Origin: Bacteroidota bacterium
GTDB taxonomy: Bacteria > Bacteroidota > Bacteroidia > Chitinophagales > Chitinophagaceae
Direction: 5' to 3'
NCBI GenBank assembly: GCA_005884665.1
Contig: VBAT01000007.1
Span: 40,109 to 104,108 of the forward strand
DNA length: 64,000 nt
The position numbers and the translations under genes were made by a program. A model generated the notes under the pieces. That model had not been told where the DNA came from and searched no databases. It saw only the letters and a list, made by a program, of their open reading frames with translations. Position 1 is the first letter of the stretch, and each line of letters begins with the position of its first letter. Positions 1-64,000 of the stretch are shown here, in pieces.

Positions 1-1
1 T

Positions 2-874
2 TTTGGGTTTCATGGCGGAGGCCTTGATTATATCTCTCATACAAATCCCAATGGCCAAAACGATCTTTTTGAAGGAGACAGACCAGTGAAAGAAAAAGGA
101 TACCTGACGGACCTGATCGCAGATAAAGCTATCGATATAATTCACCGGGATCACAGCAGGCCTTTCTTTCTCGCCGTTACGTTTAACGCACCGCATTGGC
201 CCTGGCAGGCTCCGGGTGACAGTGTATATGCCCTTGGTAATGATAATTGGAGAAAAGGAGGTTCACCATCAACGTATGCAGCCATGGTAAAAAGTATGGA
301 TGATGCGGTTGGAGCTATTTTGAAGGCACTGGATGAAGAAGGGCTTTCCAATAATACTGTCGTCATTTTCACGAGTGATAACGGAGGTGAGCGTTTCTCG
401 GATATGGGACGATACAGCGGAAGAAAAGCAATGTTAAAGGAAGGAGGTATACGGATCCCAGCGTTTATACGATGGGCCGGGAAGATCCCTGCCGGTGTCG
501 TCAGCGAACAAGCGGTGATCACCATGGACTGGTCGGCTACCATTCTTGCTCTTGCTGAAACAAAAGCTGATCCCAAATTTCCACTGGATGGAATAGATCT
601 TATGCCAATCATTTCCGGGAAAAAAAGACCGGTCCCCCGCACTTTGTTCTGGCGACTTTCCCAGCGTACCCAGCAAAAAGCAGTGCGCGATGGTTATTGG
701 AAATACCTGAAAGACGAAAGCGGCGAATACCTGTTTGATCTTTTTTATGATGGTGCGGAAAAAAATGACCTGAAGGAAAGAGAAAAAGATGTTTTCGAAA
801 GCCTTAAAAAGAAATACGAGGATTGGGAAAAAACCATGCTAAAGCCGGTGCCGCTCAGCGAATCTGAAAAATGA
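2..874 (+). CDS. Sulfatase family hydrolase, C-terminal part (5' end outside window)
   Basis: The reading frame is open from the first bases, so the window shows only the C-terminal 290 residues. The family hydrolyses sulfate esters, often on glycans, in the periplasm. Around visible residue 126 is SDNGG, the C-terminal metal-binding Asp-Asn pair of the alkaline phosphatase superfamily. It is followed by the family-typical stretch with GRKAMLKEGG (substrate and sulfate-binding Lys) and RIPAFIRWAGKIPAG. The formylglycine Cys/Ser motif lies upstream of the window, so activity cannot be judged. Its stop overlaps the next start by 4 bp (ATGA), indicating translational coupling with a small lipoprotein. 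An internal GTG at 86 is not the real start because the frame continues upstream with sulfatase-like sequence. Confidence 0.9.
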   Translation, partial: FGFHGGGLDYISHTNPNGQNDLFEGDRPVKEKGYLTDLIADKAIDIIHRDHSRPFFLAVTFNAPHWPWQAPGDSVYALGNDNWRKGGSPSTYAAMVKSMDDAVGAILKALDEEGLSNNTVVIFTSDNGGERFSDMGRYSGRKAMLKEGGIRIPAFIRWAGKIPAGVVSEQAVITMDWSATILALAETKADPKFPLDGIDLMPIISGKKRPVPRTLFWRLSQRTQQKAVRDGYWKYLKDESGEYLFDLFYDGAEKNDLKEREKDVFESLKKKYEDWEKTMLKPVPLSESEK

Positions 875-1320
875 AAGTATTTATTTCTATACTGATACTG
901 CTCTTGTTTCTGAACGCCTGTAACAATCATCCTGGCGAAAATGAGGAAACAACAAAACCCAATGCCAGCGGTGCTGGCCAGGTAATGCAGGATACACTGA
1001 GTGATATCCAATTGGAAAAAATCACAAGGATACAGGCCGTTTTTTCTGAAGTTTACCCCGTCAGCCTGGAAGAAACTATTTCAGATTTTCAAAAAGACCC
1101 TGACAGGGATCGCCAAATTATAATTTGGACGAAAATGGCTGATGCCTACGAAAGCTATGTCAAATCGAGGAAAGAAATCGACGCAGCCCGGAAAAAAGAA
1201 GCTTTTACACTTATTTTGTCCCGGACAATGATGGGTCCAGACCAGGCAGTAGCTAATTCAAAACTCAAATTGCTTAGTCAGCAGGATATCCTGGAAATTT
1301 TGAATTATTGCGACTTTTAA
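871..1320 (+). CDS. Small lipoprotein of unknown function
   Basis: This 149-residue protein starts with a hydrophobic segment and a lipobox (LNAC, Cys17), so it is probably a lipoprotein. The mature part is charged and helical, rich in Lys, Glu and Gln, with no recognised domain. It overlaps the sulfatase stop codon by 4 bp and is almost certainly co-transcribed with it. The pairing suggests a helper or inhibitor-like partner of the sulfatase, but that is only context. The 172 bp after it (1321-1492) hold no gene I can support. Confidence 0.75.
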   Translation: MKVFISILILLLFLNACNNHPGENEETTKPNASGAGQVMQDTLSDIQLEKITRIQAVFSEVYPVSLEETISDFQKDPDRDRQIIIWTKMADAYESYVKSRKEIDAARKKEAFTLILSRTMMGPDQAVANSKLKLLSQQDILEILNYCDF

Positions 1321-1492
1321 AGTCATCCTTCCTGAATCATTCTATAAAAAAGAAAAACAAAAGGCCTGCGCCGATATAGATTAAGCAATTGAACCTGGAT
1401 TTACTATAATGTACGGTGATGGGACCGAAAACCTGAAATCGCAAAATTGTAAATAAGCCGGAGGATGGGCGCCTGAGTTTAAACCCTGTTTT

Positions 1493-2014
1493 ATGAATCG
1501 AGTCGCTTTCATAGCCTGCTTTATATCACTATTTAGTTTGATCGGGCCATCATGTGCCCAGACAAAAGATCAGAAAATAGCTGCGATCCGCCAGGAATTC
1601 AGGAAGATTAACAGCGATAGCACAATGACACCGTTCACCCTGGATGATCCGGAGGATTTTCTTGGACACGCTACCGATGGCGGCGCAGAACTAACCGGTT
1701 CTTTTAAAAATGATAAGCTTATAAAAATTGCATTTAGCGTTGGAGTTTCTTATGGAGAGAAAAATCGCGAATATTATTTTAGAAACGGTAAGCTGATCTT
1801 TGTCTTTGAAACGGAAAAGGATTTCCCGCCCGATAGCCTTGGTAATATTGGGAAGCTTTCCCTGGCTTTTGAAGGACGTTATTATTTCGATAATGATAAA
1901 TTAATACACAATATCAAAAAAGGTAAACGGCTCATACAGGAAGATACTTCTCCGCAAGAATTACTCGATGAGGCGGCCGAATTTTCGAAAATACTAAAGG
2001 CAAGAAGGAAATAG
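1493..2014 (+). CDS. Secreted protein of unknown function
   Basis: This 173-residue product has an N-terminal signal peptide (hydrophobic residues 4-20, cleavage probably after SCAQ). The rest is polar and predicted mixed alpha/beta, with Tyr- and Lys-rich strands and no motif I recognise. It stands alone: 172 bp of plain DNA precede it and a convergent gene ends 39 bp downstream. Its function is unknown. Confidence 0.65.
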   Translation: MNRVAFIACFISLFSLIGPSCAQTKDQKIAAIRQEFRKINSDSTMTPFTLDDPEDFLGHATDGGAELTGSFKNDKLIKIAFSVGVSYGEKNREYYFRNGKLIFVFETEKDFPPDSLGNIGKLSLAFEGRYYFDNDKLIHNIKKGKRLIQEDTSPQELLDEAAEFSKILKARRK

Positions 2015-2053
2015 ATCGCTGAAAGCATTGTCTGCGCGAAGGTTCCAGAAAAG

Positions 2054-4534
2054 TTAAAAGCCCGCGGAAAGACCAACCACGAAGAGGCCGTTCTTCTTCC
2101 ACTCAAATGCTGGTGTCCAATGATAAAATGCCCCGGCATTAAGGTAAATGTAAAAAACATGAAAGAGATTCTTCTGCAGTAGCTGGTTCAGTAAAATACC
2201 CGATTCGTGATAACCGCTTGTTGGCGCAACAACAGTGGGCGTTGCGACCTTGCTTTCCGGGCTGAGTGTTCCATACATCATGTTATGCGCAATACTAATG
2301 AACGGTTTGCTGATTTTTGAGCGCCACAGGTATTTATCAAAATCATGTTTATAGAGAAAACTTACATATCGTTCGCAATAAAAATCAAAAGGCCTTAAGG
2401 TCAGGAACCCTCCCCAGGCATAATAATTTATCCCGCTTCGTCTAAACCCCTTTGATGCGAGTAAAAAAGATCGGGAAAGCGGGGCATTATTGAATGTATG
2501 AATAATACCTGCCTCCACTCGATACAGATCATTTCCCCAACGGTTAATATGCTTGCTAAAATCGCCAGCGGCTACCAAACGGATATACCGGGCCGAGTAA
2601 TCATCACCCGCTCTCGCATAGCCGTATGCTGAGCGCAAATAAAAAATGGGATACTTGGTAGCAACAGGAAAATAATACCCGAACGCCGGCGCTCTTTTTT
2701 CTCCGTACGCATAGCGAAGTCCGATGCTCGCTTCCCTCACATCAAACTCCTTATAATTTTTTCCGTGGTAAAAAAAATTGTTGGGATAAAGTGCGTTAAG
2801 CTGTTGTTTTCTTCCATCCAGCTCAATCTCCCAATAACCTCTTTGAGTATGCGCCGTGATTCCGAACTCTCTTACCCTATCTGGCGTCGTCAATAACCAG
2901 GTGCGGTAGCCTTCGCGGTCAATATCAGCGTGAATATGTACGTTGCCTGCGTTATGGTAATCGTCATCATAGAAAAGCCTTAACCAGTTATCCTTATTGC
3001 CTTTTGCAAAACCGGTGAGCGTAAGACCATATTTCACTTTTTTATCCAGAACACCATATCCAAACCACCCGCCTAACTCGTAGTACTTCGATATCTTTTC
3101 ATTTGTAAACAATCCAAGACCCACCCTTGTATCTTCATAATCATTGGAAGCTATCAACCGCTGCAGGTCTATATCCAGTTTTTTAAAGGGCAGCCTTCCT
3201 ATTACAAGTTTGCCGGTACCGGCAATAATGTTTTCAATCTTTTTCTGTTTAAACACACTGTCGAGAACCGTATAGGTATTCTCCTCTTTCATCGTTATCG
3301 TATCCGCCCTTAACTTTTTCCATTGCTGTTCGGAATACAGGTCCACTGAATCGCCCAGTTTCACCGAATAGGCTTTTTCAATCTTGAAATCCTTCCCGGC
3401 GTTAAAGGAAACGGAATCTATTACTGAATGCCCGTTGATCTCCAGTTTCAGGTAAGGACTGATATAATGTTTGAATACAAGATCATAATTCAATTCCCTC
3501 GGAAACCATTTGCTATTGACGCGGTTATATACCTGTTCAAAATGGGTTTCCCTGCCGGAAGCCGTATCGCTGTTGGAAGCGATAAAATGGGATATAGCAT
3601 AGCCGTCACTATTGATATAAACCATTCCCGAGAGTGAATTGAAAGTGACATTCTTTTTTGGACTGAACGTAAATATGAACGTGGTATCAGTTTCGCTCAC
3701 AATCTCATCTGCAAGCAGAAAATTATACCGTTGCTGCCACCCTTTTGCAATTGGGTTGATATAATCTTTCCCGTTCAATTGAATATAATCGCTGTAGGTA
3801 TGAAACGGCAGGAAATCGGTTATCAGGTTGGTAAAATAAGTCTTGTGAAACCCTGAAAACCGGGAAGCAATAACAGTCTCCTGCAACTGCTGCGGTCTTT
3901 TATAAAAACGCCGGCTATAGGTTTCTGAAAAAGCAAGATGGTTGTTGTCGGTAAGAATATTGGCTTCTTCGGTTTTCTTTCTTCTGGCTGAATCCTTTTT
4001 ATTTTGCCTGGCAATGGCCCTGGCCTGGCGCTCCATGGTTACCGAATCCATGACAACACCCGAAGGCATTACATCAGCTCTCATCTTATAATAAATATTA
4101 CATTGGTAGAGCTCATACATTTCAGGATTATGAACAGGCTTGTTCCCGATGGTTGCATTGATAATCCTTCGGATCTTATCTGTCTGCGGCTTTACGACCA
4201 CCTCCCCCAGCGTTGAAACCGCAGGTGGCAGGAAAACAGTATCGCGATCTTTTAAAGACGCAACCGTTATCGTTTTGCTGGCATAGCTGATGTATGATAC
4301 TTCTGCCTGGTCTACGCCGACGGGTAGCACAAAAGAAAACTGCCCATTGATTCCCGTGATAAAAACGTTTTTGCCATTCGCCCTGATTGTCGCAAATGGC
4401 AGCGGTTTATGCGAGATGCTATCGGCCACAATTCCTTTAATTCGCACCTGCGAAAAAGTAATTGTACTGCTAACAAAAAAGAAAAAAAAGAAATAGAAAA
4501 AACGGATAAGGTTTCCGGGCTGGAAATTATTCAT
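2054..4534 (-). CDS. DUF5686 outer-membrane protein with carboxypeptidase-regulatory-like N-domain
   Basis: This 826-residue exported protein has a signal peptide (residues 1-29, ending TFSQ). A carboxypeptidase-D-regulatory-like beta-sandwich follows (about residues 30-110, with GIVADSISHKPLPFATI). The long remainder resembles DUF5686: a mixed domain and then many Tyr/Phe/Gly-rich amphipathic strands ending in LSAGF, typical of an outer-membrane barrel. The N-domain is the same type that precedes plugs in SusC-like receptors, but no TonB box or plug motif is visible. No substrate can be assigned. An A/T-rich stretch just inside the start encodes many Phe residues. Confidence 0.8.
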   Translation of the reverse strand: MNNFQPGNLIRFFYFFFFFFVSSTITFSQVRIKGIVADSISHKPLPFATIRANGKNVFITGINGQFSFVLPVGVDQAEVSYISYASKTITVASLKDRDTVFLPPAVSTLGEVVVKPQTDKIRRIINATIGNKPVHNPEMYELYQCNIYYKMRADVMPSGVVMDSVTMERQARAIARQNKKDSARRKKTEEANILTDNNHLAFSETYSRRFYKRPQQLQETVIASRFSGFHKTYFTNLITDFLPFHTYSDYIQLNGKDYINPIAKGWQQRYNFLLADEIVSETDTTFIFTFSPKKNVTFNSLSGMVYINSDGYAISHFIASNSDTASGRETHFEQVYNRVNSKWFPRELNYDLVFKHYISPYLKLEINGHSVIDSVSFNAGKDFKIEKAYSVKLGDSVDLYSEQQWKKLRADTITMKEENTYTVLDSVFKQKKIENIIAGTGKLVIGRLPFKKLDIDLQRLIASNDYEDTRVGLGLFTNEKISKYYELGGWFGYGVLDKKVKYGLTLTGFAKGNKDNWLRLFYDDDYHNAGNVHIHADIDREGYRTWLLTTPDRVREFGITAHTQRGYWEIELDGRKQQLNALYPNNFFYHGKNYKEFDVREASIGLRYAYGEKRAPAFGYYFPVATKYPIFYLRSAYGYARAGDDYSARYIRLVAAGDFSKHINRWGNDLYRVEAGIIHTFNNAPLSRSFLLASKGFRRSGINYYAWGGFLTLRPFDFYCERYVSFLYKHDFDKYLWRSKISKPFISIAHNMMYGTLSPESKVATPTVVAPTSGYHESGILLNQLLQKNLFHVFYIYLNAGAFYHWTPAFEWKKNGLFVVGLSAGF

Positions 4535-4668
4535 AAATGGTCAAAAGATAGCACTAAATTAAATCCGAAGACAGGAATGACGAAATCCGAAAAAATCCTG
4601 TTTGCAGGAAGCGCCCTTTTCGAATTTCGTCTGATGGCATCGGAATCCAGACTTCGCATTTATTCAAA

Positions 4669-5754
4669 TTAATCCGGGAACAGCGTTCTGTCAATATTAG
4701 GGATGATCCGTAAAGCGTTTTTGTAATAAACTTTCTTAAGAATATCATCAGGCAATCCCATTCCATACATGGCCCAAAATGCATGATATTTTTTGTGATA
4801 AGGGAAGTATTCGTCTTCCGTTTCCAGTACCCGGAAATAGGTAGTATATTCTTCAGGCACCCAGCTGTCCTTCCCAAATAATATTCTGTCCTGGTATTTA
4901 GTGAAAAACTTCTTGGCCATCCTGGGTTGTCTACCCAATTCCGCGATCACTGCGCCAAATTCCACAACGACATTTGGCATTTCATCCAACAGTTGCCCCA
5001 GTTTGCCGAGATCGTTTGGATACCATCCGAAATGCGCCGCTATAAAAGTAGTACCAGGATGCTTTTTAAACATGCGATGCTGCTCGGCTATTAATGTATC
5101 CCAGGGAGCCGGGTCGGTATTACTTCTTTTCCGGCCGGGATGAGTTGCCAATTCCAACCATCGTTCATTCATAGAGTCCATCGGCGACCAGAATGATTTC
5201 GGATCAGCTGTATGGATGATCACCGGGATTTTCAAATCGCCGGCTTTTTTCCAGATAGGATCAAGTCGCGGATCGTCAATAGTTACTCTTTTCCCGGTAT
5301 TATCTTTCACAGAGAAACCGAGGTTCTTAAATATTTTTAACCCATTGGCCCCGTTCTTTACATCTTCTTCCAGTTGCTTTACCGCATTCTCTGTCCATCC
5401 GGGATTGCCTACCCCATTAAAATTGATATTTGCAAAAACGATAAATCGCTTCGGGAAATGATCTTTGATATTCTTTACCGATTTTTTCAACGCGTCTCCA
5501 TTACGCCCGGTCAGGTTTACCATCACTTTCATGTTCAGCTTATCCATATCAGTGATCAACGTCCCGAGATTCATATCAGGCATATCTTCCTGGTGATTAT
5601 GTACGTCTATAAAAGGGAATTTCGCCTTTGTCAATTTATGTTCAGGAACAACCAGCGTTGATGGCGGGTTGTAGTTCTCAAAATCCATTCTTGGTGTTTG
5701 ACCATATGTATAGATCATACCCAGTGAAAAAACGAAAAGAAGATATTTATTCAT
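4669..5754 (-). CDS. Amidohydrolase family protein (metal-dependent hydrolase), exported
   Basis: This 361-residue protein starts with a short signal peptide (cleavage near YGQT). It carries the TIM-barrel amidohydrolase-2 pattern: D50-V-H52-N-H54 for metal binding, a second-metal His in IIHTADP, another His in AAHFGWYP, and the catalytic Asp in LFGKDSW. Relatives are decarboxylases and lactone or amide hydrolases. The exported location suggests action on an extracytoplasmic compound, but the substrate is unknown. A Dabb-domain protein lies upstream on the same strand, 76 bp away across a short hairpin, so the two may form a unit. Confidence 0.85.
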   Translation of the reverse strand: MNKYLLFVFSLGMIYTYGQTPRMDFENYNPPSTLVVPEHKLTKAKFPFIDVHNHQEDMPDMNLGTLITDMDKLNMKVMVNLTGRNGDALKKSVKNIKDHFPKRFIVFANINFNGVGNPGWTENAVKQLEEDVKNGANGLKIFKNLGFSVKDNTGKRVTIDDPRLDPIWKKAGDLKIPVIIHTADPKSFWSPMDSMNERWLELATHPGRKRSNTDPAPWDTLIAEQHRMFKKHPGTTFIAAHFGWYPNDLGKLGQLLDEMPNVVVEFGAVIAELGRQPRMAKKFFTKYQDRILFGKDSWVPEEYTTYFRVLETEDEYFPYHKKYHAFWAMYGMGLPDDILKKVYYKNALRIIPNIDRTLFPD

Positions 5755-5791
5755 TCTGGTGATTTATAGAAATGAAATTAATACTAGACTA

Positions 5792-5809
5792 CCGGTTTTT
5801 ATCAACCGG
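5792..5809. repeat. Short inverted repeat (possible transcription attenuator)
   Basis: CCGGTT and AACCGG face each other across a 6-nt loop between the Dabb gene and the amidohydrolase gene. No clear U-run follows on the minus strand, so a terminator role is weak. Confidence 0.35.
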
Positions 5810-5830
5810 CCATAAAAAAGAAGAGGAATA

Positions 5831-6238
5831 TTACATATTAACTGAATCGTAAACGACTACTTTCTGCCAAAGCGATGAGCAATCTTCCACAAACTTCAGG
5901 TGGATGGGATCAGTTTGATAACTCGCCTGGTCGACACCATTGGTAAAAAACACCAGCCATGAAACCGAATAGGAAGTGTCAATGACATCGCGTTTGGTAT
6001 CCGCAGGCTTGCCAATATGGAATTGTTTGATGGTTTTGACAGCAGAAAGCTTTTTTAAGCCAGCTACCAACTTATCAAGGTCTTCTTTACTTCCGGCATT
6101 CTTAAGCCAGAAATAAACGTGATGAACAAAAATGTCTTTCATTTCGGTTTGTTGTGAGTTGCCAGCTAAGATAAGCGTTCCTGCCATAGCAGCTTTGCTA
6201 GTGTTGCCGATGAATTGGCGACGAGTAGATCGGGTCAT
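5831..6238 (-). CDS. Dabb-family (stress-responsive alpha/beta barrel) protein with Tat-like signal
   Basis: The 135-residue product begins with a twin-arginine pattern (TRRQFIG) and a hydrophobic stretch, so Tat export is likely. The mature part matches the Dabb fold: HHVYFWLKNAG near the start, then a central GLKKL helix, QFHIGKPA, and the closing strand YSVSWLVFF before HLKFVED. Dabb proteins are small dimeric ferredoxin-like barrels, some enzymatic, and the substrate here is unknown. It precedes the amidohydrolase on the same strand, which suggests a shared catabolic role. Confidence 0.8.
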   Translation of the reverse strand: MTRSTRRQFIGNTSKAAMAGTLILAGNSQQTEMKDIFVHHVYFWLKNAGSKEDLDKLVAGLKKLSAVKTIKQFHIGKPADTKRDVIDTSYSVSWLVFFTNGVDQASYQTDPIHLKFVEDCSSLWQKVVVYDSVNM

Positions 6239-6398
6239 AATGCAGATTTAACTGTCTCAATTTAAACAACAACGCGCATACTGAAAATAATCAGGCGATC
6301 AACTCACTAACAAGCGTTCTTAAGGGTGATCGCTTAAAATCTTTTAACATCGGTTGCCTTTCATCCTCTTCGAAACCCCTGGTAAAAAAGAACACTGA

Positions 6399-6406
6399 TA
6401 CTTTTG
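6399..6406 (+). promoter_or_regulatory. Probable -7 promoter element upstream of DUF2807 lipoprotein
   Basis: TACTTTTG matches the Bacteroidota -7 consensus TAnnTTTG exactly and lies 33 bp before the ATG at 6440. No clear TTTG at -33 was found, so this is half a promoter by sequence. Confidence 0.4.
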
Positions 6407-6439
6407 CCTGGTATTATTTGAACCATTAAACCTCCTATT

Positions 6440-7159
6440 ATGAAAAGTAACCTTATCCAACTGAGGAAGTGGCTGCTCCTACCATCCCTGCTATTTTTCG
6501 CTTTCTGTTGCAGGAAAAACTCCGACAATTCGCCCGTTATTGAAAAGGAAATCAATATTACAGGATTTAATAAGGTCTATGCCGGTGAGAGATTCAATAT
6601 TACCATCGCTCGTGGGACTGTTTTTTCTGTAAAGGCAAAAGGCCCTTCGAATTCCGTTAATGACATCGACTGGAGCGTCGCCAATAATATTCTTGACATA
6701 GAATACAACCATTACCAGGGCAACCGGCCAAGAGTAGATATAACCATCACTCTTCCTATGTTGGTCCAATTGAATTTATCGGGTGCTGCTGCAGGAACAG
6801 TAAACGGATTCAAGGCCGTATCCAATGTCATCAGAACAGTTTTATCGGGCGCCTCCAAATGTCTTCTAAATGGAACGGGTGTCAGTACACAGGTTGAAAT
6901 ATCCGGCGCTTCAGAACTGACCATAAATGGTGCAACAGAGAGTTTATATGGAAATATTTCCGGTGGAGGTAAACTGGAAGCATTTAATCTTACTTCAACG
7001 GAGGTAGACCTTGGTGTGTCCGGCGGATCCGAAGCAAAAGTGAAAGTATCAGACAGGTTGTTTGTAGAAGCCACGGGCGGAAGCAGGGTTTACTACAAAG
7101 GAAATCCTGCTGTTAAAAATGTCCAGGCGAGTGGTGGAGGACAGGTAATTCAACAGTAA
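6440..7159 (+). CDS. DUF2807 (head-GIN domain) lipoprotein
   Basis: This 239-residue protein has a hydrophobic N-terminus ending in a Cys pair (FAFCC), consistent with a lipoprotein or signal peptide. The rest matches the DUF2807 auto-transporter-adhesin-like head-GIN domain. It opens with FNKVYAGERFNITIARG and continues as repeating short strands rich in LSGAA, ISGAS, ISGGG and VSGGS, typical of a parallel beta-helix. Such proteins sit on the cell surface or in the periplasm with unknown ligands. A -7 promoter motif precedes it. The gene ends at a convergent junction filled with simple repeats. Confidence 0.85.
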   Translation: MKSNLIQLRKWLLLPSLLFFAFCCRKNSDNSPVIEKEINITGFNKVYAGERFNITIARGTVFSVKAKGPSNSVNDIDWSVANNILDIEYNHYQGNRPRVDITITLPMLVQLNLSGAAAGTVNGFKAVSNVIRTVLSGASKCLLNGTGVSTQVEISGASELTINGATESLYGNISGGGKLEAFNLTSTEVDLGVSGGSEAKVKVSDRLFVEATGGSRVYYKGNPAVKNVQASGGGQVIQQ

Positions 7160-7162
7160 TTT

Positions 7163-7236
7163 AGAATTATGAGTTATGAATTATGAATGGCGCATACCTC
7201 ATACATCTTACCTCATACATCTTACCTCATACATCT
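7163..7236. repeat. Simple repeats filling a convergent gene junction
   Basis: From 7163 to 7190 the DNA is a near-repeat of ATTATGA/TTATGAA words. From 7196 to 7236 a 14-bp unit (ACCTCATACATCTT) occurs almost three times head to tail. The array lies between two convergent stop codons (7159 and 7242). Confidence 0.8.
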
Positions 7237-7241
7237 CAACC

Positions 7242-8144
7242 CTAAACTTCCTTCGCAACAACATAGATCACCGAGCTGCATTTTCTCACGTCCCCAAGAG
7301 CTTTCAGGTTCGAATGTAAGCCGATCCAGGCCGCACCAGGCCAGTTCGTCTTTCCGTTTTTGTATTTGCTGCTTAAAAGAGAAACATAAAAGCTGTCATA
7401 CCACATCGGTTTGCACTGGATTATCTTCAATCCATTTTTTTCCATCAATAACTGCATTGAGGCCGGTGAAAAATGATAGAGATGTCTCGGAACATCATAA
7501 GCAGCCCAATATTCCCCATACCTTCCTGCATCCTCCGAAGTATAATTGGGCACAGCTATAAATAATTTCCCTGTTTGCCTCAATATGTTTTTTAGTTGCT
7601 GAACATAACCTTTGAGGTCATGCACATGTTCCAATACATGCCATAATGTGATGGCGTCAAAGCTGCCCGGCTTTAACTGGTAAAACCTACCTGTATCTGC
7701 GAGTTGAATGTCATATTGCTGAGCAGCCAGTTTTCTTGCGTCTTCATCGGGTTCCAGGCCTTCAACCCGCCAGCCGCTTTGTGTCATTTCATTTACAAAA
7801 CTACCTGTACCGCTACCAACGTCGAGCAAATCTCCTTTTTGCAAACCCGTATATTTTTCAATCAATCTCCGCTTGTTCACCAATGTTCTTTGGCGAACCA
7901 TTTTATAAACGCGGTTGATGAGACCTTTGGAAGTGTCTGTATGAGAAATATATCCTTCCGCTTTATAATAAGGAGCAATAGACTGCGCATCGGGGACGTC
8001 TTGTGTGAACCGAAGAGTGCAATTCCTGCATTCCATGACCTGGAAACTTTCGCCGCTTACTGTGTGGTCTTTTGCGGTTAAAGCGATAGTTATTTCAGCG
8101 GATGTACAGACAGGGCAAACTGAATAATGGACCAGATTCTTCAT
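7242..8144 (-). CDS. Class I SAM-dependent methyltransferase with N-terminal zinc-ribbon-like motif
   Basis: This 300-residue cytoplasmic protein begins with CPVC (residue 10 onward) and CRNC (about residue 39), a likely four-Cys zinc knuckle. The SAM-binding core follows: LLDVGSGTGSF (motif I), the acidic end of strand 2 in VEGLEPDE, and FDAITLWHVLEHV (motif IV region). The layout fits Methyltransf_11/23-type enzymes found in sugar or surface-glycan pathways. The substrate cannot be read from sequence. Confidence 0.85.
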   Translation of the reverse strand: MKNLVHYSVCPVCTSAEITIALTAKDHTVSGESFQVMECRNCTLRFTQDVPDAQSIAPYYKAEGYISHTDTSKGLINRVYKMVRQRTLVNKRRLIEKYTGLQKGDLLDVGSGTGSFVNEMTQSGWRVEGLEPDEDARKLAAQQYDIQLADTGRFYQLKPGSFDAITLWHVLEHVHDLKGYVQQLKNILRQTGKLFIAVPNYTSEDAGRYGEYWAAYDVPRHLYHFSPASMQLLMEKNGLKIIQCKPMWYDSFYVSLLSSKYKNGKTNWPGAAWIGLHSNLKALGDVRKCSSVIYVVAKEV

Positions 8145-8197
8145 AAATCAATCTTGCTGGACAATCGTGCAAAGTAATGGTAAATTGGTAACATCTT

Positions 8198-8285
8198 GGC
8201 TAGTTAGTTGTCGAGTAGTTGATTGGTTTCCTCGTTCACACAAATCAACGGATTAACCAATTAGCCTGATCAACTAATCAACCAA
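8198..8285. repeat. Imperfect inverted repeat between methyltransferase and HU-CCDC81 genes
   Basis: TTGATTGGTT-like words on the left are mirrored by AACCAATTAG and ATCAACTAATCAACC on the right, giving a long imperfect hairpin that ends just before the upstream gene's stop. It may act as a transcript end for the minus-strand operon. No clean U-run was seen. Confidence 0.45.
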
Positions 8286-8287
8286 CT

Positions 8288-8932
8288 TCATTTGAGGAGG
8301 GTATAAACCGAATCGGGTTTAAGTGGAGTTACACTCTTCTGATTTCCTGCCGACGAAGGATTACAACCATTTTGAGAGATATAGATAGAAAGAATTGTTA
8401 CAAGTATGATGGCAACGATCAAAACGGGAGCCCACCAGAAGGTTCTTCGTTGTTCTTCGGGGTGAAGCCATTCAGACATTTCCACCGAGGTTTTTTCCTG
8501 CTCACCCACCCGCACGGTATGCACAGCTTTTTCCCTGATCATCCTGGCTGCACTGACAGGTGGATCAAACCGGTGATCCTTTATGGCCGGTTCAAACCTA
8601 ATATCACCCGACATTCCTTTACTGAACGTTCCCACGTTTGTCCAATCAACCTTATTCCCCGATAAAACCTGTTGCTTGAAATCGTAGGAAAAGCTATTAA
8701 AGCGAACGATCGCTTCATGATAATGTATATGGAAACGCTCTCCGAGCCAATGAAACAATCTCTTCGTGGGCGTTTCGCTACCAGGATCAAGACTGATCGA
8801 ATAAACAGGGGGGCTTATTTGGCGGTGGGTGATATCGGTCCCGGCAGGTTTTCGTTCCAGCTGGATTGTACCAATACCCGGAATGCTCAATTGCCTGTGC
8901 AAAACGAGATACTCATACAAATCCTGGTACAT
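8288..8932 (-). CDS. HU-CCDC81-like protein with one transmembrane segment
   Basis: This 214-residue protein is the last gene of a minus-strand trio. Residues 1-75 resemble the bacterial CCDC81-type HU domain: an N-terminal helix, LSIPGIGTIQLER, then YSISLD. A second similar half with WTNVGTFSKG follows (about residues 90-125). A single strong transmembrane helix is at about residues 168-186 (WWAPVLIVAIILVTILSIYI), with a short tail outside. In many Bacteroidota such proteins carry a SPOR domain for peptidoglycan binding, but here the tail is too short for one. The start lies only 2 bp after the upstream stop, so translation is probably coupled. Confidence 0.75.
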   Translation of the reverse strand: MYQDLYEYLVLHRQLSIPGIGTIQLERKPAGTDITHRQISPPVYSISLDPGSETPTKRLFHWLGERFHIHYHEAIVRFNSFSYDFKQQVLSGNKVDWTNVGTFSKGMSGDIRFEPAIKDHRFDPPVSAARMIREKAVHTVRVGEQEKTSVEMSEWLHPEEQRRTFWWAPVLIVAIILVTILSIYISQNGCNPSSAGNQKSVTPLKPDSVYTLLK

Positions 8933-8934
8933 TA

Positions 8935-10596
8935 TCAGTTCTTTTGATCGAACGAAAATACGACTCCAGCAACAAAGTTGAACCCATAAACAGGATACTG
9001 GCTCCAGCGCTGGTATTCTTTGTTGAAGATATTATTGAACTGTGCCCACACACCGAGGTTCTTTGTAGCTTTAAATTCGAGCCCTGCATTGAGATCAACA
9101 GCTCCGGGCAATTTGCCGTCGCTTCCATTCTTTTTCAGATATTGAGGTCCACTCCATGCAAACAGATCGCCTTTCAGCCAAAGATCCTTCAATATCTGCA
9201 ACCGCATAGCCGTGTTCAACTCAAGAGGAAGAAGACCCCAGGCCTTTTTATTTGTTTTTAACCCGGTATATTGATTGAAGCTAAGGTTCGCGATCAGCGA
9301 GAATTTTTCCTCTATATTATAACCGATCTCACCACCGAAGTTCAACACCTTCATCTGCTCTTCATTTACCACGCGGAAAGATTTGCCATCTCCCAAGGCA
9401 GACGTATCATTAACGAATAAAGGCTGATTGTTCAACTTATTGAATGCAACTTTTACAGCATAACTGAAATGCTCGTCTATGGATCCCTTAAATCCTGCAA
9501 ATCGTTCTTCTATCCTCGTATTTTGCAATGTACCCGGCATCCACAACCAGGGATTTTGTGAGGCTAAATATTGATAAGTCGTTTTCCTCAGATATCCGGT
9601 CCAACCCACCTGGAAAGTGAACCGCTTATCCTCCGTTCCAATGTCGGCCAGGATATTCGGGAACATTTTGAATGTTTTATTATCCCAGGAAGGACGTATA
9701 CCCGCCTGCAGATCGAATGTTGATTTTTTATACAATACCGAAGGTGAAATAAAGTACATCGTATTGTTGATAGTACCGGCAGTTTTGACCTTTGGCGAGA
9801 GACGTGTAAGATCGAAGGTCAGGCCCAGCTTTACAGCGAAATTCTGGTTGATTGATTTTTCCAGGGGAAGGTCCACAACGGTATTACTTTCACTGTTCTT
9901 CAGGTGGTCGCTGAATATATCGATCCTGACTTCCGGCGAATAAAGAAGACCGAATTCGGTTTTATCGATGTTATGAGCCCCTACCCTGGCCGAAATGGTC
10001 TGAAAGTTCTGCCTGATCGAATCAGTGGCAAAAGACAAACTCTCCGGCAAAAAACCATATTTATAAAATTTTTCGGCATTCATGCCCAGGCTTGCATTCA
10101 ATTCTATGTTTTTTGCCGTTTTGTAAAACCCGCTCAACTTAACTCTTGTGCTGGCAAAATCCTGGAATTCCTTTTTCCCCTGCGAGGCAACATATTTTGC
10201 GTATACATTTAACCCTGCAGTGTTACCATCACCAAACGAAAAACCGGCCTGCACCAACGGTGTCCGGAGACTTCCAAATCCCGCTTTGATATAATTTTTA
10301 TTATCAAATTTTCCAACGGAATCTACCTGCAGCGCCAGCGGTTTCAGGGATCCGGGTTGATAGGCAAGCAATAAACTGGGGTTAGGAATATCGTACTGCA
10401 ATTTGGGCTTTGCTGTATCTGCTGTAGGTGGTGAGGCATTGAAATTGATCTTTGCAGATTCCCTCAACACCGGTTTGAATGAAGAAGTGATATTAACCGA
10501 TTTGCCCCGGGTACTGTCTTTTTGAGCATTAACCGAAACACCAATAAACACGATGCATATGGCCGAAAGAAAAATTTTATAGAGGTGCTGTCTCAT
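8935..10596 (-). CDS. Outer-membrane beta-barrel protein (TonB-receptor-like barrel)
   Basis: This 553-residue exported protein has a signal peptide cleaved near VNAQ. The body consists of alternating aromatic/polar strands that fit an outer-membrane barrel, including LNAGLEFKATKNLGVWAQFNN near the C-terminus, and the final residues end in VVFSFDQKN. No plug domain is evident, so it is not a full TonB-dependent receptor. It sits between a large TPR protein (30 bp upstream) and an HU-CCDC81 protein (2 bp downstream). That trio suggests a role in envelope assembly or anchoring. Confidence 0.75.
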   Translation of the reverse strand: MRQHLYKIFLSAICIVFIGVSVNAQKDSTRGKSVNITSSFKPVLRESAKINFNASPPTADTAKPKLQYDIPNPSLLLAYQPGSLKPLALQVDSVGKFDNKNYIKAGFGSLRTPLVQAGFSFGDGNTAGLNVYAKYVASQGKKEFQDFASTRVKLSGFYKTAKNIELNASLGMNAEKFYKYGFLPESLSFATDSIRQNFQTISARVGAHNIDKTEFGLLYSPEVRIDIFSDHLKNSESNTVVDLPLEKSINQNFAVKLGLTFDLTRLSPKVKTAGTINNTMYFISPSVLYKKSTFDLQAGIRPSWDNKTFKMFPNILADIGTEDKRFTFQVGWTGYLRKTTYQYLASQNPWLWMPGTLQNTRIEERFAGFKGSIDEHFSYAVKVAFNKLNNQPLFVNDTSALGDGKSFRVVNEEQMKVLNFGGEIGYNIEEKFSLIANLSFNQYTGLKTNKKAWGLLPLELNTAMRLQILKDLWLKGDLFAWSGPQYLKKNGSDGKLPGAVDLNAGLEFKATKNLGVWAQFNNIFNKEYQRWSQYPVYGFNFVAGVVFSFDQKN

Positions 10597-10626
10597 TTAT
10601 GGCTGTTTATTCTTGATGATTCAAAT

Positions 10627-13600
10627 TTATTGCCCGCTGACTTTACTGCTTTTGCTTTCTTCGTCAATCACTCTTGTGAGCTTGCTTTGTGCCTCGGTTT
10701 TCAGTTCAGCGTTGATACTATTGTCTACTATGCTCTGGAAAGTTGCTTTGGCATTGAAGTAATCTTTTTGGTCGTAATAAATATCACCGAGCAGGATATA
10801 TGATTTGGTTACCCAGTAATCATAAGAGCCCGATTGCTTGATTGTTTCAAACGCCGCTTTTTCGGCATCGGCCAGTTTCCTGAGCGCAAACCAGCAATTG
10901 GCGATCTCGTACCTTGCTTCGGCAGCCAGCGCAGCTTTATTTAATTGCACGACTGTTTTGAAATTGGCAAGCGCCAGGTCATATTGTCCCGCTACCTGGT
11001 AAGATTTGGCGATGGCCATATTGGCAAGCGATTTATCATCTGAACTGCTTCCTTTTGCAGCTACCAGGTCTTTACCTGTAGCGGCAGCCTCTGCCCATTT
11101 TTGCTGCTGGTACTGGCTGCGTAATAAACCACGCATGGCTTCCAGTTTATCCTCCTGGCTCGAAGTGATCTGGTTCAATTGGGAATAATATACTTCTGCC
11201 GTTCGATAATTCTTCAACTCGAAAAAGTTAATACGGGCCGCTGCCAGCAGGGCTTTTTCAGCATATTTGTTTGGAGCATTTTCAGCAACCGGCTCATAAC
11301 CCGTCAACGCGTTGTTACAGTCTTTTTTACTATTATAAATCTCCCCTTTGTAAAAATTGGCATCGATGGCATATACGCCGTCGGGGAATTTTTGCAGGTA
11401 GGAATTAAAAGCACCCAGTGCGGCATTTGTGTTTCCATTATTATATTGTGTTTCCGCTGCACTCCAGGTCAAAGAGTCTTCTGCGTCCACGCTGATCGGT
11501 CTGCCGGCCTTTCTCATAAACGCCGCGTACTCGTCGGGTTTAGCCGCTTCCACATATATTGATTTCACATTGCCCATCGCAGCGTCGGCTTCAGGGGAAT
11601 TGGGATATTGTGATAATAAGGTTTCGTATTGCTTTATTGCTTCAGTATTGTTATTGAGATTATAGTAGGCATTACCCAGTTTGAGATAGGCTTGCGGCTT
11701 CAGGCTTGAATTACCACTTCCTTTGATGACGTTACCCAAATAAGGAACCGCCTCGTTAAAACGCTCATCGGAAATATAAGTATTGGCGATCTCCATGTTG
11801 GCATCGGTAACCAATGATGAGCTTGGAAATTTGCGGTTCATCGTGGCAAGCAGGGCTATCTTATCCTTCGAACTTCTTACTCCCGTGATCATCGCATCCT
11901 GGAAAGTAGCATAATCTTCGGCCGGCCAGGAGAATTTTATGACATTATCATACATGGCCTTCGCCTTTGCATAATCCTTGTTCATGAAATAACAATCCGC
12001 AGTGCGCAGATAAGCATCCTGGGTAAGTTCATTAGAATTTAACGAAGGGTTTTTAGCCAGCGGCTCAAAAAAACCGAGAGCGGCGGCATAATTTTCCTTC
12101 CGCAGGTAACAATAGCCAAGATTATACTTTACATTGACCGGATTGGCTTCGCCGCTGGCAGGCGAACCAGCGCTGACATAAGCATTATAATATTTAATGG
12201 CATTGTCCAGGTCATTTTTACGGTAGGATAATTCACCTTTCCAGAAACTCAGCAGGCCGATAACGGACCCATTATTGGGATCTTTTAGCGCCTTATCGAT
12301 TAAAGTCTCCGCTTCAGCAAGCCTTCCGTCATTGATCAATTCAGTAGCGCGGCCATAAAGGATCCTCGGGTACAATCTTTTTGCATTCGGCGTTAGGCTG
12401 CCCATACCGTCCAGCAATGACAGGGCCTCCCGGTAATTATTGGTATTGGTCAACACTTCTACCAATAGATCTTTTGCTTCCGTATTATATTCTGAATTGG
12501 GATAGTCGTTGAGAAAAGATTTCAAGCTGGTCAGAGACTCATCCTGGTAGCCGAGCTCGTAGGAGAGCTTGGCATATTGATACCTGGAGATCTCCTGCTG
12601 TTTTTTGTCGCTGCTATTGGAAGCGCAGAACAAAAAAGCATTTCTCGCGTTGGACTTTTGATTTGTTTTCAGGTAAGCATCGCCCAAAAGATACATGGCG
12701 TTCTGGCTCAGCGAATCTTCTTTCCCGCTCAACTGTTTGAATCCTTCAATGGCTTTGTTCCATTTACCCGCTTTATAATAAGAGTAAGAAAGCTCATAGA
12801 GATCTTCGCGGCGAACCTTGCCGGTTTTAGTGACATAATCTTCCAGGTAAGGAAGGGCTTTGTCGTATTCTTTTCTTTCAAAATAGGAATGACCGATCAT
12901 CTGTTTCATTTCCTGGTCATAGTATTGCGATTTGCCGGCTTTGATCTTTGTTTCGGCATACTTCAGCGCTTCGTCTTTTTTTCCCTGTATATAATATATT
13001 TGTGCGATATAGTAAGGGACTACTGTAGCATAGTCTTTTTCATTCTCTACTATACGGAAACTTTCCAGGGCTTCATCGTATTGGCGATCACGAAAAGACA
13101 GGAAACCGTAGTAATAATTTGCATCCAGGTAATTGGGATCGTCTTTCATGGTGCGGATAGCATTGAACAGGGGTTTGGCCTGCGCAAATTTCTGCATCGT
13201 GAAATAAGAATAGCCCTGTTCAAATTTCATCTGGGCTATTTCCCGGTTACTAAGGTTTTCGATATTTGTTTGTTCAAATTGTTCTGCGGCTTTTGGAAAA
13301 TCCTTTTTACGGAAATAATATTCACCCAGGTGAAAACTCATCATCTGGACCCTGGCAGTATTCTTTTCGACCCCGATATAGTCGATCGCCTTTTCTTCTG
13401 CCGTGCTCTCATTCTGTTTCAGGGCACAGGCTGTTGTATAATAACTGATCTCCTGAACGGTGATGGTACGGTTAGCTTTATCAGTTTCTTGCACGGATTG
13501 CTGCAATTCCTTCAATAAGGGGTAAGCGAGGCTATACTGCTCTTTTTGGAAATACTCCTTGGCTTCCTTGAACTTTTCCTGGGGATCGGTATAGAATTTG

Positions 13601-13665
13601 GTTTGCTGGGAGAAGATGGCCGTGGTACATAAGAGGGCTACGACGAACAGTATTTGATTCTTCAT
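10627..13665 (-). CDS. Large periplasmic tetratricopeptide-repeat protein
   Basis: This 1012-residue protein has a signal peptide (cleavage near IFSQ). Tandem TPR-like helical pairs cover almost the whole length, with recurrent patterns such as AYPLLKELQ, KAAEQFEQ, DEALESFR, KALPYLEDY and EAIKQYETLLSQYPNS. The last type (QYPNS/DYPNSEY) resembles BamD/YbgF-like repeats. TPR arrays act as protein scaffolds. It is the first gene of the operon with the outer-membrane barrel and HU-CCDC81 genes. The promoter region (13666-13857) is shared with the divergent DoxX gene and holds a DnaA-box-like word and a 10-bp inverted repeat. Confidence 0.85.
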   Translation of the reverse strand: MKNQILFVVALLCTTAIFSQQTKFYTDPQEKFKEAKEYFQKEQYSLAYPLLKELQQSVQETDKANRTITVQEISYYTTACALKQNESTAEEKAIDYIGVEKNTARVQMMSFHLGEYYFRKKDFPKAAEQFEQTNIENLSNREIAQMKFEQGYSYFTMQKFAQAKPLFNAIRTMKDDPNYLDANYYYGFLSFRDRQYDEALESFRIVENEKDYATVVPYYIAQIYYIQGKKDEALKYAETKIKAGKSQYYDQEMKQMIGHSYFERKEYDKALPYLEDYVTKTGKVRREDLYELSYSYYKAGKWNKAIEGFKQLSGKEDSLSQNAMYLLGDAYLKTNQKSNARNAFLFCASNSSDKKQQEISRYQYAKLSYELGYQDESLTSLKSFLNDYPNSEYNTEAKDLLVEVLTNTNNYREALSLLDGMGSLTPNAKRLYPRILYGRATELINDGRLAEAETLIDKALKDPNNGSVIGLLSFWKGELSYRKNDLDNAIKYYNAYVSAGSPASGEANPVNVKYNLGYCYLRKENYAAALGFFEPLAKNPSLNSNELTQDAYLRTADCYFMNKDYAKAKAMYDNVIKFSWPAEDYATFQDAMITGVRSSKDKIALLATMNRKFPSSSLVTDANMEIANTYISDERFNEAVPYLGNVIKGSGNSSLKPQAYLKLGNAYYNLNNNTEAIKQYETLLSQYPNSPEADAAMGNVKSIYVEAAKPDEYAAFMRKAGRPISVDAEDSLTWSAAETQYNNGNTNAALGAFNSYLQKFPDGVYAIDANFYKGEIYNSKKDCNNALTGYEPVAENAPNKYAEKALLAAARINFFELKNYRTAEVYYSQLNQITSSQEDKLEAMRGLLRSQYQQQKWAEAAATGKDLVAAKGSSSDDKSLANMAIAKSYQVAGQYDLALANFKTVVQLNKAALAAEARYEIANCWFALRKLADAEKAAFETIKQSGSYDYWVTKSYILLGDIYYDQKDYFNAKATFQSIVDNSINAELKTEAQSKLTRVIDEESKSSKVSGQ

Positions 13666-13749
13666 GCTGGGTGTCCTTTAACCGTTGGGGGATTAACGTC
13701 GCAAATTTCAATTTATTTCAATGGTGACCCAAACATCATTCCAAACATG

Positions 13750-13758
13750 TGTGGATAA
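13750..13758 (-). promoter_or_regulatory. Single perfect DnaA-box 9-mer
   Basis: TGTGGATAA on the plus strand is TTATCCACA on the minus strand, the consensus DnaA box. Only one copy was seen, between divergent promoters. It could be a DnaA-regulated site or chance; it is not evidence of an origin. Confidence 0.4.
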
Positions 13759-13777
13759 GTTCACTGTTACAACTTGT

Positions 13778-13804
13778 TTAACAAATAGCTCATTTATTTG
13801 TTAA
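13778..13804. promoter_or_regulatory. Inverted repeat in divergent promoter region (operator candidate)
   Basis: TTAACAAATA and its exact reverse complement TATTTGTTAA are separated by 7 nt, 54 bp before the DoxX start. Placement between divergent genes fits a dimeric regulator site. The T-rich right arm also resembles a -7 box. Confidence 0.45.
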
Positions 13805-13857
13805 GGAATAATGAATGAAAACCGTGAATTTTCAATATAAAACCAAACCCCGGGATC

Positions 13858-14265
13858 ATGAAAAAATTACTTTACACCACGTACTCCGAGCCGGCTTTTT
13901 CCATTGGTTTATTGCTTCTCCGTGTAGCCTGCAGCGTGATGATGATTGCGCATGGATATGATAAAGTAAAAAACTTTGCTAAATATTCCGCAGGGTTTGC
14001 TGATCCTTTCAATGTGGGTCCTACTGTTTCTCTTTCGTTTGACGTCTTCGCCGAATTCGTCTGCGCGATCCTCATCTTGTTGGGTCTTTGTACGCGTTTC
14101 GCGGTCATTCCGCTGATAATTGCTATGGGAGCGGCCCTATTTACTGCACACAACGGTGATATTTTCGGCGCGGGTGAGAAAGCAGCCCTGTATCTCGTTG
14201 CTTATACAGCCATCCTGTTTACGGGACCGGGCCGTTTCAGCATTGACAGAATGATCGTAAAATAG
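13858..14265 (+). CDS. DoxX family membrane protein
   Basis: This 135-residue protein has four predicted membrane helices and the DoxX pattern: LLLRVACSVMMIAHGYDK in the first helix, FAEFVCAILILLGL in the second, and a C-terminal TGPGRFSIDR that is very typical of the family. DoxX-like proteins are inner-membrane subunits of uncertain role, linked to quinone or thiol redox balance. It is followed by a 77-residue membrane protein and a thioesterase on the same strand, with short gaps. Confidence 0.9.
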   Translation: MKKLLYTTYSEPAFSIGLLLLRVACSVMMIAHGYDKVKNFAKYSAGFADPFNVGPTVSLSFDVFAEFVCAILILLGLCTRFAVIPLIIAMGAALFTAHNGDIFGAGEKAALYLVAYTAILFTGPGRFSIDRMIVK

Positions 14266-14294
14266 TTTTACCTTGACCGCGTAAAGCACCATCT

Positions 14295-14528
14295 ATGAAG
14301 CATGATGATATCATCCGCCTCGGTATTGTCGCCGTGGCTATCATATTCGGATACCTGGCAATTCTCAACTTCATCAATTTTATCAGCGCCTTTCCGACCG
14401 TTTTTTCAGTAGGCGATGGGAAAGTCCACCTTAGCATTTTTCTAAAGGCGTTTAGTTGCGGGGTAGCTTGTGTACTTTTGGTAAAATTCAACAGGAAAAT
14501 CGCGACCCTTATAGAGGATCAAAAATAA
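14295..14528 (+). CDS. Small membrane protein of unknown function
   Basis: This 77-residue product has two likely membrane helices (about residues 8-32 and 44-64) separated by a short FSVGDGKV loop. It starts 29 bp after DoxX and ends 5 bp before the thioesterase start, so it is probably in the same transcript. No family was recognised. Confidence 0.65.
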   Translation: MKHDDIIRLGIVAVAIIFGYLAILNFINFISAFPTVFSVGDGKVHLSIFLKAFSCGVACVLLVKFNRKIATLIEDQK

Positions 14529-14533
14529 GCCAG

Positions 14534-14944
14534 ATGTTTACCTCCGAAACCCAGGTGCGTGTACGCTATGCAGAAACCGACCAGATGGGCGTGGTTTATC
14601 ACAGTAATTATTTCCCCTATTTTGAATCGGCGAGGGCTGAGTCAATACGGCAGTTGGGATTTACCTATGCCGATATGGAAAAAATGGGCGTGATCATGCC
14701 CGTGATAGAAGTGCAATGTAAATATCTTCGCCCGGCCTTATATGATGAACTGCTTACAGTCAAAGTGATCCTGAAAGATCTTCCTGTTCATCATAAAATT
14801 GAGTTCCATCATGAAGTTTACAATGAAAAAAAGGATTTGCTTGCAACGGGAAGGATCATTTTGTATTTTATGGAGGCAAAGACAATGAGACGAACGATAA
14901 TGCCCGAACCCTTATTGAAACAGCTTAAACCTTATTTCAGTTAA
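14534..14944 (+). CDS. Acyl-CoA thioesterase (4-hydroxybenzoyl-CoA thioesterase / YbgC-like)
   Basis: This 136-residue hot-dog-fold thioesterase hydrolyses acyl-CoA thioesters. The pattern RVRYAETDQMGVVYHSNYFPYFE contains the catalytic Asp and the following V-Y-H of the YbgC/FadM type; IEVQCKYLRPALYDE and HHEVYN fit the family. The frame is open 26 codons further upstream, into the previous gene. I chose the ATG at 14534 because the family begins just before this motif and it lies 5 bp after the previous stop. Confidence 0.9.
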   Translation: MFTSETQVRVRYAETDQMGVVYHSNYFPYFESARAESIRQLGFTYADMEKMGVIMPVIEVQCKYLRPALYDELLTVKVILKDLPVHHKIEFHHEVYNEKKDLLATGRIILYFMEAKTMRRTIMPEPLLKQLKPYFS

Positions 14945-14953
14945 CTTTATCTT

Positions 14954-15976
14954 ATGGAGAATTACTCACCTGATAATCCTTTAATTCCAGGAGAAATATC
15001 GGCAACCACCGAGGCGAATATCATTCCACCCAAACCCTCAGCCGAAGAACCCAAAAGCAAGGTGAATATCCTGATGCGATCGATTTCAAGCCTCGCACTG
15101 TATCTCGTAATTGGTTATTATATCTTTCACAGTTTTGAAATGCTACTACTTATAACTGCTATTGTCGTGTTTCATGAGATGGGTCATTTTATCGCCATGA
15201 AAGCATTCCGGTACAAAGACCTGGGTATATTCTTTATTCCATTACTCGGTGCTTATGTATCAGGCAGCAAAAGAGAAGTTTCTCAAAAAGAATCGGCCAT
15301 CATATTACTTGCCGGACCATTGCCGGGCATTGTGCTGGGAGCAGTTTTTTTTATCTGGCAACTTAAAGACCAGGGTATTTCCCTGGCAGGAATCCGCCTC
15401 GAAAATATTTCTCTGTTGCTGATGTTCCTGAACATCATCAATCTTATACCTGTGTACCCGCTTGACGGCGGGCAATTGCTGAACAGGGTATTTTTTAATG
15501 AAGAAAGCTGGTTGAGCAAGGGCTTTGTTATCCTTTCTGCTGCCTTTCTCATCTGGGTGGCCCTATTCGCATCCGAACAAAAACTTTACGTTCTCTTACT
15601 TTTCCCGGCAATGATGCTGTTGCGTATGTTTGGCGACTCCAGGTTAAATGCGATAGAAAAGAAGGTAGAGTCGACAGGCATTAATCTCGATACATCTTAT
15701 GAAGAACTACCGGATGAGGACTACTGGAAAATAAGGAATATAGTTATCGCGGAACATCCATCATTCAAAGATGTACCACCCACTCCGCCTTATGAATATC
15801 ATTATAAAGAAGACAAGATCATGACTACTATCCAGGGCTTATTACACCGGCATCTTATCCAGGATGTATCTGTCGCAGGCAAGATCTTTATTTTTATTAT
15901 CTGGGCGACTGCTTTTGCATCACCATGGTTACTAAATGTAGATATGTCACGCTATTTGCGCCTTTTCGGTTTTTAG
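14954..15976 (+). CDS. Site-2 protease family membrane protein (M50)
   Basis: This 340-residue multi-spanning membrane protein carries the zinc-binding HEMGH motif (His74, Glu75, His78) in a membrane helix. The second M50 signature is NLIPVYPLDGGQLLN (about residue 170), supplying the third ligand Asp. A Pro-rich cytoplasmic N-terminus of about 35 residues precedes the first helix. Such enzymes cut transmembrane substrates. It is distinct from the RseP homologue at 32.2 kb because it lacks a PDZ domain. It lies 9 bp after the thioesterase and ends in a repeat-filled convergent junction. Confidence 0.85.
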   Translation: MENYSPDNPLIPGEISATTEANIIPPKPSAEEPKSKVNILMRSISSLALYLVIGYYIFHSFEMLLLITAIVVFHEMGHFIAMKAFRYKDLGIFFIPLLGAYVSGSKREVSQKESAIILLAGPLPGIVLGAVFFIWQLKDQGISLAGIRLENISLLLMFLNIINLIPVYPLDGGQLLNRVFFNEESWLSKGFVILSAAFLIWVALFASEQKLYVLLLFPAMMLLRMFGDSRLNAIEKKVESTGINLDTSYEELPDEDYWKIRNIVIAEHPSFKDVPPTPPYEYHYKEDKIMTTIQGLLHRHLIQDVSVAGKIFIFIIWATAFASPWLLNVDMSRYLRLFGF

Positions 15977-16151
15977 GCCTCCCCCTCTTATCCCTCTCCT
16001 TGCTTCGCTCCGCTCGCAATGACGAGGAGAGGGACGATATAGCGGTGTTCCCTCAAACTTCTCAGGCTACCACATCAACCTCAACTCTAGTTAGCATTTT
16101 TGGCCTCACCCTCCAACTCCCTTTCCTTGCTTCGCTCCGCTCGCAATGACG
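15977..16151. repeat. Mosaic repeat element in convergent junction
   Basis: The junction between two stop codons holds a CCCTCTCC...GGAGAGGG inverted repeat whose loop is filled by a 26-bp module (TTGCTTCGCTCCGCTCGCAA core). The same 27 bp recurs exactly at 15998-16024 and 16125-16151. The stretch between, about 85 bp, is a diverged reverse complement of the 102-bp unit seen at 48.2-48.7 kb. Confidence 0.8.
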
Positions 16152-16160
16152 TTCATAATT

Positions 16161-17582
16161 CTACTTCAGTACATCCAACACCTTATACATCTTATTCACT
16201 ACCATCGATGATCGACCGTTATAATTATTGACAAGAAAGGAGAAGATATATTCATTCCCATCTGTTGATCGCTGGTAGCCGCAAAAACCTTTTACGTCCC
16301 TGATCGAGCCACTTTTCATCTTCATTCCATTGTATGTTGGCAATGCCTGGTAGAAATATGGAAACCATTCCCGGGTTTTAGCATACTTTAAAATCTCCAC
16401 TTGCGCATGAGTAGTTACACGGTTTTGCGGGGAAAGGCCGGAGCCATCCATGATGTTCAGTTCTTCATCGTCGAGGCCTTTTTGTTTCCAGAAATCTTTT
16501 ACGATAGCAACACCGCTGTCGGTTGAGCCAAATCCTTTCTTTTCGTAAGCGAATGTTTTGATCAGTGCTTCGCCGTAGAGGTTGATGCTTTTTTGGAGGA
16601 ACCAGTAGACAATAGAATCGAGGGAAGGAGAATAATGGGTATATAACAACCCTGCTTTACTGATAACTGAGTAGGGGTCATATTCATTCTTTTTTGGGAA
16701 TAAATCATCTTTTGAGAAATTGTCATCGACAGACACGTCCAATATAGAAATACCTTTCAAAGCAGCATACCTGACCATCGCATTCCCTAAACTAAAAACC
16801 GGATTTGGGTCCGCTCCCGAAATGGTGAATTTATCTACACCCATGGGAACTGTCCCTTGAATAAGTATCGCCCTGTCATTGGGAATAAAATAAATATATG
16901 CATTGTCGCCGCTGCCAATGGGACCTGTTTTACATTCATTAACATTCATATTGGTTCTAAAAAGATATCTATATATTGAATCAACGCCAGATATCACTGC
17001 CGGATCTCCTACTTTTTTCCCGGGCGTAAAAGTTATGTTGTACTGGTTTTCATGCCAATTTAAATCGGTAGTCAACGCACCGTAATAATTCCCTATGTCC
17101 TCATATATCCACCCCGATGGTATTTCCTTTGAATCAAAGGTTTTATACAAACGAAGATCACCAATAGTCAAAATGTCCTTTGCTCTAAGTTTGCTTATTA
17201 CTGAATCAAATACTGCTGTTTCGCCCGTATTGCTAAATCGCCAGCTTCCGAGAGTGGGATCTCCGGTACCCATTATATCCAACCGTCTATGTTGTTCAAT
17301 GAATTCTGTCTTGTACCTGAAATTTTTTCCAAGCAGTTCAAACGCTGTTGCTGCCGTAACGATCTTTTGAGTGGATGCCGGCGCCAGTCCAACCTGTGAA
17401 TTCCTGTCAAATACCACTTCCCCTGTTTTTGCATTAATAATATACAGGGAACTGATTGCATGCCGCAACTGTGAGTCAACTTCGAATTGCCGATAGGCTT
17501 TCTCCATTTTTTGAGAAATGCTTTGGGCAAAAGAGCACACAAAGAACAACAGATAAATGACGGCAAAAAACGGTTTTTTCAT
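16161..17582 (-). CDS. dacB: D-alanyl-D-alanine carboxypeptidase/endopeptidase, PBP4 type (S13)
   Basis: This 473-residue exported penicillin-binding protein trims or cleaves peptidoglycan cross-links. A signal peptide ends near FAQS. Catalytic motifs are visible: S70-T-Q-K73 (SxxK), S-I-N in KSINLYGEALIK (SxN), and K-S-G in MKMKSGSIRDVKG (KTG equivalent). The S13 insert domain separates SxxK from SxN as expected, and the length fits PBP4. It is divergent from the Uma2 gene, with 47 bp between the starts. Confidence 0.9.
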   Translation of the reverse strand: MKKPFFAVIYLLFFVCSFAQSISQKMEKAYRQFEVDSQLRHAISSLYIINAKTGEVVFDRNSQVGLAPASTQKIVTAATAFELLGKNFRYKTEFIEQHRRLDIMGTGDPTLGSWRFSNTGETAVFDSVISKLRAKDILTIGDLRLYKTFDSKEIPSGWIYEDIGNYYGALTTDLNWHENQYNITFTPGKKVGDPAVISGVDSIYRYLFRTNMNVNECKTGPIGSGDNAYIYFIPNDRAILIQGTVPMGVDKFTISGADPNPVFSLGNAMVRYAALKGISILDVSVDDNFSKDDLFPKKNEYDPYSVISKAGLLYTHYSPSLDSIVYWFLQKSINLYGEALIKTFAYEKKGFGSTDSGVAIVKDFWKQKGLDDEELNIMDGSGLSPQNRVTTHAQVEILKYAKTREWFPYFYQALPTYNGMKMKSGSIRDVKGFCGYQRSTDGNEYIFSFLVNNYNGRSSMVVNKMYKVLDVLK

Positions 17583-17629
17583 CGAGGAAAGTTTTACAAA
17601 AGACGAGACGAAAAAAGTAAATTTACAAT
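17583..17629 (+). promoter_or_regulatory. Leader of first Uma2 gene, duplicated before the second
   Basis: The 5' region contains GTAAATTTAC just before the ATG, preceded by a GACGAGACGAAAAAA stretch. A near-identical leader stands at 18287-18328 before the second Uma2 gene, so upstream sequence was duplicated with the gene. TAAATTTA is one base off the -7 consensus. Confidence 0.4.
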
Positions 17630-18217
17630 ATGGAAAATGAAATTAAAGAACCGGCGCCAAAGTATAACTATGTTTCTCCTGATGAATACCTGGAAATGGA
17701 GAGAGCTTCGACAGAGAAGCATGAGTATTACAATGGCTATGTGATCGCCATGAGCGGGGCCCGGCTAAAGCATAATCAAATAGCCGTTAACTTATATGCT
17801 AAAATCGGCAGTTACCTTGACGGTAAAAAATGCCAGGTATTACCGGCTGTCATGCGTGTGGCAACGCCAAACAGGGATGCTTATATTTACCCCGATGCGA
17901 CAATTGTTTGCGGAGAACCGCTGTTAGAGGACGAGAAATTCGACACGCTGTTAAATCCTTCTGTAGTTTTTGAAATATGGTCCCCATCCACACAAAAAAA
18001 TGACATGGGTTATAAGCTGCTCTTCTACCAACACATCCACTCGTTGAAAGAATACATCATGATAGATTCTGCAAAGCGTTTTGCGCAGGTCGTTCGCAAG
18101 CAGCCTGATGGTGCCTGGCGGTTTGAAGATATCAGTGGCACACACGATGCTTTGTTCATCAGCATTGTCAACCTGAATCTTTCTTTCGACGACATATATA
18201 GGAATACAGGTTTGTGA
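17630..18217 (+). CDS. Uma2 family endonuclease-like protein (copy 1)
   Basis: This 195-residue protein has the restriction-endonuclease-like Uma2 fold. Core elements visible are YPDATIVCG (catalytic Asp), VFEIWSPST (catalytic Glu; the usual EVLS is EIWS here) and LKEYIMID. Biological roles of Uma2 proteins are unclear; the family is expanded in cyanobacteria and some Bacteroidota. The N-terminal 30 residues are nearly identical to those of copy 2, 111 bp downstream, while the middle has diverged more. Confidence 0.85.
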   Translation: MENEIKEPAPKYNYVSPDEYLEMERASTEKHEYYNGYVIAMSGARLKHNQIAVNLYAKIGSYLDGKKCQVLPAVMRVATPNRDAYIYPDATIVCGEPLLEDEKFDTLLNPSVVFEIWSPSTQKNDMGYKLLFYQHIHSLKEYIMIDSAKRFAQVVRKQPDGAWRFEDISGTHDALFISIVNLNLSFDDIYRNTGL

Positions 18218-18328
18218 GCTTCTGATTGATATTATGAATAAACGCTTACGATTGGCTTAGACGGTAAGGAACGGCTTTCACCGGGAGAAAGTTTTAAAAA
18301 AAGACGAGCGAAAAAGTAAATTTACAGT

Positions 18329-18919
18329 ATGGAAAATGAAGTTAAAGAACCGGCGCCAAAATATAACTACGTTTCTCCCGAGGAATACCTGGAAATGGAA
18401 AGGTCTTCCCAGGAAAAGCATGAATACTATAAAGGCGAAGTGTATTTAATGTCTGGCGCGTCCCCTGCCCATAACGATGTAGCATATAATATCAACAGGC
18501 TCATCGCACCGGCAGTGCACGGCAAAGGTTGTAAGCTTTATGGCAGTGATTTCCGAATTCATATCCCAGAAAATTTTCTTTTCACTTACCCCGATTTCTC
18601 AATTGTTTGCGGCAAAGCATTGACATCCGATATTTATACTGATAACCTCACTAATCCTTCAGTTATTATTGAAATTCTTTCCAAGTCTACAAAAAATTAT
18701 GACCGGGGGATGAAATTTGCTTTATACAGGTCTATTAAAACCTTGCAAGAATATATTTTAATTGATTCTACCTCCGTCACCGTGGAAACTTACACTCGTC
18801 AAAATGACGATAGCTGGCTATTAAAAGAGTTCAAGCAACTTTCCAATAGCTTTACAATTTCTGTCATCGGGGTTACTCTTTCCCTACAGGATATCTATGA
18901 AGATGTCAATTTTGATTAA
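18329..18919 (+). CDS. Uma2 family endonuclease-like protein (copy 2)
   Basis: This 196-residue paralogue of the preceding gene has FTYPDFSIVCG and IIEILSKST as the PD-(D/E)XK elements and LQEYILID at the end of the core. The opening MENEVKEPAPKYNYVSPEEY differs from copy 1 by only two conservative changes, while the rest is about half different. This suggests an old tandem duplication with a conserved N-terminus, or recent gene conversion of the 5' end. Confidence 0.85.
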   Translation: MENEVKEPAPKYNYVSPEEYLEMERSSQEKHEYYKGEVYLMSGASPAHNDVAYNINRLIAPAVHGKGCKLYGSDFRIHIPENFLFTYPDFSIVCGKALTSDIYTDNLTNPSVIIEILSKSTKNYDRGMKFALYRSIKTLQEYILIDSTSVTVETYTRQNDDSWLLKEFKQLSNSFTISVIGVTLSLQDIYEDVNFD

Positions 18920-18949
18920 TAACGGATATTTGCAATCAAACTTTCTTAC

Positions 18950-20212
18950 TTGAAACAAATCAACGCATCCATCATTACGATTGGAGATGAACTATTGATC
19001 GGTCAGACTATTGATACCAACAGCGCTTTTATCGCCCAGGAATTAAATAAGATCGGCGTGTGGGTTAGACGAAGAGTTGCAGTCGGTGATGCCTGGGATG
19101 ATATCTGGCAGGCATTGGATGAAGAAAGCCAACTGGCCGATATAGTTATTATCACCGGTGGGTTGGGTCCTACCGCTGACGATATAACGAAACCCCTGCT
19201 CTGTAAATATTTTGGCGGCAATCTCGTGGTGAATGAAGATGTGTTGAAACATGTGAAATACCTGTTTGAACAGGTATACCGCCGTACGGGCATTATGTTA
19301 GAGCGAAACCTGAAACAGGCCGAAGTGCCGGATGTTTGTACGGTGCTGCATAATGCAAGAGGTACAGCACCAGGAATGCTATTCAAGAAGGGAGGTCGGG
19401 TCACAATTTCACTGCCCGGTGTGCCCCACGAAATGAAAGGCCTGATGACCGACCAGGTAATCCCCCGGCTACTAAAAGAATTTGAAATGCCGGTGATCCT
19501 TCATCGCACTGCATTTACTTCGGGAGCAGGAGAATCCATGATCGCAGAACATATAAAAGAATTCGAAACTGCCCTGCCCTCCCATATAAAACTGGCTTAC
19601 CTACCTGGCTATGGTATGGTGAAACTCCGGTTAACTGCAAAAGGAGACACCAAATCCACCCTCGAAAAAGAATTGAATGACCAGTTCGAACAATTGAAAT
19701 CACTGGTGAAGCAGTGGCTTGTCACCGATACCGATGAGAATCTTGAAGTAGTGATCGGAAGGATATTGAAAGAAAAAAATAAAACGGTGGCGACCGCCGA
19801 AAGCTGTACCGGGGGCTATATCGCGCATCTTATCACTTCCGTCGCCGGATCATCTGCGTACTATAAAGGAAGCGTTGTGAGCTATGCCAACGAAACAAAG
19901 GAAAATATCCTGGGCGTTCCACATTCAACTTTACTGTCTGCCGGGGCAGTCAGTGAAGAAACCGTAACACAAATGGTAAAAGGAGCCATTGAAAAATTGA
20001 ATACCGATTTTGCCGTCGCAACCTCAGGCATTATGGGCCCCGATGGTGGTACGCAGAAAAAACCCGTTGGTATGGTTTGGATAGCTGCAGGAAATAAAGA
20101 AAAGGTAGTTGCCAAAGAATTCCATTTCCGGTTCGACCGCGAACGAAATATCAGGCAGACTGCACATACAGCCCTCGATTTCGTGAGAAAATTCATTATC
20201 GCTAACAGTTGA
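18950..20212 (+). CDS. cinA: CinA: nicotinamide-nucleotide amidase / competence-damage protein
   Basis: This 420-residue protein has two domains. The N-terminal MoCF-like domain (about 1-170, with ITIGDELLIGQTIDTNS and ITGGLGPTADD) resembles the ADP-ribose pyrophosphatase-like part. The C-terminal CinA/PncC deamidase domain (about 260-415, with ATAESCTGGYIAHLIT and VATSGIMGPDGG) recycles NMN to nicotinate mononucleotide. The start is a TTG at 18950, giving the normal N-terminus (KQINASIITIGDELL); no ATG is nearby. The length matches full-length CinA. Confidence 0.93.
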   Translation: MKQINASIITIGDELLIGQTIDTNSAFIAQELNKIGVWVRRRVAVGDAWDDIWQALDEESQLADIVIITGGLGPTADDITKPLLCKYFGGNLVVNEDVLKHVKYLFEQVYRRTGIMLERNLKQAEVPDVCTVLHNARGTAPGMLFKKGGRVTISLPGVPHEMKGLMTDQVIPRLLKEFEMPVILHRTAFTSGAGESMIAEHIKEFETALPSHIKLAYLPGYGMVKLRLTAKGDTKSTLEKELNDQFEQLKSLVKQWLVTDTDENLEVVIGRILKEKNKTVATAESCTGGYIAHLITSVAGSSAYYKGSVVSYANETKENILGVPHSTLLSAGAVSEETVTQMVKGAIEKLNTDFAVATSGIMGPDGGTQKKPVGMVWIAAGNKEKVVAKEFHFRFDRERNIRQTAHTALDFVRKFIIANS

Positions 20213-20394
20213 TCGGATCATTATCGCAATTTATTACCTTTGGCCGGTCAGAAAATTGCTTGCTTTCCCGTTCATCAGTTTATGACCACCGATCAGTAGC
20301 CTCAGGCCAAAATCCAGGGTCTATTGCCCGGTTCTTCGAATGGGCGGTGCAGAAAAGATGCGAAAGCGGGAAACTGGCAACAAAAAAAAAATTT

Positions 20395-21738
20395 ATGGCG
20401 ATAGTTGATCTTGTAATGCCAAAACTGGGAGAAAGTATTATGGAAGCCACGATACTAAAGTGGCATAAACAACCCGGCGACTCCGTAAAGATGGATGAGA
20501 CTGTGCTGGAAATAGCAACAGACAAAGTGGACAGTGAAGTGCCGAGCACAGCTGCGGGAGTGATCGAAGAAATCCTCTACAAAGTAAATGATGTCGTTCC
20601 TATCGGTTCGGTAATCGCAAGGATAAAAACCGGCGCGGCCGATACAATTACTTCAAGACCGGTTTACTCACCCGTTAAAGAAAACGATGATAATCCCCCT
20701 GCCGAAAAAGCGGTGGTGATGGAGACAATACGACCTGCCAGTGCATCCCAGGCCAGTTCCAATGGTTCTTCTAATCGTTTCTATTCCCCACTCGTTTTGA
20801 ATATTGCCGCCAGCGAAGGCATCAGTCTATCGGAGTTGGAAAATATTCCGGGCACTGGCAACGAAGGACGGGTGACAAAGAAAGACATTCTACAGTACGT
20901 GGGCGAAAGGAAGTCTGGCAGCAGGCAGTCTACAGCTGGCAGCCATCAATCTACAATCGTTCGTCAACATGCAAGACAGGAAGAAACTTCATCGATGAAT
21001 GAATCTACGGCACTCACCACTTACTCCGGCAATGTGGAGATCATCGAAATGGACCGAATGCGTAAGCTGATTGCCGATCATATGGTCCGCAGCAAACATA
21101 CCAGCCCACATGTGACCAGTTTTACGGAGGCTGATGTAACGAATATGGTGATGTGGAGAGACAAAGTGAAAAAGGAATTCGAAAAGAGAGAAGGTGCAAA
21201 GATCACATTCACTCCCTTGTTCATCGAAGCTATTGTACGTTGCATTAAAAAATTCCCACTGATCAACAGTTCCGTTGATGGGGACAGGATCATTATAAAA
21301 AAAGATATCAATATAGGAATGGCAACGGCGCTGCCTTCCGGTAACCTTATTGTGCCCGTTATCAAGAATGCCGATCAACTGAACCTGGTTGGATTGACCA
21401 AACGGGTGAATAATCTTGCCGATAATGCCCGTAACGGCAGGTTGAATGCAGATGATACACAGGGTGGCACTTTCACCATGACCAATGTCGGATCGTTTGG
21501 GAGCTTAATGGGTACACCTATCATCAATCAACCACAAGTGGCCATACTCGCAGTCGGTGCTATTAAAAAGCGCCCCGTTGTAGTAGAAACACCTCACGGT
21601 GACAGTATCGCTATCCGTCATATGATGTACCTGTCGCTGAGCTATGATCACCGGATCGTGGATGGAAGCCTTGGAGCAACTTTCCTGACGGCTGTAGCTC
21701 ATGAACTGGAAAATTTTAACGGCGAAAGAGAATTTTAA
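20395..21738 (+). CDS. Dihydrolipoamide acyltransferase (E2 of a 2-oxoacid dehydrogenase complex)
   Basis: This 447-residue E2 transfers acyl groups from lipoate to CoA. The lipoyl domain carries the lipoylated Lys44 in ATDKVDS. The E3/E1-binding domain is about 120-160 (PLVLNIAASEGISLSELE). The catalytic domain ends with SYDHRIVDG (His419, Asp423). The sequence and lone placement fit a branched-chain or 2-oxoglutarate type. I chose the ATG at 20395 because the open frame upstream (to 20209) has no lipoyl-domain sequence and overlaps cinA. The linker near residues 163-190 is Ser/Gln-rich and arises from CAGTCTACAGC-like repeat words. Confidence 0.9.
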   Translation: MAIVDLVMPKLGESIMEATILKWHKQPGDSVKMDETVLEIATDKVDSEVPSTAAGVIEEILYKVNDVVPIGSVIARIKTGAADTITSRPVYSPVKENDDNPPAEKAVVMETIRPASASQASSNGSSNRFYSPLVLNIAASEGISLSELENIPGTGNEGRVTKKDILQYVGERKSGSRQSTAGSHQSTIVRQHARQEETSSMNESTALTTYSGNVEIIEMDRMRKLIADHMVRSKHTSPHVTSFTEADVTNMVMWRDKVKKEFEKREGAKITFTPLFIEAIVRCIKKFPLINSSVDGDRIIIKKDINIGMATALPSGNLIVPVIKNADQLNLVGLTKRVNNLADNARNGRLNADDTQGGTFTMTNVGSFGSLMGTPIINQPQVAILAVGAIKKRPVVVETPHGDSIAIRHMMYLSLSYDHRIVDGSLGATFLTAVAHELENFNGEREF

Positions 21739-21753
21739 ACCACCGCACAAATA

Positions 21754-22464
21754 ATGAGAAAATTGCCGCTTTCTCTTGCGCTTGCATTGCCATGTATTGC
21801 ATTTTCCCAATCCAATGCAATCGGCGCCTGGAATGCTACCAGTATCAAGTTGAATCTTTCGTCAAAATGGAGTGTATTTAACGAACTTCAATTGCGCTCG
21901 CAGTCCTTTTACAAGGATTTTTATTACTACGAAATAAAGTTTGGTGTTGCCTATTCCGTCAACAAGAATTTTTCCTTTCTTATGGGTACCGGCAAATACA
22001 TCACCTATTCGGATGGTGGCAATTTCAAAGGTCCCCTCACTGGTGATGAATCCCGGCTATGGGAGCAGGTCACGATGAACCAATATTTTCAACGGATCAA
22101 ACTTGAACACCGCTACCGCATCGAACAGCGATGGCTAAAGACTGGTTATAGGAATCGCTTCCGTTACCGATTGGCTACTGCTATTCCTCTAAATAAAAAG
22201 ACATTTGGTCCGGGCACGATATATATGACAGCATACGATGAACTATTTTTAACCAACAAGTCGCCCTATTTTGAGAGGAACCGGTTATTTGGAGGCGCCG
22301 GTTACCAGTTCTCCAGGCAATTCACTGTGCAGCCAGGGTGGCTTTACCAGGTCGACTACCGCAACAATGCCAGTTTTAGGAAACATTATTTCCAGCTATC
22401 TCTGATGGTAGAATTAAATGTTCACCATGTACCGCATCAGCATATGCCGATCAACGGAGACTAA
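21754..22464 (+). CDS. DUF2490 outer-membrane protein
   Basis: This 236-residue exported protein has a signal peptide (cleavage near AFSQ), followed by IGAWNATSIKLNLSSKWSVFNELQLRSQ, the typical opening of DUF2490. It continues with EHRYRIEQRW and repeating amphipathic strands consistent with a small outer-membrane barrel. Function is unknown. It starts 15 bp after the E2 gene and may share its transcript. It converges with the phosphatase gene, with 4 bp between stops. Confidence 0.85.
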   Translation: MRKLPLSLALALPCIAFSQSNAIGAWNATSIKLNLSSKWSVFNELQLRSQSFYKDFYYYEIKFGVAYSVNKNFSFLMGTGKYITYSDGGNFKGPLTGDESRLWEQVTMNQYFQRIKLEHRYRIEQRWLKTGYRNRFRYRLATAIPLNKKTFGPGTIYMTAYDELFLTNKSPYFERNRLFGGAGYQFSRQFTVQPGWLYQVDYRNNASFRKHYFQLSLMVELNVHHVPHQHMPINGD

Positions 22465-22468
22465 TGAT

Positions 22469-22963
22469 TTATGGGTAGATAGTGCTTTCAGCGAATGTTA
22501 GCTTCTTCCCTTTCTTCTTTACTATAAAAAGTTTATTGTATTCCGTATCAGGCAAATCACCTGGTATCTGTTTTCTGCCACATAGCATATTGACAAGATC
22601 ATCGACTGTATTGGAATGACCGACAACCAGGGTATTTTTCTTTTTTGACCGCAGCAATGCGATGAAAGCTGAGTCAGGGCGGGGACCGTAGGTCTCAATT
22701 GCCAAATGAAAAAAGTCGGCAGTTGGCTGTGCGGTGGACCGGGTACGGATGGTATTGGTCGAGAAAACATACCCTAACTTTTTATGCTTAAGGATCTCTC
22801 TTAAAGCTTCAGCCCTTTGCGTTCCTGCTGCGGCCAGGGGCACATCGCTGCTCATGTTAGACTCCTGGTTGGCTTTCTCGGCATGCCTGACGATATAATA
22901 GGTATGACTACAGGATGAGAGTCCGAAAATTATAAGACAAAGAGTGATCCAAACCCGGGCCAT
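22469..22963 (-). CDS. Histidine phosphatase family (SixA/PGM-like) exported protein
   Basis: This 164-residue protein has a lipoprotein-like N-terminus (GLSSC) followed by YYIVRHAEKAN, the RHG-type catalytic His motif, and later VVGHSNTVDDL, which holds the second catalytic His. Family members dephosphorylate small molecules or phosphohistidine. Export implies a periplasmic or membrane-attached phosphatase. The substrate is unknown. Confidence 0.85.
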   Translation of the reverse strand: MARVWITLCLIIFGLSSCSHTYYIVRHAEKANQESNMSSDVPLAAAGTQRAEALREILKHKKLGYVFSTNTIRTRSTAQPTADFFHLAIETYGPRPDSAFIALLRSKKKNTLVVGHSNTVDDLVNMLCGRKQIPGDLPDTEYNKLFIVKKKGKKLTFAESTIYP

Positions 22964-23080
22964 AACTGAAATTTTAAGAAGTTAAAAGTCATGAAATTTC
23001 CTATAATCTGTGATTCTTTATTAAACTTTCTTTTGATACTGGCATCTTTTATGTAAATTAGGATGTAAACCCCGTCAATT

Positions 23081-23800
23081 ATGAAACAATTATCCGACAC
23101 CTGGTTTGCTGAAGGATACATAGATTTCGAATTGAAAAAGTATACTTTACTCGCCTACCTTCAGGAGATCAACAAGCATTTTAATGAAAATAAACTTTAC
23201 CCGCAGTTGGGTGACGTCGTATTTCACTACAACAACCTGGTCGCTTTCCGGGAAAACAAAAAATTCCTGCAGGAGCATTTCCCCAAGAAGCTAACTGGAA
23301 TCCAGATGGAAAAATTACAGCTTCTATACCAACAGATGATCGAGGATACTGAACTGATGCAGGAATTGGAAGAGATCATCAACTATGCAGCTGTGACCAT
23401 CAAAGAAACTTTACAAACGGGAGTTTCGATCTATGAATTCGTGGAAGAAAAGATCAATATTGCTCCCGTAGGCATTATCCCCCTGGATATAAAGGAAGGC
23501 TATTTTTTCCTCAGTAACGGTAATACAAGGAATACCCGGGTCTATCATTACCGTCTTTCGTTTTTTGAAAAGCATGACGAAAAATACAGGAGCATCAAGA
23601 CAGCTTACGTAGACATGTGGCAGCGGGGCATTGCGGTGACCTATGAACATATCAAATCAGATCTCATCCGCTATCATAAATCATTACCGAACCCGGCAGT
23701 GTATTCGATCGAAGTTGATCTAAGTTTCCCTGTCGACGAAACATTGTTGCCTGTCGCCAAAAGAAGTTTGGTGAAATACATCAGTTCCCAGGCTGCTTGA
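23081..23800 (+). CDS. Conserved protein of unknown function
   Basis: This 239-residue cytoplasmic protein has no signal or membrane segment. A helical first half (LQEINKHFNENKLYPQLGDVV, then a Lys/Glu-rich coiled stretch) is followed by a beta-rich second half with NTRNTRVYHYRLSFFEK. The codon use and length look like a genuine gene, but I do not recognise the family. It is monocistronic, with a 117-bp spacer from the divergent phosphatase gene and a repeat-filled junction after it. Confidence 0.7.
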   Translation: MKQLSDTWFAEGYIDFELKKYTLLAYLQEINKHFNENKLYPQLGDVVFHYNNLVAFRENKKFLQEHFPKKLTGIQMEKLQLLYQQMIEDTELMQELEEIINYAAVTIKETLQTGVSIYEFVEEKINIAPVGIIPLDIKEGYFFLSNGNTRNTRVYHYRLSFFEKHDEKYRSIKTAYVDMWQRGIAVTYEHIKSDLIRYHKSLPNPAVYSIEVDLSFPVDETLLPVAKRSLVKYISSQAA

Positions 23801-23851
23801 TTCGTTTAAACCGTTAAACCTTTCAACCCTTAAACCTCTAAACGTTTACCC
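23801..23851. repeat. TTTAAACC-type simple repeats in convergent junction
   Basis: Words such as GTTAAACC, CCTTAAACC and TCTAAACG recur and end in AAACGTTTAC. The same word family and ending fill the junction at 39841-39950. The stretch lies exactly between two stop codons. Confidence 0.7.
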
Positions 23852-26836
23852 TCACTCAACAATCTCCAATCCCCAATCCTTCCCTTTCTTTACCGCAGGT
23901 ACTCCTTCTGTAAGCCATTTAGCCGGCTTCGCTCCTTTCAACATCCAGTCAAAAAACTGTTGCTCCCTGATCTGTATGTCTTTCCGGTTGCGGCGCTCAA
24001 CAAGATTATGCGCTTCCCCATTATAAGTAAGCATCCAAACTTTTTTCCCTAATCGCCTCATCCCCGTGAATAATTCAATCCCCTGGTACCAGGGCACCGC
24101 GCCATCTGCATCGTTGGCCATAATCACTAAGGGTGTTTTCACTTTCGGCAAATTAAACAAAGGCGAGTTTTCAATATACAACTGTGGCTTTTCCCATAGG
24201 GAACCGCCAATGCGACTTTGATCTTTTTCATACTGGAACTGGCGGTTCAGGCCGCTCTCCCATCTTATACCACCGTAAGCGCTGGTCATGTTAGCTACTG
24301 GCGCACCAGCCCAGGCAGCCTTGAACATATCCGTCATAGTGACCAGTTGCGCCACCTGTATACCTCCCCAACTTTGTCCCTGTATCGCCATGTTCTTTGC
24401 GTCGATCCATTTGAATTTTGTCAATGCCTTTGCACCGCTAACAATATAATCGTAAGCACTCTGAGCTGGATGACCGATTGTATAATGTATATCAGGTGCA
24501 AATACGATATAACCGCGGCTCACAAAGAATGAAATATTGAGGCGGCTTGGTGTGGGCGCAGGTGGAATATAAGTATTCAACCCATCGGATAACGTCTCAT
24601 AGAAATAACAAATAACAGGGTATTTTTTATTCGGATCAAAATTCTCGGGTTTATAGAGAATCCCCGTTGACTCCTTACCTTTAAAGGTTTTCCATTTGAA
24701 TAGTTCGGCGGTGCCCCAGTTGTAATCGTTTTGTTGGGGATTGATCGAGGAAAGACGTGTGTTTATTAGCCTAAATCTGTTATTAGTTTCCGTTGTTTCG
24801 TCAATAACTGGTTTTGCCGGGTATCTGACATATAGATCCGGCGGGCGGCTATAGCTTTCAACCGTTACTATGATTTCGTCCGAGCTTTTTGCTTTAACTG
24901 GATTACCAAAAGACACACCTTCATCAAACACATATGGAACGCTGCTAGCTGGATTTGAAAGGTTGGTTCTTTCAAGGCCGGAATTCTTCGTCGTATTATT
25001 GAAAACACGGAAGAATATGGGCTTACCTCGCTTTATTACTCTTTCATCCGGATCCGTTATAATATATCTCCTGGTTAGCTTAGATTTTCTTCCGCCAGTA
25101 ATGGTTGCTGGCAACGACCTGCCCAAAGGATCCATTTTCCAAACATCATACCTGTCATATATATACACTGCCGAGTCTGCTTCCTGCCATCCCATGACCC
25201 CATAAGGCTGCGGATCACCAGGCACATCATTTTCTTCATTATATAACGGCACTTTGATCTTTGCAGTTATATTCTTCGTTTCTTTTCCATCCCACACAAA
25301 ATAATTCCTTGCTTTACTGTCATACCACATGATATACTTACCTGTTGGGGAAATATAAGACGGTGCAATAACTCCCAGCAGGTCTTTCTTTACCAGTGTT
25401 TTCGTTCCATCATTTACATCGATAGCATAGATATCTCTTTTAGTAGTCCCTGTCCACTGGCTTTCAACCCTTCTACCGTAATCAGTCACACCAACAAAAG
25501 TTTCACCATCACCTTCATTTGTTTGTAAGACCCCCGGAATTTCCTTTGAACCCAGTAGCTGAATCGAATTGTTGTCAAAAAGATAAACAGCGAGAAAATT
25601 CTCCTGGAGATCACGCTGTAACCGGAACAACTGTACCGTTTGCAAATAATCATCATTGTAATGCCATATATCCAGCTTAGCGGTCTCAAAATCTACCAGG
25701 GTTGTATCCTTGGGCGGTTGAATAGGAGCAGTTCCAAAGAATAAACGCCTGCCGCTCTTACTAAAACTCAGGTTACCGAACTCGCTTACTGTCATTCCTA
25801 ATTGCATACCGATGGAATTCTTATCTACAAGCAAAACTGCACTGTCCATCCCTTCCTTAAAATACCATAGCCTATAAAACTTTTGCAGCTCTTTGGGTCT
25901 TGCATCTCTTTCGGCCAGGTAAGCTACCTGCGATCCGTCGTCACTCAGGGTGAAATTCTTAAAATCATTACCACCCCTGCTTAATGTATCGCCAAAACCC
26001 TTCCGCAAATCATACAGAAACACATACTGCCTGCTAAAAGAGTCCTTTGGATTGCGAGCAACCTCCATGATAAGTTTTTGACCATTCTTATTGAACGCAT
26101 ATTCCAGTACGTTGTTAAACATTTTTTCAACGCCGTTTTCCAGTTTGCGAAGAACCAGTGTTGTACCGGCATCGGTTGACGTAGCTGGTATTTCGTCTCC
26201 GTCAGCGTCGAGGCCAGAGTCGTCTATGATATCATAGGTTTCATCGACATTCTTTTTGCGTTTTTCAGGTTTGGCCATAGTTGCTATCACCATTTGTAAC
26301 GAATCAATGACCTTGCTCAGGCTATCAGCCAGTTTTTTCGTATCCGGTGCGGCCTTTGATTTTGCAGAAGCAGGCTCGATCGTTTTTTCCAATTGGTAAG
26401 CAACCCATCCAAAGCTTTTCTCCGGCGTTTTATAATCTTTTACGCGTTGCAGCTTCCACACATTGTCGTTACCTAATTTTATAATGGCGAGGGAATCTTT
26501 GGGAAGATCGTCTGCTTTTTTCTTCTTGATCTTTGCGTCCCTGGTATCCTTGAAAAAAGGCTTTATCTTAAATACAACAAAACGGCTATCTTCAGTAATG
26601 ACCGCATTGTATCCTCTTGGTATCGTCTTTTTGTATTTGGCATCCGATGACTGGATCACCAATTCATTGTCGCCTTCCTGTACAACTACAGTATAAACAA
26701 CCCACTTGCCATCGTTGCTGATCATCCTTTCTCCAATACTTTGCCAGCCATCATAGACAGAATGGTCCAACGGCTTTTTCTGTGCAATAACAACCTGTGA
26801 AATAAAAAAGAGTGCTAAGAAAACAATCTTTCGCAT
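23852..26836 (-). CDS. S9-family (prolyl oligopeptidase-like) exported peptidase
   Basis: This 994-residue exported serine peptidase has a signal peptide (MRKIVFLALFFISQ onward, cleavage near VIAQ). It is followed by a long beta-propeller-type region and a C-terminal alpha/beta hydrolase domain. Catalytic residues are visible: Ser in GQSWGGIQ, Asp in NDADGAVPW and His in GEAHNL. It probably degrades peptides in the periplasm. The frame is open for 28 codons upstream; I chose the ATG at 26836 because the signal peptide starts there and the longer version would overlap the neighbouring methyltransferase. Confidence 0.9.
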   Translation of the reverse strand: MRKIVFLALFFISQVVIAQKKPLDHSVYDGWQSIGERMISNDGKWVVYTVVVQEGDNELVIQSSDAKYKKTIPRGYNAVITEDSRFVVFKIKPFFKDTRDAKIKKKKADDLPKDSLAIIKLGNDNVWKLQRVKDYKTPEKSFGWVAYQLEKTIEPASAKSKAAPDTKKLADSLSKVIDSLQMVIATMAKPEKRKKNVDETYDIIDDSGLDADGDEIPATSTDAGTTLVLRKLENGVEKMFNNVLEYAFNKNGQKLIMEVARNPKDSFSRQYVFLYDLRKGFGDTLSRGGNDFKNFTLSDDGSQVAYLAERDARPKELQKFYRLWYFKEGMDSAVLLVDKNSIGMQLGMTVSEFGNLSFSKSGRRLFFGTAPIQPPKDTTLVDFETAKLDIWHYNDDYLQTVQLFRLQRDLQENFLAVYLFDNNSIQLLGSKEIPGVLQTNEGDGETFVGVTDYGRRVESQWTGTTKRDIYAIDVNDGTKTLVKKDLLGVIAPSYISPTGKYIMWYDSKARNYFVWDGKETKNITAKIKVPLYNEENDVPGDPQPYGVMGWQEADSAVYIYDRYDVWKMDPLGRSLPATITGGRKSKLTRRYIITDPDERVIKRGKPIFFRVFNNTTKNSGLERTNLSNPASSVPYVFDEGVSFGNPVKAKSSDEIIVTVESYSRPPDLYVRYPAKPVIDETTETNNRFRLINTRLSSINPQQNDYNWGTAELFKWKTFKGKESTGILYKPENFDPNKKYPVICYFYETLSDGLNTYIPPAPTPSRLNISFFVSRGYIVFAPDIHYTIGHPAQSAYDYIVSGAKALTKFKWIDAKNMAIQGQSWGGIQVAQLVTMTDMFKAAWAGAPVANMTSAYGGIRWESGLNRQFQYEKDQSRIGGSLWEKPQLYIENSPLFNLPKVKTPLVIMANDADGAVPWYQGIELFTGMRRLGKKVWMLTYNGEAHNLVERRNRKDIQIREQQFFDWMLKGAKPAKWLTEGVPAVKKGKDWGLEIVE

Positions 26837-26883
26837 GTTCGGAATTTTAAGTTTTAAAGATAATGGATGCAATGCAATTATGC

Positions 26884-27735
26884 TCATGGCTTTCTTGCGG
26901 TGAACAGCCAGTATTGCCATAAACTTTTTTGCATTCCATAATATTGGTACTTGCAGGCGCGAATATTATTTTTTTGCATTTCTGTCGTCCTGTTGGAAAA
27001 ACTCAGCTTCTTCCAGGCAACGTATAAACTTGCCAGATAATAGAACCGGAGTAACCGACGGGATGATTGCCTGGTATTCGAGGATATGTCGCGGCAGGAT
27101 ATCTCTCCAAATCCAGCCTGTTGCATAAATTGATTAAATCTTTCAGGCGTTTCCAGGTAATTGACCTGCCAGCCATCCAGCCATTGCCGGATTACCGGGT
27201 GCTCGTTATTTTCAAACTTCGTAACAAACCCATCAGCTACCACCAGCCTTCCCCCCTGTTTCAATAACCGAAATGCCTCCCGGATGAACTTCTCCTTATC
27301 ATCAGCATAGCAAATGCTTTCACATCCCCAAATCACATCAAAACTCTCGCTGCCAAAACTGGTGTTACAATAATCCATTACTTCAAAACCGGTAAGTCCA
27401 TTTAGTTTTCTCTCCTGGGCGTTTTTAGTGGCTAGTTGCGCCTGCCTTTCACTCAATGTAATTCCTGTTACATGGCAACCCAGCTTTCCAGCTAAAAAAA
27501 TACTGCTGCCCCCTATTCCACATCCTGCATCGAGCACCTTATCCCTGTTTGTAATGCCCACGGCCTCCATCATTATTTCATTCATTCGCAACAGGGATTG
27601 AGGAAAGGATTTTACTTTATCATCGTAATAACCGTAATGTATGGACAGGCTGTTCTCCAGGTCCCAGGAATCTTTATAGGCATTTTCCGTAGCCTTATAA
27701 TAATCGACGATCTTTTTATGATAGGCTGTTTGCAT
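26884..27735 (-). CDS. Class I SAM-dependent methyltransferase (UbiE/tocopherol-MT-like)
   Basis: This 283-residue enzyme carries VLDAGCGIGGSSIFLAGK (SAM motif I), TGITLSERQ (motif II), FDVIWGCESICYADDKEKF (motif III) and RLLKQGGRLVVADGF, a pattern typical of the UbiE/gamma-tocopherol-like group, often acting on small lipophilic molecules. Its start overlaps the upstream EamA gene end by 20 bp, so the two are likely translationally linked. A pump-plus-methyltransferase pair suggests modification and export of a metabolite, which is inference. Confidence 0.85.
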   Translation of the reverse strand: MQTAYHKKIVDYYKATENAYKDSWDLENSLSIHYGYYDDKVKSFPQSLLRMNEIMMEAVGITNRDKVLDAGCGIGGSSIFLAGKLGCHVTGITLSERQAQLATKNAQERKLNGLTGFEVMDYCNTSFGSESFDVIWGCESICYADDKEKFIREAFRLLKQGGRLVVADGFVTKFENNEHPVIRQWLDGWQVNYLETPERFNQFMQQAGFGEISCRDISSNTRQSSRRLLRFYYLASLYVAWKKLSFSNRTTEMQKNNIRACKYQYYGMQKSLWQYWLFTARKP

Positions 27736-28615
27736 TTTTTTTATTCATTCTTTCCTTCGCCAGCAGTAACACAAAATGGATGACCAGCGAGGCAGCTATA
27801 AGGGCCGCACCTACAAAGAACCATTTCCCGACTACTTCATTTTCGTGGTAAAACAGGAAAGCCATAATGATCCCGTAGACGGGTTCGAGATTAAAGGTAA
27901 GGTTAACCGTAAAAGCGGTAAGCTTCTTCAGTGAATTAGTGGTCAGCTGGAAGGCCCACACCGAGCAAACCCAGGAAAGCACCAGCAACCAACCCCATTC
28001 GGGCAAGCTGGGCAGTAGACGCCCTGCAGGAAAAAATTGCCAATATAGTGGTAGCAGTAAGGTCAGGCTGATAACACCGCCGCTAAGCTGGTAGGTAAGT
28101 ATGGTTTCGGGATTTATTCTCTTCACGTATTCGCGTAGCAGTATCATTACAAATGCAAGTAATACGGCACAGGTGATGCCCAATATAATACCGGTTTTGT
28201 ATCTTGGATCGAACTGGAAAATAACATAGATACCAACCATAACCAGTAATCCCAGCAACACTTCTATCCATTTGATAGGGACCCGCAACATCACTGGTTC
28301 CAGTAAAGCCGTAAAAAAACCAACGGAAGAAAAACAAACAAGGGCTACCGATACATTAGACTCCTTGATCGAAGCATAAAATGTTACCCAATGAAGCGCG
28401 GCCACGAAACCGATGCCAAACAGTTTCATGATATCCTTCAACGGCAGGCGTTTCAGTTTTTTTGTAAAGTAAAAAAGTATCCACATGGTACCCGCACTGA
28501 TGGCAAGACGGTACCACACCAATAGCTCGGCGCCGAGGTGAATTTCTTTTCCAAGTATTCCAGTGAACCCGGCCAGGAAAACAGCCATATGAAGTTGGAG
28601 AAAAGCTTTCTTCAT
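27716..28615 (-). CDS. EamA/DMT-family transporter
   Basis: This 299-residue membrane protein has about ten hydrophobic helices arranged as two EamA halves, with FAGFTGILG-like and FWALHWVTF-like motifs near the start of helices (GFVAALHWVTFYASIKES is typical). These proteins export amino acids or other metabolites. I preferred the ATG at 28615 over an in-frame GTG three codons upstream. The end overlaps the methyltransferase start by 20 bp. Confidence 0.88.
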   Translation of the reverse strand: MKKAFLQLHMAVFLAGFTGILGKEIHLGAELLVWYRLAISAGTMWILFYFTKKLKRLPLKDIMKLFGIGFVAALHWVTFYASIKESNVSVALVCFSSVGFFTALLEPVMLRVPIKWIEVLLGLLVMVGIYVIFQFDPRYKTGIILGITCAVLLAFVMILLREYVKRINPETILTYQLSGGVISLTLLLPLYWQFFPAGRLLPSLPEWGWLLVLSWVCSVWAFQLTTNSLKKLTAFTVNLTFNLEPVYGIIMAFLFYHENEVVGKWFFVGAALIAASLVIHFVLLLAKERMNKKNANSLS

Positions 28616-28784
28616 TGAAGTCACAAACTAAGAAAAAAGCAAGACCGTCATAAATTCAATTGAGGATTATTTGAATAATGGTCGGGTTTGAAGTTTATTT
28701 CACGCAATCCGGCAAATTGCGGAACTAAGATTAACAGCATGATTTTCGTGGCGTCGTAGCGTATGTATTTATTTTCAGGCACCA

Positions 28785-29585
28785 TTATTTGGGCTCGACG
28801 AGCACATTGTTTTGTAGCGGTTCGGCAGATGAGCTTTGCACGTAGTTATTCTTCACCCGCTTCCTGTAATTGGTGAAGAGGCTATACCAGCGAAGTTTCA
28901 ATACACCAAGGATGCCTTCCTTTACAATTCCCTTGTTCATCTTGGAAGTGCCCTGCGTCCTGTCCTGGAAAATTATTGGAACCTCAACCAGCTTAAAGCC
29001 CAATTTCCATGCTGCAAATTTCATTTCTATCTGGAATGCATAACCTGTAAAATGGATCTCATCGAGGTTGATTGTTTCTAATACTTCTCTTTTGTAACAG
29101 ATAAACCCGGCAGTAGGGTCCTTTATCTTCATCCAGGTGATCATCCGGGTATACAATGATCCTCCTTTCGATAAGGCGATGCGGTTGCGGGGCCAGTTCA
29201 CTACACCTCCACCCTTAACGTAACGGGATCCGATAGCAACATCGGCTCCGTCGTTTTTACAGGCATTGTATAAACGAGAGAGATCTTTAGGGTTGTGGGA
29301 AAAGTCGGCATCAATTTCGAAAATATAAGGATAGCCATTTCCAATAGCCCATTTGAATCCATGGATATAGGCTGTGCCCAATCCCAGCTTACCTGTCCTC
29401 TCTTCAATAAATAATTTTTTGGGAAACAAGGGTTGAAGTTCCTTTACAATTGCAGCCGTGCCATCGGGCGAACTATCATCTATGACAAGGACATGAAAGT
29501 CTTCATTAAGGTTGAAAATAGCATGAATAATCTTGCTTATATTCTCACTTTCGTTATAGGTTGGTATGACGACGAGTTTCTCCAC
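28785..29585 (-). CDS. Polyprenol-phosphate mannosyltransferase-like GT2 glycosyltransferase
   Basis: This 266-residue GT2 enzyme transfers a sugar from a nucleotide donor to polyprenyl phosphate at the membrane. Motifs are VVIPTYNESENI, IDDSSPDGTA, and DADFSHNP (the DxD metal site), followed by SRYVKGGGVVNWP and RTQGTSKMN, all typical of the DPM1-like group. There is no membrane domain, so it is the soluble type. The start is GTG (29585), preceded by an out-of-frame region; no ATG lies nearby. Confidence 0.9.
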   Translation of the reverse strand: MEKLVVIPTYNESENISKIIHAIFNLNEDFHVLVIDDSSPDGTAAIVKELQPLFPKKLFIEERTGKLGLGTAYIHGFKWAIGNGYPYIFEIDADFSHNPKDLSRLYNACKNDGADVAIGSRYVKGGGVVNWPRNRIALSKGGSLYTRMITWMKIKDPTAGFICYKREVLETINLDEIHFTGYAFQIEMKFAAWKLGFKLVEVPIIFQDRTQGTSKMNKGIVKEGILGVLKLRWYSLFTNYRKRVKNNYVQSSSAEPLQNNVLVEPK

Positions 29586-29664
29586 AATAAGATCAAGGTA
29601 AGTAACGAATTTACGATAAAGGGCTAAGATAGCCTGTTAAATTTGTTCACAGGAAAAGCAGGGT

Positions 29665-30432
29665 TTATACTTTTTTGAGAATCGTTCTTGTAAATATCTC
29701 CGTGAGCTTTTGCTTGGTGTGTTGAGGAAAATCCCCTTTCATCATCCAATCATAGTACTGAGGTTCAAGTCGTAATACTTCGGCTACAGACTTGCCTTTA
29801 AACTTTCCAAAGTTGAATACTTCTACACCGTTTTCCATAACAAACCGGCGCGCAAGATCAACGATCACATCTTCACCAATAGTCTTTAAAACTGTATCAA
29901 CGGTATTACCCAGGGTTGGATAATGGGTGAGCTGAGCAATCAGTATCTCATGTGTGGCATGTGCATCGGCCTCTGCGCTATGGGCCGACTCCAGTATCTT
30001 ATTACAATAAAATTTATAGGCAGCACTAAGCGTCCGCTGTTCCATCAGGTGGAATATTTTCTGCACATCTACCAGTCTTCGTCCTTTCAGATCGAAGTCT
30101 ACACCTGCCCGTAAAAATTCTTCAACCAGCAAAGGAATATCAAACCGGTTCGAATTGTAGCCAGCAAGATCGCATGAGTCGAGTACCTGTTTCAATTCAT
30201 GAGCGACCTGCCTGAACGTTGGTGCATCTTTTACCATCTCATCGGTAAAACCATGTATATCTGACGACGATTTGGGAATCGGCATTTCCGGGTTGATGAT
30301 CTTTCTTTTTATGCTTTTGCTTCCGTCAGGAAGGACTTTGACGATGGCTATTTCGATGATACGGTCTGTACCCAGGTTAACGCCGGTAGTTTCGAGATCA
30401 ATGAATGCCAGTGGCTTTGTAAGTTGCAACAT
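29665..30432 (-). CDS. DnaQ-like 3'-5' exonuclease with ExoX-like C-terminal domain
   Basis: This 255-residue DEDDh exonuclease has D12-x-E14 in AFIDLETTG (Exo I), NSNRFDIPLL (Exo II) and HSAEADAHATHEIL (Exo III His/Asp). The last 60 residues (FGKFKGKSVAEVLRLEP, then YYDWMMKGDFP) match the ExoX-like C-terminal domain. It probably acts in DNA repair or proofreading-type trimming. The gene is single, with a divergent small lipoprotein upstream. Confidence 0.9.
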   Translation of the reverse strand: MLQLTKPLAFIDLETTGVNLGTDRIIEIAIVKVLPDGSKSIKRKIINPEMPIPKSSSDIHGFTDEMVKDAPTFRQVAHELKQVLDSCDLAGYNSNRFDIPLLVEEFLRAGVDFDLKGRRLVDVQKIFHLMEQRTLSAAYKFYCNKILESAHSAEADAHATHEILIAQLTHYPTLGNTVDTVLKTIGEDVIVDLARRFVMENGVEVFNFGKFKGKSVAEVLRLEPQYYDWMMKGDFPQHTKQKLTEIFTRTILKKV

Positions 30433-30563
30433 CAGGGGAAAAATTTGCTTAATCAGGGCGGTAAAGTTAGCTCATTGGCATTTGTCAAAAAAGGAAATCT
30501 GGATGCAATACGAACGAATGTTCCTGTTTTACAAGGGCATGGTTTTGGATTAAGTACCCTGGC

Positions 30564-30594
30564 TATGTAAAATTGGCCGAATGGTTTATATTTG
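30564..30594 (+). promoter_or_regulatory. Promoter of the 41-residue lipoprotein
   Basis: TATATTTG at 30587-30594 matches the Bacteroidota -7 consensus exactly. Nineteen bases upstream is TATG (30564-30567), three of four matches to the -33 TTTG. The ATG at 30640 is 45 bp downstream. Confidence 0.5.
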
Positions 30595-30639
30595 TAAAAT
30601 ATTTGTCTTCCAAGACCGTTTAACTACAAAGAATTCAAA

Positions 30640-30765
30640 ATGAAGAAGACCTTCTTTTCAATACTGGCTGTAATCCTTCTGGCAGTTGTTATAAGTTCCT
30701 GCTATTCATCCCGGAAAAGCGGTTGCCCCATGAATCCGCAAAGTAATTACAAGTACAGGGGATAA
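30640..30765 (+). CDS. Tiny lipoprotein, 41 residues
   Basis: This ORF encodes MKKTFFSILAVILLAVV and then ISSC, a clear lipobox with Cys21, followed by a 20-residue Ser/Lys/Asn-rich tail ending NYKYRG. The signal and a good upstream promoter support it as real despite its size. It resembles small Bacteroidota lipoproteins of unknown function. The rest of the 380-bp gap between neighbouring genes holds nothing else I can support. Confidence 0.7.
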   Translation: MKKTFFSILAVILLAVVISSCYSSRKSGCPMNPQSNYKYRG

Positions 30766-30813
30766 TTACGAAGGAAAAATCCTATAAATATACCTGGTTA
30801 CCCTGGTCCCGCC

Positions 30814-31449
30814 TTACAGACCATTTACATTGATGAAATTTACAAGGGCAGCTGTATTCTTTAGTTTCAGCTTTTTGAGTATGTTGTAACGATGTACTTC
30901 TACTGTTTTTAGTGAAATATCGAGTTGTGAGGCGATCTCTTTGGAGGATAAACCTACTTTAATAAGCTTGATGATATCTATTTCCCTGCGGGACAGGTTG
31001 TTCATATCCCCATGGGAACTGTCATCGTCCATCTCCTTTTGTGCCAGGATATTCTTTACCTCCTCGCAGATATATTTTTTCCCTTCGCTTACCTCGATGA
31101 TTGCTTTGATCATCTCGTCCTTTGAGGAATTCTTGGTCACATAGCCCATTGCTCCCAGCTGCATCATTCGCTTGGCATACGCCGGCATACTATGCATCGA
31201 TACTGCAATGACCTTTGTTTCGGGAGCGATCTTTATAATCTGTCGGGTGGCGTCAAACCCGCTGACGGGAGTCATGTTAACATCCATTAGAATGATATCG
31301 GGCTTTAGTGACTTTACAATTTCCACTGCATCGTCGCCATTGCTTGTTTCCGCGATAACACTAAATCTTGGATCACTGTTGAGTATGAATGACCACGAAT
31401 CCCTGATCAGTTTGTGGTCATCTACGAGTAAAATCGTGATCTGCTGCAT
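30814..31449 (-). CDS. LuxR/NarL-type two-component response regulator
   Basis: This 211-residue protein has a receiver domain with the acidic pair in LLVDDHK, phosphoacceptor Asp56 in ILMDVNM, Ser in AVSMHS and Lys in YVTKNS. It is followed by a LuxR DNA-binding domain (LSRREIDIIKLIKVGLSSKEIASQLDISLKTVEVHR). No partner kinase is adjacent, so it is an orphan here. The frame also opens at a TTG 7 codons upstream; the ATG at 31449 fits the usual receiver start. Confidence 0.9.
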   Translation of the reverse strand: MQQITILLVDDHKLIRDSWSFILNSDPRFSVIAETSNGDDAVEIVKSLKPDIILMDVNMTPVSGFDATRQIIKIAPETKVIAVSMHSMPAYAKRMMQLGAMGYVTKNSSKDEMIKAIIEVSEGKKYICEEVKNILAQKEMDDDSSHGDMNNLSRREIDIIKLIKVGLSSKEIASQLDISLKTVEVHRYNILKKLKLKNTAALVNFINVNGL

Positions 31450-31629
31450 TCCATTTTGGGGCAAGTTCAAAGCGATAAGGTTTATTTGCTAATAAAAAGT
31501 TAATAAAAAAGCCGCTAATCAAAAAATAAAAAAATTTAATACGTGTTTTAGTCACATAACTAAAGCTTTGCTTACATATGGCTTGCAAACAGATTCCAGT
31601 AGAGGTAAAGGACTGATAATAGACAATTG

Positions 31630-32018
31630 TGGAGCTGGCGGGAATCGAACCCGCGTCCAAACATATTCCCCAAAAGCTTTCTACATGCTTAGTTCATTAT
31701 TAGGGGGTCGGCAAAAAACAGGAAACGAACAAACCAATTCCTTGCCTAGCTGCATATCCCGATAGCTATCGGGACTTTTGTCACGATCACAGCCTTTCGC
31801 GACAGCATTCTGTTTTGTTTTTAAGTCGGCGGCGGAGCGTGGTAACAGAACTACCTGCACCCGCGGCCCTAATGACTAACTAATCACTGATTAGGCAGCC
31901 ATGGCATACTGAGTATTGCCATTTATAGTTTGAGTATTCAAGATTAAAGTGCAGAGTACACAACGCACTGCATGCTTACACTTTCAAAGATCTATGCTGT
32001 CGATACCGGGACAGCCCC
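31630..32018 (-). ncRNA. ssrA: Transfer-messenger RNA (tmRNA)
   Basis: The minus strand begins GGGGCUG (32018 leftwards) and ends CAGCUCC plus a discriminator A at 31630, giving a 7-bp acceptor stem including one G-U pair. The T-arm reads GGTTCGATTCCCGCC-like sequence just before it, as in tRNAs. The 3' CCA is not encoded (ACAA follows). A tag open frame (31891-31920) encodes GNTQYAMAA then a stop, matching Bacteroidota tags that start with Gly and end YAxAA. Length is about 389 nt, normal for tmRNA. It rescues stalled ribosomes with SmpB. Confidence 0.93.
31757..31774. repeat. Perfect 18-bp palindrome within tmRNA
   Basis: TCCCGATAGCTATCGGGA reads the same on both strands and lies in the pseudoknot part of tmRNA, about 115 nt after the tag stop. 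It can form a hairpin in the RNA. Confidence 0.85.
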
Positions 32019-32042
32019 AAAAAAACTTGATAATTGTCAATG

Positions 32043-32050
32043 CAAATTTA
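32043..32050 (-). promoter_or_regulatory. Probable -7 promoter element for tmRNA
   Basis: TAAATTTG on the minus strand fits TAnnTTTG. It would start transcription roughly 20 nt before the mature 5' end, consistent with RNase P processing. No TTTG was found at -33. Confidence 0.4.
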
Positions 32051-32181
32051 CTTTATTATAATGGCTTGTGGTGAGTTTGGAGTTGAATAAATGATTCAAA
32101 TCAAGCTAATATATTGCAGATGACATAACGATGAATAAAAGAGAATACAGGTGAGTCGCGCAATCGGTTGATGACTTATCG

Positions 32182-33540
32182 CTATTTAAATATTCGCCAT
32201 ATGTCGAGTCCTAATGCATACGCCATTAAACTTAGTAACAAAACAAACCCTACGATCTGTGCATATTCCATAAACTTGTCACTTGGCTTTCGGCCTGTCA
32301 CCATTTCGTATATTGTAAATAATGCATGCCCTCCATCCAGGCCGGGAACAGGTAATATATTCATAAAGGCAAGTATGATTGAAAATATCGCTGTAAGCGT
32401 CCAGAACATCTGCCAATCCCATACCGGTGGAAAAATGCCGCCAATGCTAATGACACTACCTAGTGAATCACGGGCTTTGATCTCCTTGGATGTGAATATT
32501 TGTCGAAGGTTATTAATATACCTGCCAAGTGTTTCCCAGCATTTATTAAATCCCACAGGTATTGATTGCAGGAAAGAGTATTTGATGTGATTTGTACCAA
32601 GAATGTCTTCCATCGGCTTGAAACCGACGTAGGTCTCACCCTTTTTATTATAAAACACTTCAGCAGAGACTGTATCCTGGCCATTTCGGATTAAAGTATA
32701 GGTTGCAACAGTATCATCATAATCGCGTATTAGCTTATTAAGATCCGTATTATATCGAATCGGGACGCCATTAAACCCGATTAAAGTATCTCCTTTCTGC
32801 AAGTTACCCTTTGTTATTTTTGCTTTTTTGGTTACTATGGTATCCACAATTAGCGGAACACGTACGTAGGAAAAACCACCCAGCCTGTTTTTATTCAAAT
32901 TGCCGATAACACCTTCCGGTATTGTTAATTCAATTTTTTGGCCGTTGCGATCAACAGTTATTGACTTGGCTTCTCTTGAAATAATTTCGGTGCCTACCGT
33001 TCCCACCCTTTCAACTGGTTTACCAGCAACCGCAGTGATTTTATCCCCGTCCTTTAACCCGATCTTTACCCCGAGGCTATCCGCCGATACGCCATACTTC
33101 AGGTTACTAATGGGAATATACCTGTCACCCCAGACCCAGGCTATCAAGATAAAAATGATAATGGCAAGTATTACATTTACCGTCACCCCTCCCAGCATTA
33201 TGATCAGCCGCTGCCAGGCCGGCTTGCTCCTGAACTCATAAGGCTTAGGTGGCAGTTTCATCTGTTCCTTGTCCATGCTTTCATCAATCATCCCGGAGAT
33301 CTTTACATATCCACCCAGGGGTATCCATCCAATACCGTATTCGGTTTCTCCGATCTTTTTCTTGAATAAAGAAAACCAGGGATTGAAAAACAAGTAGAAC
33401 TTTTCTACCCGGCAGCCAAATCGCTTTGCTGTAAGAAAATGTCCCAGCTCATGCAGCACGATCAATATAGAAAAAGAAAGAATGAACTGCCCCGCCTTTA
33501 CACCAACAACGCTCCAGTCGATAACTAATAAATGATTCAT
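32182..33540 (-). CDS. rseP: RIP metalloprotease RseP (site-2 protease)
   Basis: This 452-residue inner-membrane zinc protease performs regulated intramembrane proteolysis, classically of anti-sigma factors. HELGH (His30, Glu31, His34) is in the first helix; a PDZ region with GLKDGDKITAVAGKPVE lies at about 165-180 and another with LQKGDTLIGFNGVPI at about 260; the second zinc signature ILPVPGLDGGHALF is near 405. The frame extends 13 codons further upstream, but the ATG at 33540 fits the family. It follows dxr on the same strand (129 bp gap), a common pairing. Confidence 0.93.
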   Translation of the reverse strand: MNHLLVIDWSVVGVKAGQFILSFSILIVLHELGHFLTAKRFGCRVEKFYLFFNPWFSLFKKKIGETEYGIGWIPLGGYVKISGMIDESMDKEQMKLPPKPYEFRSKPAWQRLIIMLGGVTVNVILAIIIFILIAWVWGDRYIPISNLKYGVSADSLGVKIGLKDGDKITAVAGKPVERVGTVGTEIISREAKSITVDRNGQKIELTIPEGVIGNLNKNRLGGFSYVRVPLIVDTIVTKKAKITKGNLQKGDTLIGFNGVPIRYNTDLNKLIRDYDDTVATYTLIRNGQDTVSAEVFYNKKGETYVGFKPMEDILGTNHIKYSFLQSIPVGFNKCWETLGRYINNLRQIFTSKEIKARDSLGSVISIGGIFPPVWDWQMFWTLTAIFSIILAFMNILPVPGLDGGHALFTIYEMVTGRKPSDKFMEYAQIVGFVLLLSLMAYALGLDIWRIFK

Positions 33541-33669
33541 AAAGCCCGAAAGGGATTTTATTTTTAAATGTGGCGGCAAATATCCGCCAAATAACAGAGA
33601 AACAGGGACCCGCCTGTAAAATATTTGAATTTCTTAAAAAACATTGGGTGGCAGAAAAACCACGCGTTT

Positions 33670-34839
33670 TCAGAGTTGGATCAGGTCGGCTGCAAAATTG
33701 CGGGCCTCGCCATCACTATCGAAATATTCTTCGAGCGTCGGCCTTTCGATAAAAGGAATCTTCTGCATCGTTTTTTCGACCACGTCAGTCATGTCAAGGA
33801 AATTGATCCTGTTTCTCAGGAATGCATACACAGCAATTTCGTTCGCCGCATTCATAACGGATGGCAGGTTACCTCCTTTATTCAGCGCTTCCGTTGCCAG
33901 CACCAGGTTGCGGAATGTCCTTATGTCTGGCTCTTCAAACGTCAGTGTATTTACTTTCTTGAAATCATAGCGAGGGAACTTGTTAGGTATCCGTTTGGGA
34001 AATGAAAGGGCATACTGGATGGGCAGTTTCATATCAGGCAGACCCATCTGTGCCTTGATACTCCCATCTTCAAACTGTACCATGCTATGAATGATACTTT
34101 GCGGGTGAACCAACACCTGTATCTGTTCCGGTCGTAGATTGAACAGCCATTTTGCTTCGATCATTTCAAGCCCTTTGTTCATCAACGTAGCCGAGTCGAT
34201 CGTGATCTTTGCACCCATATTCCAGTTCGGGTGTTGCAACGCATGCTCTCTTTTCACATTGACCAGGTAATTTGGCTTGCGTCCAAGAAAAGGTCCGCCA
34301 GAAGCAGTAAGAATAACTTTCTCGATCCTGTTTCTGATTTCACCAATCAAGCATTGAAAAATAGCTGAATGCTCTGAATCTACGGGAATCACCGGTACCC
34401 TGTTCTCCACCGCTCTTCGCATTACAATATCACCGGCGATCACCAGCGTCTCTTTATTAGCCAACGCCACCGGCTTACCAATACCGATAGCCTGCAAAGT
34501 TGGCCGCAAACCTGCATAGCCGACTATTGCTGCCAGCATCAGGTCGTAACAATCAATCCCCGCCACCTCTTCGAGTGCTTTGTCCCCGGCAAATACCTTG
34601 ATATCGGTTGATGAGAGCGCTTCTTTGACGTCGTGGTATTTTTTTTCATCGCCGATCACAACCATGTTCGGATTAAACTTCAGAGCTTGTTCACACAATA
34701 GTTCATGATTGGAATGCGCAGTTAATATTTCAACGGAAAACTTATCCGAATTGGCAGCAATGACCTCCAGCGCCTGTGTGCCGATGGACCCAGTTGAACC
34801 AAATATGGCAATTCTCCTTATCGTTGGATTTGCATTCAT
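33670..34839 (-). CDS. dxr: 1-deoxy-D-xylulose-5-phosphate reductoisomerase
   Basis: This 389-residue enzyme of the MEP isoprenoid pathway uses NADPH and a divalent metal. GSTGSIGTQALEVI is the NADPH-binding loop, ANKETLVIAGD and VDSEHSAIFQCL hold active-site residues, and the C-terminal region ends normally. Length is typical. It lies between the GH3-like gene (58 bp upstream) and rseP (129 bp downstream), so these may be co-transcribed. Confidence 0.95.
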   Translation of the reverse strand: MNANPTIRRIAIFGSTGSIGTQALEVIAANSDKFSVEILTAHSNHELLCEQALKFNPNMVVIGDEKKYHDVKEALSSTDIKVFAGDKALEEVAGIDCYDLMLAAIVGYAGLRPTLQAIGIGKPVALANKETLVIAGDIVMRRAVENRVPVIPVDSEHSAIFQCLIGEIRNRIEKVILTASGGPFLGRKPNYLVNVKREHALQHPNWNMGAKITIDSATLMNKGLEMIEAKWLFNLRPEQIQVLVHPQSIIHSMVQFEDGSIKAQMGLPDMKLPIQYALSFPKRIPNKFPRYDFKKVNTLTFEEPDIRTFRNLVLATEALNKGGNLPSVMNAANEIAVYAFLRNRINFLDMTDVVEKTMQKIPFIERPTLEEYFDSDGEARNFAADLIQL

Positions 34840-34897
34840 TGCTTCAGCAGCTTATTATAATTTGTAGTTTAAATCCTGGCATGTGGTGTATTTAATT

Positions 34898-36394
34898 TCA
34901 GTTGTCTGCCCATTTTACCAGGTCATCCACGATCCTGCGGTCATTACTTAACCGCGGTACTTTATTCTGACCCCCTAATTTACCGACAGATTTCATGTAA
35001 TCAATAAATCCATTTTTCCGGACGGTTCTTATTTGTAAAGGTTTCAGGATGCTTCCGCTGATAAGATCATCATAATACACATTTTTCTGGCGGAGGTTTT
35101 CATCCAGTTTTTTTGCAAACCGTTGCACATCTGCCGGGGTATTTTCAAATTCGATAAACCATTCGTGGTAGGACTTGCCATCGCCTCCACTGACATAAGG
35201 AGCCACCGTAAATTCTGTGACATGCACATTTTCCTCCCGGGCCGCTTTTAGCAAACTATATTCCACTTCTTCACCAATGACATGTTCGCCAAAGGCCGAA
35301 ATAAAATGTTTCGTTCTTCCTGTCACGACAAGGCGATAAGGATCCGTGGAGACGAATTTTACCGTATCTCCAAGATTGTAACCCCAGAGACCTGCATTGC
35401 TGTTAATGATCAGGGCATAGTTCTCTCCTACTTTCACATCTTTCAATGACAACCGCGCGGGGTTTTGGTTGAATATCTCACCTGCAGGGACGAACTCAAA
35501 GAATATCCCGCTATTTGTATTTAACAACAGTCCTTCTTCCACTTGCGAATCCTGGTATGCAAAAAAACCTTCGCTGGCCGGGAATAACTCGATACAATCC
35601 ATTTTTTTCCCGATGCTTTCATACAGTTTCGCTTTATAGGGTTCAAAGTTTACCCCGCCCTGAACCATCACGCTGAAATTTGGAAACAGTTCGCTAACTT
35701 TTTTGCCGCTTCTTTTCACCAGCTCATCAAAATACATCTGCATCCACGGTGGGATACCGCTAATGACGGTCATGTCCTGGTTGATGGTCTCATCCACTAT
35801 TTTGTTAAGCTTCGTTTCCCAATCATCGATGCAGTTTGTTTCATAGCTGGGAAGTTGGTTGGCTCGTAAATATTTTGGGACATGATGATTGACGATACCG
35901 CTTAACCTACCGGTTGGGATGTCGCCGATACGTTCGAGCTCTGGAGACCCTGAAAGAAAGATCATCTTTCCATCTGCGAATTTCGAATTTCCTGTTTCCG
36001 CCATATAACACAGCAAAGCATTACGGGCAGAATTAATATGATTGGGAATGGAGTCTTTAGTGATCGGGATGTATTTGGTGCCGCTGGTGGTGCCGGAGGT
36101 CTTGGCAAAGTAGATCGGCCGGCCTTTCCATAAAACATTGTGCTTGCCTTCCTTGATAAGATTGATATATGGTTTCATCTCCTCGTAATCCCTTACCGCC
36201 ACTGCCTGCCTGAATTCCTCGTAGGTATTTACTTTATCCAGTCCGGTTTTTTTGCCAAATTCGGTGATCCGCCCCACCTTGATGAGATTTTTGAGGATAT
36301 TTTCCTGGTCCGGGACAGCAGTTGCCATCCCCTTGCGAATACTTTTATATATATAGGAAGCAAACGGCTTGGCTAAAAATGACTTGATTTTCAT
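34898..36394 (-). CDS. GH3 auxin-responsive-promoter family protein (acyl-adenylate/acyl-amide-synthetase-like)
   Basis: This 498-residue protein belongs to the GH3-like ANL-superfamily enzymes. Adenylation motifs visible are AKTSGTTSGTKYIPIT near residue 100 (ATP P-loop), ELFPASEGFFAYQ near residue 280, and YRLVVTGRTKHFISAFGEHV. The bacterial substrate is unknown; plant relatives join amino acids to acyl acids. I chose the ATG at 36394, because the upstream 21 codons lack family-like sequence. It shares an upstream region with rplU. Confidence 0.85.
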   Translation of the reverse strand: MKIKSFLAKPFASYIYKSIRKGMATAVPDQENILKNLIKVGRITEFGKKTGLDKVNTYEEFRQAVAVRDYEEMKPYINLIKEGKHNVLWKGRPIYFAKTSGTTSGTKYIPITKDSIPNHINSARNALLCYMAETGNSKFADGKMIFLSGSPELERIGDIPTGRLSGIVNHHVPKYLRANQLPSYETNCIDDWETKLNKIVDETINQDMTVISGIPPWMQMYFDELVKRSGKKVSELFPNFSVMVQGGVNFEPYKAKLYESIGKKMDCIELFPASEGFFAYQDSQVEEGLLLNTNSGIFFEFVPAGEIFNQNPARLSLKDVKVGENYALIINSNAGLWGYNLGDTVKFVSTDPYRLVVTGRTKHFISAFGEHVIGEEVEYSLLKAAREENVHVTEFTVAPYVSGGDGKSYHEWFIEFENTPADVQRFAKKLDENLRQKNVYYDDLISGSILKPLQIRTVRKNGFIDYMKSVGKLGGQNKVPRLSNDRRIVDDLVKWADN

Positions 36395-36495
36395 ACTTTC
36401 AGCTAATAAAAGGCTGATCTCCCTTCGGCCTGCAAATATAAAGGAAAGCCGGGCCAAACCACCCTGTTGGACTGTTATAAAACTTTGATCTGGCG

Positions 36496-36526
36496 TTTGC
36501 CGGTTGACATTTTACCCTTACCTTTG
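36496..36526 (+). promoter_or_regulatory. Promoter of rplU-rpmA
   Basis: TTTG at 36496-36499, exactly 19 bases of spacer, then TACCTTTG at 36519-36526. This is a full match to the Bacteroidota primary sigma consensus TTTG-N19-TAnnTTTG, 33 bp before the rplU ATG. Confidence 0.75.
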
Positions 36527-36559
36527 CCACCCTGATTTCAGGACCTAATTTTTTGAAAT

Positions 36560-36859
36560 ATGATAGCAGTAATAAAAATTGGCGGACAGCAATTTAAAGT
36601 AGAAAAGGACCAGACCTTATACGTACCTCACGTTGAGGGAAAGGCCGGCGATAAATTGGAGCTGGAAGTGTTGCTGGCTGACGCGGATGGCAAATTATCC
36701 ATTGGTGATGCCATCAAAACAAAAGTAAAAGCCGAGATCGTTGATCATGTAAAAGGTGATACAGTGATCGCTTACAAACAGAAAAGAAGAAAAGGCTTTC
36801 ATAAAAAGAAAGGTCATCGTACTGCTTATACAAAAATTAAAGTAACCGACATTAAGTAA
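36560..36859 (+). CDS. rplU: 50S ribosomal protein L21
   Basis: This 99-residue protein shows the L21 signature: MIAVIKIGGQQFKVEKDQ at the N-terminus and YKQKRRKGFHKKKGHRT at the C-terminus, which contacts 23S rRNA. It is followed after 87 bp by rpmA, the standard order. A consensus promoter stands 33 bp upstream. Confidence 0.97.
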   Translation: MIAVIKIGGQQFKVEKDQTLYVPHVEGKAGDKLELEVLLADADGKLSIGDAIKTKVKAEIVDHVKGDTVIAYKQKRRKGFHKKKGHRTAYTKIKVTDIK

Positions 36860-36946
36860 ATCCGAATAATTAAATATGAAATCCGAATTATTCGTTTCGG
36901 GTTTCGATTTTCAAGCTTCGAATTTTAATATTTAAAACTTCTTATC

Positions 36947-37207
36947 ATGGCACATAAAAAAGGTGAAGGCAGTGTAAAGAACGGTCGCGACTCACAAAGC
37001 AAACGCCTGGGTGTAAAAATTTTTGGTGGCCAGCCTGTCATCTCTGGTAACATTATCGTTCGTCAACGCGGAACTGTTTATCATCCTGGAAAAAATGTTG
37101 GCGTTGGAAAAGACTATACATTGTTTGCATTAACAGATGGTGTAGTTGAGTTTCGCAAGGGAAGAAACAACAGAAGTTTTGTTTCTGTTACACCTGTGGA
37201 AGCTTAA
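36947..37207 (+). CDS. rpmA: 50S ribosomal protein L27
   Basis: This 86-residue protein begins [20 protein letters not shown]. There is no cleavable N-terminal extension of the Firmicutes kind. [21 protein letters not shown] is the conserved core. It functions at the peptidyl-transferase centre. It is the second gene of the rplU-rpmA pair, 87 bp after L21. Confidence 0.97.
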
Positions 37208-37255
37208 TCCGCAGTCATTACCATTTTGTCTCAACCGTAAATAATTGGAAAAAAG

Positions 37256-37286
37256 TTTGGGTAATATGAAATAATTATTACTTTTA
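37256..37286 (+). promoter_or_regulatory. Promoter of the lysine-rich peptide gene
   Basis: TTTG at 37256-37259, 19-base spacer, TACTTTTA at 37279-37286. The -33 box is perfect and the -7 box has one mismatch (final A for G). The ATG at 37328 is 41 bp downstream. Confidence 0.55.
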
Positions 37287-37327
37287 CTGTCGTTAACCCA
37301 TTTACTAAACATTAAATTCTAAACAAA

Positions 37328-37411
37328 ATGGCAGTAAAGAAAAAAGCAGCTAAGAAAAAAGCAGCTCCAAAAAGAAAAGCAGCTAAGAAAAAAGTTGCAA
37401 AAAAGAAATAA
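37328..37411 (+). CDS. Lysine/alanine-rich 27-residue peptide (histone-H1-tail-like)
   Basis: The short ORF encodes a peptide of 27 residues of which 16 are Lys or Arg, built from AAKKKAA-type repeats (MAVKKKAAKKK, then APKRKAAKKK). It resembles the tail of histone H1 or bacterial Hc1-like proteins and could bind DNA or RNA. It has its own likely promoter and a strong terminator 23 bp after the stop, so transcription is well supported. It lies between rpmA and the PolX gene. Confidence 0.65.
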   Translation: MAVKKKAAKKKAAPKRKAAKKKVAKKK

Positions 37412-37433
37412 GTTGAGAGCATCTCAACCAAAG

Positions 37434-37458
37434 AAAACCCTCCGAATGGAGGGTTTTT
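37434..37458 (+). terminator. Rho-independent terminator
   Basis: AAACCCTCC, loop GAAT, GGAGGGTTTTT: a strong 9-bp GC-rich stem followed by T5, 23 bp after the lysine-rich peptide stop codon. Confidence 0.85.
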
Positions 37459-37634
37459 CATTTAGAGCAATTGAGAAGAGAGCTAAGAGGAAAGGAGTAA
37501 AAGAGCGATGCTTTCTCCCAATCGATTTTTCCCTTAGCTCCCCGATAAGTGCGGAGAATGAGAGCGAAGAGCGATGTTTTCTTTTCCTCCTTCGCTCCCG
37601 CTCTGTTTTCTCACTCTTTCTTTAAATTGCATCT

Positions 37635-39320
37635 ATGGACAACTCCGCCATTGCCGATAATTTCTCCCTTCTTTCCAAACTGATGGACATTCACGGCGAG
37701 AACTCGTTTAAAACAAAAACCTATTCCATTGCGGCTTTCAATATCGACAAGATGCCCGAGCAGCTAAAGGACACCCCGAGGGAAAAACTCTTTAGCATAA
37801 AAGGGATCGGCGACAGCGTAGGAAAGAAGGTTATCGAGATGCTTGATACCGGCGAATTGAAGGTATTAAGTGAATACATTCAAAAAACTCCACCGGGTGT
37901 GGTTGAAATGCTGAACATAAAAGGCATTGGTCCCAAAAAAATAAATACGATCTGGAAAGAGATGGAAATAGAATCCATCGGCGAGTTGCTATATGCCTGC
38001 AATGAAAACCGGTTGACCCTGTTCAAAGGATTTGGCGGCAAAACTCAGGCGAATGTTCAGGAAGCGATAGAATTCTATTTACAAAACCAGGGAAGCTTTT
38101 TGTACGCGCAGATCGATGAAGTATTTCCCCAGGTCGATAACTATCTTAAAAAAATATTTTCCCCTTCCGATGTAAGGGTGACCGGAGCATTCAGGAGACA
38201 GGAGCCGATCATCGAAGAGCTCGAGTACGTGGTCATGGAGAATAATCAACTGGTAAAGCCGAAATTTCAAACGGCACAGCCGCCCGAATTGCTGGAAGAA
38301 ACGGCTACGACTCTTCTGTATAAATTGAAAAATGGATTGAAGCTTCGTCTATATACGGGTGGTAAGAACCGTGCGGAAGAATTATTCAAAACAACCGGCT
38401 GCAAAGAATTTGTTGAAGCATTTAACAAGGATTATCCGAACCTGAAGTATAAAGGCGATGAAACCGAAAACGATGAGATCGTTTTTGAAAAAGCCGGAAT
38501 TGCATTTGTACCGCCCATGTTACGGGAAACCGCGGCAATTATTGACAAAGCAAAGAAAAAATCGCTGCCCGAACTGATCCAACCGGGGGATATTAGATCA
38601 ATCATTCACAGTCATAGCAACTGGAGCGACGGTGCACCTACTATCGAGGAGATGGCAAAGGAATGTATCAAAAGAGGCTATGAGTACATGGTCATATCCG
38701 ATCACTCCAAAGTAGCGGTGTATGCAAATGGGTTGTCAGAAGAAAGGATCCGCGAGCAGCATCGTTATGTTGATGAGTTGAACGGCAAGCTGAAACCTTT
38801 TAAAATATTCAAGAGTATCGAATGCGATATCCTGAATGATGGTAGCATGGACTATGCCGATAAGATACTTGCCACATTCGACCTCGTCATTGCGTCCGTG
38901 CACAGTAACCTGAAGATGCCGGAGGAAAAAGCAATGGCACGTCTTCTCAAGGCCATTGAAAATCCTTATACGACCATACTTGGCCATATGACGGGCAGGT
39001 TGTTACTAAGCCGTAACGGTTATCCAGTAGATCATAAGAAGATCATCGAGGCATGTGCGGCCAATCAGGTAGTAATAGAATTGAATGCGCATCCCCGCCG
39101 GCTTGACATGGATTGGAAATGGATCGATTATGCCCTCCAAAAGAAAGTACTTATCTCCATCGATCCCGATGCACACTATCTTGAAGGCTTCGATGATGTA
39201 AAATATGGCACCCTGGCTGCGCAAAAAGGCGGATTGACAAAGGAAAATAATCTCAGCAGTTTTACGTTAAAACAGTTTGAAGAGTGGTTGAGTAAGCGGA
39301 AAAAGCTTAAAGGCATCTAG
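37635..39320 (+). CDS. polX: PolX-like protein: helix-hairpin-helix and PHP phosphoesterase domains
   Basis: This 561-residue protein has the layout of bacterial DNA polymerase X with 3'-5' exonuclease. HhH motifs are at about 45-120 (IKGIGDSVGKKV, IKGIGPKKINTIW). The nucleotidyltransferase core is around residues 182-198, and the PHP domain is about 325-561 with HSHSNWSDG, ISDHSK, ASVHSN and DPDAH metal ligands intact. Notably the polymerase DxD motif is altered: the position that reads GDIDIL in active PolX reads E-E-L-E-Y (Glu195, Glu197). The PHP nuclease is probably active while polymerase activity is doubtful. Confidence 0.85.
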   Translation: MDNSAIADNFSLLSKLMDIHGENSFKTKTYSIAAFNIDKMPEQLKDTPREKLFSIKGIGDSVGKKVIEMLDTGELKVLSEYIQKTPPGVVEMLNIKGIGPKKINTIWKEMEIESIGELLYACNENRLTLFKGFGGKTQANVQEAIEFYLQNQGSFLYAQIDEVFPQVDNYLKKIFSPSDVRVTGAFRRQEPIIEELEYVVMENNQLVKPKFQTAQPPELLEETATTLLYKLKNGLKLRLYTGGKNRAEELFKTTGCKEFVEAFNKDYPNLKYKGDETENDEIVFEKAGIAFVPPMLRETAAIIDKAKKKSLPELIQPGDIRSIIHSHSNWSDGAPTIEEMAKECIKRGYEYMVISDHSKVAVYANGLSEERIREQHRYVDELNGKLKPFKIFKSIECDILNDGSMDYADKILATFDLVIASVHSNLKMPEEKAMARLLKAIENPYTTILGHMTGRLLLSRNGYPVDHKKIIEACAANQVVIELNAHPRRLDMDWKWIDYALQKKVLISIDPDAHYLEGFDDVKYGTLAAQKGGLTKENNLSSFTLKQFEEWLSKRKKLKGI

Positions 39321-39354
39321 TTTCAGGTAATAGTCTTCAATTGCTCATTAGATC

Positions 39355-39840
39355 ATGAGATATTTCGTCACCATCGTATTCATGCTATCTTCCGTTCTTG
39401 TCATTGCCCAGAAAAATGATGACTATAGTGAAATCCCGGAGTTTAAAAGGCCGAACTCCCTGACCTGGCAACAGGTTAGCGGACTATACATAGCAGAGGT
39501 GGGCGTTTTTGACAGAGTAAAATTACAACTAAACTTATCCGGAAATTTTACCAACGTCTACGCCGGTCGCTACGATAGAGATACAACTACTGGCAAATGG
39601 GAGCTCACCAGTGAAGATCTAATCTTGAGATACAACGAGCAAAAGTTAGAGTTCGATATTTTGGAATTTTGTGGATATTATATTCTTGTACCTTCCCTGC
39701 AAAAAAGTGAATTCATCAAACTAATAAAAGTTGCTATAGCTGAGGCGAAAAAAGAAAAAATCAAGGATGAATATTTTGTTACTTATATTCTCGGGAGAGT
39801 AAAAGACTTGCTTACCCGAAAGATATATCCTTCAAGGTAA
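39355..39840 (+). CDS. Secreted protein of unknown function
   Basis: This 161-residue protein has a signal peptide (hydrophobic residues 3-18, cleavage near VIAQ). The mature part has a lipocalin-like or small beta-rich look (GVFDRVKLQLNLSGNFTNVYAGRYDRDTTTGKWELTS is a strand-turn pattern common in secreted beta proteins of this phylum). No family was recognised with certainty. It begins 34 bp after polX. Confidence 0.6.
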   Translation: MRYFVTIVFMLSSVLVIAQKNDDYSEIPEFKRPNSLTWQQVSGLYIAEVGVFDRVKLQLNLSGNFTNVYAGRYDRDTTTGKWELTSEDLILRYNEQKLEFDILEFCGYYILVPSLQKSEFIKLIKVAIAEAKKEKIKDEYFVTYILGRVKDLLTRKIYPSR

Positions 39841-39950
39841 AGGCTCATTTAACTGTGAGAAATAAAAAAAGCTCCAAAGGCTATCAAACCCCTGAAACTT
39901 TTTAAACTTCTTAAACCTTTAAACCATTCAACCTTTCAACCTTTAAACGT
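39841..39950. repeat. TTTAAACC-type simple repeats in convergent junction
   Basis: Between two convergent stops, CTTTTTAAAC, CTTCTTAAACC, TTTAAACC, TTCAACC and CTTTAAACG words recur and run into the AAACGTTTAC ending shared with 23801-23851. Confidence 0.7.
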
Positions 39951-40376
39951 TTACTTCGGCCATGAAGCAATAATTATCCCAGCAATGGCGCAACCGATGA
40001 TATTGTAGCCGCCATTGATCAAATGAAGACCGAGAGGCCTTTTTTCATACAGGTAAGAAATGCTGACTGAAGTAGCAGCAAAACAGATCCCCGCTATCAA
40101 TCCGACCTTTAAACCCGTCATCCATCCGGCAATTCCGATCTTGGCGATCAGGATAGCCAACGCAACGCAGGCGACGCACATCAGGATAAAAGACGAGACC
40201 ATGATTTGTGCGACTCCTGTCCTGGCGCTCGGATCACTCATGTTAACCCCCGTGAGCTTGACCCAGGAATTGGCAAATAAAACTTTGGAGTACCATAGCG
40301 CTCCAAGTGCGAAATAAGCAAGAGCTGCGACTAATACAGCTAACCAGTTGATGTTCGAAAAAATTGCGGTATCCAT
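39951..40376 (-). CDS. DUF1761 family membrane protein
   Basis: This 141-residue protein has four hydrophobic helices. The start INWLAVLVAALAYFALGALWYSKVLF is typical of DUF1761. Function is unknown. The frame is open 15 codons further upstream, but the ATG at 40376 fits the family start. It is the gene immediately after the DUF1080 terminator, so it has its own promoter. Confidence 0.8.
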   Translation of the reverse strand: MDTAIFSNINWLAVLVAALAYFALGALWYSKVLFANSWVKLTGVNMSDPSARTGVAQIMVSSFILMCVACVALAILIAKIGIAGWMTGLKVGLIAGICFAATSVSISYLYEKRPLGLHLINGGYNIIGCAIAGIIIASWPK

Positions 40377-40390
40377 AACAGTTGGTTTTA

Positions 40391-40439
40391 ATAAAGAAAA
40401 ATTAAGCCATTTCTCCGTCAATTACAACGGGGAAATGGC
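40391..40439 (-). terminator. Rho-independent terminator after the DUF1080 gene
   Basis: A 13-bp stem (GCCATTTCTCCGT against ACGGGGAAATGGC, with one G-T pair) with an 8-nt loop at 40406-40439, followed on the minus strand by TTAATTTTTCTTT. It lies 28 bp past the DUF1080 stop, so the sugar-catabolism operon ends here. Confidence 0.85.
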
Positions 40440-40466
40440 CTTATCAACATCGCGGACAGGAAATGT

Positions 40467-41249
40467 TTATAAACTCTTCAGCTTGATGTTCCGGAAAGAT
40501 ACCTGGTTGCCATGGTCCTGAAGGCATATTTTCCCTTGTTTGTATGTGCCAAAGCCAGGCCACTCTTTGAACTTGCTTCCCGCAACAAGCTTTTTCCAGT
40601 TGTCATCCCAAAGAGTTGTTGATACTACATTTTCTCCATTGAGATAAAGATCGAGCTTCGCATTTTGCACTTTTATTTCCGCCTGATTCCATTCTCCAAC
40701 CGGCTTTGCTGCTTTTACGCTGGATGAGATCAGGTCATAGAGATCACCTGCCTGGTGTTTAAGTATTTTTCCATCCTCATGGCCTTCGTTATCGACTATC
40801 TGCATTTCGGGTCCAGACTTAAAAGAATAATCAAACTTAGCGGTGTCTTCGTGCACCAGGAATATGATACCACTGTTTCCTTTGGGTGAAATCTTCCATT
40901 CTAACTTCAAATCAAAATTCTCAAACTCCTGGTCGGTTGCGATATCGCCTCCATTGGCTGTTTGCCAGTCTTTTTTTGAGGAAGTGTCAAGATAAAGAAT
41001 TCCATTCTCAGCTTTCCAGGCTGCACCAACCGGTGCTCCACCGTATTTATGCCAGCCCTTTGTTGTTTGTCCATCGAACAACAATTGCCATCCCTGCTTT
41101 TTTTCCTCATCTGTCAATGAATTGTCGGAAGGAGGATTTCTTAGCGTTTCACTGTTAGAAGAATCAGAGCTACTTTTTTTGTCCGAACCTGAATTGTTGC
41201 AGGCTGCCAGGACAAGTAAAAAAAGACTACCGGTCAATACCTTTCTCAT
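40467..41249 (-). CDS. DUF1080 lipoprotein (3-keto-disaccharide hydrolase domain)
   Basis: This 260-residue lipoprotein has a lipobox ending LAACN (Cys17), a Ser-rich linker, then the DUF1080 concanavalin-like fold: GWQLLFDGQTTKGWHKYG, LEWKISPKGNSGIIFLVHE, GPEMQIVDNEGHED, WNQAEIKVQNAKLDLYLNGE and the end ISFRNIKLK-like VSFRNIKLK. The family is now linked to cleavage of 3-keto-glycosides. It sits downstream of a cytochrome c lipoprotein, a TIM-barrel isomerase and a Gfo/Idh oxidoreductase, which fits a role in oxidative glycoside breakdown. Probably periplasmic face. Confidence 0.88.
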   Translation of the reverse strand: MRKVLTGSLFLLVLAACNNSGSDKKSSSDSSNSETLRNPPSDNSLTDEEKKQGWQLLFDGQTTKGWHKYGGAPVGAAWKAENGILYLDTSSKKDWQTANGGDIATDQEFENFDLKLEWKISPKGNSGIIFLVHEDTAKFDYSFKSGPEMQIVDNEGHEDGKILKHQAGDLYDLISSSVKAAKPVGEWNQAEIKVQNAKLDLYLNGENVVSTTLWDDNWKKLVAGSKFKEWPGFGTYKQGKICLQDHGNQVSFRNIKLKSL

Positions 41250-41311
41250 GCCATTTATTTTATTGATGAAAAGAATTTGTTTATCAATATAGCTCAGTAA
41301 ATCACCCGGGC

Positions 41312-41716
41312 TTACTTTTTTAGTAACAGGATATATTTTACCATAGCTTTTGCATCTTCTTCTGTTACCTGCGGGTGAGGAGTCATCGGCGTTTGTCCCC
41401 AGACACCGGTGCCGCCATTACGCACTTTATTGGAAAGATAGTTGATAATGCTATCTCCTCCCCCGGCATATTTATTGGCAACATCCATGTAAGTGGGTCC
41501 TACTTTCGCCTCACTTATTGCATGACAGGTAAAACAATCGTTCTTGGCAACAATTGCCAGGCCTTTTTGATAATCAGGATTAGAGCTGAGCTCAGAACCT
41601 TCAGAAGAATTATCCTTGGTTTCTTCTTTTTTCGCGTCTTTGCCATCTTTTGAATCGTTCCCGCCGCAGGCCGCCAGGGCAAAAATCACAAACGATGCAA
41701 CTATAACTTTTTTCAT
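41312..41716 (-). CDS. Cytochrome c lipoprotein (monohaem)
   Basis: This 134-residue lipoprotein has a lipobox (LAAC, Cys17), a Lys/Glu/Asp-rich linker and a class I cytochrome c domain. The CFTCH haem motif has Cys61, Cys64 and His65, with Met111 in GQTPMTPHP as the likely axial ligand. It follows the isomerase by 24 bp and precedes DUF1080 by 62 bp. In this context it could accept electrons from the GMC dehydrogenases. Partner specificity is inferred. Confidence 0.9.
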   Translation of the reverse strand: MKKVIVASFVIFALAACGGNDSKDGKDAKKEETKDNSSEGSELSSNPDYQKGLAIVAKNDCFTCHAISEAKVGPTYMDVANKYAGGGDSIINYLSNKVRNGGTGVWGQTPMTPHPQVTEEDAKAMVKYILLLKK

Positions 41717-41740
41717 TTGGTAAATTTTGATTGTAAAATA

Positions 41741-42796
41741 TTATTTCAGCCCGAGTACTGATCGGTTAAAGTTATCATCCGTTTTAGTACCTGCAAAATC
41801 ATCGAATGCTTTTTCCGTTACCCGTATGATGTTCTTTTGGATAAACTCCGCTCCTTCTTTGGCCCCGTCTTCGGCGTTCTTTATACAGCATTCCCATTCC
41901 ATAACGGCCCATCCACTGTAATCATACTGTGCCAGCTTGCTGAAGATGGTTTTAAAATCGACCTGTCCGTCTCCCGGCGAACGGTAGCGTCCAGCACGGT
42001 TTAACCAGCTTTGATAGCCGCCGAATGTTCCCTGCCTGCCAGTAGGATTGAATTCAGCATCCTTCACATGAAAAGCTCTGATCCTTTCATGATAAAAATC
42101 GATGTACTGTATATAATCCAACTGCTGTAACACAAAATGAGAAGGATCATACAGGAGACAGGCCCTCGGATGGTTCTTTACTTTTTCCAGGAACATTTCA
42201 TAAGTGACTCCGTCAAACAGGTCTTCGCCCGGATGTATTTCATAACAAACGTCTACACCGCATTCATCGAAATAATCCAGGATCGGCGTCCATCTTTTCG
42301 CCAGTTCTTTAAAGCCTTCTTCCACGAGGCCGGCAGGACGTTGTGGCCACGGATGAAACGTATGCCAGAGCAATGCCCCGCTGAATGTGGCATGCGCATT
42401 TAATCCGAGGTTCTGTGAAGCTTTCGCGCCATACTTTACCTGTTGAACAGCCCATTCGGCCCTGGCTTTTGAATTACCCCGAAGTTTTTCCGGAGCAAAT
42501 CCATCGAACAGCGAATCATAGGCGGGATGAACAGCTACCAATTGTCCCTGCAGATGAGTAGACAGTTCAGATATCTCCAAGCCGCATTCATTGACCATAC
42601 CTTTTAATTCATCAGCATAGGTCTTACTTTCAGCCGCTTTTTGCAGATCGATACATCTTGGATCCCATGTCGGTATTTGTACAGCTTTAAATCCAAGCGC
42701 TTTCGCCCAAAGGCAAATCGAACGCATATTATTGAATGGCGCTGTATCACCCATGAATTGCGCTAAAAATATTCCGGGGCCTTTAACTGTAGTCAT
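41741..42796 (-). CDS. Sugar phosphate isomerase/epimerase family TIM-barrel protein
   Basis: This 351-residue TIM-barrel (xylose isomerase/AP-endonuclease-2 like) has no signal peptide and is probably cytoplasmic. Metal-binding-type motifs are visible: CYEIHPGEDLFDG, CLLYDPSHFVLQQLDYI, FHVKDAEFNPTG and VMEWECCIKNAED. The frame extends 11 codons upstream into a GC-rich repeat (MAWRRCAAARN), which I regard as not translated; MTTVKGPGIFLAQF is the family-like start. It belongs to the Gfo/Idh-cytochrome-DUF1080 operon. Confidence 0.9.
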   Translation of the reverse strand: MTTVKGPGIFLAQFMGDTAPFNNMRSICLWAKALGFKAVQIPTWDPRCIDLQKAAESKTYADELKGMVNECGLEISELSTHLQGQLVAVHPAYDSLFDGFAPEKLRGNSKARAEWAVQQVKYGAKASQNLGLNAHATFSGALLWHTFHPWPQRPAGLVEEGFKELAKRWTPILDYFDECGVDVCYEIHPGEDLFDGVTYEMFLEKVKNHPRACLLYDPSHFVLQQLDYIQYIDFYHERIRAFHVKDAEFNPTGRQGTFGGYQSWLNRAGRYRSPGDGQVDFKTIFSKLAQYDYSGWAVMEWECCIKNAEDGAKEGAEFIQKNIIRVTEKAFDDFAGTKTDDNFNRSVLGLK

Positions 42797-42797
42797 G

Positions 42798-42827
42798 TTT
42801 CTCGCGGCGGCGCAGCGGCGCCACGCC
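42798..42827. repeat. GC-rich repeat flanking the broken GxxExxY gene (left)
   Basis: TTTCTCGCGGCGGCGCAGCG-type sequence, related to the element at 43217-43247 on the other side of the GxxExxY gene. It overlaps the 5' end of the neighbouring open frame. Confidence 0.6.
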
Positions 42828-42831
42828 ATTT

Positions 42832-43212
42832 TTAAAGATTGTTTACAATTCTTTTAATACCATTTTTAAGCAATCCCTCGTTAAAATTTATCGCCAAACC
42901 CAACTTTAATTTGGTTAATCGCAAATACGTTAATACTTATTTCAAATGAACATGTGCGATTGACTCGATGGATTTCAATTCTATTACAACTTTGTCTTCA
43001 ACAATCATATCAGTTCTGAACCCAAGTTCTAGCTTGATCTCCTTCCATGTCACGGGAATCGGACATTGTCGCCTGACAGTCAGCTTATGTGTATTAACAA
43101 GTTCGTATTCCATTACCGCCTCATAAACTGATTCAAACAAGCCTGGTCCCAATTCCCTATGAATTTTGAACGCTGCATCTAAGACTGTCGTTGCTATTTT
43201 GTTCTCATCCAT
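42832..43212 (-). pseudogene. GxxExxY protein gene with an in-frame stop
   Basis: The first 91 codons (43212 to 42937) encode a typical GxxExxY start (GPGLFESVYEAVMEYEL, then TDMIVEDKVVIELKSIE). At 42937-42939 a TAA follows HVHLK. Reading through it, the same frame continues with VLTYLRLTKLKLGLAINFNE and GIKRIVNNL to a second TAA at 42832, exactly the family's usual C-terminus and total length (~126). The internal TAA replaces an expected Gln (CAA to TAA, one change). It sits inside an otherwise coherent operon, flanked on both sides by related GC-rich repeats. Confidence 0.85.
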
Positions 43213-43216
43213 ACTA

Positions 43217-43247
43217 TTCTCGCTGCGTCGTTGCGCCGCTGCGAGAA
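43217..43247. repeat. GC-rich inverted repeat flanking the GxxExxY gene (right)
   Basis: TTCTCGCTGCG and CGCTGCGAGAA form 11-bp arms with one mismatch, 9 bases apart. It is related to the element at 42798-42827, suggesting the gene and its flanks are a unit. Confidence 0.65.
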
Positions 43248-43267
43248 ATTAGTTCTTTGGCGGCGGA

Positions 43268-44428
43268 TCAAACCGTGAAATCAACCCATTTTTCGGTGCC
43301 TTTTCCACTTTTAATTACGTTCTCTATAAACGCCATTCCTCTGACTCCGTCTTCTATGCCCGGGAAGTCGAGCCATTCCGCTTTTGGCGTTTGACCAGCC
43401 AGCTGCGCTTTTACACACAGGGCAAAATTGCGATATAAATTTGCAAATGCTTCCAGGTATCCTTCCGGATGTCCGGCTGGAGTACGTGAATTGTGGGAAG
43501 CAAAAGAACTGACATAGCCGGTACCTGTCCGCCAGGTTTCTTTCGGTTTATCGAGCCATTTGACAATTAAACTATTTTCATCTTCCTGTTTCCATTCTAT
43601 ACCTCCTTTTTCGCCAAACACTCTTACCTTAACATTATTCTCTTCACCAGCTGCTATCTGTGAAGCAAACAATACACCGGTTGCGCCATTATCATATTTC
43701 AACAAAACGGCTCCATCATCATCCAGTTTCCTTCCCTCCACTACAATATTGATATCGGCGCAAAGCTTCATTGTTTTTAACCCGCTCACATATTCCGCAA
43801 GATTAAATGCATGGGTACCGATATCTCCCATACAACCGGCAATACCACTTTTTGAGGGATCGGTTCTCCATGCCGCCTGCTTCTGATCGCCGCCTTCGAG
43901 AAAAGTGCTGAGCCATCCCTGCGGATATTCAACATATATCTTTCTTATTTTTCCAAACTTGCCGCTCAACACCTGTTGCCTTGCTTCTTTCACCATGGGA
44001 TAACCGGTATAAGTATGTGTCAGGCAAAAAAACAATTGACCTTTTTTAGCAATTGCTTGTAGTTTTTTAGCTTCCGCCAGGTCAAAGGTCATCGGTTTAT
44101 CCAATACCACGTGAAAGCCATTTTCCAATGCAAGCTTTGCCGGATCGAAATGAACGTGATTGGGTGTCACGATACTGACAAAATCCATTTTTTCAGTTGC
44201 GGACAGTTCGGTCTCCCTTCTTATCATTTCTTTGTATGACCCGTAGATGCGGGTCGGAGACAGGTTGAGCATTTCACCGGCCTGTTTTGATTTTTCAGGA
44301 TCACTGCTGAATGCGCCACAGACCAGTTCAATCTCGCCATCGATATTGGCAGCTATGCGATGTACGGCACCGATAAATGCACCGGGGCCACCACCTATCA
44401 TTCCCATTCTTAATTTACGTGTTGCCAT
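43268..44428 (-). CDS. Gfo/Idh/MocA family NAD(P)-dependent oxidoreductase
   Basis: This 386-residue enzyme has an N-terminal Rossmann fold (LRMGMIGGGPGAFIGAVHR) and the family Lys in LDKPMTFDLAEAKK (EKP-type motif), followed by the C-terminal alpha/beta domain with GTHAFNLAEYVSGL. Relatives oxidise or epimerise sugars and their keto forms using bound NAD. It is the first gene of the minus-strand sugar operon, divergent from an MFS transporter. It lacks a signal peptide, so it probably handles imported sugars in the cytoplasm. Confidence 0.92.
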   Translation of the reverse strand: MATRKLRMGMIGGGPGAFIGAVHRIAANIDGEIELVCGAFSSDPEKSKQAGEMLNLSPTRIYGSYKEMIRRETELSATEKMDFVSIVTPNHVHFDPAKLALENGFHVVLDKPMTFDLAEAKKLQAIAKKGQLFFCLTHTYTGYPMVKEARQQVLSGKFGKIRKIYVEYPQGWLSTFLEGGDQKQAAWRTDPSKSGIAGCMGDIGTHAFNLAEYVSGLKTMKLCADINIVVEGRKLDDDGAVLLKYDNGATGVLFASQIAAGEENNVKVRVFGEKGGIEWKQEDENSLIVKWLDKPKETWRTGTGYVSSFASHNSRTPAGHPEGYLEAFANLYRNFALCVKAQLAGQTPKAEWLDFPGIEDGVRGMAFIENVIKSGKGTEKWVDFTV

Positions 44429-44540
44429 TGCAATCGTTTGAAGTAAAAGTGTGAATTAAAATGTTTTGAGTAAAAATAAAATGGTGTTTAAAAGTAGTAC
44501 ATTTAGTTTTTCGTAAAATAATTTTTTCAAAACTAACGAT
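44429..44540. promoter_or_regulatory. Divergent promoter region of the sugar locus
   Basis: 112 bp, strongly A/T-rich, separate the starts of the Gfo/Idh gene and the first MFS gene. TACATTTA is one base off a -7 box on the plus strand. No clear operator was seen. Both operons are presumably regulated from here. Confidence 0.45.
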
Positions 44541-45845
44541 ATGCAAGCCGTAAACAAGAACCAGCTGTTCGTAGGCAGTTGCCTCGCTTTATTAGTTACA
44601 TCGCTTTCTTTTGGAATCCGGGCCGGATTATTGGGTACATGGGGTTCTGAATTCAATTTAGATAAGGCCCAGATCGCAGCTATCGCCGCCACAGCATTCT
44701 GGGGTTTCCCTTTGGCTGTTATTATCGGTGGTGTGATTGTCGATGTCATCGGGATGAAAAGATTGCTGATGATTGCATTTTTATTTCATCTTTCTGGAAT
44801 TCTTCTTACAGTTTTTGCTGGAAGCCTGGGCAATCCGTTTTGGGCTTTATTTAGCTCAACCCTTTTGATTGGTATCGCAAATGGCACTGTCGAGGCCGCT
44901 TGCAATCCTCTTATTGCATCAATGTATTCCGACAATAAAACGACCAAGCTGAATCATTTTCATTTGTGGTTTCCCGGAGGAATAGTGATTGGAACGTTAT
45001 TGGTTTATTTCCTCGGACAAAAAGTTGCCGGCACCGATAACATAAGTAACTGGAAAATGCTTGTTAGTTTAATGCTGATACCAGCAGTATTGTATGGCTT
45101 TATCTTCATGCGGCAGAAGTTCCCGGTCACAGAAAGAGTAGCCAGCGGTATATCAACAGCAGAGATGTACAAGTCCCTGGCGAACCCGCTTTTTATATTC
45201 ATGATCATCCTGATGTTTGGCACCGCCATCACTGAGCTATTCACAGGCCAATGGATTGGTGTATTATTAAATAACGTTTCAAATAATGCGATACTTATTT
45301 TGACGGTCTCCACCGGCGTAATGGCGGTCGGGAGAGCATTTGCTGGCCCAATTGTTCATCGGTTAGCTCCGCAGGGAGTATTATTGATGTCTGCAATACT
45401 TGCAACGATCGGGCTATATTTATTGGGACACACTTCAGGTGATATGATTTTCGTTGGTGCACTGGTATTTGGAATGGGTGTATGTTATTTCTGGCCATGT
45501 ATGCTTGGCTTTGTTTCAGAATACCTGCCAAAGACAGGCGCAGTGGGTATTAACCTCATGGGTGGCGCCGGCATGTTCGCTGTTTCAGTATATATGATGT
45601 TCATGGGTGGGCATTATGATAAACTGATAGCAGACAAACTTCCCGCCGGTGCCGATCTCAAATTATATAATGCTCCTGAAGCTACACAAGAGATGAAAGA
45701 TGCGTTGGGTGCGGCCAATAAAGCTGCCGGACCGGAGGTCATTAATACGACGCTAGTAATTCCCATTATACTTATTGTCGCTTTTATGGGATTGTATATT
45801 TATATGCGTAATAAGAAAAAAGTAGTGTTGCAACCAGCTTTATAG
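44541..45845 (+). CDS. MFS transporter (sugar-type)
   Basis: This 434-residue protein has 12 predicted membrane helices and MFS-type features such as the conserved loop GVIVDVIGMKRLLMI between helices 2 and 3 and FPGGIVIGTLLVYF. It is probably a sugar or sugar-derivative importer. It is the first gene of the plus-strand set, divergent from the Gfo/Idh gene, and is followed after 18 bp by a second transporter. Confidence 0.9.
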   Translation: MQAVNKNQLFVGSCLALLVTSLSFGIRAGLLGTWGSEFNLDKAQIAAIAATAFWGFPLAVIIGGVIVDVIGMKRLLMIAFLFHLSGILLTVFAGSLGNPFWALFSSTLLIGIANGTVEAACNPLIASMYSDNKTTKLNHFHLWFPGGIVIGTLLVYFLGQKVAGTDNISNWKMLVSLMLIPAVLYGFIFMRQKFPVTERVASGISTAEMYKSLANPLFIFMIILMFGTAITELFTGQWIGVLLNNVSNNAILILTVSTGVMAVGRAFAGPIVHRLAPQGVLLMSAILATIGLYLLGHTSGDMIFVGALVFGMGVCYFWPCMLGFVSEYLPKTGAVGINLMGGAGMFAVSVYMMFMGGHYDKLIADKLPAGADLKLYNAPEATQEMKDALGAANKAAGPEVINTTLVIPIILIVAFMGLYIYMRNKKKVVLQPAL

Positions 45846-45863
45846 ACTCCAGCTATCAGAATT

Positions 45864-47108
45864 ATGAAACCGTCAACGGGAATACAACTTTCGGTGATGA
45901 TGTTTCTCCAGTTTGTAGTCTGGGGATCATGGTACGGCCAGCTTTCCAAATATCTTTTTGCTATCGGCTTTAACGGAATCCAAGTCGGCAATATATATTC
46001 GACTTTTTCCATTGCAATGATCATATCGCCTTTTTTAGTCGGTATGTTGGCCGATAGATTTTTTGCCGCCCAGAAAGTTCTGGGTATACTTAATCTGGCC
46101 GGTGCCGGGTTATTATTCGCCCTTACCCAGATAACAGATTATGACGTTTTTTATTGGACAATGCTGTTGTATTGCCTCACGTTTGCGCCAACTATCGCTT
46201 TAACCAGCTCAATCTCGATGCGCCAGATGACGGCTCCCGAAAAACAGTTTCCTCTCATTCGGCTAATGGGTACCATTGCCTGGATCGCTGTTACCAATTG
46301 GATCGGTTTCATGGGTTGGGGCGATAAGAGCGCCATTTTTACCATATCCATGATCACATCTGTTGTAATTGGATTGTATGCTTTTACTCTTCCCAATACA
46401 CCTCCTACTATAAAAGGGCCAGTAAGTGTTGGACAGATTGTAGGTAAAGATGCCTTCGTTCTATTCAAAGACAGGTCATACGCGGTATTTTTTATAGCAT
46501 CTATATTGATTTGCATTCCACTTTCCTTCTATTATGCTATGGGCAATCCATCGATTACTGACGCCTATAAAACTGCATTTATCGCAGCTCATCCCGGACA
46601 AACGCTGCCTGGCACTTTTTACATTGAGAACAAAATGTCACTGGGGCAGGCCTCTGAGGTGATTTTTATGATACTGCTTCCCTTTGTATACAGAAGACTT
46701 GGGATTAAATGGATATTAATCGTAGCATTGCTTTCCTGGATTATAAGATTTCTTTGTTTTGGATACGGCAATGCTTCTACATCGGAATGGATGCTTTATG
46801 CCGGAATTCTGCTACATGGGATTTGTTTCGATTTCTTTTTTGTAAGTGGAATGATCTATAGCGACCAGAAAGCTGGAGAAAGAATTAAATCACAGGCACA
46901 GGGATTGATCTCCCTCGCCACTTACGGAATAGGTATGTATATTGGATCCTTGATTGCAGGATACGTGCAAAAAATGTATACGACCGGAGAAGGCAGCTCG
47001 TCGGTCACAAATTGGACAAAGGTCTGGATGGTACCGGCTGGGATTGCTTTGATCGTATTGCTGTTTTTTGTGATGTTATTCAAAGACAAAAAAAAGACGG
47101 CCGGTTGA
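45864..47108 (+). CDS. MFS transporter, nucleoside:proton symporter (NupG)-like
   Basis: This 414-residue 12-helix protein opens with LSVMMFLQFVVWGSWYGQLS, a NupG-like start, followed by GIQVGNIYSTFSIAMIISP and later FDFFFVSGMIY, typical of that family. Despite the name, NupG-like carriers occur in Bacteroidota sugar clusters. It lies 18 bp after the first MFS gene and 46 bp before a Tat-type TIM-barrel gene. Confidence 0.88.
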   Translation: MKPSTGIQLSVMMFLQFVVWGSWYGQLSKYLFAIGFNGIQVGNIYSTFSIAMIISPFLVGMLADRFFAAQKVLGILNLAGAGLLFALTQITDYDVFYWTMLLYCLTFAPTIALTSSISMRQMTAPEKQFPLIRLMGTIAWIAVTNWIGFMGWGDKSAIFTISMITSVVIGLYAFTLPNTPPTIKGPVSVGQIVGKDAFVLFKDRSYAVFFIASILICIPLSFYYAMGNPSITDAYKTAFIAAHPGQTLPGTFYIENKMSLGQASEVIFMILLPFVYRRLGIKWILIVALLSWIIRFLCFGYGNASTSEWMLYAGILLHGICFDFFFVSGMIYSDQKAGERIKSQAQGLISLATYGIGMYIGSLIAGYVQKMYTTGEGSSSVTNWTKVWMVPAGIALIVLLFFVMLFKDKKKTAG

Positions 47109-47154
47109 CAATGCTTTTATTTAAACCGTAACTTCACTTCAACGCTAATGCCAT

Positions 47155-48066
47155 ATGAACAAGCCTAAAAGAAGGGATGCCTTGAAAACCATAGCTGCAG
47201 GAGCTTTGTCTGCCGCATCAGCACCTTTATTATCTTCATTTACAAATAAAGAAGCCCTGAAAGAAACTTACAATGGCGATAACTATCGGCTAAAAGGCAA
47301 TATCAACCACTCAGTTTGCCAGTGGACCTACAATTTTTTACCCCTGGAAGAGCTATGCCTGACGGTGAAAAAAATTGGATTCAGCGCTATTGACCTCATC
47401 GCCCCAAAAGACTGGCCAACCCTTCAAAAACACGGCATATTTTGTTCCATGTGCTATATCGCCGGTAAAGTAAGCCTGACCGAAGGATGGAACAATAAGA
47501 ATTTTCATGCGAGTCTTATCAAAGACTACAATGAAACAATACCCCTGCTTCCTAAAGCGGGTTATAAAAACCTGATCTGCTTCAGTGGTAACAGGAACGG
47601 GATGGACGATGAAACAGGATTGAAAAACTGCGTCGAAGGACTCAAGCAAATCATGAGCCTGGCAGAACAGAACAACGTTATCATCCAGATGGAGTTACTG
47701 AACAGCAAGGTGAACCACAAAGATTATATGTGCGACCGCACACCGTGGGGTGTTGAACTGGTAAAACGCATTGGCTCTCCCAATTTCAGATTATTGTATG
47801 ATATCTACCACATGCAGATCGACGAGGGTGACGTCATACGTACAATAAAAGACAACAAAGATTATATAGGACATTACCATACCGGCGGTGTACCGGGGAG
47901 GCATATCATCGATGAGACCCAGGAACTGTATTACCCGGCAATCATGAAAGCGATACTTGAGACCGGGTTCAAAGACTATGTCGCACAGGAGTTCGTTCCC
48001 GATCAGAAGGATAATGACGAAAAGATAGCAGCGCTCAAAAAGGCGGTGAAGATTTGTGATATCTAG
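47155..48066 (+). CDS. Hydroxypyruvate-isomerase-like TIM-barrel protein with Tat-like signal
   Basis: This 303-residue protein begins with a twin-Arg segment (KPKRRDALKTIAAG) and a hydrophobic stretch, so Tat export is likely. The rest is a TIM-barrel of the sugar isomerase/hydroxypyruvate isomerase type with VIIQMELLNSKVNHKDYM, FRLLYDIYHMQIDEGDV, GHYHTGGVPGRHIIDE and YVAQEFVP. Substrate and reaction are not known. It closes the transporter part of the plus-strand locus; a repeat array of 647 bp separates it from the dehydrogenase genes. Confidence 0.88.
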   Translation: MNKPKRRDALKTIAAGALSAASAPLLSSFTNKEALKETYNGDNYRLKGNINHSVCQWTYNFLPLEELCLTVKKIGFSAIDLIAPKDWPTLQKHGIFCSMCYIAGKVSLTEGWNNKNFHASLIKDYNETIPLLPKAGYKNLICFSGNRNGMDDETGLKNCVEGLKQIMSLAEQNNVIIQMELLNSKVNHKDYMCDRTPWGVELVKRIGSPNFRLLYDIYHMQIDEGDVIRTIKDNKDYIGHYHTGGVPGRHIIDETQELYYPAIMKAILETGFKDYVAQEFVPDQKDNDEKIAALKKAVKICDI

Positions 48067-48107
48067 TTGGTGAATGAGAAGTTTTCCTATTGCTGAACGA
48101 TCAAGCA

Positions 48108-48691
48108 GTTCAGGCTTTTTGACGACGCAATGGAAAAGGAAGATGCAAAATGCTGAGAAGAACTGAAGTTGATGTAACAGTTCTGAAGATTGGAGGAGCA
48201 CTGATGCATCGTCCCTCTCCTCGTCATTGCGATCCGCCGACTGGCGGAGAAGCAAGGAGAGGGATAAGAGGGTAAGGCTTAAAATGCCGAGGAGCATTGA
48301 AGGTGATATAATAGCTCTGAAGTTTGCAGAAACACTGCAGTATCGTCCCTCTCCTTTGGAGAGGGATAAGAGGGTAAGGCTTAAAATGCCGAGGAGCATT
48401 GAAGGTGATATAATAGCTCTGAAGTTTGCAGAAACACTGCAGTATCGTCCCTCTCCTTTGGAGAGGGATAAGAGGGTGAGGCTTAAAATGCCGAGGAGCA
48501 TTGAAGGTGATATAATAGCTCTGAAGTTTGCAGGAATACTGCAGTATCGTCCCTCTCCTTTGGAGAGGGATAAGAGGGTGAGGCTTAAAATGCCAAGGAG
48601 CATTGAAGGTGATATAAGAGCTCTGAAGTTTGCAGGAACACTGCAGTATCGTCCCTCTCCTTTGGAGAGGGATAAGAGGGTGAGGCTTAAA
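48108..48691. repeat. 102-bp tandem repeat array with nested palindromes
   Basis: Three exact-length 102-bp units start at 48344, 48446 and 48548, with a partial unit from 48650 to 48691. A longer unit starts at 48210 (134 bp), and a more diverged copy lies at about 48108-48209. Each unit contains CCCTCTCC-TTT-GGAGAGGG (8-bp stem). In the 134-bp unit that loop is filled by TCGTCATTGCGA...GAAGCAA, which itself contains the palindrome TCCGCCGACTGGCGGA. Because 102 is divisible by three, long open frames exist on both strands (158 and 305 codons), probably not real genes. Confidence 0.9.
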
Positions 48692-48713
48692 AACTCAAAA
48701 TAATACATTCAAG

Positions 48714-50396
48714 ATGGCTGATAACACATTCGAAGCAATCGTAGTTGGCTCCGGGATCAGTGGTGGCTGGGCCGCAAAGGAGTTGACAGAACGGGGATTG
48801 AAAACACTCATGCTCGAAAGGGGACACGACATCAAACATGTCACCGACTATGAGCAAAGTAATAAGCCGGTATGGCAGTACCCGCATCGTGGCGGTCGTA
48901 CGCAGAAAATGATTGAAGAATACCCGGTATTAAAAAGGGATTATCCGCTAAATGAAAGAAGTCTTCATTGGTGGGTAAAAGACAGCGAATGCCCCTATAC
49001 TGAAACAAAACGTTTTGACTGGTTCCGCGGCTATCATGTCGGTGGACGCTCACTGATGTGGGGTCGTCAAACTTATCGCTGGAGCGATATCGATTTTGGA
49101 GCCAATGCCAAGGACGGTATTGCTGTCGACTGGCCGATACGGTATAAAGACATCGAACCCTGGTATACCCATGTTGAGAAATTTGCAGGCATCCAGGGAA
49201 CATATGAAAACCTGCCACAACTTCCCGATAGTCATTTCCTGCCGGGCATGCCGTTAAATGTCGTAGAAAAAGATGTAGCTGCGCGTGTCAAACAACATTA
49301 CAACAATAAACGTACAATCATTATTGGGCGCACTGCACATGTGACTGAACCGATACCAGGCAGAACTCCCTGCCAGTACCGTAATATGTGTGCAAATGGA
49401 TGTCCCTTCGGCGCTTATTTCAGCACGCAATCTTCTACACTGCCGGCTGCTGTGGCCACAGGAAATTTGACGTTACGTCCTTTTTCCATAGTTACAGAAA
49501 TTATCTATGACAAAGACACCAAGAAAGCAAAAGGAGTAAGGGTGTTGGATTCTGAGACCAATCAAACCTATGAGTTCTTCAGCAAGGTTGTGTTCGTTTG
49601 CGCTTCTTCTTTTAACTCAACCTGGTTACTGATGAACTCAGCCACGAACATTTGGCCGGAAGGTTTGGGAAGCAGCAGTGGTGAATTAGGTCATAATGTA
49701 ATGGATCATCATTTCCGTTGCGGCGCAAGTGGGGATGTGGATGGCTTCGAAGACAAATATTATTATGGGTTCCGTCCCACGGGCTTTTATGTCCCGCGTT
49801 TCCGCAATCTTCCCGGCGATGAAAAAAGAAATTATCTCCGTGGGTTTGGCTATCAGGGTGCTGCCAACCGCCAGGGTTGGTCGAGAGAAGTAAGGGAAAT
49901 GTCGATCGGGGCTGACCTGAAAGACATGCTGGCTGAACCAGGACCCTGGAGAATCGGTGCAACAGCCTTTGGTGAGATACTGCCTTATCATGATAACACC
50001 ATTTCGCTCGATAAGACTAAACAGGATAAATGGAAATTGCCTGTCTTAGCTATGAATGTGACCATAAGGGAGAATGAAAAGAATATGCGGGTCGATATGC
50101 AGAATGACATGAAAGAAATGCTTGAGGCTGCCGGTGTAAAGAATGTCAACACGTATGACAATGAATATTTCCCGGGTATGGGCATTCATGAAATGGGAAC
50201 AGCCAGAATGGGTAACGATCCAAAGACATCGGTACTTAATGCCAATAACCAGGTTTGGGATTGCCAGAATGTATTTGTTACTGACGGCGCATGCATGACC
50301 TCGGCTTCCTGTGTAAATCCGTCATTGACTTATATGGCCATGACAGCCAGGGCAGCCAATTTTGCGGTTGATGAATTGAAGAAAGGTAATTTATAA
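48714..50396 (+). CDS. GMC-family FAD-dependent dehydrogenase, large subunit (copy 1)
   Basis: This 560-residue flavoenzyme of the glucose-methanol-choline family has the FAD-binding GSGISGGWAAKEL at the N-terminus. The catalytic His is about residue 492 in IHEMGTARMG and the Asn at about 535 in NPSLTYMA. A cysteine triad C220-X5-C226-X3-C230 (CQYRNMCANGC) has the spacing known for the 3Fe-4S cluster of bacterial FAD-glucose dehydrogenase. No signal peptide; export is probably with the Tat-type subunit 3 encoded next (84 bp downstream). It likely oxidises a sugar or glycoside. Confidence 0.9.
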   Translation: MADNTFEAIVVGSGISGGWAAKELTERGLKTLMLERGHDIKHVTDYEQSNKPVWQYPHRGGRTQKMIEEYPVLKRDYPLNERSLHWWVKDSECPYTETKRFDWFRGYHVGGRSLMWGRQTYRWSDIDFGANAKDGIAVDWPIRYKDIEPWYTHVEKFAGIQGTYENLPQLPDSHFLPGMPLNVVEKDVAARVKQHYNNKRTIIIGRTAHVTEPIPGRTPCQYRNMCANGCPFGAYFSTQSSTLPAAVATGNLTLRPFSIVTEIIYDKDTKKAKGVRVLDSETNQTYEFFSKVVFVCASSFNSTWLLMNSATNIWPEGLGSSSGELGHNVMDHHFRCGASGDVDGFEDKYYYGFRPTGFYVPRFRNLPGDEKRNYLRGFGYQGAANRQGWSREVREMSIGADLKDMLAEPGPWRIGATAFGEILPYHDNTISLDKTKQDKWKLPVLAMNVTIRENEKNMRVDMQNDMKEMLEAAGVKNVNTYDNEYFPGMGIHEMGTARMGNDPKTSVLNANNQVWDCQNVFVTDGACMTSASCVNPSLTYMAMTARAANFAVDELKKGNL

Positions 50397-50480
50397 ACAG
50401 TTGTCGGTTGACAGGTGTCCGGTGAGGTGACGGTAACTCACCACTGGCAACTGACAACCGACACCAGACAACTAAATATT
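50397..50480. repeat. Hairpin-forming repeat between GMC dehydrogenase and subunit 3
   Basis: GTTGTCGGTTGACAG and CTGACAACCGACACC face each other with nested GGTGAG/CTCACC arms. It fills the 84-bp gap and could be an RNA processing or attenuation element. The words belong to the GTTGACAG-type dispersed repeats of this genome group. Confidence 0.6.
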
Positions 50481-51122
50481 ATGGACAGAAGAGAACTTAT
50501 AAAAATGATCGCCCTGGCAACAGGCACCGCTTTTGTTGGCGGGGAATTCTTTTTATCCGGTTGCAAAAACCCGGAGGCTGGTACTTCCATGGAATTTACC
50601 CAGGATGATATTGCCTTCCTGGATGAAGTGGGTGAAACGATCTTGCCAAAGACAAATACACCGGGAGCAAAGGATGCAAAGATCGGTGAGTTCATGCGCA
50701 CCATGGTGAATGATTGCTATACCGCCAGCGATCAGAAAGCATTTCATACTGGCATTGCCAAACTAAATGATGAATGCAATAAGATGCATAGTACATCATT
50801 TATGAAAGCTACACCCGAACAGCGGAAGAGCCTCCTGGTAAAATTGGATAGTGAAGCCAAGGAATATGCTGGCAAGAGACCCGCTTTTGACGCTGAACAA
50901 ATAAAGAGAGAAAAAGAAGAGCATGAAAAAGGCAATTCAGGTTTTCAGCGGGAAAAATGGACGGCACATTATTTCAGCATGATGAAACAGCTTACGATTT
51001 CCGGGTATTTTACGTCCGAAGAAGGAAGAAAGGGTGCGTTGCGTTATACGCCCGTACCGGGAAAAATTGATGCAGATCTTCCCTATAAAAAAGGAGACAG
51101 GGCATTCGCGGGGTTGGATTAA
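50481..51122 (+). CDS. Gluconate-2-dehydrogenase subunit 3-like protein (copy 1)
   Basis: This 213-residue partner subunit begins MDRRELIKMIALATG, a twin-Arg Tat signal, followed by a lipobox-like GEFFLSGC. The mature part (FLDEVGETILPKTNTPGAKDAKIGEFM, KMHSTSFMKATPEQRK) matches the family that accompanies GMC dehydrogenases and helps their export. The frame is open 22 codons further upstream, inside the hairpin repeat; I chose the ATG at 50481. The gene ends 18 bp before the second GMC gene. Confidence 0.9.
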   Translation: MDRRELIKMIALATGTAFVGGEFFLSGCKNPEAGTSMEFTQDDIAFLDEVGETILPKTNTPGAKDAKIGEFMRTMVNDCYTASDQKAFHTGIAKLNDECNKMHSTSFMKATPEQRKSLLVKLDSEAKEYAGKRPAFDAEQIKREKEEHEKGNSGFQREKWTAHYFSMMKQLTISGYFTSEEGRKGALRYTPVPGKIDADLPYKKGDRAFAGLD

Positions 51123-51140
51123 TGCTTTAATACTTTCGGT

Positions 51141-52805
51141 ATGGCAGATAATACTTTCGATGCAATTGTTGTCGGTTCTGGAATCTCTGGTGGATGGGCG
51201 GCCAAAGAACTTTGCGAAAAAGGCCTGACCGTTTTACTCCTTGAAAGAGGCGGACCTTACGAGCATATCAAAGACTATAAGACTGCTACAAAAGAGATTT
51301 GGGAACTTCCCCATCGTGGCTCAACCACCGACGAACAAAAAAAGAAATATCCTGTCATCCACCGGGGCTGGGCCGCGCAGGAACAGGTGATGGATGCCTG
51401 GGCCAATGAAGAAGATTGCCCATATACAGAAGTAAAACCTTTTACATGGTGGCGAAGCTATCGCTTCGGCGGCCGTTCAATTCTATGGGGTCGGCAAAGC
51501 TATCGCTGGAGCCCGATGGATTTTGGAGCCAATGAAAGAGATGGTATCGCCATTCCCTGGCCGGTGAATTATGAAGAGATCGCTCCATGGTATGATCATG
51601 TTGAAAAATTCGCCGGTATCAGCGGTTCAAAACAGGGCCTTGCACATTTGCCGGACGGACAGTTTCTCCCGGCTTTTGAATTAAATATTGTTGAAAAAGA
51701 CGTAGCAGCGAGAATAAAAGAAAAATATAAAGGAGACAGGCATTTATTTATTGGCCGCGTTGCCAATATCACCATACCGCACAATGAACGTCCCGGTTGC
51801 CAGTACAGGTCACGCTGCTGGGAGGGTTGTCCTTTCGGCGGCTATTTCAGCACGCAATCTTCTACCTACCCTGCTGCGATGAAAACAGGTAAGCTGACCG
51901 TACGTCCCTATTCTATCGCACACCGGGTGTTATATGACAAGGATAAGAAAAAAGCTACGGGCGTTGAAGTAATGGATACCGAGAACAATCAAACCTATAC
52001 TTTCAAATCAAAGATCGTTTTTCTCTGCGCTTCTTCATTGAACTCAGCATGGATATTAATGAATTCCGCTACGGATGTATGGCCAGATGGATTGGGAAGC
52101 AGTAGCGGTGAGCTGGGACACAATGTAATGGATCATCATTACAACATCGGTGCGGAGGGCGAGATAGAAGGATATGAGGATAAATATTATTTCGGGAAAA
52201 GGCCAACTGGTTTTTATATCCCGCGTTTTGCAAATATTGGCAGCGACAAACGGGATTTTCTAAGAGGATACGGCTACCAGGGGTCTGCCAGCCGTTCCGG
52301 CTGGAACCGCGAGATCGCTGAATTGAACATCGGTAAAGATTTCAAGGATCAACTTTGCGAACCAGGTGAATGGAGAATTGGCGCCACCGGTTTTGGTGAA
52401 ACGCTTCCCAATCACGAAAACAGGATCTATTTAGACAAAACTAAAAAGGACAAATGGGGATTGCCAGTGTTGGCTATGGATGCAGAATTGAAGGAAAATG
52501 AAATAAAGATGAGAAAGGATATCGTGGCAGATTTGATTGCCATGTTTGAAGCTGCAGGTGTGAAGAATGTTCGTCCGTGGGAGACTTATTACAGCATCGG
52601 GCAGGGCATTCATGAAATGGGCACGGCAAGAATGGGCAGTGATCCCAAAACATCTGTGCTGAATAAATGGAACCAGGTATGGGACGCACCTAACGTGTTC
52701 GTAACCGACGGTGCTTTCATGACCTCGTCCGCCTGCCAAAACCCCTCATTGACGTACATGGCGTTTACGGCAAGGGCAGCTGATTATGCGGTGAAGAATT
52801 TATGA
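51141..52805 (+). CDS. GMC-family FAD-dependent dehydrogenase, large subunit (copy 2)
   Basis: This 554-residue paralogue of copy 1 shares its motifs in register: GSGISGGWAAKEL, the cysteine triad at identical positions (C220, C226, C230 in CQYRSRCWEGC), IHEMGTARMG and NPSLTYMA near the C-terminus. Overall similarity is high, indicating tandem duplication of a dehydrogenase unit. Substrate preference may have diverged. It lies 18 bp after subunit 3 copy 1; its own partner (53338) is separated by a DUF559 gene. Confidence 0.9.
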   Translation: MADNTFDAIVVGSGISGGWAAKELCEKGLTVLLLERGGPYEHIKDYKTATKEIWELPHRGSTTDEQKKKYPVIHRGWAAQEQVMDAWANEEDCPYTEVKPFTWWRSYRFGGRSILWGRQSYRWSPMDFGANERDGIAIPWPVNYEEIAPWYDHVEKFAGISGSKQGLAHLPDGQFLPAFELNIVEKDVAARIKEKYKGDRHLFIGRVANITIPHNERPGCQYRSRCWEGCPFGGYFSTQSSTYPAAMKTGKLTVRPYSIAHRVLYDKDKKKATGVEVMDTENNQTYTFKSKIVFLCASSLNSAWILMNSATDVWPDGLGSSSGELGHNVMDHHYNIGAEGEIEGYEDKYYFGKRPTGFYIPRFANIGSDKRDFLRGYGYQGSASRSGWNREIAELNIGKDFKDQLCEPGEWRIGATGFGETLPNHENRIYLDKTKKDKWGLPVLAMDAELKENEIKMRKDIVADLIAMFEAAGVKNVRPWETYYSIGQGIHEMGTARMGSDPKTSVLNKWNQVWDAPNVFVTDGAFMTSSACQNPSLTYMAFTARAADYAVKNL

Positions 52806-52872
52806 TCTCTAAACGTGCCTGATGGCAGGCAGATCCCCTAAAGGACACTTATGAAGACCCTAAATATTTGAA

Positions 52873-53292
52873 ATGACATTAAAGAATCCATACAAGCAAG
52901 GTGGCATATTTGAGGGAGCCAGTCATTTGATTTTCCAAAGTGCCAAAGAGCTTCGCGAGAACATGACTGCCGGGGAAACAATTTTATGGATGTACCTAAA
53001 AAATAAAATCGGTGGCTTAAAGTTCAGGAGGCAGCATCCAATCGGCGTTTATATAGCAGATTTTTATTGTCATAAGGCTAAATTGATAATTGAAATCGAT
53101 AGTTCCATTCACGACTTGCCTGGAATCCGCCAAAAAGATGAGATACGCCAAAAGGAATTAGAAGGCTGGGGATACGAAGTGATCAGGTTTTCCAATGAAC
53201 AGGTACTTACTCAAATAGAAACTGTTTTGGAAACTATCGAGAAAGCGATCGCAAAAAAAATTTTTACGAAACAGCAAAACACTTCGTCATAG
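52873..53292 (+). CDS. DUF559 (Vsr-like endonuclease-fold) protein
   Basis: This 139-residue protein matches DUF559: LWMYLKNKIGGLKFRRQHPIG, YIADFYCHKAKLIIEID, then EIRQKELEGWGYEVIRFSNEQV. The Glu/Asp in LIIEID and ADFY region fit a PD-(D/E)XK nuclease. It sits between a GMC gene and that enzyme's subunit 3 gene, where no nuclease is expected. Flanks carry short palindromic words (GCCTGATGGCAGGC before, CCTCCTTTCAGGGGG after). It looks like a small inserted selfish gene. Whether it is active is unknown. Confidence 0.88.
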   Translation: MTLKNPYKQGGIFEGASHLIFQSAKELRENMTAGETILWMYLKNKIGGLKFRRQHPIGVYIADFYCHKAKLIIEIDSSIHDLPGIRQKDEIRQKELEGWGYEVIRFSNEQVLTQIETVLETIEKAIAKKIFTKQQNTSS

Positions 53293-53337
53293 TGCGGAGT
53301 GTGAAGCCTCCTTTCAGGGGGTTTGGGGGGTTAAACT

Positions 53338-53955
53338 ATGGACAGAAGAGAACTTTTAAAAATGATCGCCCTGGCTACAGGCAGCGCCGTGATCGGCGGT
53401 GAGTTTTTTTTAAGCGGATGTACGTCCGGTGCAAAAACAGAGGCCGGTTTTACGCCGACCACTATTTCCTTGCTGGATGAGATTGGAGAAACGATCCTGC
53501 CAGCTACCTCCACCCCGGGCGCTAAAGAGGCACAAGTGGGCCAATTCATGAAGCTGTATGTCACCGAGTGCTATCCACAGGTAGTACAGGACGTGTTCAT
53601 GAACGGCATTTCTCAATTACAGGAAACCTGCAAAAAGAAACACGGGAAATTATTCATGGATAGTTCAGTCGAAGAACGGGCAGCCTTGCTGAACGATCTC
53701 GAGAAAGAATCAAAAGAATATAATGCTGCCCAGGCGAAAAAAGACATGCCGGCCTACGAAGAATTGAAAAAGAAAAATAGATCTGACCAGTTTATCGCTT
53801 CGCCACAGCATTATTATACAATGATCAAACAATTGACCTTATTAGGATTCTTTACTTCCAAACAGGGAGCTACACTGGCAATGCGGCATGTGTCAGTTCC
53901 GGGAAGATATGATGGGGCTTTGCCGTATAAAAAAGGCGATAAGGCCTATTCCTAA
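53338..53955 (+). CDS. Gluconate-2-dehydrogenase subunit 3-like protein (copy 2)
   Basis: This 205-residue protein has MDRRELLKMIALATG (twin-Arg signal) and GEFFLSGCT, nearly identical to copy 1 in the first 28 residues, also at DNA level. The mature part has the family motif LLDEIGETILPATSTPGAKEAQVGQFM. It would be the partner of GMC copy 2, from which the DUF559 gene separates it. The next gene, a TIM barrel, follows after 82 bp. Confidence 0.9.
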   Translation: MDRRELLKMIALATGSAVIGGEFFLSGCTSGAKTEAGFTPTTISLLDEIGETILPATSTPGAKEAQVGQFMKLYVTECYPQVVQDVFMNGISQLQETCKKKHGKLFMDSSVEERAALLNDLEKESKEYNAAQAKKDMPAYEELKKKNRSDQFIASPQHYYTMIKQLTLLGFFTSKQGATLAMRHVSVPGRYDGALPYKKGDKAYS

Positions 53956-54037
53956 TTTAAGAATCCAAGAGGTTTCAATTTATATTGAAAGTTATTTTTT
54001 AAACCCAGACAATAAACTATTAATCAGAAATAAGACT

Positions 54038-54916
54038 ATGAACTACGATCGCAGAAAATTCCTGAAGCAAACGGCAGGATTGTCCTCCGGGATTGCCTTT
54101 GCTTCACTGGCCGGCAATGTATTTTCAGAAGAGCTGTTTGCCGAACAAAAGAAACATGTAAAAAACTTTGGCCTGCAGCTTTGGTCGGTTCGCGATGATA
54201 TGGCAAAAGATCCAAAAGGTACGTTGAAACAGATCGCTTCATTCGGTTATAAACAGGTCGAAAGCTTCGAAGGAAGCAAAGGTATGTTCTGGGGTATGTC
54301 CAACACGGAATTTAAAAGTTATATGGATGAATTGGGAATGACGATTGTTTCTTCGCATTGCGATATCAGCAAGGATTTTGAAAGAAAAGCCAGCGAAGCA
54401 GCCGCCATCGGGATGAAATACCTGATGTGTCCGTATAAAGGCCCTCAAAAATCAATTGATGACTTTAAAAAGTTCGCCGACGAATTCAATAAAAAAGGTG
54501 AGATATGCAAGAAGAATGGTTTGCGTTTTGCCTACCACAACCACGACTATTCATTTAAAGAAATAGACGGCCAGGTACCCCAGGATGTGATGATGTCAAA
54601 CACCGATCCGACGATGGTGGATTTTGAAATGGATATCTATTGGGTTGTTACTGCAGGGCAGAATCCAGAGGAATGGATAAAAAAATATAAGTTCCGTTTC
54701 AGAGCCTGCCACATCAAGGATAGGATAAAAGGCTCGGCCGAGCACGATGCTTCTTGCATATTGGGTACTGGCAGCATTAATTTTCCAAAGATCCTAAAGA
54801 CGGCAAAATCATACGGCATGGAATATTATATCGTGGAGCATGAACGTTGGGACAACACAACTCCTATCCTGGCTGCCGAAGCCGACGCAGCTTACATGAA
54901 GAAGCTGAAGTTTTAG
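54038..54916 (+). CDS. Sugar phosphate isomerase/epimerase TIM-barrel protein with Tat-like signal
   Basis: This 292-residue protein opens with a twin-Arg segment (YDRRKFLKQTAG) and a hydrophobic stretch, so Tat export is likely. The body is a TIM barrel with GLQLWSVRDDMAKDPKGTLKQI, FAYHNHDYSFKE, VDFEMDIYWV and YIVEHERWDN, typical of the isomerase/epimerase (AP-endonuclease-2) family. The frame extends 50 codons further upstream into the previous gene; I chose the ATG at 54038 because the signal starts there. It is the last gene of the plus-strand sugar locus. Confidence 0.9.
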   Translation: MNYDRRKFLKQTAGLSSGIAFASLAGNVFSEELFAEQKKHVKNFGLQLWSVRDDMAKDPKGTLKQIASFGYKQVESFEGSKGMFWGMSNTEFKSYMDELGMTIVSSHCDISKDFERKASEAAAIGMKYLMCPYKGPQKSIDDFKKFADEFNKKGEICKKNGLRFAYHNHDYSFKEIDGQVPQDVMMSNTDPTMVDFEMDIYWVVTAGQNPEEWIKKYKFRFRACHIKDRIKGSAEHDASCILGTGSINFPKILKTAKSYGMEYYIVEHERWDNTTPILAAEADAAYMKKLKF

Positions 54917-55284
54917 TCACTCAAATGGCAATAAAAGACGTTATTTGATCACACTCTCACCAGTTTTTTCGCATTTATTCTGGTGTTTTTCCTTTGGTTT
55001 TGGCTGCCTGGAAAACGATATTTGCAACCTGATGTTTACATTGTAATTAGACAGTCTGATTTTGATAATCCGAATCCGAGAAATTAATTTGCTGAAACAG
55101 CTGATCCGCCAACTGGCGGATGATGTGCCATTGCAGGATAAGACACTACAACGGCACAGGGTGGTGGAGGCGGGCGGGGCGGGCCCTACAGGGCCTATGC
55201 GCAATAAGGCTCAATTTGACTTTGAATGTTTCTATTGAAAAAGTATCCTGTTGTAAGATCAATCACAGCTAGTTCAAATCCAAC
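54917..55284. repeat. Gene-free stretch with palindromes (368 bp)
   Basis: No gene is supported here. At 55104-55121 ATCCGCC-AACT-GGCGGAT is a hairpin related to the palindrome nested in the 48.2 kb array. At 55181-55195 GGCCC-TACA-GGGCC makes another short hairpin in a G/C-rich patch. An 87-codon minus-strand frame crosses the palindromes and looks artificial. Confidence 0.6.
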
Positions 55285-56307
55285 TCATAGCTTTCCCATT
55301 ATTTCAGCCACAGCATCTGCCAGGAATTCCCCTTTACTTGCTTTTTCTGCCAGCGGCCGCATGTTCGCCTGCATCTGCAGGTATTCCTCCTCGGTAACTG
55401 ACTTGATCTTTGCTTCCAGTTCATACAGGTTGTGAATGGTTAATCCTATTTTATATTTTTCGACCAGCGGAGCGGTACCGGCAGTTACCGAAATGATAAC
55501 AGGTAATCCGCTGATGATGTAAAGCGACAATTTGTGATGAGTAATGTATTGTATGTAGTGCCCTATACTGCTTTCAGGTTTTTCAATGCTCGTACCCTCC
55601 CATACCAGGCCAAATGAACCAACCAGCTTCTCCGGCAGTTCATAAGGCTTTTCGACACCATGATAAGTGACATTCGCCTGGTCCATCATGGGCCCGGAAG
55701 GATCCGGACCATACAAATTAAAATGAAGAAGTGGCGATTGCTTATTTAATAGATGGAGTTGCTCGAGAAATGGACTTTTAGCCAGATTCCCGGCGAAAAC
55801 GATTTGAAATGATTTGACCCGCTCACGATAAACCGGCCTCGTCAAAAAAGAATGAAAATTGATGGCAGACGTAACTGCTCCCGGCACTCTTTCCTTCAGC
55901 CATTTGTCCATGGCGGCATTCAGCACGATAAAGTATTTTAGTCTTTGAAAAAAATGAACTTCCTTTTCAAGTAGCTTTTCGTCCCCATCTTTAATTCCGT
56001 CGATATCCACGATGTAACAAACCAGGGTGACCTTTCTCTTTAACAACACCCGTAAAAAAAGTTTCTCCATTGTGGCGTACAACGGAAAAAGAAAGAATAC
56101 AACCGATCCTTTCTTTATTTCACGGGATTTTTTTACCAGAAAAATTAAACGGGTAAATTTGGCTCGTAGAGAAAAACTATCGTGACATGGGAAAAAGATT
56201 GATTCGATACCTTCTGCCAATAACAGTTTTTCAGCATCTACATTCGTCACCCCGCCGTGTACATATTGTTCCTGCATGTATTGTTGTAGAAAGTATCGTT
56301 TAATCAC
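55285..56307 (-). CDS. Glycosyltransferase, galactofuranosyltransferase-like
   Basis: This 340-residue protein resembles the WbbI/GlfT-like beta-1,6-galactofuranosyltransferase group. It has IVFAGNLAKSPFLE, then LLHFNLYGPDPSG and the motif FGLVWEGTSIEKPESSIGHYIQYITHHKLSLYI followed by SGLPVIIS. It likely adds a sugar to a surface polysaccharide. The start is GTG (56307); a later ATG at 56277 would cut into the conserved N-terminus (KRYFLQQ onward), so the longer form fits better. Confidence 0.75.
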   Translation of the reverse strand: MIKRYFLQQYMQEQYVHGGVTNVDAEKLLLAEGIESIFFPCHDSFSLRAKFTRLIFLVKKSREIKKGSVVFFLFPLYATMEKLFLRVLLKRKVTLVCYIVDIDGIKDGDEKLLEKEVHFFQRLKYFIVLNAAMDKWLKERVPGAVTSAINFHSFLTRPVYRERVKSFQIVFAGNLAKSPFLEQLHLLNKQSPLLHFNLYGPDPSGPMMDQANVTYHGVEKPYELPEKLVGSFGLVWEGTSIEKPESSIGHYIQYITHHKLSLYIISGLPVIISVTAGTAPLVEKYKIGLTIHNLYELEAKIKSVTEEEYLQMQANMRPLAEKASKGEFLADAVAEIMGKL

Positions 56308-56318
56308 GCAGGCAATTA

Positions 56319-56349
56319 TTTAGCCGGTAAAGATAAGACTATAGATTTG
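56319..56349 (+). promoter_or_regulatory. Promoter upstream of GT8-like glycosyltransferase
   Basis: TAGATTTG at 56342-56349 is an exact TAnnTTTG match; nineteen bases upstream is TTTA (56319-56322), three of four matches to TTTG. The ATG at 56398 is 48 bp downstream. Confidence 0.45.
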
Positions 56350-56397
56350 CATGTGTTTAGCGCGGCGTAGTGCTTTTCTCTATATTTACAGGATAAC

Positions 56398-57354
56398 ATG
56401 GCGAATTCCTTTTGTACAATAATAACAGCCGACCATTATCCAAGAGCCCTGGCTCTTTACAAATCTATCATCCAGTTTGAGCCGGAAATTTTGTTGCACG
56501 TGTTGATCGCGGATAACGGCCCTCTTCCCGCTGCAAATTCTCCTGCTGGCATAAAAATAATGACTGCCAAACAGCTCAAAGATTACCCGCTGGTTGATAG
56601 CCTTTACCGAAAGTATGCCCATATCAGGATGGATTTTTTCCGGTGGTCATTAAAGCCGGTTTTCATTTCTTACCTACTGGAAAACGGCTCCGAAAAATTG
56701 CTATACACGGACTGCGACATGTTTTTTTTCAATGACTATCATTTCCTGTTTTCCGAACTCAACAGCTCTTCAGTTCTGCTCACGCCTCTTTGGCGAAACG
56801 CCGATCCACTCACCGATAAAGACAGTTTCCTGGCTCTTTTTTCAAGCGGCATTTTTACAGGGGGATTTATCGGAGCTAACCGACAAGCCCTACCCGCTAT
56901 GAAATGGTGGGCTGAAGCCTGCCATTTCATGATGGGTGCTCATCCCGAACTGGGGATACATGATGATCAGCGTTATCTTGACATACTTCCTGTTTATTTT
57001 GAAGGAACGAAAATCATTCGTCACCGCGGATGCACTGTGGGGGCCTGGCATTATGAAGAATGTAAAAGAGAACTCGTAAATGGCAGGGTTTTGATCAACG
57101 GTGAATACCCCATTATCTTCATTCACTTCGAAGATATGCTCGTGTCGCAAATCCTGAAAGGCCATGATAGGCTGTTGCTACCTTACCTAAACGATTACCA
57201 AAAAGTTTTCGAGCAAAGCGGATACAAGCTCCAGGATTTTATCAAAAGCATTAACAGTTATGCAAATCCAGGCGCCATTAAAAAAATCAAATGGTCACTA
57301 CGGCCCAAAACCCGCATTAAAAATTTCCTGTACAAACTGGCTTCACGCCTTTAG
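56398..57354 (+). CDS. Glycosyltransferase (GT8-like nucleotide-diphospho-sugar type)
   Basis: This 318-residue protein has the start FCTIITADHYPRALALYKSI, then LLYTDCDMFFFNDY with the DxD metal motif (Asp-Cys-Asp) and FTGGFIGANRQALPAMKWW, typical of GT-A enzymes with a nucleotide-sugar donor. Two downstream genes (methyltransferase and another glycosyltransferase) follow on the same strand, forming a glycan-modification unit. Confidence 0.8.
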   Translation: MANSFCTIITADHYPRALALYKSIIQFEPEILLHVLIADNGPLPAANSPAGIKIMTAKQLKDYPLVDSLYRKYAHIRMDFFRWSLKPVFISYLLENGSEKLLYTDCDMFFFNDYHFLFSELNSSSVLLTPLWRNADPLTDKDSFLALFSSGIFTGGFIGANRQALPAMKWWAEACHFMMGAHPELGIHDDQRYLDILPVYFEGTKIIRHRGCTVGAWHYEECKRELVNGRVLINGEYPIIFIHFEDMLVSQILKGHDRLLLPYLNDYQKVFEQSGYKLQDFIKSINSYANPGAIKKIKWSLRPKTRIKNFLYKLASRL

Positions 57355-57403
57355 AAATAATCCCAAACCTGACCCATAAAATGATTTATTTTCATCCGCG
57401 ATA

Positions 57404-58453
57404 ATGCAGCCGTCTTTACTGGAAATATTGAGATGTCCGGTCACCCGGTCACCCCTGGAATTGCAAACCATCTCCTGTTTTCCCGGCAGTAGTGAAATAT
57501 CGGATGGCATTTTATTCGCAACTGAAGACTGGTTTTACCCGGTAATCAGAGGAATTCCCCGTCTCACAGTTGAAGCATTCCTGGATTACAGCGATTTTCT
57601 ACAAAACCACCTGGCCGATTATTCATCGCGCAAAGAACTGCTCAGTTGCAAATACAAAAGGCTCACTAGGTATGTCGTGCGGAAAAACAAACGCACGAAG
57701 AGGAGCTTCTCCCAGGAATGGAAAATATTTGACTACGATAAAGACAAAACCTGGGACAAAGATCGTCCTGCACTGATCAAACAGTTCCTCGACGAAACAA
57801 ATGAAACGTTGGAAAGCTTACGAAACAAAACCGTATTCGATGCAGGCTGCGGTAATGGGGTGCTAAATCAGTTCATAGCTGAAGCAGGGGCGATTGTTTT
57901 AGGAATGGACTTTAGCCTCAGTATTGAAAAAGCAAATGCGCATAATACATCTCCCAATGCACAGTTCATCCAGGGTGACGTGCAATTTCCCCCGGTTGCG
58001 TTTGAACACTTCGATATTGTTCATTGCAGCGGAGTGTTGATCCACACAAACAATACAGAACTATCCTTCTCATGTATCGAGCCTTGTGTAAAAAAGGGTG
58101 GCAAGCTAAGTGTTTGGTTATATCATCCCAGGAAGAATTTCATTCACAACCTTTTCAACTTTATCAGGAGATTTACTTCCCGCCTGCCGGCCAGGATCCA
58201 GTACATCCTGTATGCGGTTACATTATTCCCGGTTACTTTTATCGTTAAGCGGCTAAAAGGAAACAAGCAGAATGCCCGTGAAATGATGATTGATCTTCTC
58301 GATTGGCTCTCGCCTGAATTCCGCTGGGAACATGAGCCCTCCGAAGCAGATTCATGGTTTTACAAAAGGAACTATCATTCCGTCCGAATAACTACAGTTG
58401 GTACTTTTGGATTTAATATAACCGGCATCAAGAGTCAAACCGCAGGAAAATGA
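57404..58453 (+). CDS. SAM-dependent methyltransferase with Trm112-like N-terminus
   Basis: This 349-residue protein opens with a Trm112-type domain (LLEILRCPVTRSPLELQ, then WFYPVIRGIPRL). The SAM domain follows: VFDAGCGNGVLNQFIAEAG, IVLGMDFS, FDIVHCSGVLIHTNN and CVKKGGKLSVWLYHP. Its stop overlaps the next start by 4 bp (ATGA). It probably methylates a sugar or lipid-linked glycan intermediate. Confidence 0.85.
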   Translation: MQPSLLEILRCPVTRSPLELQTISCFPGSSEISDGILFATEDWFYPVIRGIPRLTVEAFLDYSDFLQNHLADYSSRKELLSCKYKRLTRYVVRKNKRTKRSFSQEWKIFDYDKDKTWDKDRPALIKQFLDETNETLESLRNKTVFDAGCGNGVLNQFIAEAGAIVLGMDFSLSIEKANAHNTSPNAQFIQGDVQFPPVAFEHFDIVHCSGVLIHTNNTELSFSCIEPCVKKGGKLSVWLYHPRKNFIHNLFNFIRRFTSRLPARIQYILYAVTLFPVTFIVKRLKGNKQNAREMMIDLLDWLSPEFRWEHEPSEADSWFYKRNYHSVRITTVGTFGFNITGIKSQTAGK

Positions 58454-59586
58454 AAACAGGAATATTCGAGACAGAACATTTTGAAGGCTCCTATCCTGTC
58501 ATAAAGTTATTTGACAATGGAAAGAATGAGATCACTATATTCACCTATCAACCTGCATGGGAGCAATTCAAACATCTATTCCCCCGCGAACCGGAAAAAT
58601 ATGATTGGATCGTAAAGCCGGAAACAAAATCGAAATACATTTTCATAAAAGACATTTACCGGGAGATCAAAAGAAAAGAAATAAAGCTGGTTTATCTCAA
58701 TACTATTTCGAACAATTTTATTATTTATGCCCTGCTTGTCCTGCTGCTCCCGAAAACCAGGGTAGTACTGACGATCCATAACATCAATTCCCAGTTTGAA
58801 TTCAAACCTTCGCTAAGTCCGCGGAGAATTATCCGCTATATCGGCCGGAGAATGCTGTTATCTGTGATAAAAGAGTTTAATGTCGTAGGCATGACCCTTG
58901 TTGGTCCACTGGAACAAAAGCTGGCGAAAAATAAAAAAGTCTACTGCGTCCCCGGCGCTGTCTTTGAAGAAACGAGCTGCCGTCAAACACAACCTTCAAT
59001 CAACGATCGGGTAAACATTGTTATCCCGGGGACAGTCGATGGCCGTCGCCGGGATTATGATCAGGCCCTGGCACTAGTTCGTTTATTTGAACAACAACAT
59101 ATCCCTGCAACAATAACATTTCTTGGAAGGTTTTACGAAGAATATGGAGCACGAATACTGAAAAAGATCAAAAGCCTCGAATTAACGCATACCCAACTGG
59201 ATTACTTTGAATTTGAAACCGTGGCCCAGCCAGAGTTTGACAGGATAATGAACAATGCCCATCTTGTTTTTATTCCTTCTGTTCTCACTACTGTCATTGA
59301 GGATGGTGTTCGGGAGATATACGGCACGACTATGTCGTCGGGCAACCTTTTCGACGTCATCAAGCATGCAAAACCATTCATTATCCCTGGACCGCTCAAA
59401 ATCGATCCCTTCCTCGAAAAAAGCTGTTTCCGTTATAATAGCCTCGAAGAAATCGCCGGGTTTGTTACTACGATAAAAGGCGACCCACAGGGATATACCA
59501 CTCTCCTGGAGAAAGCGCTGCAAGCTTCACGGAACTACACAATAGAGAAAATAAGAGAAAGAAATCCCGGCCTGTTCAATAGTTAA
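58450..59586 (+). CDS. Putative glycosyltransferase (GT4-like)
   Basis: This 378-residue cytoplasmic protein has two Rossmann-like halves. VVLTIHNINSQFEF in the first, and VNIVIPGTVDGRRRDYDQALAL plus PATITFLGRFYEEYGARIL in the second, resemble GT-B enzymes. Residues DGVREIYGTTMSSGNLFDVIKHAKPFIIP end with a conserved-looking acidic/Gly pattern. Family assignment is not certain. It overlaps the methyltransferase start/stop by 4 bp and its end overlaps the convergent GT9-like gene by 11 bp. Confidence 0.7.
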   Translation: MKTGIFETEHFEGSYPVIKLFDNGKNEITIFTYQPAWEQFKHLFPREPEKYDWIVKPETKSKYIFIKDIYREIKRKEIKLVYLNTISNNFIIYALLVLLLPKTRVVLTIHNINSQFEFKPSLSPRRIIRYIGRRMLLSVIKEFNVVGMTLVGPLEQKLAKNKKVYCVPGAVFEETSCRQTQPSINDRVNIVIPGTVDGRRRDYDQALALVRLFEQQHIPATITFLGRFYEEYGARILKKIKSLELTHTQLDYFEFETVAQPEFDRIMNNAHLVFIPSVLTTVIEDGVREIYGTTMSSGNLFDVIKHAKPFIIPGPLKIDPFLEKSCFRYNSLEEIAGFVTTIKGDPQGYTTLLEKALQASRNYTIEKIRERNPGLFNS

Positions 59587-60454
59587 CGTCGAGAGTATTA
59601 TAAACATCTGTTAACGGTACTGAATTCACGGCTTCAAGATCATAAGAAGAGGAATAAAAGAAGCGGTCAAGCACGGGGCTCACAATTTTTTTCAATAACC
59701 CATAATCATAAATTTCCTGCGGACTCGTGCAATTGAAGATGGCGGTACAGTTCTTACCATAAGCGAGCGCCACATGCATTGCTAACGTATCGCCGGAAAC
59801 GACGTAACTGCATTCCGCAATATCACGCATGTAATCCCGCACATCTGTTTTTTGAGAAAATAGTTTTACAGGAATACCGTTCTTTCTTAATCGACCGGTC
59901 AATTCATCGTATCCCCACCATTGTTTGTTGGGCCATTGCCGCCCGGTGCGTTTTTCGACCCCTATCAATTTGTCTTTTTGTCGCACGGAATTGTCAGTAA
60001 ATACCCGGTAAGGCTCGCCTGTAAACTTCTTTCCAATCATTTTAAAAATATGAAACTGGTATGAATCGGTATTCAGGGCTTTTAACTCGTTGGCGCGGGT
60101 CATGCCTACATTTGAAACGCGGCTCATATCAAACCAGGGGGCCGAGTCGTCGGTATAGTTCATCCTCACTTTGTCATAATAAATACCCGTAATCTGCTCA
60201 GTCTTCAATTCAGTAACCAACTTTGCGCAATCCATGTCTTCTTCCAGGGAAATTATGTTGCTGAACCGGGTATCTTTTAAAGATCGGTGAGCTTCCTGCA
60301 GCGACAAAACGTGCAGGTTTGGCTGTCCATCCAGGAGCGGTTTGTTTTTGTTAGTTGTGATCCAATAAATATTCCCATCCAGCACATTGAGCAAGCTGGT
60401 CGTCCGGACCACGTCACCTGCTGCGCCGGTTTTAATGATCAGTGTATTCTCCAT
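59576..60454 (-). CDS. GT9 (heptosyltransferase-like) family protein
   Basis: This 292-residue protein starts TLIIKTGAAGDVVRTTSLLN, the N-terminal pattern of GT9/ADP-heptose transferases, and has the C-terminal VVSGDTLAMHVALAYGKNCTAIF nucleotide-sugar-binding region. It is shorter than E. coli heptosyltransferases, so it may use another donor. It shares an 11-bp 3' overlap with the preceding plus-strand gene. Confidence 0.8.
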   Translation of the reverse strand: MENTLIIKTGAAGDVVRTTSLLNVLDGNIYWITTNKNKPLLDGQPNLHVLSLQEAHRSLKDTRFSNIISLEEDMDCAKLVTELKTEQITGIYYDKVRMNYTDDSAPWFDMSRVSNVGMTRANELKALNTDSYQFHIFKMIGKKFTGEPYRVFTDNSVRQKDKLIGVEKRTGRQWPNKQWWGYDELTGRLRKNGIPVKLFSQKTDVRDYMRDIAECSYVVSGDTLAMHVALAYGKNCTAIFNCTSPQEIYDYGLLKKIVSPVLDRFFYSSSYDLEAVNSVPLTDVYNTLDVNY

Positions 60455-60489
60455 TAGGTCGCAAGATAATTATCCTGTCCCGATCATCC

Positions 60490-60858
60490 TCATACAGGAG
60501 TTATCTGTATGAATTCCTTCCGGTTGACGTAATAGAAGAAAAGAAAGTAGATTATAGGGAAAAAAGCGCTGAGTTTTAAACCCAGGATCCCGGTATAGGA
60601 TCCCATCAGGTAAAGGGTGATCAGCAATAACGATCCGGCTAATAGCTGAAAATCGTCTATTACACAGATCACTTTGAAATAATAAGTATTCAGGTGATGA
60701 TAGACAAGTTCAACCGGTTTAGTAAAATGGTATCCATCGGTTATAACTACTTTCGGATTGTTTTGTAAAACGGTGATGATGACCGGGCTGCTGTCAGGAA
60801 GCGGGTAGATATCCTTTCCATTGACGACGGCTCTTATCCGCAAAAAACTAAGCAACAC
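60490..60858 (-). CDS. Small membrane protein, start uncertain, possibly frameshifted
   Basis: This frame encodes at least 122 residues with one or two membrane helices (LLAGSLLLITLYLMG, FFPIIYFLFFYYV) after a soluble part with VVITDGYHFTKPVELVYHH. The only standard start is a GTG at 60858, but convincing protein-like sequence (GGFYQRYFKPGTIKRL, then YNIVITRKN) continues upstream with no start codon before a stop at 60985. An ATG overlapping the tpiA stop (61007) opens a neighbouring frame for 33 codons. A one-base deletion near 60950 would join them into one gene of about 170 codons. I give the part that can be translated now. Confidence 0.55.
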   Translation of the reverse strand: MLLSFLRIRAVVNGKDIYPLPDSSPVIITVLQNNPKVVITDGYHFTKPVELVYHHLNTYYFKVICVIDDFQLLAGSLLLITLYLMGSYTGILGLKLSAFFPIIYFLFFYYVNRKEFIQITPV

Positions 60859-61003
60859 CTGGTTCTTACGGGTGATAACAATGTTATACGGTGGTGAATT
60901 GTCTAGCCGTTTGATGGTACCTGGTTTAAAATACCTTTGATAAAATCCGCCGGGTGATGTTTTGACCGGTACAGGTCTGTACGCTCAATGCAAATCCCTG
61001 CGA

Positions 61004-61768
61004 TCATTTTTTCAGTGCCCTGATGATCTCGATAAAATCGGCTGCAACCAGCGAAGCGCCGCCAACCAGTCCGCCATCCACATCAGGACAGCTAAATAGT
61101 TCTTTAGCGTTATTCGCTTTTACACTACCACCATATAATATCGAAACCTGGTCTGAAATGTCCTTTCCATATTGTCCAGCGAGTATAGAACGTAAATGAG
61201 CGTGCATTTCTTGTGCCTGTTCGGTAGAAGCTGTTTTGCCTGTTCCGATCGCCCATATCGGCTCATAAGCAATAATGATATTTTTTATTTTCTCGGCGGG
61301 CAGGTGAAACAAAGATTCCTTTAATTGGATCGCCACAAAATCATTTTGCGTGCCGGCTTCGCGGATGTCTAAAGCTTCGCCGCAGCAAAATATCGGGGTA
61401 ATAAAATTCTCGAGGCAAATATTTAGCTTTTCGGCAAGTATAGCGTTGGTTTCGTTAAAATATTCCCTTCTTTCGCTATGGCCCACTATACAATAGGTGA
61501 TGCCGATAGAACGTAGCATTTCGGCTGAAACTTCGCCCGTGTAAGCACCAGATTTTTTATTAGAACAATTCTGTGCAGCAACATAATAGTTTCGCTCGTT
61601 TCCAACTTCACTACGAGTCATCAGGAGGTAAGGAAAAGGAACAGCGAAAATAGCCAGCCGCTGATCATCGAGTTGAATACGTGCCTCCAATATTTCGTCT
61701 AATAGCTTTTCACCCTGTTGAAAGCTCAGGTTCATTTTCCAATTAGCTGCGGCAATTTGTTTTCTCAT
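61004..61768 (-). CDS. tpiA: Triose-phosphate isomerase
   Basis: This 254-residue glycolytic enzyme has the substrate Lys (Lys11, NWKMN), the catalytic His97 in VGHSERR, the catalytic Glu169 in AYEPIWAIGTGKTA, and the phosphate-binding YGGSVKANN and GGLVGGAS. Length is typical. The end overlaps an ATG of the following minus-strand frame by 4 bp, and a 144-bp spacer with a dispersed repeat separates it from the GlmU-like gene upstream. Confidence 0.97.
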   Translation of the reverse strand: MRKQIAAANWKMNLSFQQGEKLLDEILEARIQLDDQRLAIFAVPFPYLLMTRSEVGNERNYYVAAQNCSNKKSGAYTGEVSAEMLRSIGITYCIVGHSERREYFNETNAILAEKLNICLENFITPIFCCGEALDIREAGTQNDFVAIQLKESLFHLPAEKIKNIIIAYEPIWAIGTGKTASTEQAQEMHAHLRSILAGQYGKDISDQVSILYGGSVKANNAKELFSCPDVDGGLVGGASLVAADFIEIIRALKK

Positions 61769-61820
61769 CAGTTTTTTTTTGGTTAGTGCGTGAGTGAAAC
61801 CACATGCTTATTCCTTAAAA

Positions 61821-61903
61821 CATGCCTCCGTGCCATCGCCAAAGACTACGGATGTGCACCGTCGCTAAAGCAATTGCGTAAGCGACCGGAGACTCGCAGG
61901 CAG
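61821..61903. repeat. Dispersed inverted-repeat element between tpiA and GlmU-like gene
   Basis: At 61861-61886 GTCGCT-AAA-GCAATTGC-GTA-AGCGAC forms nested palindromes; GCCTCCG and CGGAG...GGCAGG arms bracket it. The whole looks like a mobile palindromic unit. No coding content. Confidence 0.6.
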
Positions 61904-61912
61904 GCTTACACC

Positions 61913-63094
61913 TTAATACTTATCAAAGATATATTTCAATACCATTTTTTCATTATCTGAAATCGAATGCCCTTTCAGTTTTTTCCAGGCATCTATATCA
62001 GTGACAGCTTTTTCAAAAGAATAGCGGTCAAAACCGTCGCTTCCCCAGGAAAAGCTGGGGATGTGTTTTGGGGTCAGCCCGTTCCCAAAAACATTGCAAC
62101 ACACTCCTATTACAGTTCCTGTATTAATAGCTGTGTTGACAGCCGTACGAGAATAATCTCCCATCATAACCCCGCATTTTTTACCGGCCCCTATTTTGCC
62201 GTTCGGTGTCCATACTTTTATTTCACTGGCTGTGTTTTTTAGGTTGGAATTGGAAGTACCCGCTCCCATATTACACCACTCACCTATTACCGAGTCACCA
62301 AGGTATCCATCATGCGCTTTATTTGAATAGCCGAACAGAACAGCGTTTTTAATTTCGCCTCCGGCAACACAGGAAGGACCAATGGTGGTAGCTCCATAGA
62401 TTTTAGCACCCATTTTTAATAAAGACCCTTCTCCCAGGGCAAAGGGGCCGCGAATCATGCATCCTTCCATTATTTCCGCATTCTTGCCAATGTAGATGGG
62501 GCCAGTGGAAGCATTGAGTGTGCAGTGTTCCATCTTAACTCCTTTTTCAATAAAGATAGAAGATGACTGGATGGCCTTATTGGTCTTTGACAGGCGTTGT
62601 GATTTTCTTTTCCTGGTGATGAGCTCAAAATCCTGACGGATGGCCCAGTCGTTGAGTTGAAAAATATTCCAGGGGTACTGGATAGCAACCGCTTCCTCGT
62701 GAACAGTAACAGCCTTTTTTACCTTGATCTTATGACGTTCTTCTATCTCACTCCCCGTAAACCGGAAAACGATGCCTTCCCGGCCTTTGACGGACAGGAA
62801 CTCCCCATTTTTCAGTTTTCGGGCTGCTTTGACCAGTTTTGGAGTCGGTAATATATTGCCATGTATCATGAAGCATACATCATGGTCTTTGGCAGCTTCG
62901 CTGATACTGATCGAGCGATCGAGATCCTTATAGTCATCTTCCTTTTTATCATACGAGGAAAGACCGAGCATGTGCTCCCATTTTTCACGAATGGTAAGTA
63001 TGCCCACACGTATATCCTGGATCTGCCTGGTCAGCGTAAAGGGATGCAGGTTTTCCGGCTGGCAAAATTCTTCCGTAAAAATGATCTTATCCAT
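61913..63094 (-). CDS. GlmU-family putative sugar nucleotidyltransferase
   Basis: This 393-residue protein starts MDKIIFTEEFCQPENLHPFT and contains left-handed beta-helix hexapeptide turns in its C-terminal part (IFIEKGVKMEHCTLNASTGP, IYIGKNAEIMEGCMIRGP, ALGEGSLLKMGAKIYGATTIG), as in GlmU-like proteins. The N-terminal nucleotidyltransferase signature GxGTRM is absent, as known for this Bacteroidota subgroup. The frame extends 75 codons upstream to 63319, but that part overlaps another real-looking reading frame; I chose the ATG at 63094. Confidence 0.85.
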   Translation of the reverse strand: MDKIIFTEEFCQPENLHPFTLTRQIQDIRVGILTIREKWEHMLGLSSYDKKEDDYKDLDRSISISEAAKDHDVCFMIHGNILPTPKLVKAARKLKNGEFLSVKGREGIVFRFTGSEIEERHKIKVKKAVTVHEEAVAIQYPWNIFQLNDWAIRQDFELITRKRKSQRLSKTNKAIQSSSIFIEKGVKMEHCTLNASTGPIYIGKNAEIMEGCMIRGPFALGEGSLLKMGAKIYGATTIGPSCVAGGEIKNAVLFGYSNKAHDGYLGDSVIGEWCNMGAGTSNSNLKNTASEIKVWTPNGKIGAGKKCGVMMGDYSRTAVNTAINTGTVIGVCCNVFGNGLTPKHIPSFSWGSDGFDRYSFEKAVTDIDAWKKLKGHSISDNEKMVLKYIFDKY

Positions 63095-63319
63095 TATGCT
63101 TAAAGTTGTCAAAAATAATTCTTTCGGCAATTGTAGCAGCAGGACCTTCAAAATAGGCAAAGAACCCCTTGTACTCTTCCCGAATGAATTTAATGAAGGA
63201 CGCGGGGAAATAGCGCCCCCTGCCGGCTGCATCTGTACATTATTGGCGCTATAGGGCATTACACGTAGATGAATCACTACATCATGTCCTGTAGTTATTA
63301 CATATGAATAATCAGACAT
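63087..63319 (-). pseudogene. Small gene upstream of the GlmU-like gene, probably frameshifted
   Basis: An ATG at 63319 opens a frame that reads MSDYSYVITTGHDVVIHLRV and continues as plausible strands for about 27 codons. The neighbouring frame from about 63239 to its stop at 63087 then gives much more protein-like sequence (GRYFPASFIKFIREEYKGFF, then YFEGPAATIAERIIF). Its stop overlaps the GlmU-like start by 8 bp. A one-base deletion near 63240 would join the two halves into a protein of about 77 residues. I do not recognise the family. It could also be a sequencing error. Confidence 0.45.
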
Positions 63320-63400
63320 TCTATTTTTTTCTGTTCATTCATGACGTTCCTTCGCAATCCAATCCCATGAAACCATAAAGAAACCTCACCTACCATGCGC

Positions 63401-64000
63401 ATGCGTCAACTAAAGATTACACAGTCTATCACAACCCGTGACTCTCAAAGTCTTGAAAAATACCTCCAGGAAATAGGCAAAGTGGACCTGATATCACATG
63501 AGGAAGAGGTGCAGTTGATCACACGTATAAAAAAAGGAGATAAGTCTGCCCACGACCGGCTGGTCAAAGGAAATCTTCGATTTGTAGTTTCCGTGGCGAA
63601 GCAGTACCAGGGACAGGGACTTCCCCTGTCCGATCTTATTAACGAAGGAAATATCGGGCTGATAAAATCGGTGGACCGTTTCGATGTCACCAGGGGTTTT
63701 AAATTCATATCATTTGCCGTATGGTGGATCAGGCAGAGCATTCTTCAGGCTATTACCCTTAATGCCCGTATGATCAGGCTGCCGCTAAACAAGGTATTCC
63801 TGAACAACCAGATCAGGAGTGCAGGCGTGATCCTGGAACAAAAGCTGGGAAGAAATCCTTCGGTAGAAGAGATAGCGGAAGAATTGAATATGGATCCTTC
63901 GGATGTAGCCGATAGTTTTGCGGTAAGCAACCGTCATGTTAGCCTGGATGTGCCGGTATCGGAAGACGAAGATTCCACATTGCTTGATACACTGGTGAAT
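63401..64000 (+). CDS. rpoD: Primary sigma factor RpoD/SigA, N-terminal 200 residues (cut by window end)
   Basis: The frame runs from 63401 off the right edge. [20 protein letters not shown] is the start typical of Bacteroidota RpoD, which lacks the long region 1.1. Regions 1.2 to 3 follow: [65 protein letters not shown] and RMIRLPLNK, then region 3 with [18 protein letters not shown]. An in-frame ATG two codons upstream (63395) is less likely. It is divergent from the GlmU-like operon, with about 80 bp between. Confidence 0.95.

Follow-up and report, generated by a model that had tools for sequence, protein, structure and literature searches.

Part of a Chitinophagaceae genome (Bacteroidota) contains an intergenic hairpin whose loop is occupied by another palindromic repeat, which in turn encloses a third palindrome. 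How one repeat came to lie at the tip of another is the question addressed here. We started from a window of 64,000 nucleotides, which is part of contig 110 (C110) in an assembly of 5.7 Mb and 124 contigs. The original prediction held that such modules insert specifically into the loops of other repeats.

A three-layered hairpin at the start of an intergenic array

Tandem Repeats Finder delimited an array of 102-bp units, four full and one partial, at 48,256-48,692 on the plus strand (period 102, 4.3 copies, 98% matches, score 825), and the four full units match their own consensus at 97-99% identity. The array is intergenic: on one side an isomerase-like gene has its stop codon at 48,066, and on the other an oxidoreductase-like gene starts at 48,714 (both names come from a reading of the translations alone). 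Each unit is bounded at both ends by arms of the hairpin CCCTCTCC-TTT-GGAGAGGG. Four such hairpins with the TTT loop, which we call empty, lie on the plus strand at 48,347-48,365, 48,449-48,467, 48,551-48,569 and 48,653-48,671. The first hairpin of the array, at 48,213-48,263, is filled, and reads CCCTCTCC-T-CGTCATTGCGA-TCCGCCGACTGGCGGA-GAAGCAA-GGAGAGGG. Between its left arm (48,213-48,220) and its right arm (48,256-48,263), a 34-bp module resembling the CGTC-tagged REPs, termed module B, occupies the apex (48,222-48,255, plus strand), and the inner palindrome TCCGCCGACTGGCGGA occupies the apex of module B (48,233-48,248). About 75 bp preceding the filled hairpin (48,147-48,221) share 80% identity with the 102-bp unit by BLAST; BLAST and the genus alignment mark 48,147-48,212 as the left part of the first copy of the host element, diverged from the later units.

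When 48,205-48,271 was folded as single-stranded DNA, three nested stems were obtained (-18.8 kcal/mol, z -4.5), and none of 200 shuffles was as good. Sequence reading, Tandem Repeats Finder and the fold thus agree that the nested array with three palindromic layers is real. The arm CCCTCTCC occurs 12 times in the window on both strands, against 1.13 expected, and none of 100 shuffles reached 12. The same module had also been predicted, with a different centre, in the same hairpin loop at 16.0 kb. It is indeed there: a second filled hairpin of the host lies at 15,992-16,033 on the minus strand and contains module B as CGTCATTGCGA-GCGGAGC-GAAGCAA (16,000-16,024, centre GCGGAGC). Its fold is less striking (z -2.25, 4/200 shuffles as good). 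Another copy of module B close by (16,127-16,151, minus strand) abuts the right-arm-like GGAAAGGG and has no matching left arm.

An open frame of 158 aa with 34-aa repeats runs through the window array on the plus strand (48,227-48,703), and the array also lies within a 305-aa frame on the minus strand. A coding repeat was rejected, as by eye the plus frame of the arrays on C102 and C81 hits stop codons. A known RNA was rejected as well, all Rfam matches being below threshold: whalefall-1 RNA (RF01762) scored 20.3 bits against the host hairpin, with a gathering score of 37. These sub-threshold whalefall-1 matches sit at 48,447-48,483, 48,549-48,585 and 48,651-48,687 of the window.

The repeat to which the hairpin belongs, host element A, is dispersed and intergenic and measures about 100-135 bp. 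BLAST with the 102-bp unit located copies, single or in arrays, on C102, C81, C68, C56, C36 and C110, and the spacers in other contigs were about 74-86% identical to the window unit. A longer form found in the genus has, in order, CTTTTCGGA...TCCGAAAG, GAACTGAAGTTGATGTGGTAG...GCAGCACCGTCC, the hairpin and GGATAAGAGGATGAGGCC. Stem variants are paired across the genus (CCTTCTC/GAGAAGG, CCTCTCC/GGAGAGG). Since both arms change together between copies, the stem is maintained as such. In the C83 and C52 arrays (L080 and L096) each unit also repeats the apparent 3' end of the neighbouring gene, which is what tandem duplication predicts. On C86 (L081) an array of 99-bp units is cut off by the contig end, at 31,557, and array lengths in the assembly may therefore be wrong. 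A literature search by description rather than by sequence, from which subscription papers were outside scope, gave no name for host element A and nothing on palindromic intergenic repeats in Chitinophagaceae. Among the matches listed for the letters GTCATTGCGA, with which module B starts, titles and abstract openings seemed unrelated.

Copies of module B and its junctions with host A

The strict pattern CGTCATTGCGA...GAAGCAA retrieved 62 copies of module B genome-wide and none in the reversed control, and a slightly looser rule gave 69 distinct copies in the genome stretches examined. The excess of the module started by GTCATTGCGA is visible only at this whole-genome scale; in the window that start is not over-represented (3 exact occurrences, and 5 at one mismatch vs 4.18 expected). 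The distance between CGTCATTGCGA and GAAGCAA, for which our bounds differ from the loop bounds of Di Nocera et al. (2013), ranges from 2 to 33 bp and is most often 7 bp (29/69 copies). In 11 of the 69 copies the centre has arms of at least 5 complementary bases. Centres that vary so much in length and sequence would suit a scheme without any insertion, in which template switching during replication lengthens the tips of palindromes. We consider this highly improbable: the 18 bases required around the centre recur 62 times in the genome, and a near-identical pattern is present in 46 of 147 family genomes, which local growth of tips would not give.

The TTGC and GCAA arms of the module pair in the fold. 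The base right after GAAGCAA is C in 23, G in 18, A in 15 and T in 13 of the 69 copies. In other genera this tail is near-constant (TCTG in 18/21 copies in G085, CCTC in 14/15 in G109), and the mixed base here marks module B as bounded in this genome. An A at position +5 past GAAGCAA in 49/69 copies is attributable to the hosts that the copies share.

The inner palindrome, written as TCCGCC-N1..8-GGCGGA, was found at 36 places in the genome (control 2). By eye, 13 of its 35 distinct contexts are in module B or decayed module B and 22 are elsewhere. In two of these 22, TCCGCCAGCTGGCGGA (L309) and TCCGCCAGTTGGCGGA (L357), the palindrome occupies precisely the apex of a terminator-like hairpin (AAGCCCG...CGGGCTT and AAAGCCG...CGGCTTT, respectively).

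Exact CCCTCTCC/GGAGAGGG hairpins with arms no more than 60 nt apart number 37 in the genome (reversed control 1), 30 with loops of 2-3 nt and 7 with module B; two of the latter have CATC or CCTC for CGTC. Each layer thus occurs alone in this genome, where 30 of the 37 hairpins are empty, module B has 62 copies and the inner palindrome 36. Combined forms that never come apart, as expected of a single fused sequence, were looked for in the genome and the genus and are not what we found. An alignment of ten chosen copies of host A across the genus has module B in three rows, in the columns where the other seven have a loop of 3-4 nt.

Empty and filled hairpins also stand side by side. In the window array and in those on C102 (60 kb) and C83 (15 kb), the filled hairpin comes first and empty ones follow. 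The first and third are filled in the C81 array. Two empty hairpins on C52 flank one that is filled and partly changed. In the genus relative G004 (C65, L269) a filled hairpin is found less than 100 bp from an empty one. Edge units that escape homogenisation would explain the filling of first hairpins: an unfilled copy would have been the source from which units 2-5 of the window array were amplified or homogenised, the edge unit having kept module B.

In the eight host-A copies that carry module B in this genome (G000), GAAGCAA directly abuts the GGAGAGGG arm, and on C73 of G004 it directly abuts GAAGAGGG. The left junction is variable, with T, C or nothing before CGTC, and TGTC once. The TTT of empty copies is absent from filled ones, and no target-site duplication was seen at the filled host-A junctions. 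The orientation of module B relative to host A is constant in 8/8 copies of this genome and 3/3 host-A copies of G004. In a symmetric hairpin, such constancy favours common descent or additional sequence recognition. The three filled copies on C102 have the same centre type and the same junction base, and are therefore probably duplicates of one composite.

At the window locus, host A is absent from five of six genus relatives, while G004 has it, filled and with another centre. At the C30 locus of G004, which carries A plus B, the other six genus genomes (five relatives and our own) have no A, and our own genome has a B-like repeat only. A and B may thus have arrived there together. Empty and filled versions, for which the original prediction proposed comparing close relatives, do occur across the genus, as in the ten-copy alignment; a clean orthologous pair of empty and filled A was not found at the window locus or the G004 C30 locus.

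The constant orientation in both genomes, the common centre and junction on C102, and the joint presence of A and B at the G004 site are what one would expect if A and B had fused once, the composite had spread and the empty copies had lost B. We nevertheless regard a single fusion as distinctly improbable. The TTT/AAA loop of empty copies is also usual in hairpins elsewhere and in other genomes, and copies that lost B at random would not regain it. The fusion is already weakened by a reversed orientation in G351, and copies of B in hosts with other stems and different fills in neighbouring units also go against it; these three are described below.

Module B at hairpin tips in this genome and in relatives

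We scored a copy of module B as flanked by a stem when its flanks could form at least 6 contiguous pairs no more than 4 nt from the junction, and obtained the null by pairing left flanks with right ones at random. Twelve of the 69 copies had such a stem, against a cross-pairing mean of 2.35 and a maximum of 7 in 2,000 shuffles. Because the host-A copies are related, we collapsed the eight to one, and the two C83 copies to one. After this, 4 of 61 copies had a stem, against 0.68 expected, a value reached by 0.27% of 3,000 shuffles. The host-A copy that was retained (L018) has a 5-bp stem and so went uncounted. Three of the four cases are C-rich/G-rich hairpins (L027, L072 and L080), and the fourth, L006, has GGATGC/GCATCC arms in another context. 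We take the collapsed test as modest evidence for an apex preference. Module B is also found in hairpins with other stems on C51 and C62 of this genome.

A rough motif rule found a G-rich right arm in 14 of the 69 copies and a CTCCCT-type left end in 4; another 18 lie in CTGGATGC tracts, and 33 are in other contexts. The four CTCCCT-type copies (C64 and others) show no apex arrangement. In five other genera (G085, G126, G065, G109 and G051), a flanking stem, allowed up to 6 nt away, accompanied only 2 of 79 distinct copies, which are part of the B copies known there. Apex placement thus belongs to this genus together with a few relatives, and not to module B generally. The predicted specific insertion into loops therefore stands as far as the excess at apices over re-paired flanks goes; exclusive use of loops does not, as 51 of the 69 copies lack both motifs, the G-rich right arm and the CTCCCT-type left end, and hairpin flanks are rare in the other genera.

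That most copies lie outside hairpins, so that B is not loop-specific, would also be expected if module B inserted regardless of structure and selection purged the insertions that break the stem, supposing that the host A hairpin is an RNA or DNA signal. The paired changes by which the stem is kept in the genus fit this too. We find it rather unlikely, since the spacers of about 65 bp, which should be under little constraint, particularly within arrays, showed no B in the host-A units that we read.

Hairpin contexts of module B were seen in G004, G006, G281, G313 and G351. The stems differ from that of host A in G281 (CCTCCTCCC/GGGGAGGAGG), G313 and G006. In G351 (L257) host A carries GCACCGTCCCTCTTGCTTC...GCAATGACGGAGAGGG, i.e. 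module B reversed relative to the cases in G000 and G004. The filled hairpin of L257 is identical to that of L149 (Agriterribacter humi), and L148 (a Chitinophagaceae MAG) and L260 (G313) likewise share an identical one. A Flavobacteriales MAG (JAHBUM010000161.1, L222, from about 4140) contains two adjacent units CACCAAGGAGTCAGGCCCCCCTCTC..GAGAGGGG..GGTGAGG, with a B-like module at the tip of one and the palindrome CTGCCTTGCTCGCCGAAGCTTCAGCGTAGGCGAG at the tip of the other.

Module B flanked by CTCC (left) and GCAAG (right) occurred in 7 of 394 family genomes, one of which, G392, probably has no hairpin. A cross-phylum scan with CCTCTCC-N0..3-GTCATTGCGA gave at least 118 loci (127 matches), of which 80 contexts were inspected. 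At least 14 of the 127 matches listed passed a filter for a G-rich downstream arm. Among the 14, filled hairpins were recognised by eye at L148 and L149 (Chitinophagaceae) and L222 (Flavobacteriales). The other passing matches mostly look like CGTC REPs with a chance CCTCTCC alongside, and a few were not REPs.

When the arms of the host were searched for in 147 genomes, 12 had 15-60 nt between them. Several of these (G063, G101, G117 and G068, for example) have neighbouring hairpins and were not counted as fills. In G049, G095 and G143, CCCTCTCC arms contain other, mostly palindromic inserts. The CCCTCTCC hairpin of G095 (L244, L255) holds an unrelated palindrome, TAAGTCCACT...AGTGGACTTA, and G143 (L253) has a short insert in host A away from the apex.

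Tip insertion of module B is our best reading of these data. We consider it somewhat probable that B was acquired at the apex of host A more than once in the genus and its relatives, and that the A-plus-B composite was probably also copied as a unit. The reversed orientation in L257, the hosts with other stems and the differing fills of L222 indicate that apex acquisition was more than one event. Selection, or the copying of composites, could account for part of the pattern. Under the preferred reading, module B, a CGTC-tagged REP-like repeat, would have been acquired at the tip of the host A hairpin in place of TTT, and a further palindrome can sit at B's own apex. The step that we infer is insertion aimed at the tip of a hairpin or cruciform. 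One route would be a hypothetical transposase that recognises tips; the other would be cleavage of the hairpin at its tip, after which a short palindrome is captured. SbcCD cuts near the tip of hairpins. Removal of hairpin structures by SbcCD is cited by Di Nocera et al. (PMC3733652). With the loop lost and no duplication, cleavage and capture would fit at least as well as a transposase.

More doubtful, though conceivable, is the broader proposal that tips are preferred landing sites for short palindromes whatever the stem, CGTC REP-like, TCCGCC and other palindromes each replacing the loop. If true, this preference would let CGTC REPs spread along a route directed by structure, and would build nested hairpins of several levels.

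Transposase genes and known repeat systems

A linked REP-associated transposase, which had been suggested, was not found beside the module. The genome has three matches to PF01797, two of them above cut-off, and no full module B lies within about 1.5 kb on each side of these genes; one GTCATTGCGA start is about 1.3 kb from the gene on C55. The latter, the clearest match (170 aa), was rejected as a linked tyrosine transposase, since it adjoins copies of a different repeat. Upstream of this Y1-type gene (L099, C55:54976-58320) are three copies of GGAAGCAACCAG...GCCCCATAGGGGC, about 167 bp apart, and downstream is a two-copy repeat, 206 bp apart. L099 is possibly a REP-transposase locus unrelated to module B. 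Across the 147 family genomes, PF01797 was present in 17/18 genomes with at least 10 B matches vs 90/129 others (Fisher p = 0.026, uncorrected for kinship and genome size), in 22/26 with at least 5 copies (p = 0.15) and in 37/46 with at least one (p = 0.23). G156, with 15 B matches, is not among the PF01797 genomes. We consider this family-wide association weak and do not count it as evidence for a tyrosine transposase.

The head of module B is CGTC, not the GTAG type that, together with a repeat-flanked RAYT gene, defines RAYT-linked REPs and REPINs. In the parts of the reports available, REPs with RAYTs (PMC2817692) and REPINs (PMC3116915) resemble module B in being small and palindromic and in their presumed status as non-autonomous mobile DNA, and they differ from it in having a GTAG/GTRG head and a dedicated tyrosine transposase, neither of which was seen for B.

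Closest to module B are the CGTC-tagged REPs, known also from Bacteroidetes, for which the 2013 survey found no dedicated transposase (Di Nocera et al., PMC3733652). They have an 8-9-bp stem opening with complementary A-T pairs, a 4-5-bp loop (other lengths in a few species) and, in all entries of Table 1 there, a 3-bp unpaired tail, mostly CCA; most are head-head dimers (PMC3733652). Module B likewise carries the tag (CGTC, or TGTC or CCTC), followed by ATTGC and a GCAA-side arm, has a variable centre and many copies, and showed no repeat-flanked transposase gene in the PF01797 search. In contrast to the CGTC-tagged REPs, its copies lie bare within other repeats, and it has no constant 3-bp tail in this genome; its centres, often of 7 bp or more and several of them palindromes of 15-18 bp, may also be longer than the 4-5-bp loops. 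No bases are shared immediately after GAAGCAA, and TCC follows in 0/69 copies; we therefore call module B REP-like and do not file it in the superfamily.

The original prediction that no described element behaves in this way was wrong, given the REPs inside palindromes reported in 2013 and the nesting known from Volvox organelles, besides the insertion sequences that target REPs. Di Nocera et al. (PMC3733652) described REPs within palindromes that are themselves repeats, which is also the arrangement of module B in host A. In T. roseum, GTAG-23 REPs sit inside CCGSSCC(n3,4)GGSSCGG palindromes, a target with hundreds of genome copies (PMC3733652). That system also places a REP in a short palindrome, but it involves another REP superfamily, and its target is a short GC-rich palindrome, whereas here it is the hairpin of a longer dispersed element. 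Empty hosts are present here, while none were found in H. neapolitanus (PMC3733652). In Volvox carteri organelle DNA, short palindromes are inserted within others and some larger composites occur at several places (PMC2670323); unlike our case, this is organelle DNA with other sequences, and the available part of that report does not state insertion at the tip. The available part of another report describes merging palindromic clusters in yeast mitochondria (PMC4478555). According to the part of Tobes and Pareja (2006, PMC1525189) that was available, IS1397, IS621, ISKpn1 and ISRm22 insert into REPs, the insertion point of ISRm22 being at the palindrome axis. There too the target is a palindromic repeat, yet these are complete insertion sequences that encode a transposase, unlike module B, which is a short non-coding module.

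Nesting of separable repeats is thus already in print, and the present case has an unusually clear set of empty and filled copies. With empty copies beside filled ones, the targets can be counted and the right junction is clean, and tip-directed insertion becomes testable by comparison of strains. Stacked hairpins in intergenic DNA can build up through the nesting of separate repeats, and the spread of such modules bears on the question raised in 2013 (PMC3733652) of how CGTC-tagged REPs, with no dedicated transposase found, disperse.
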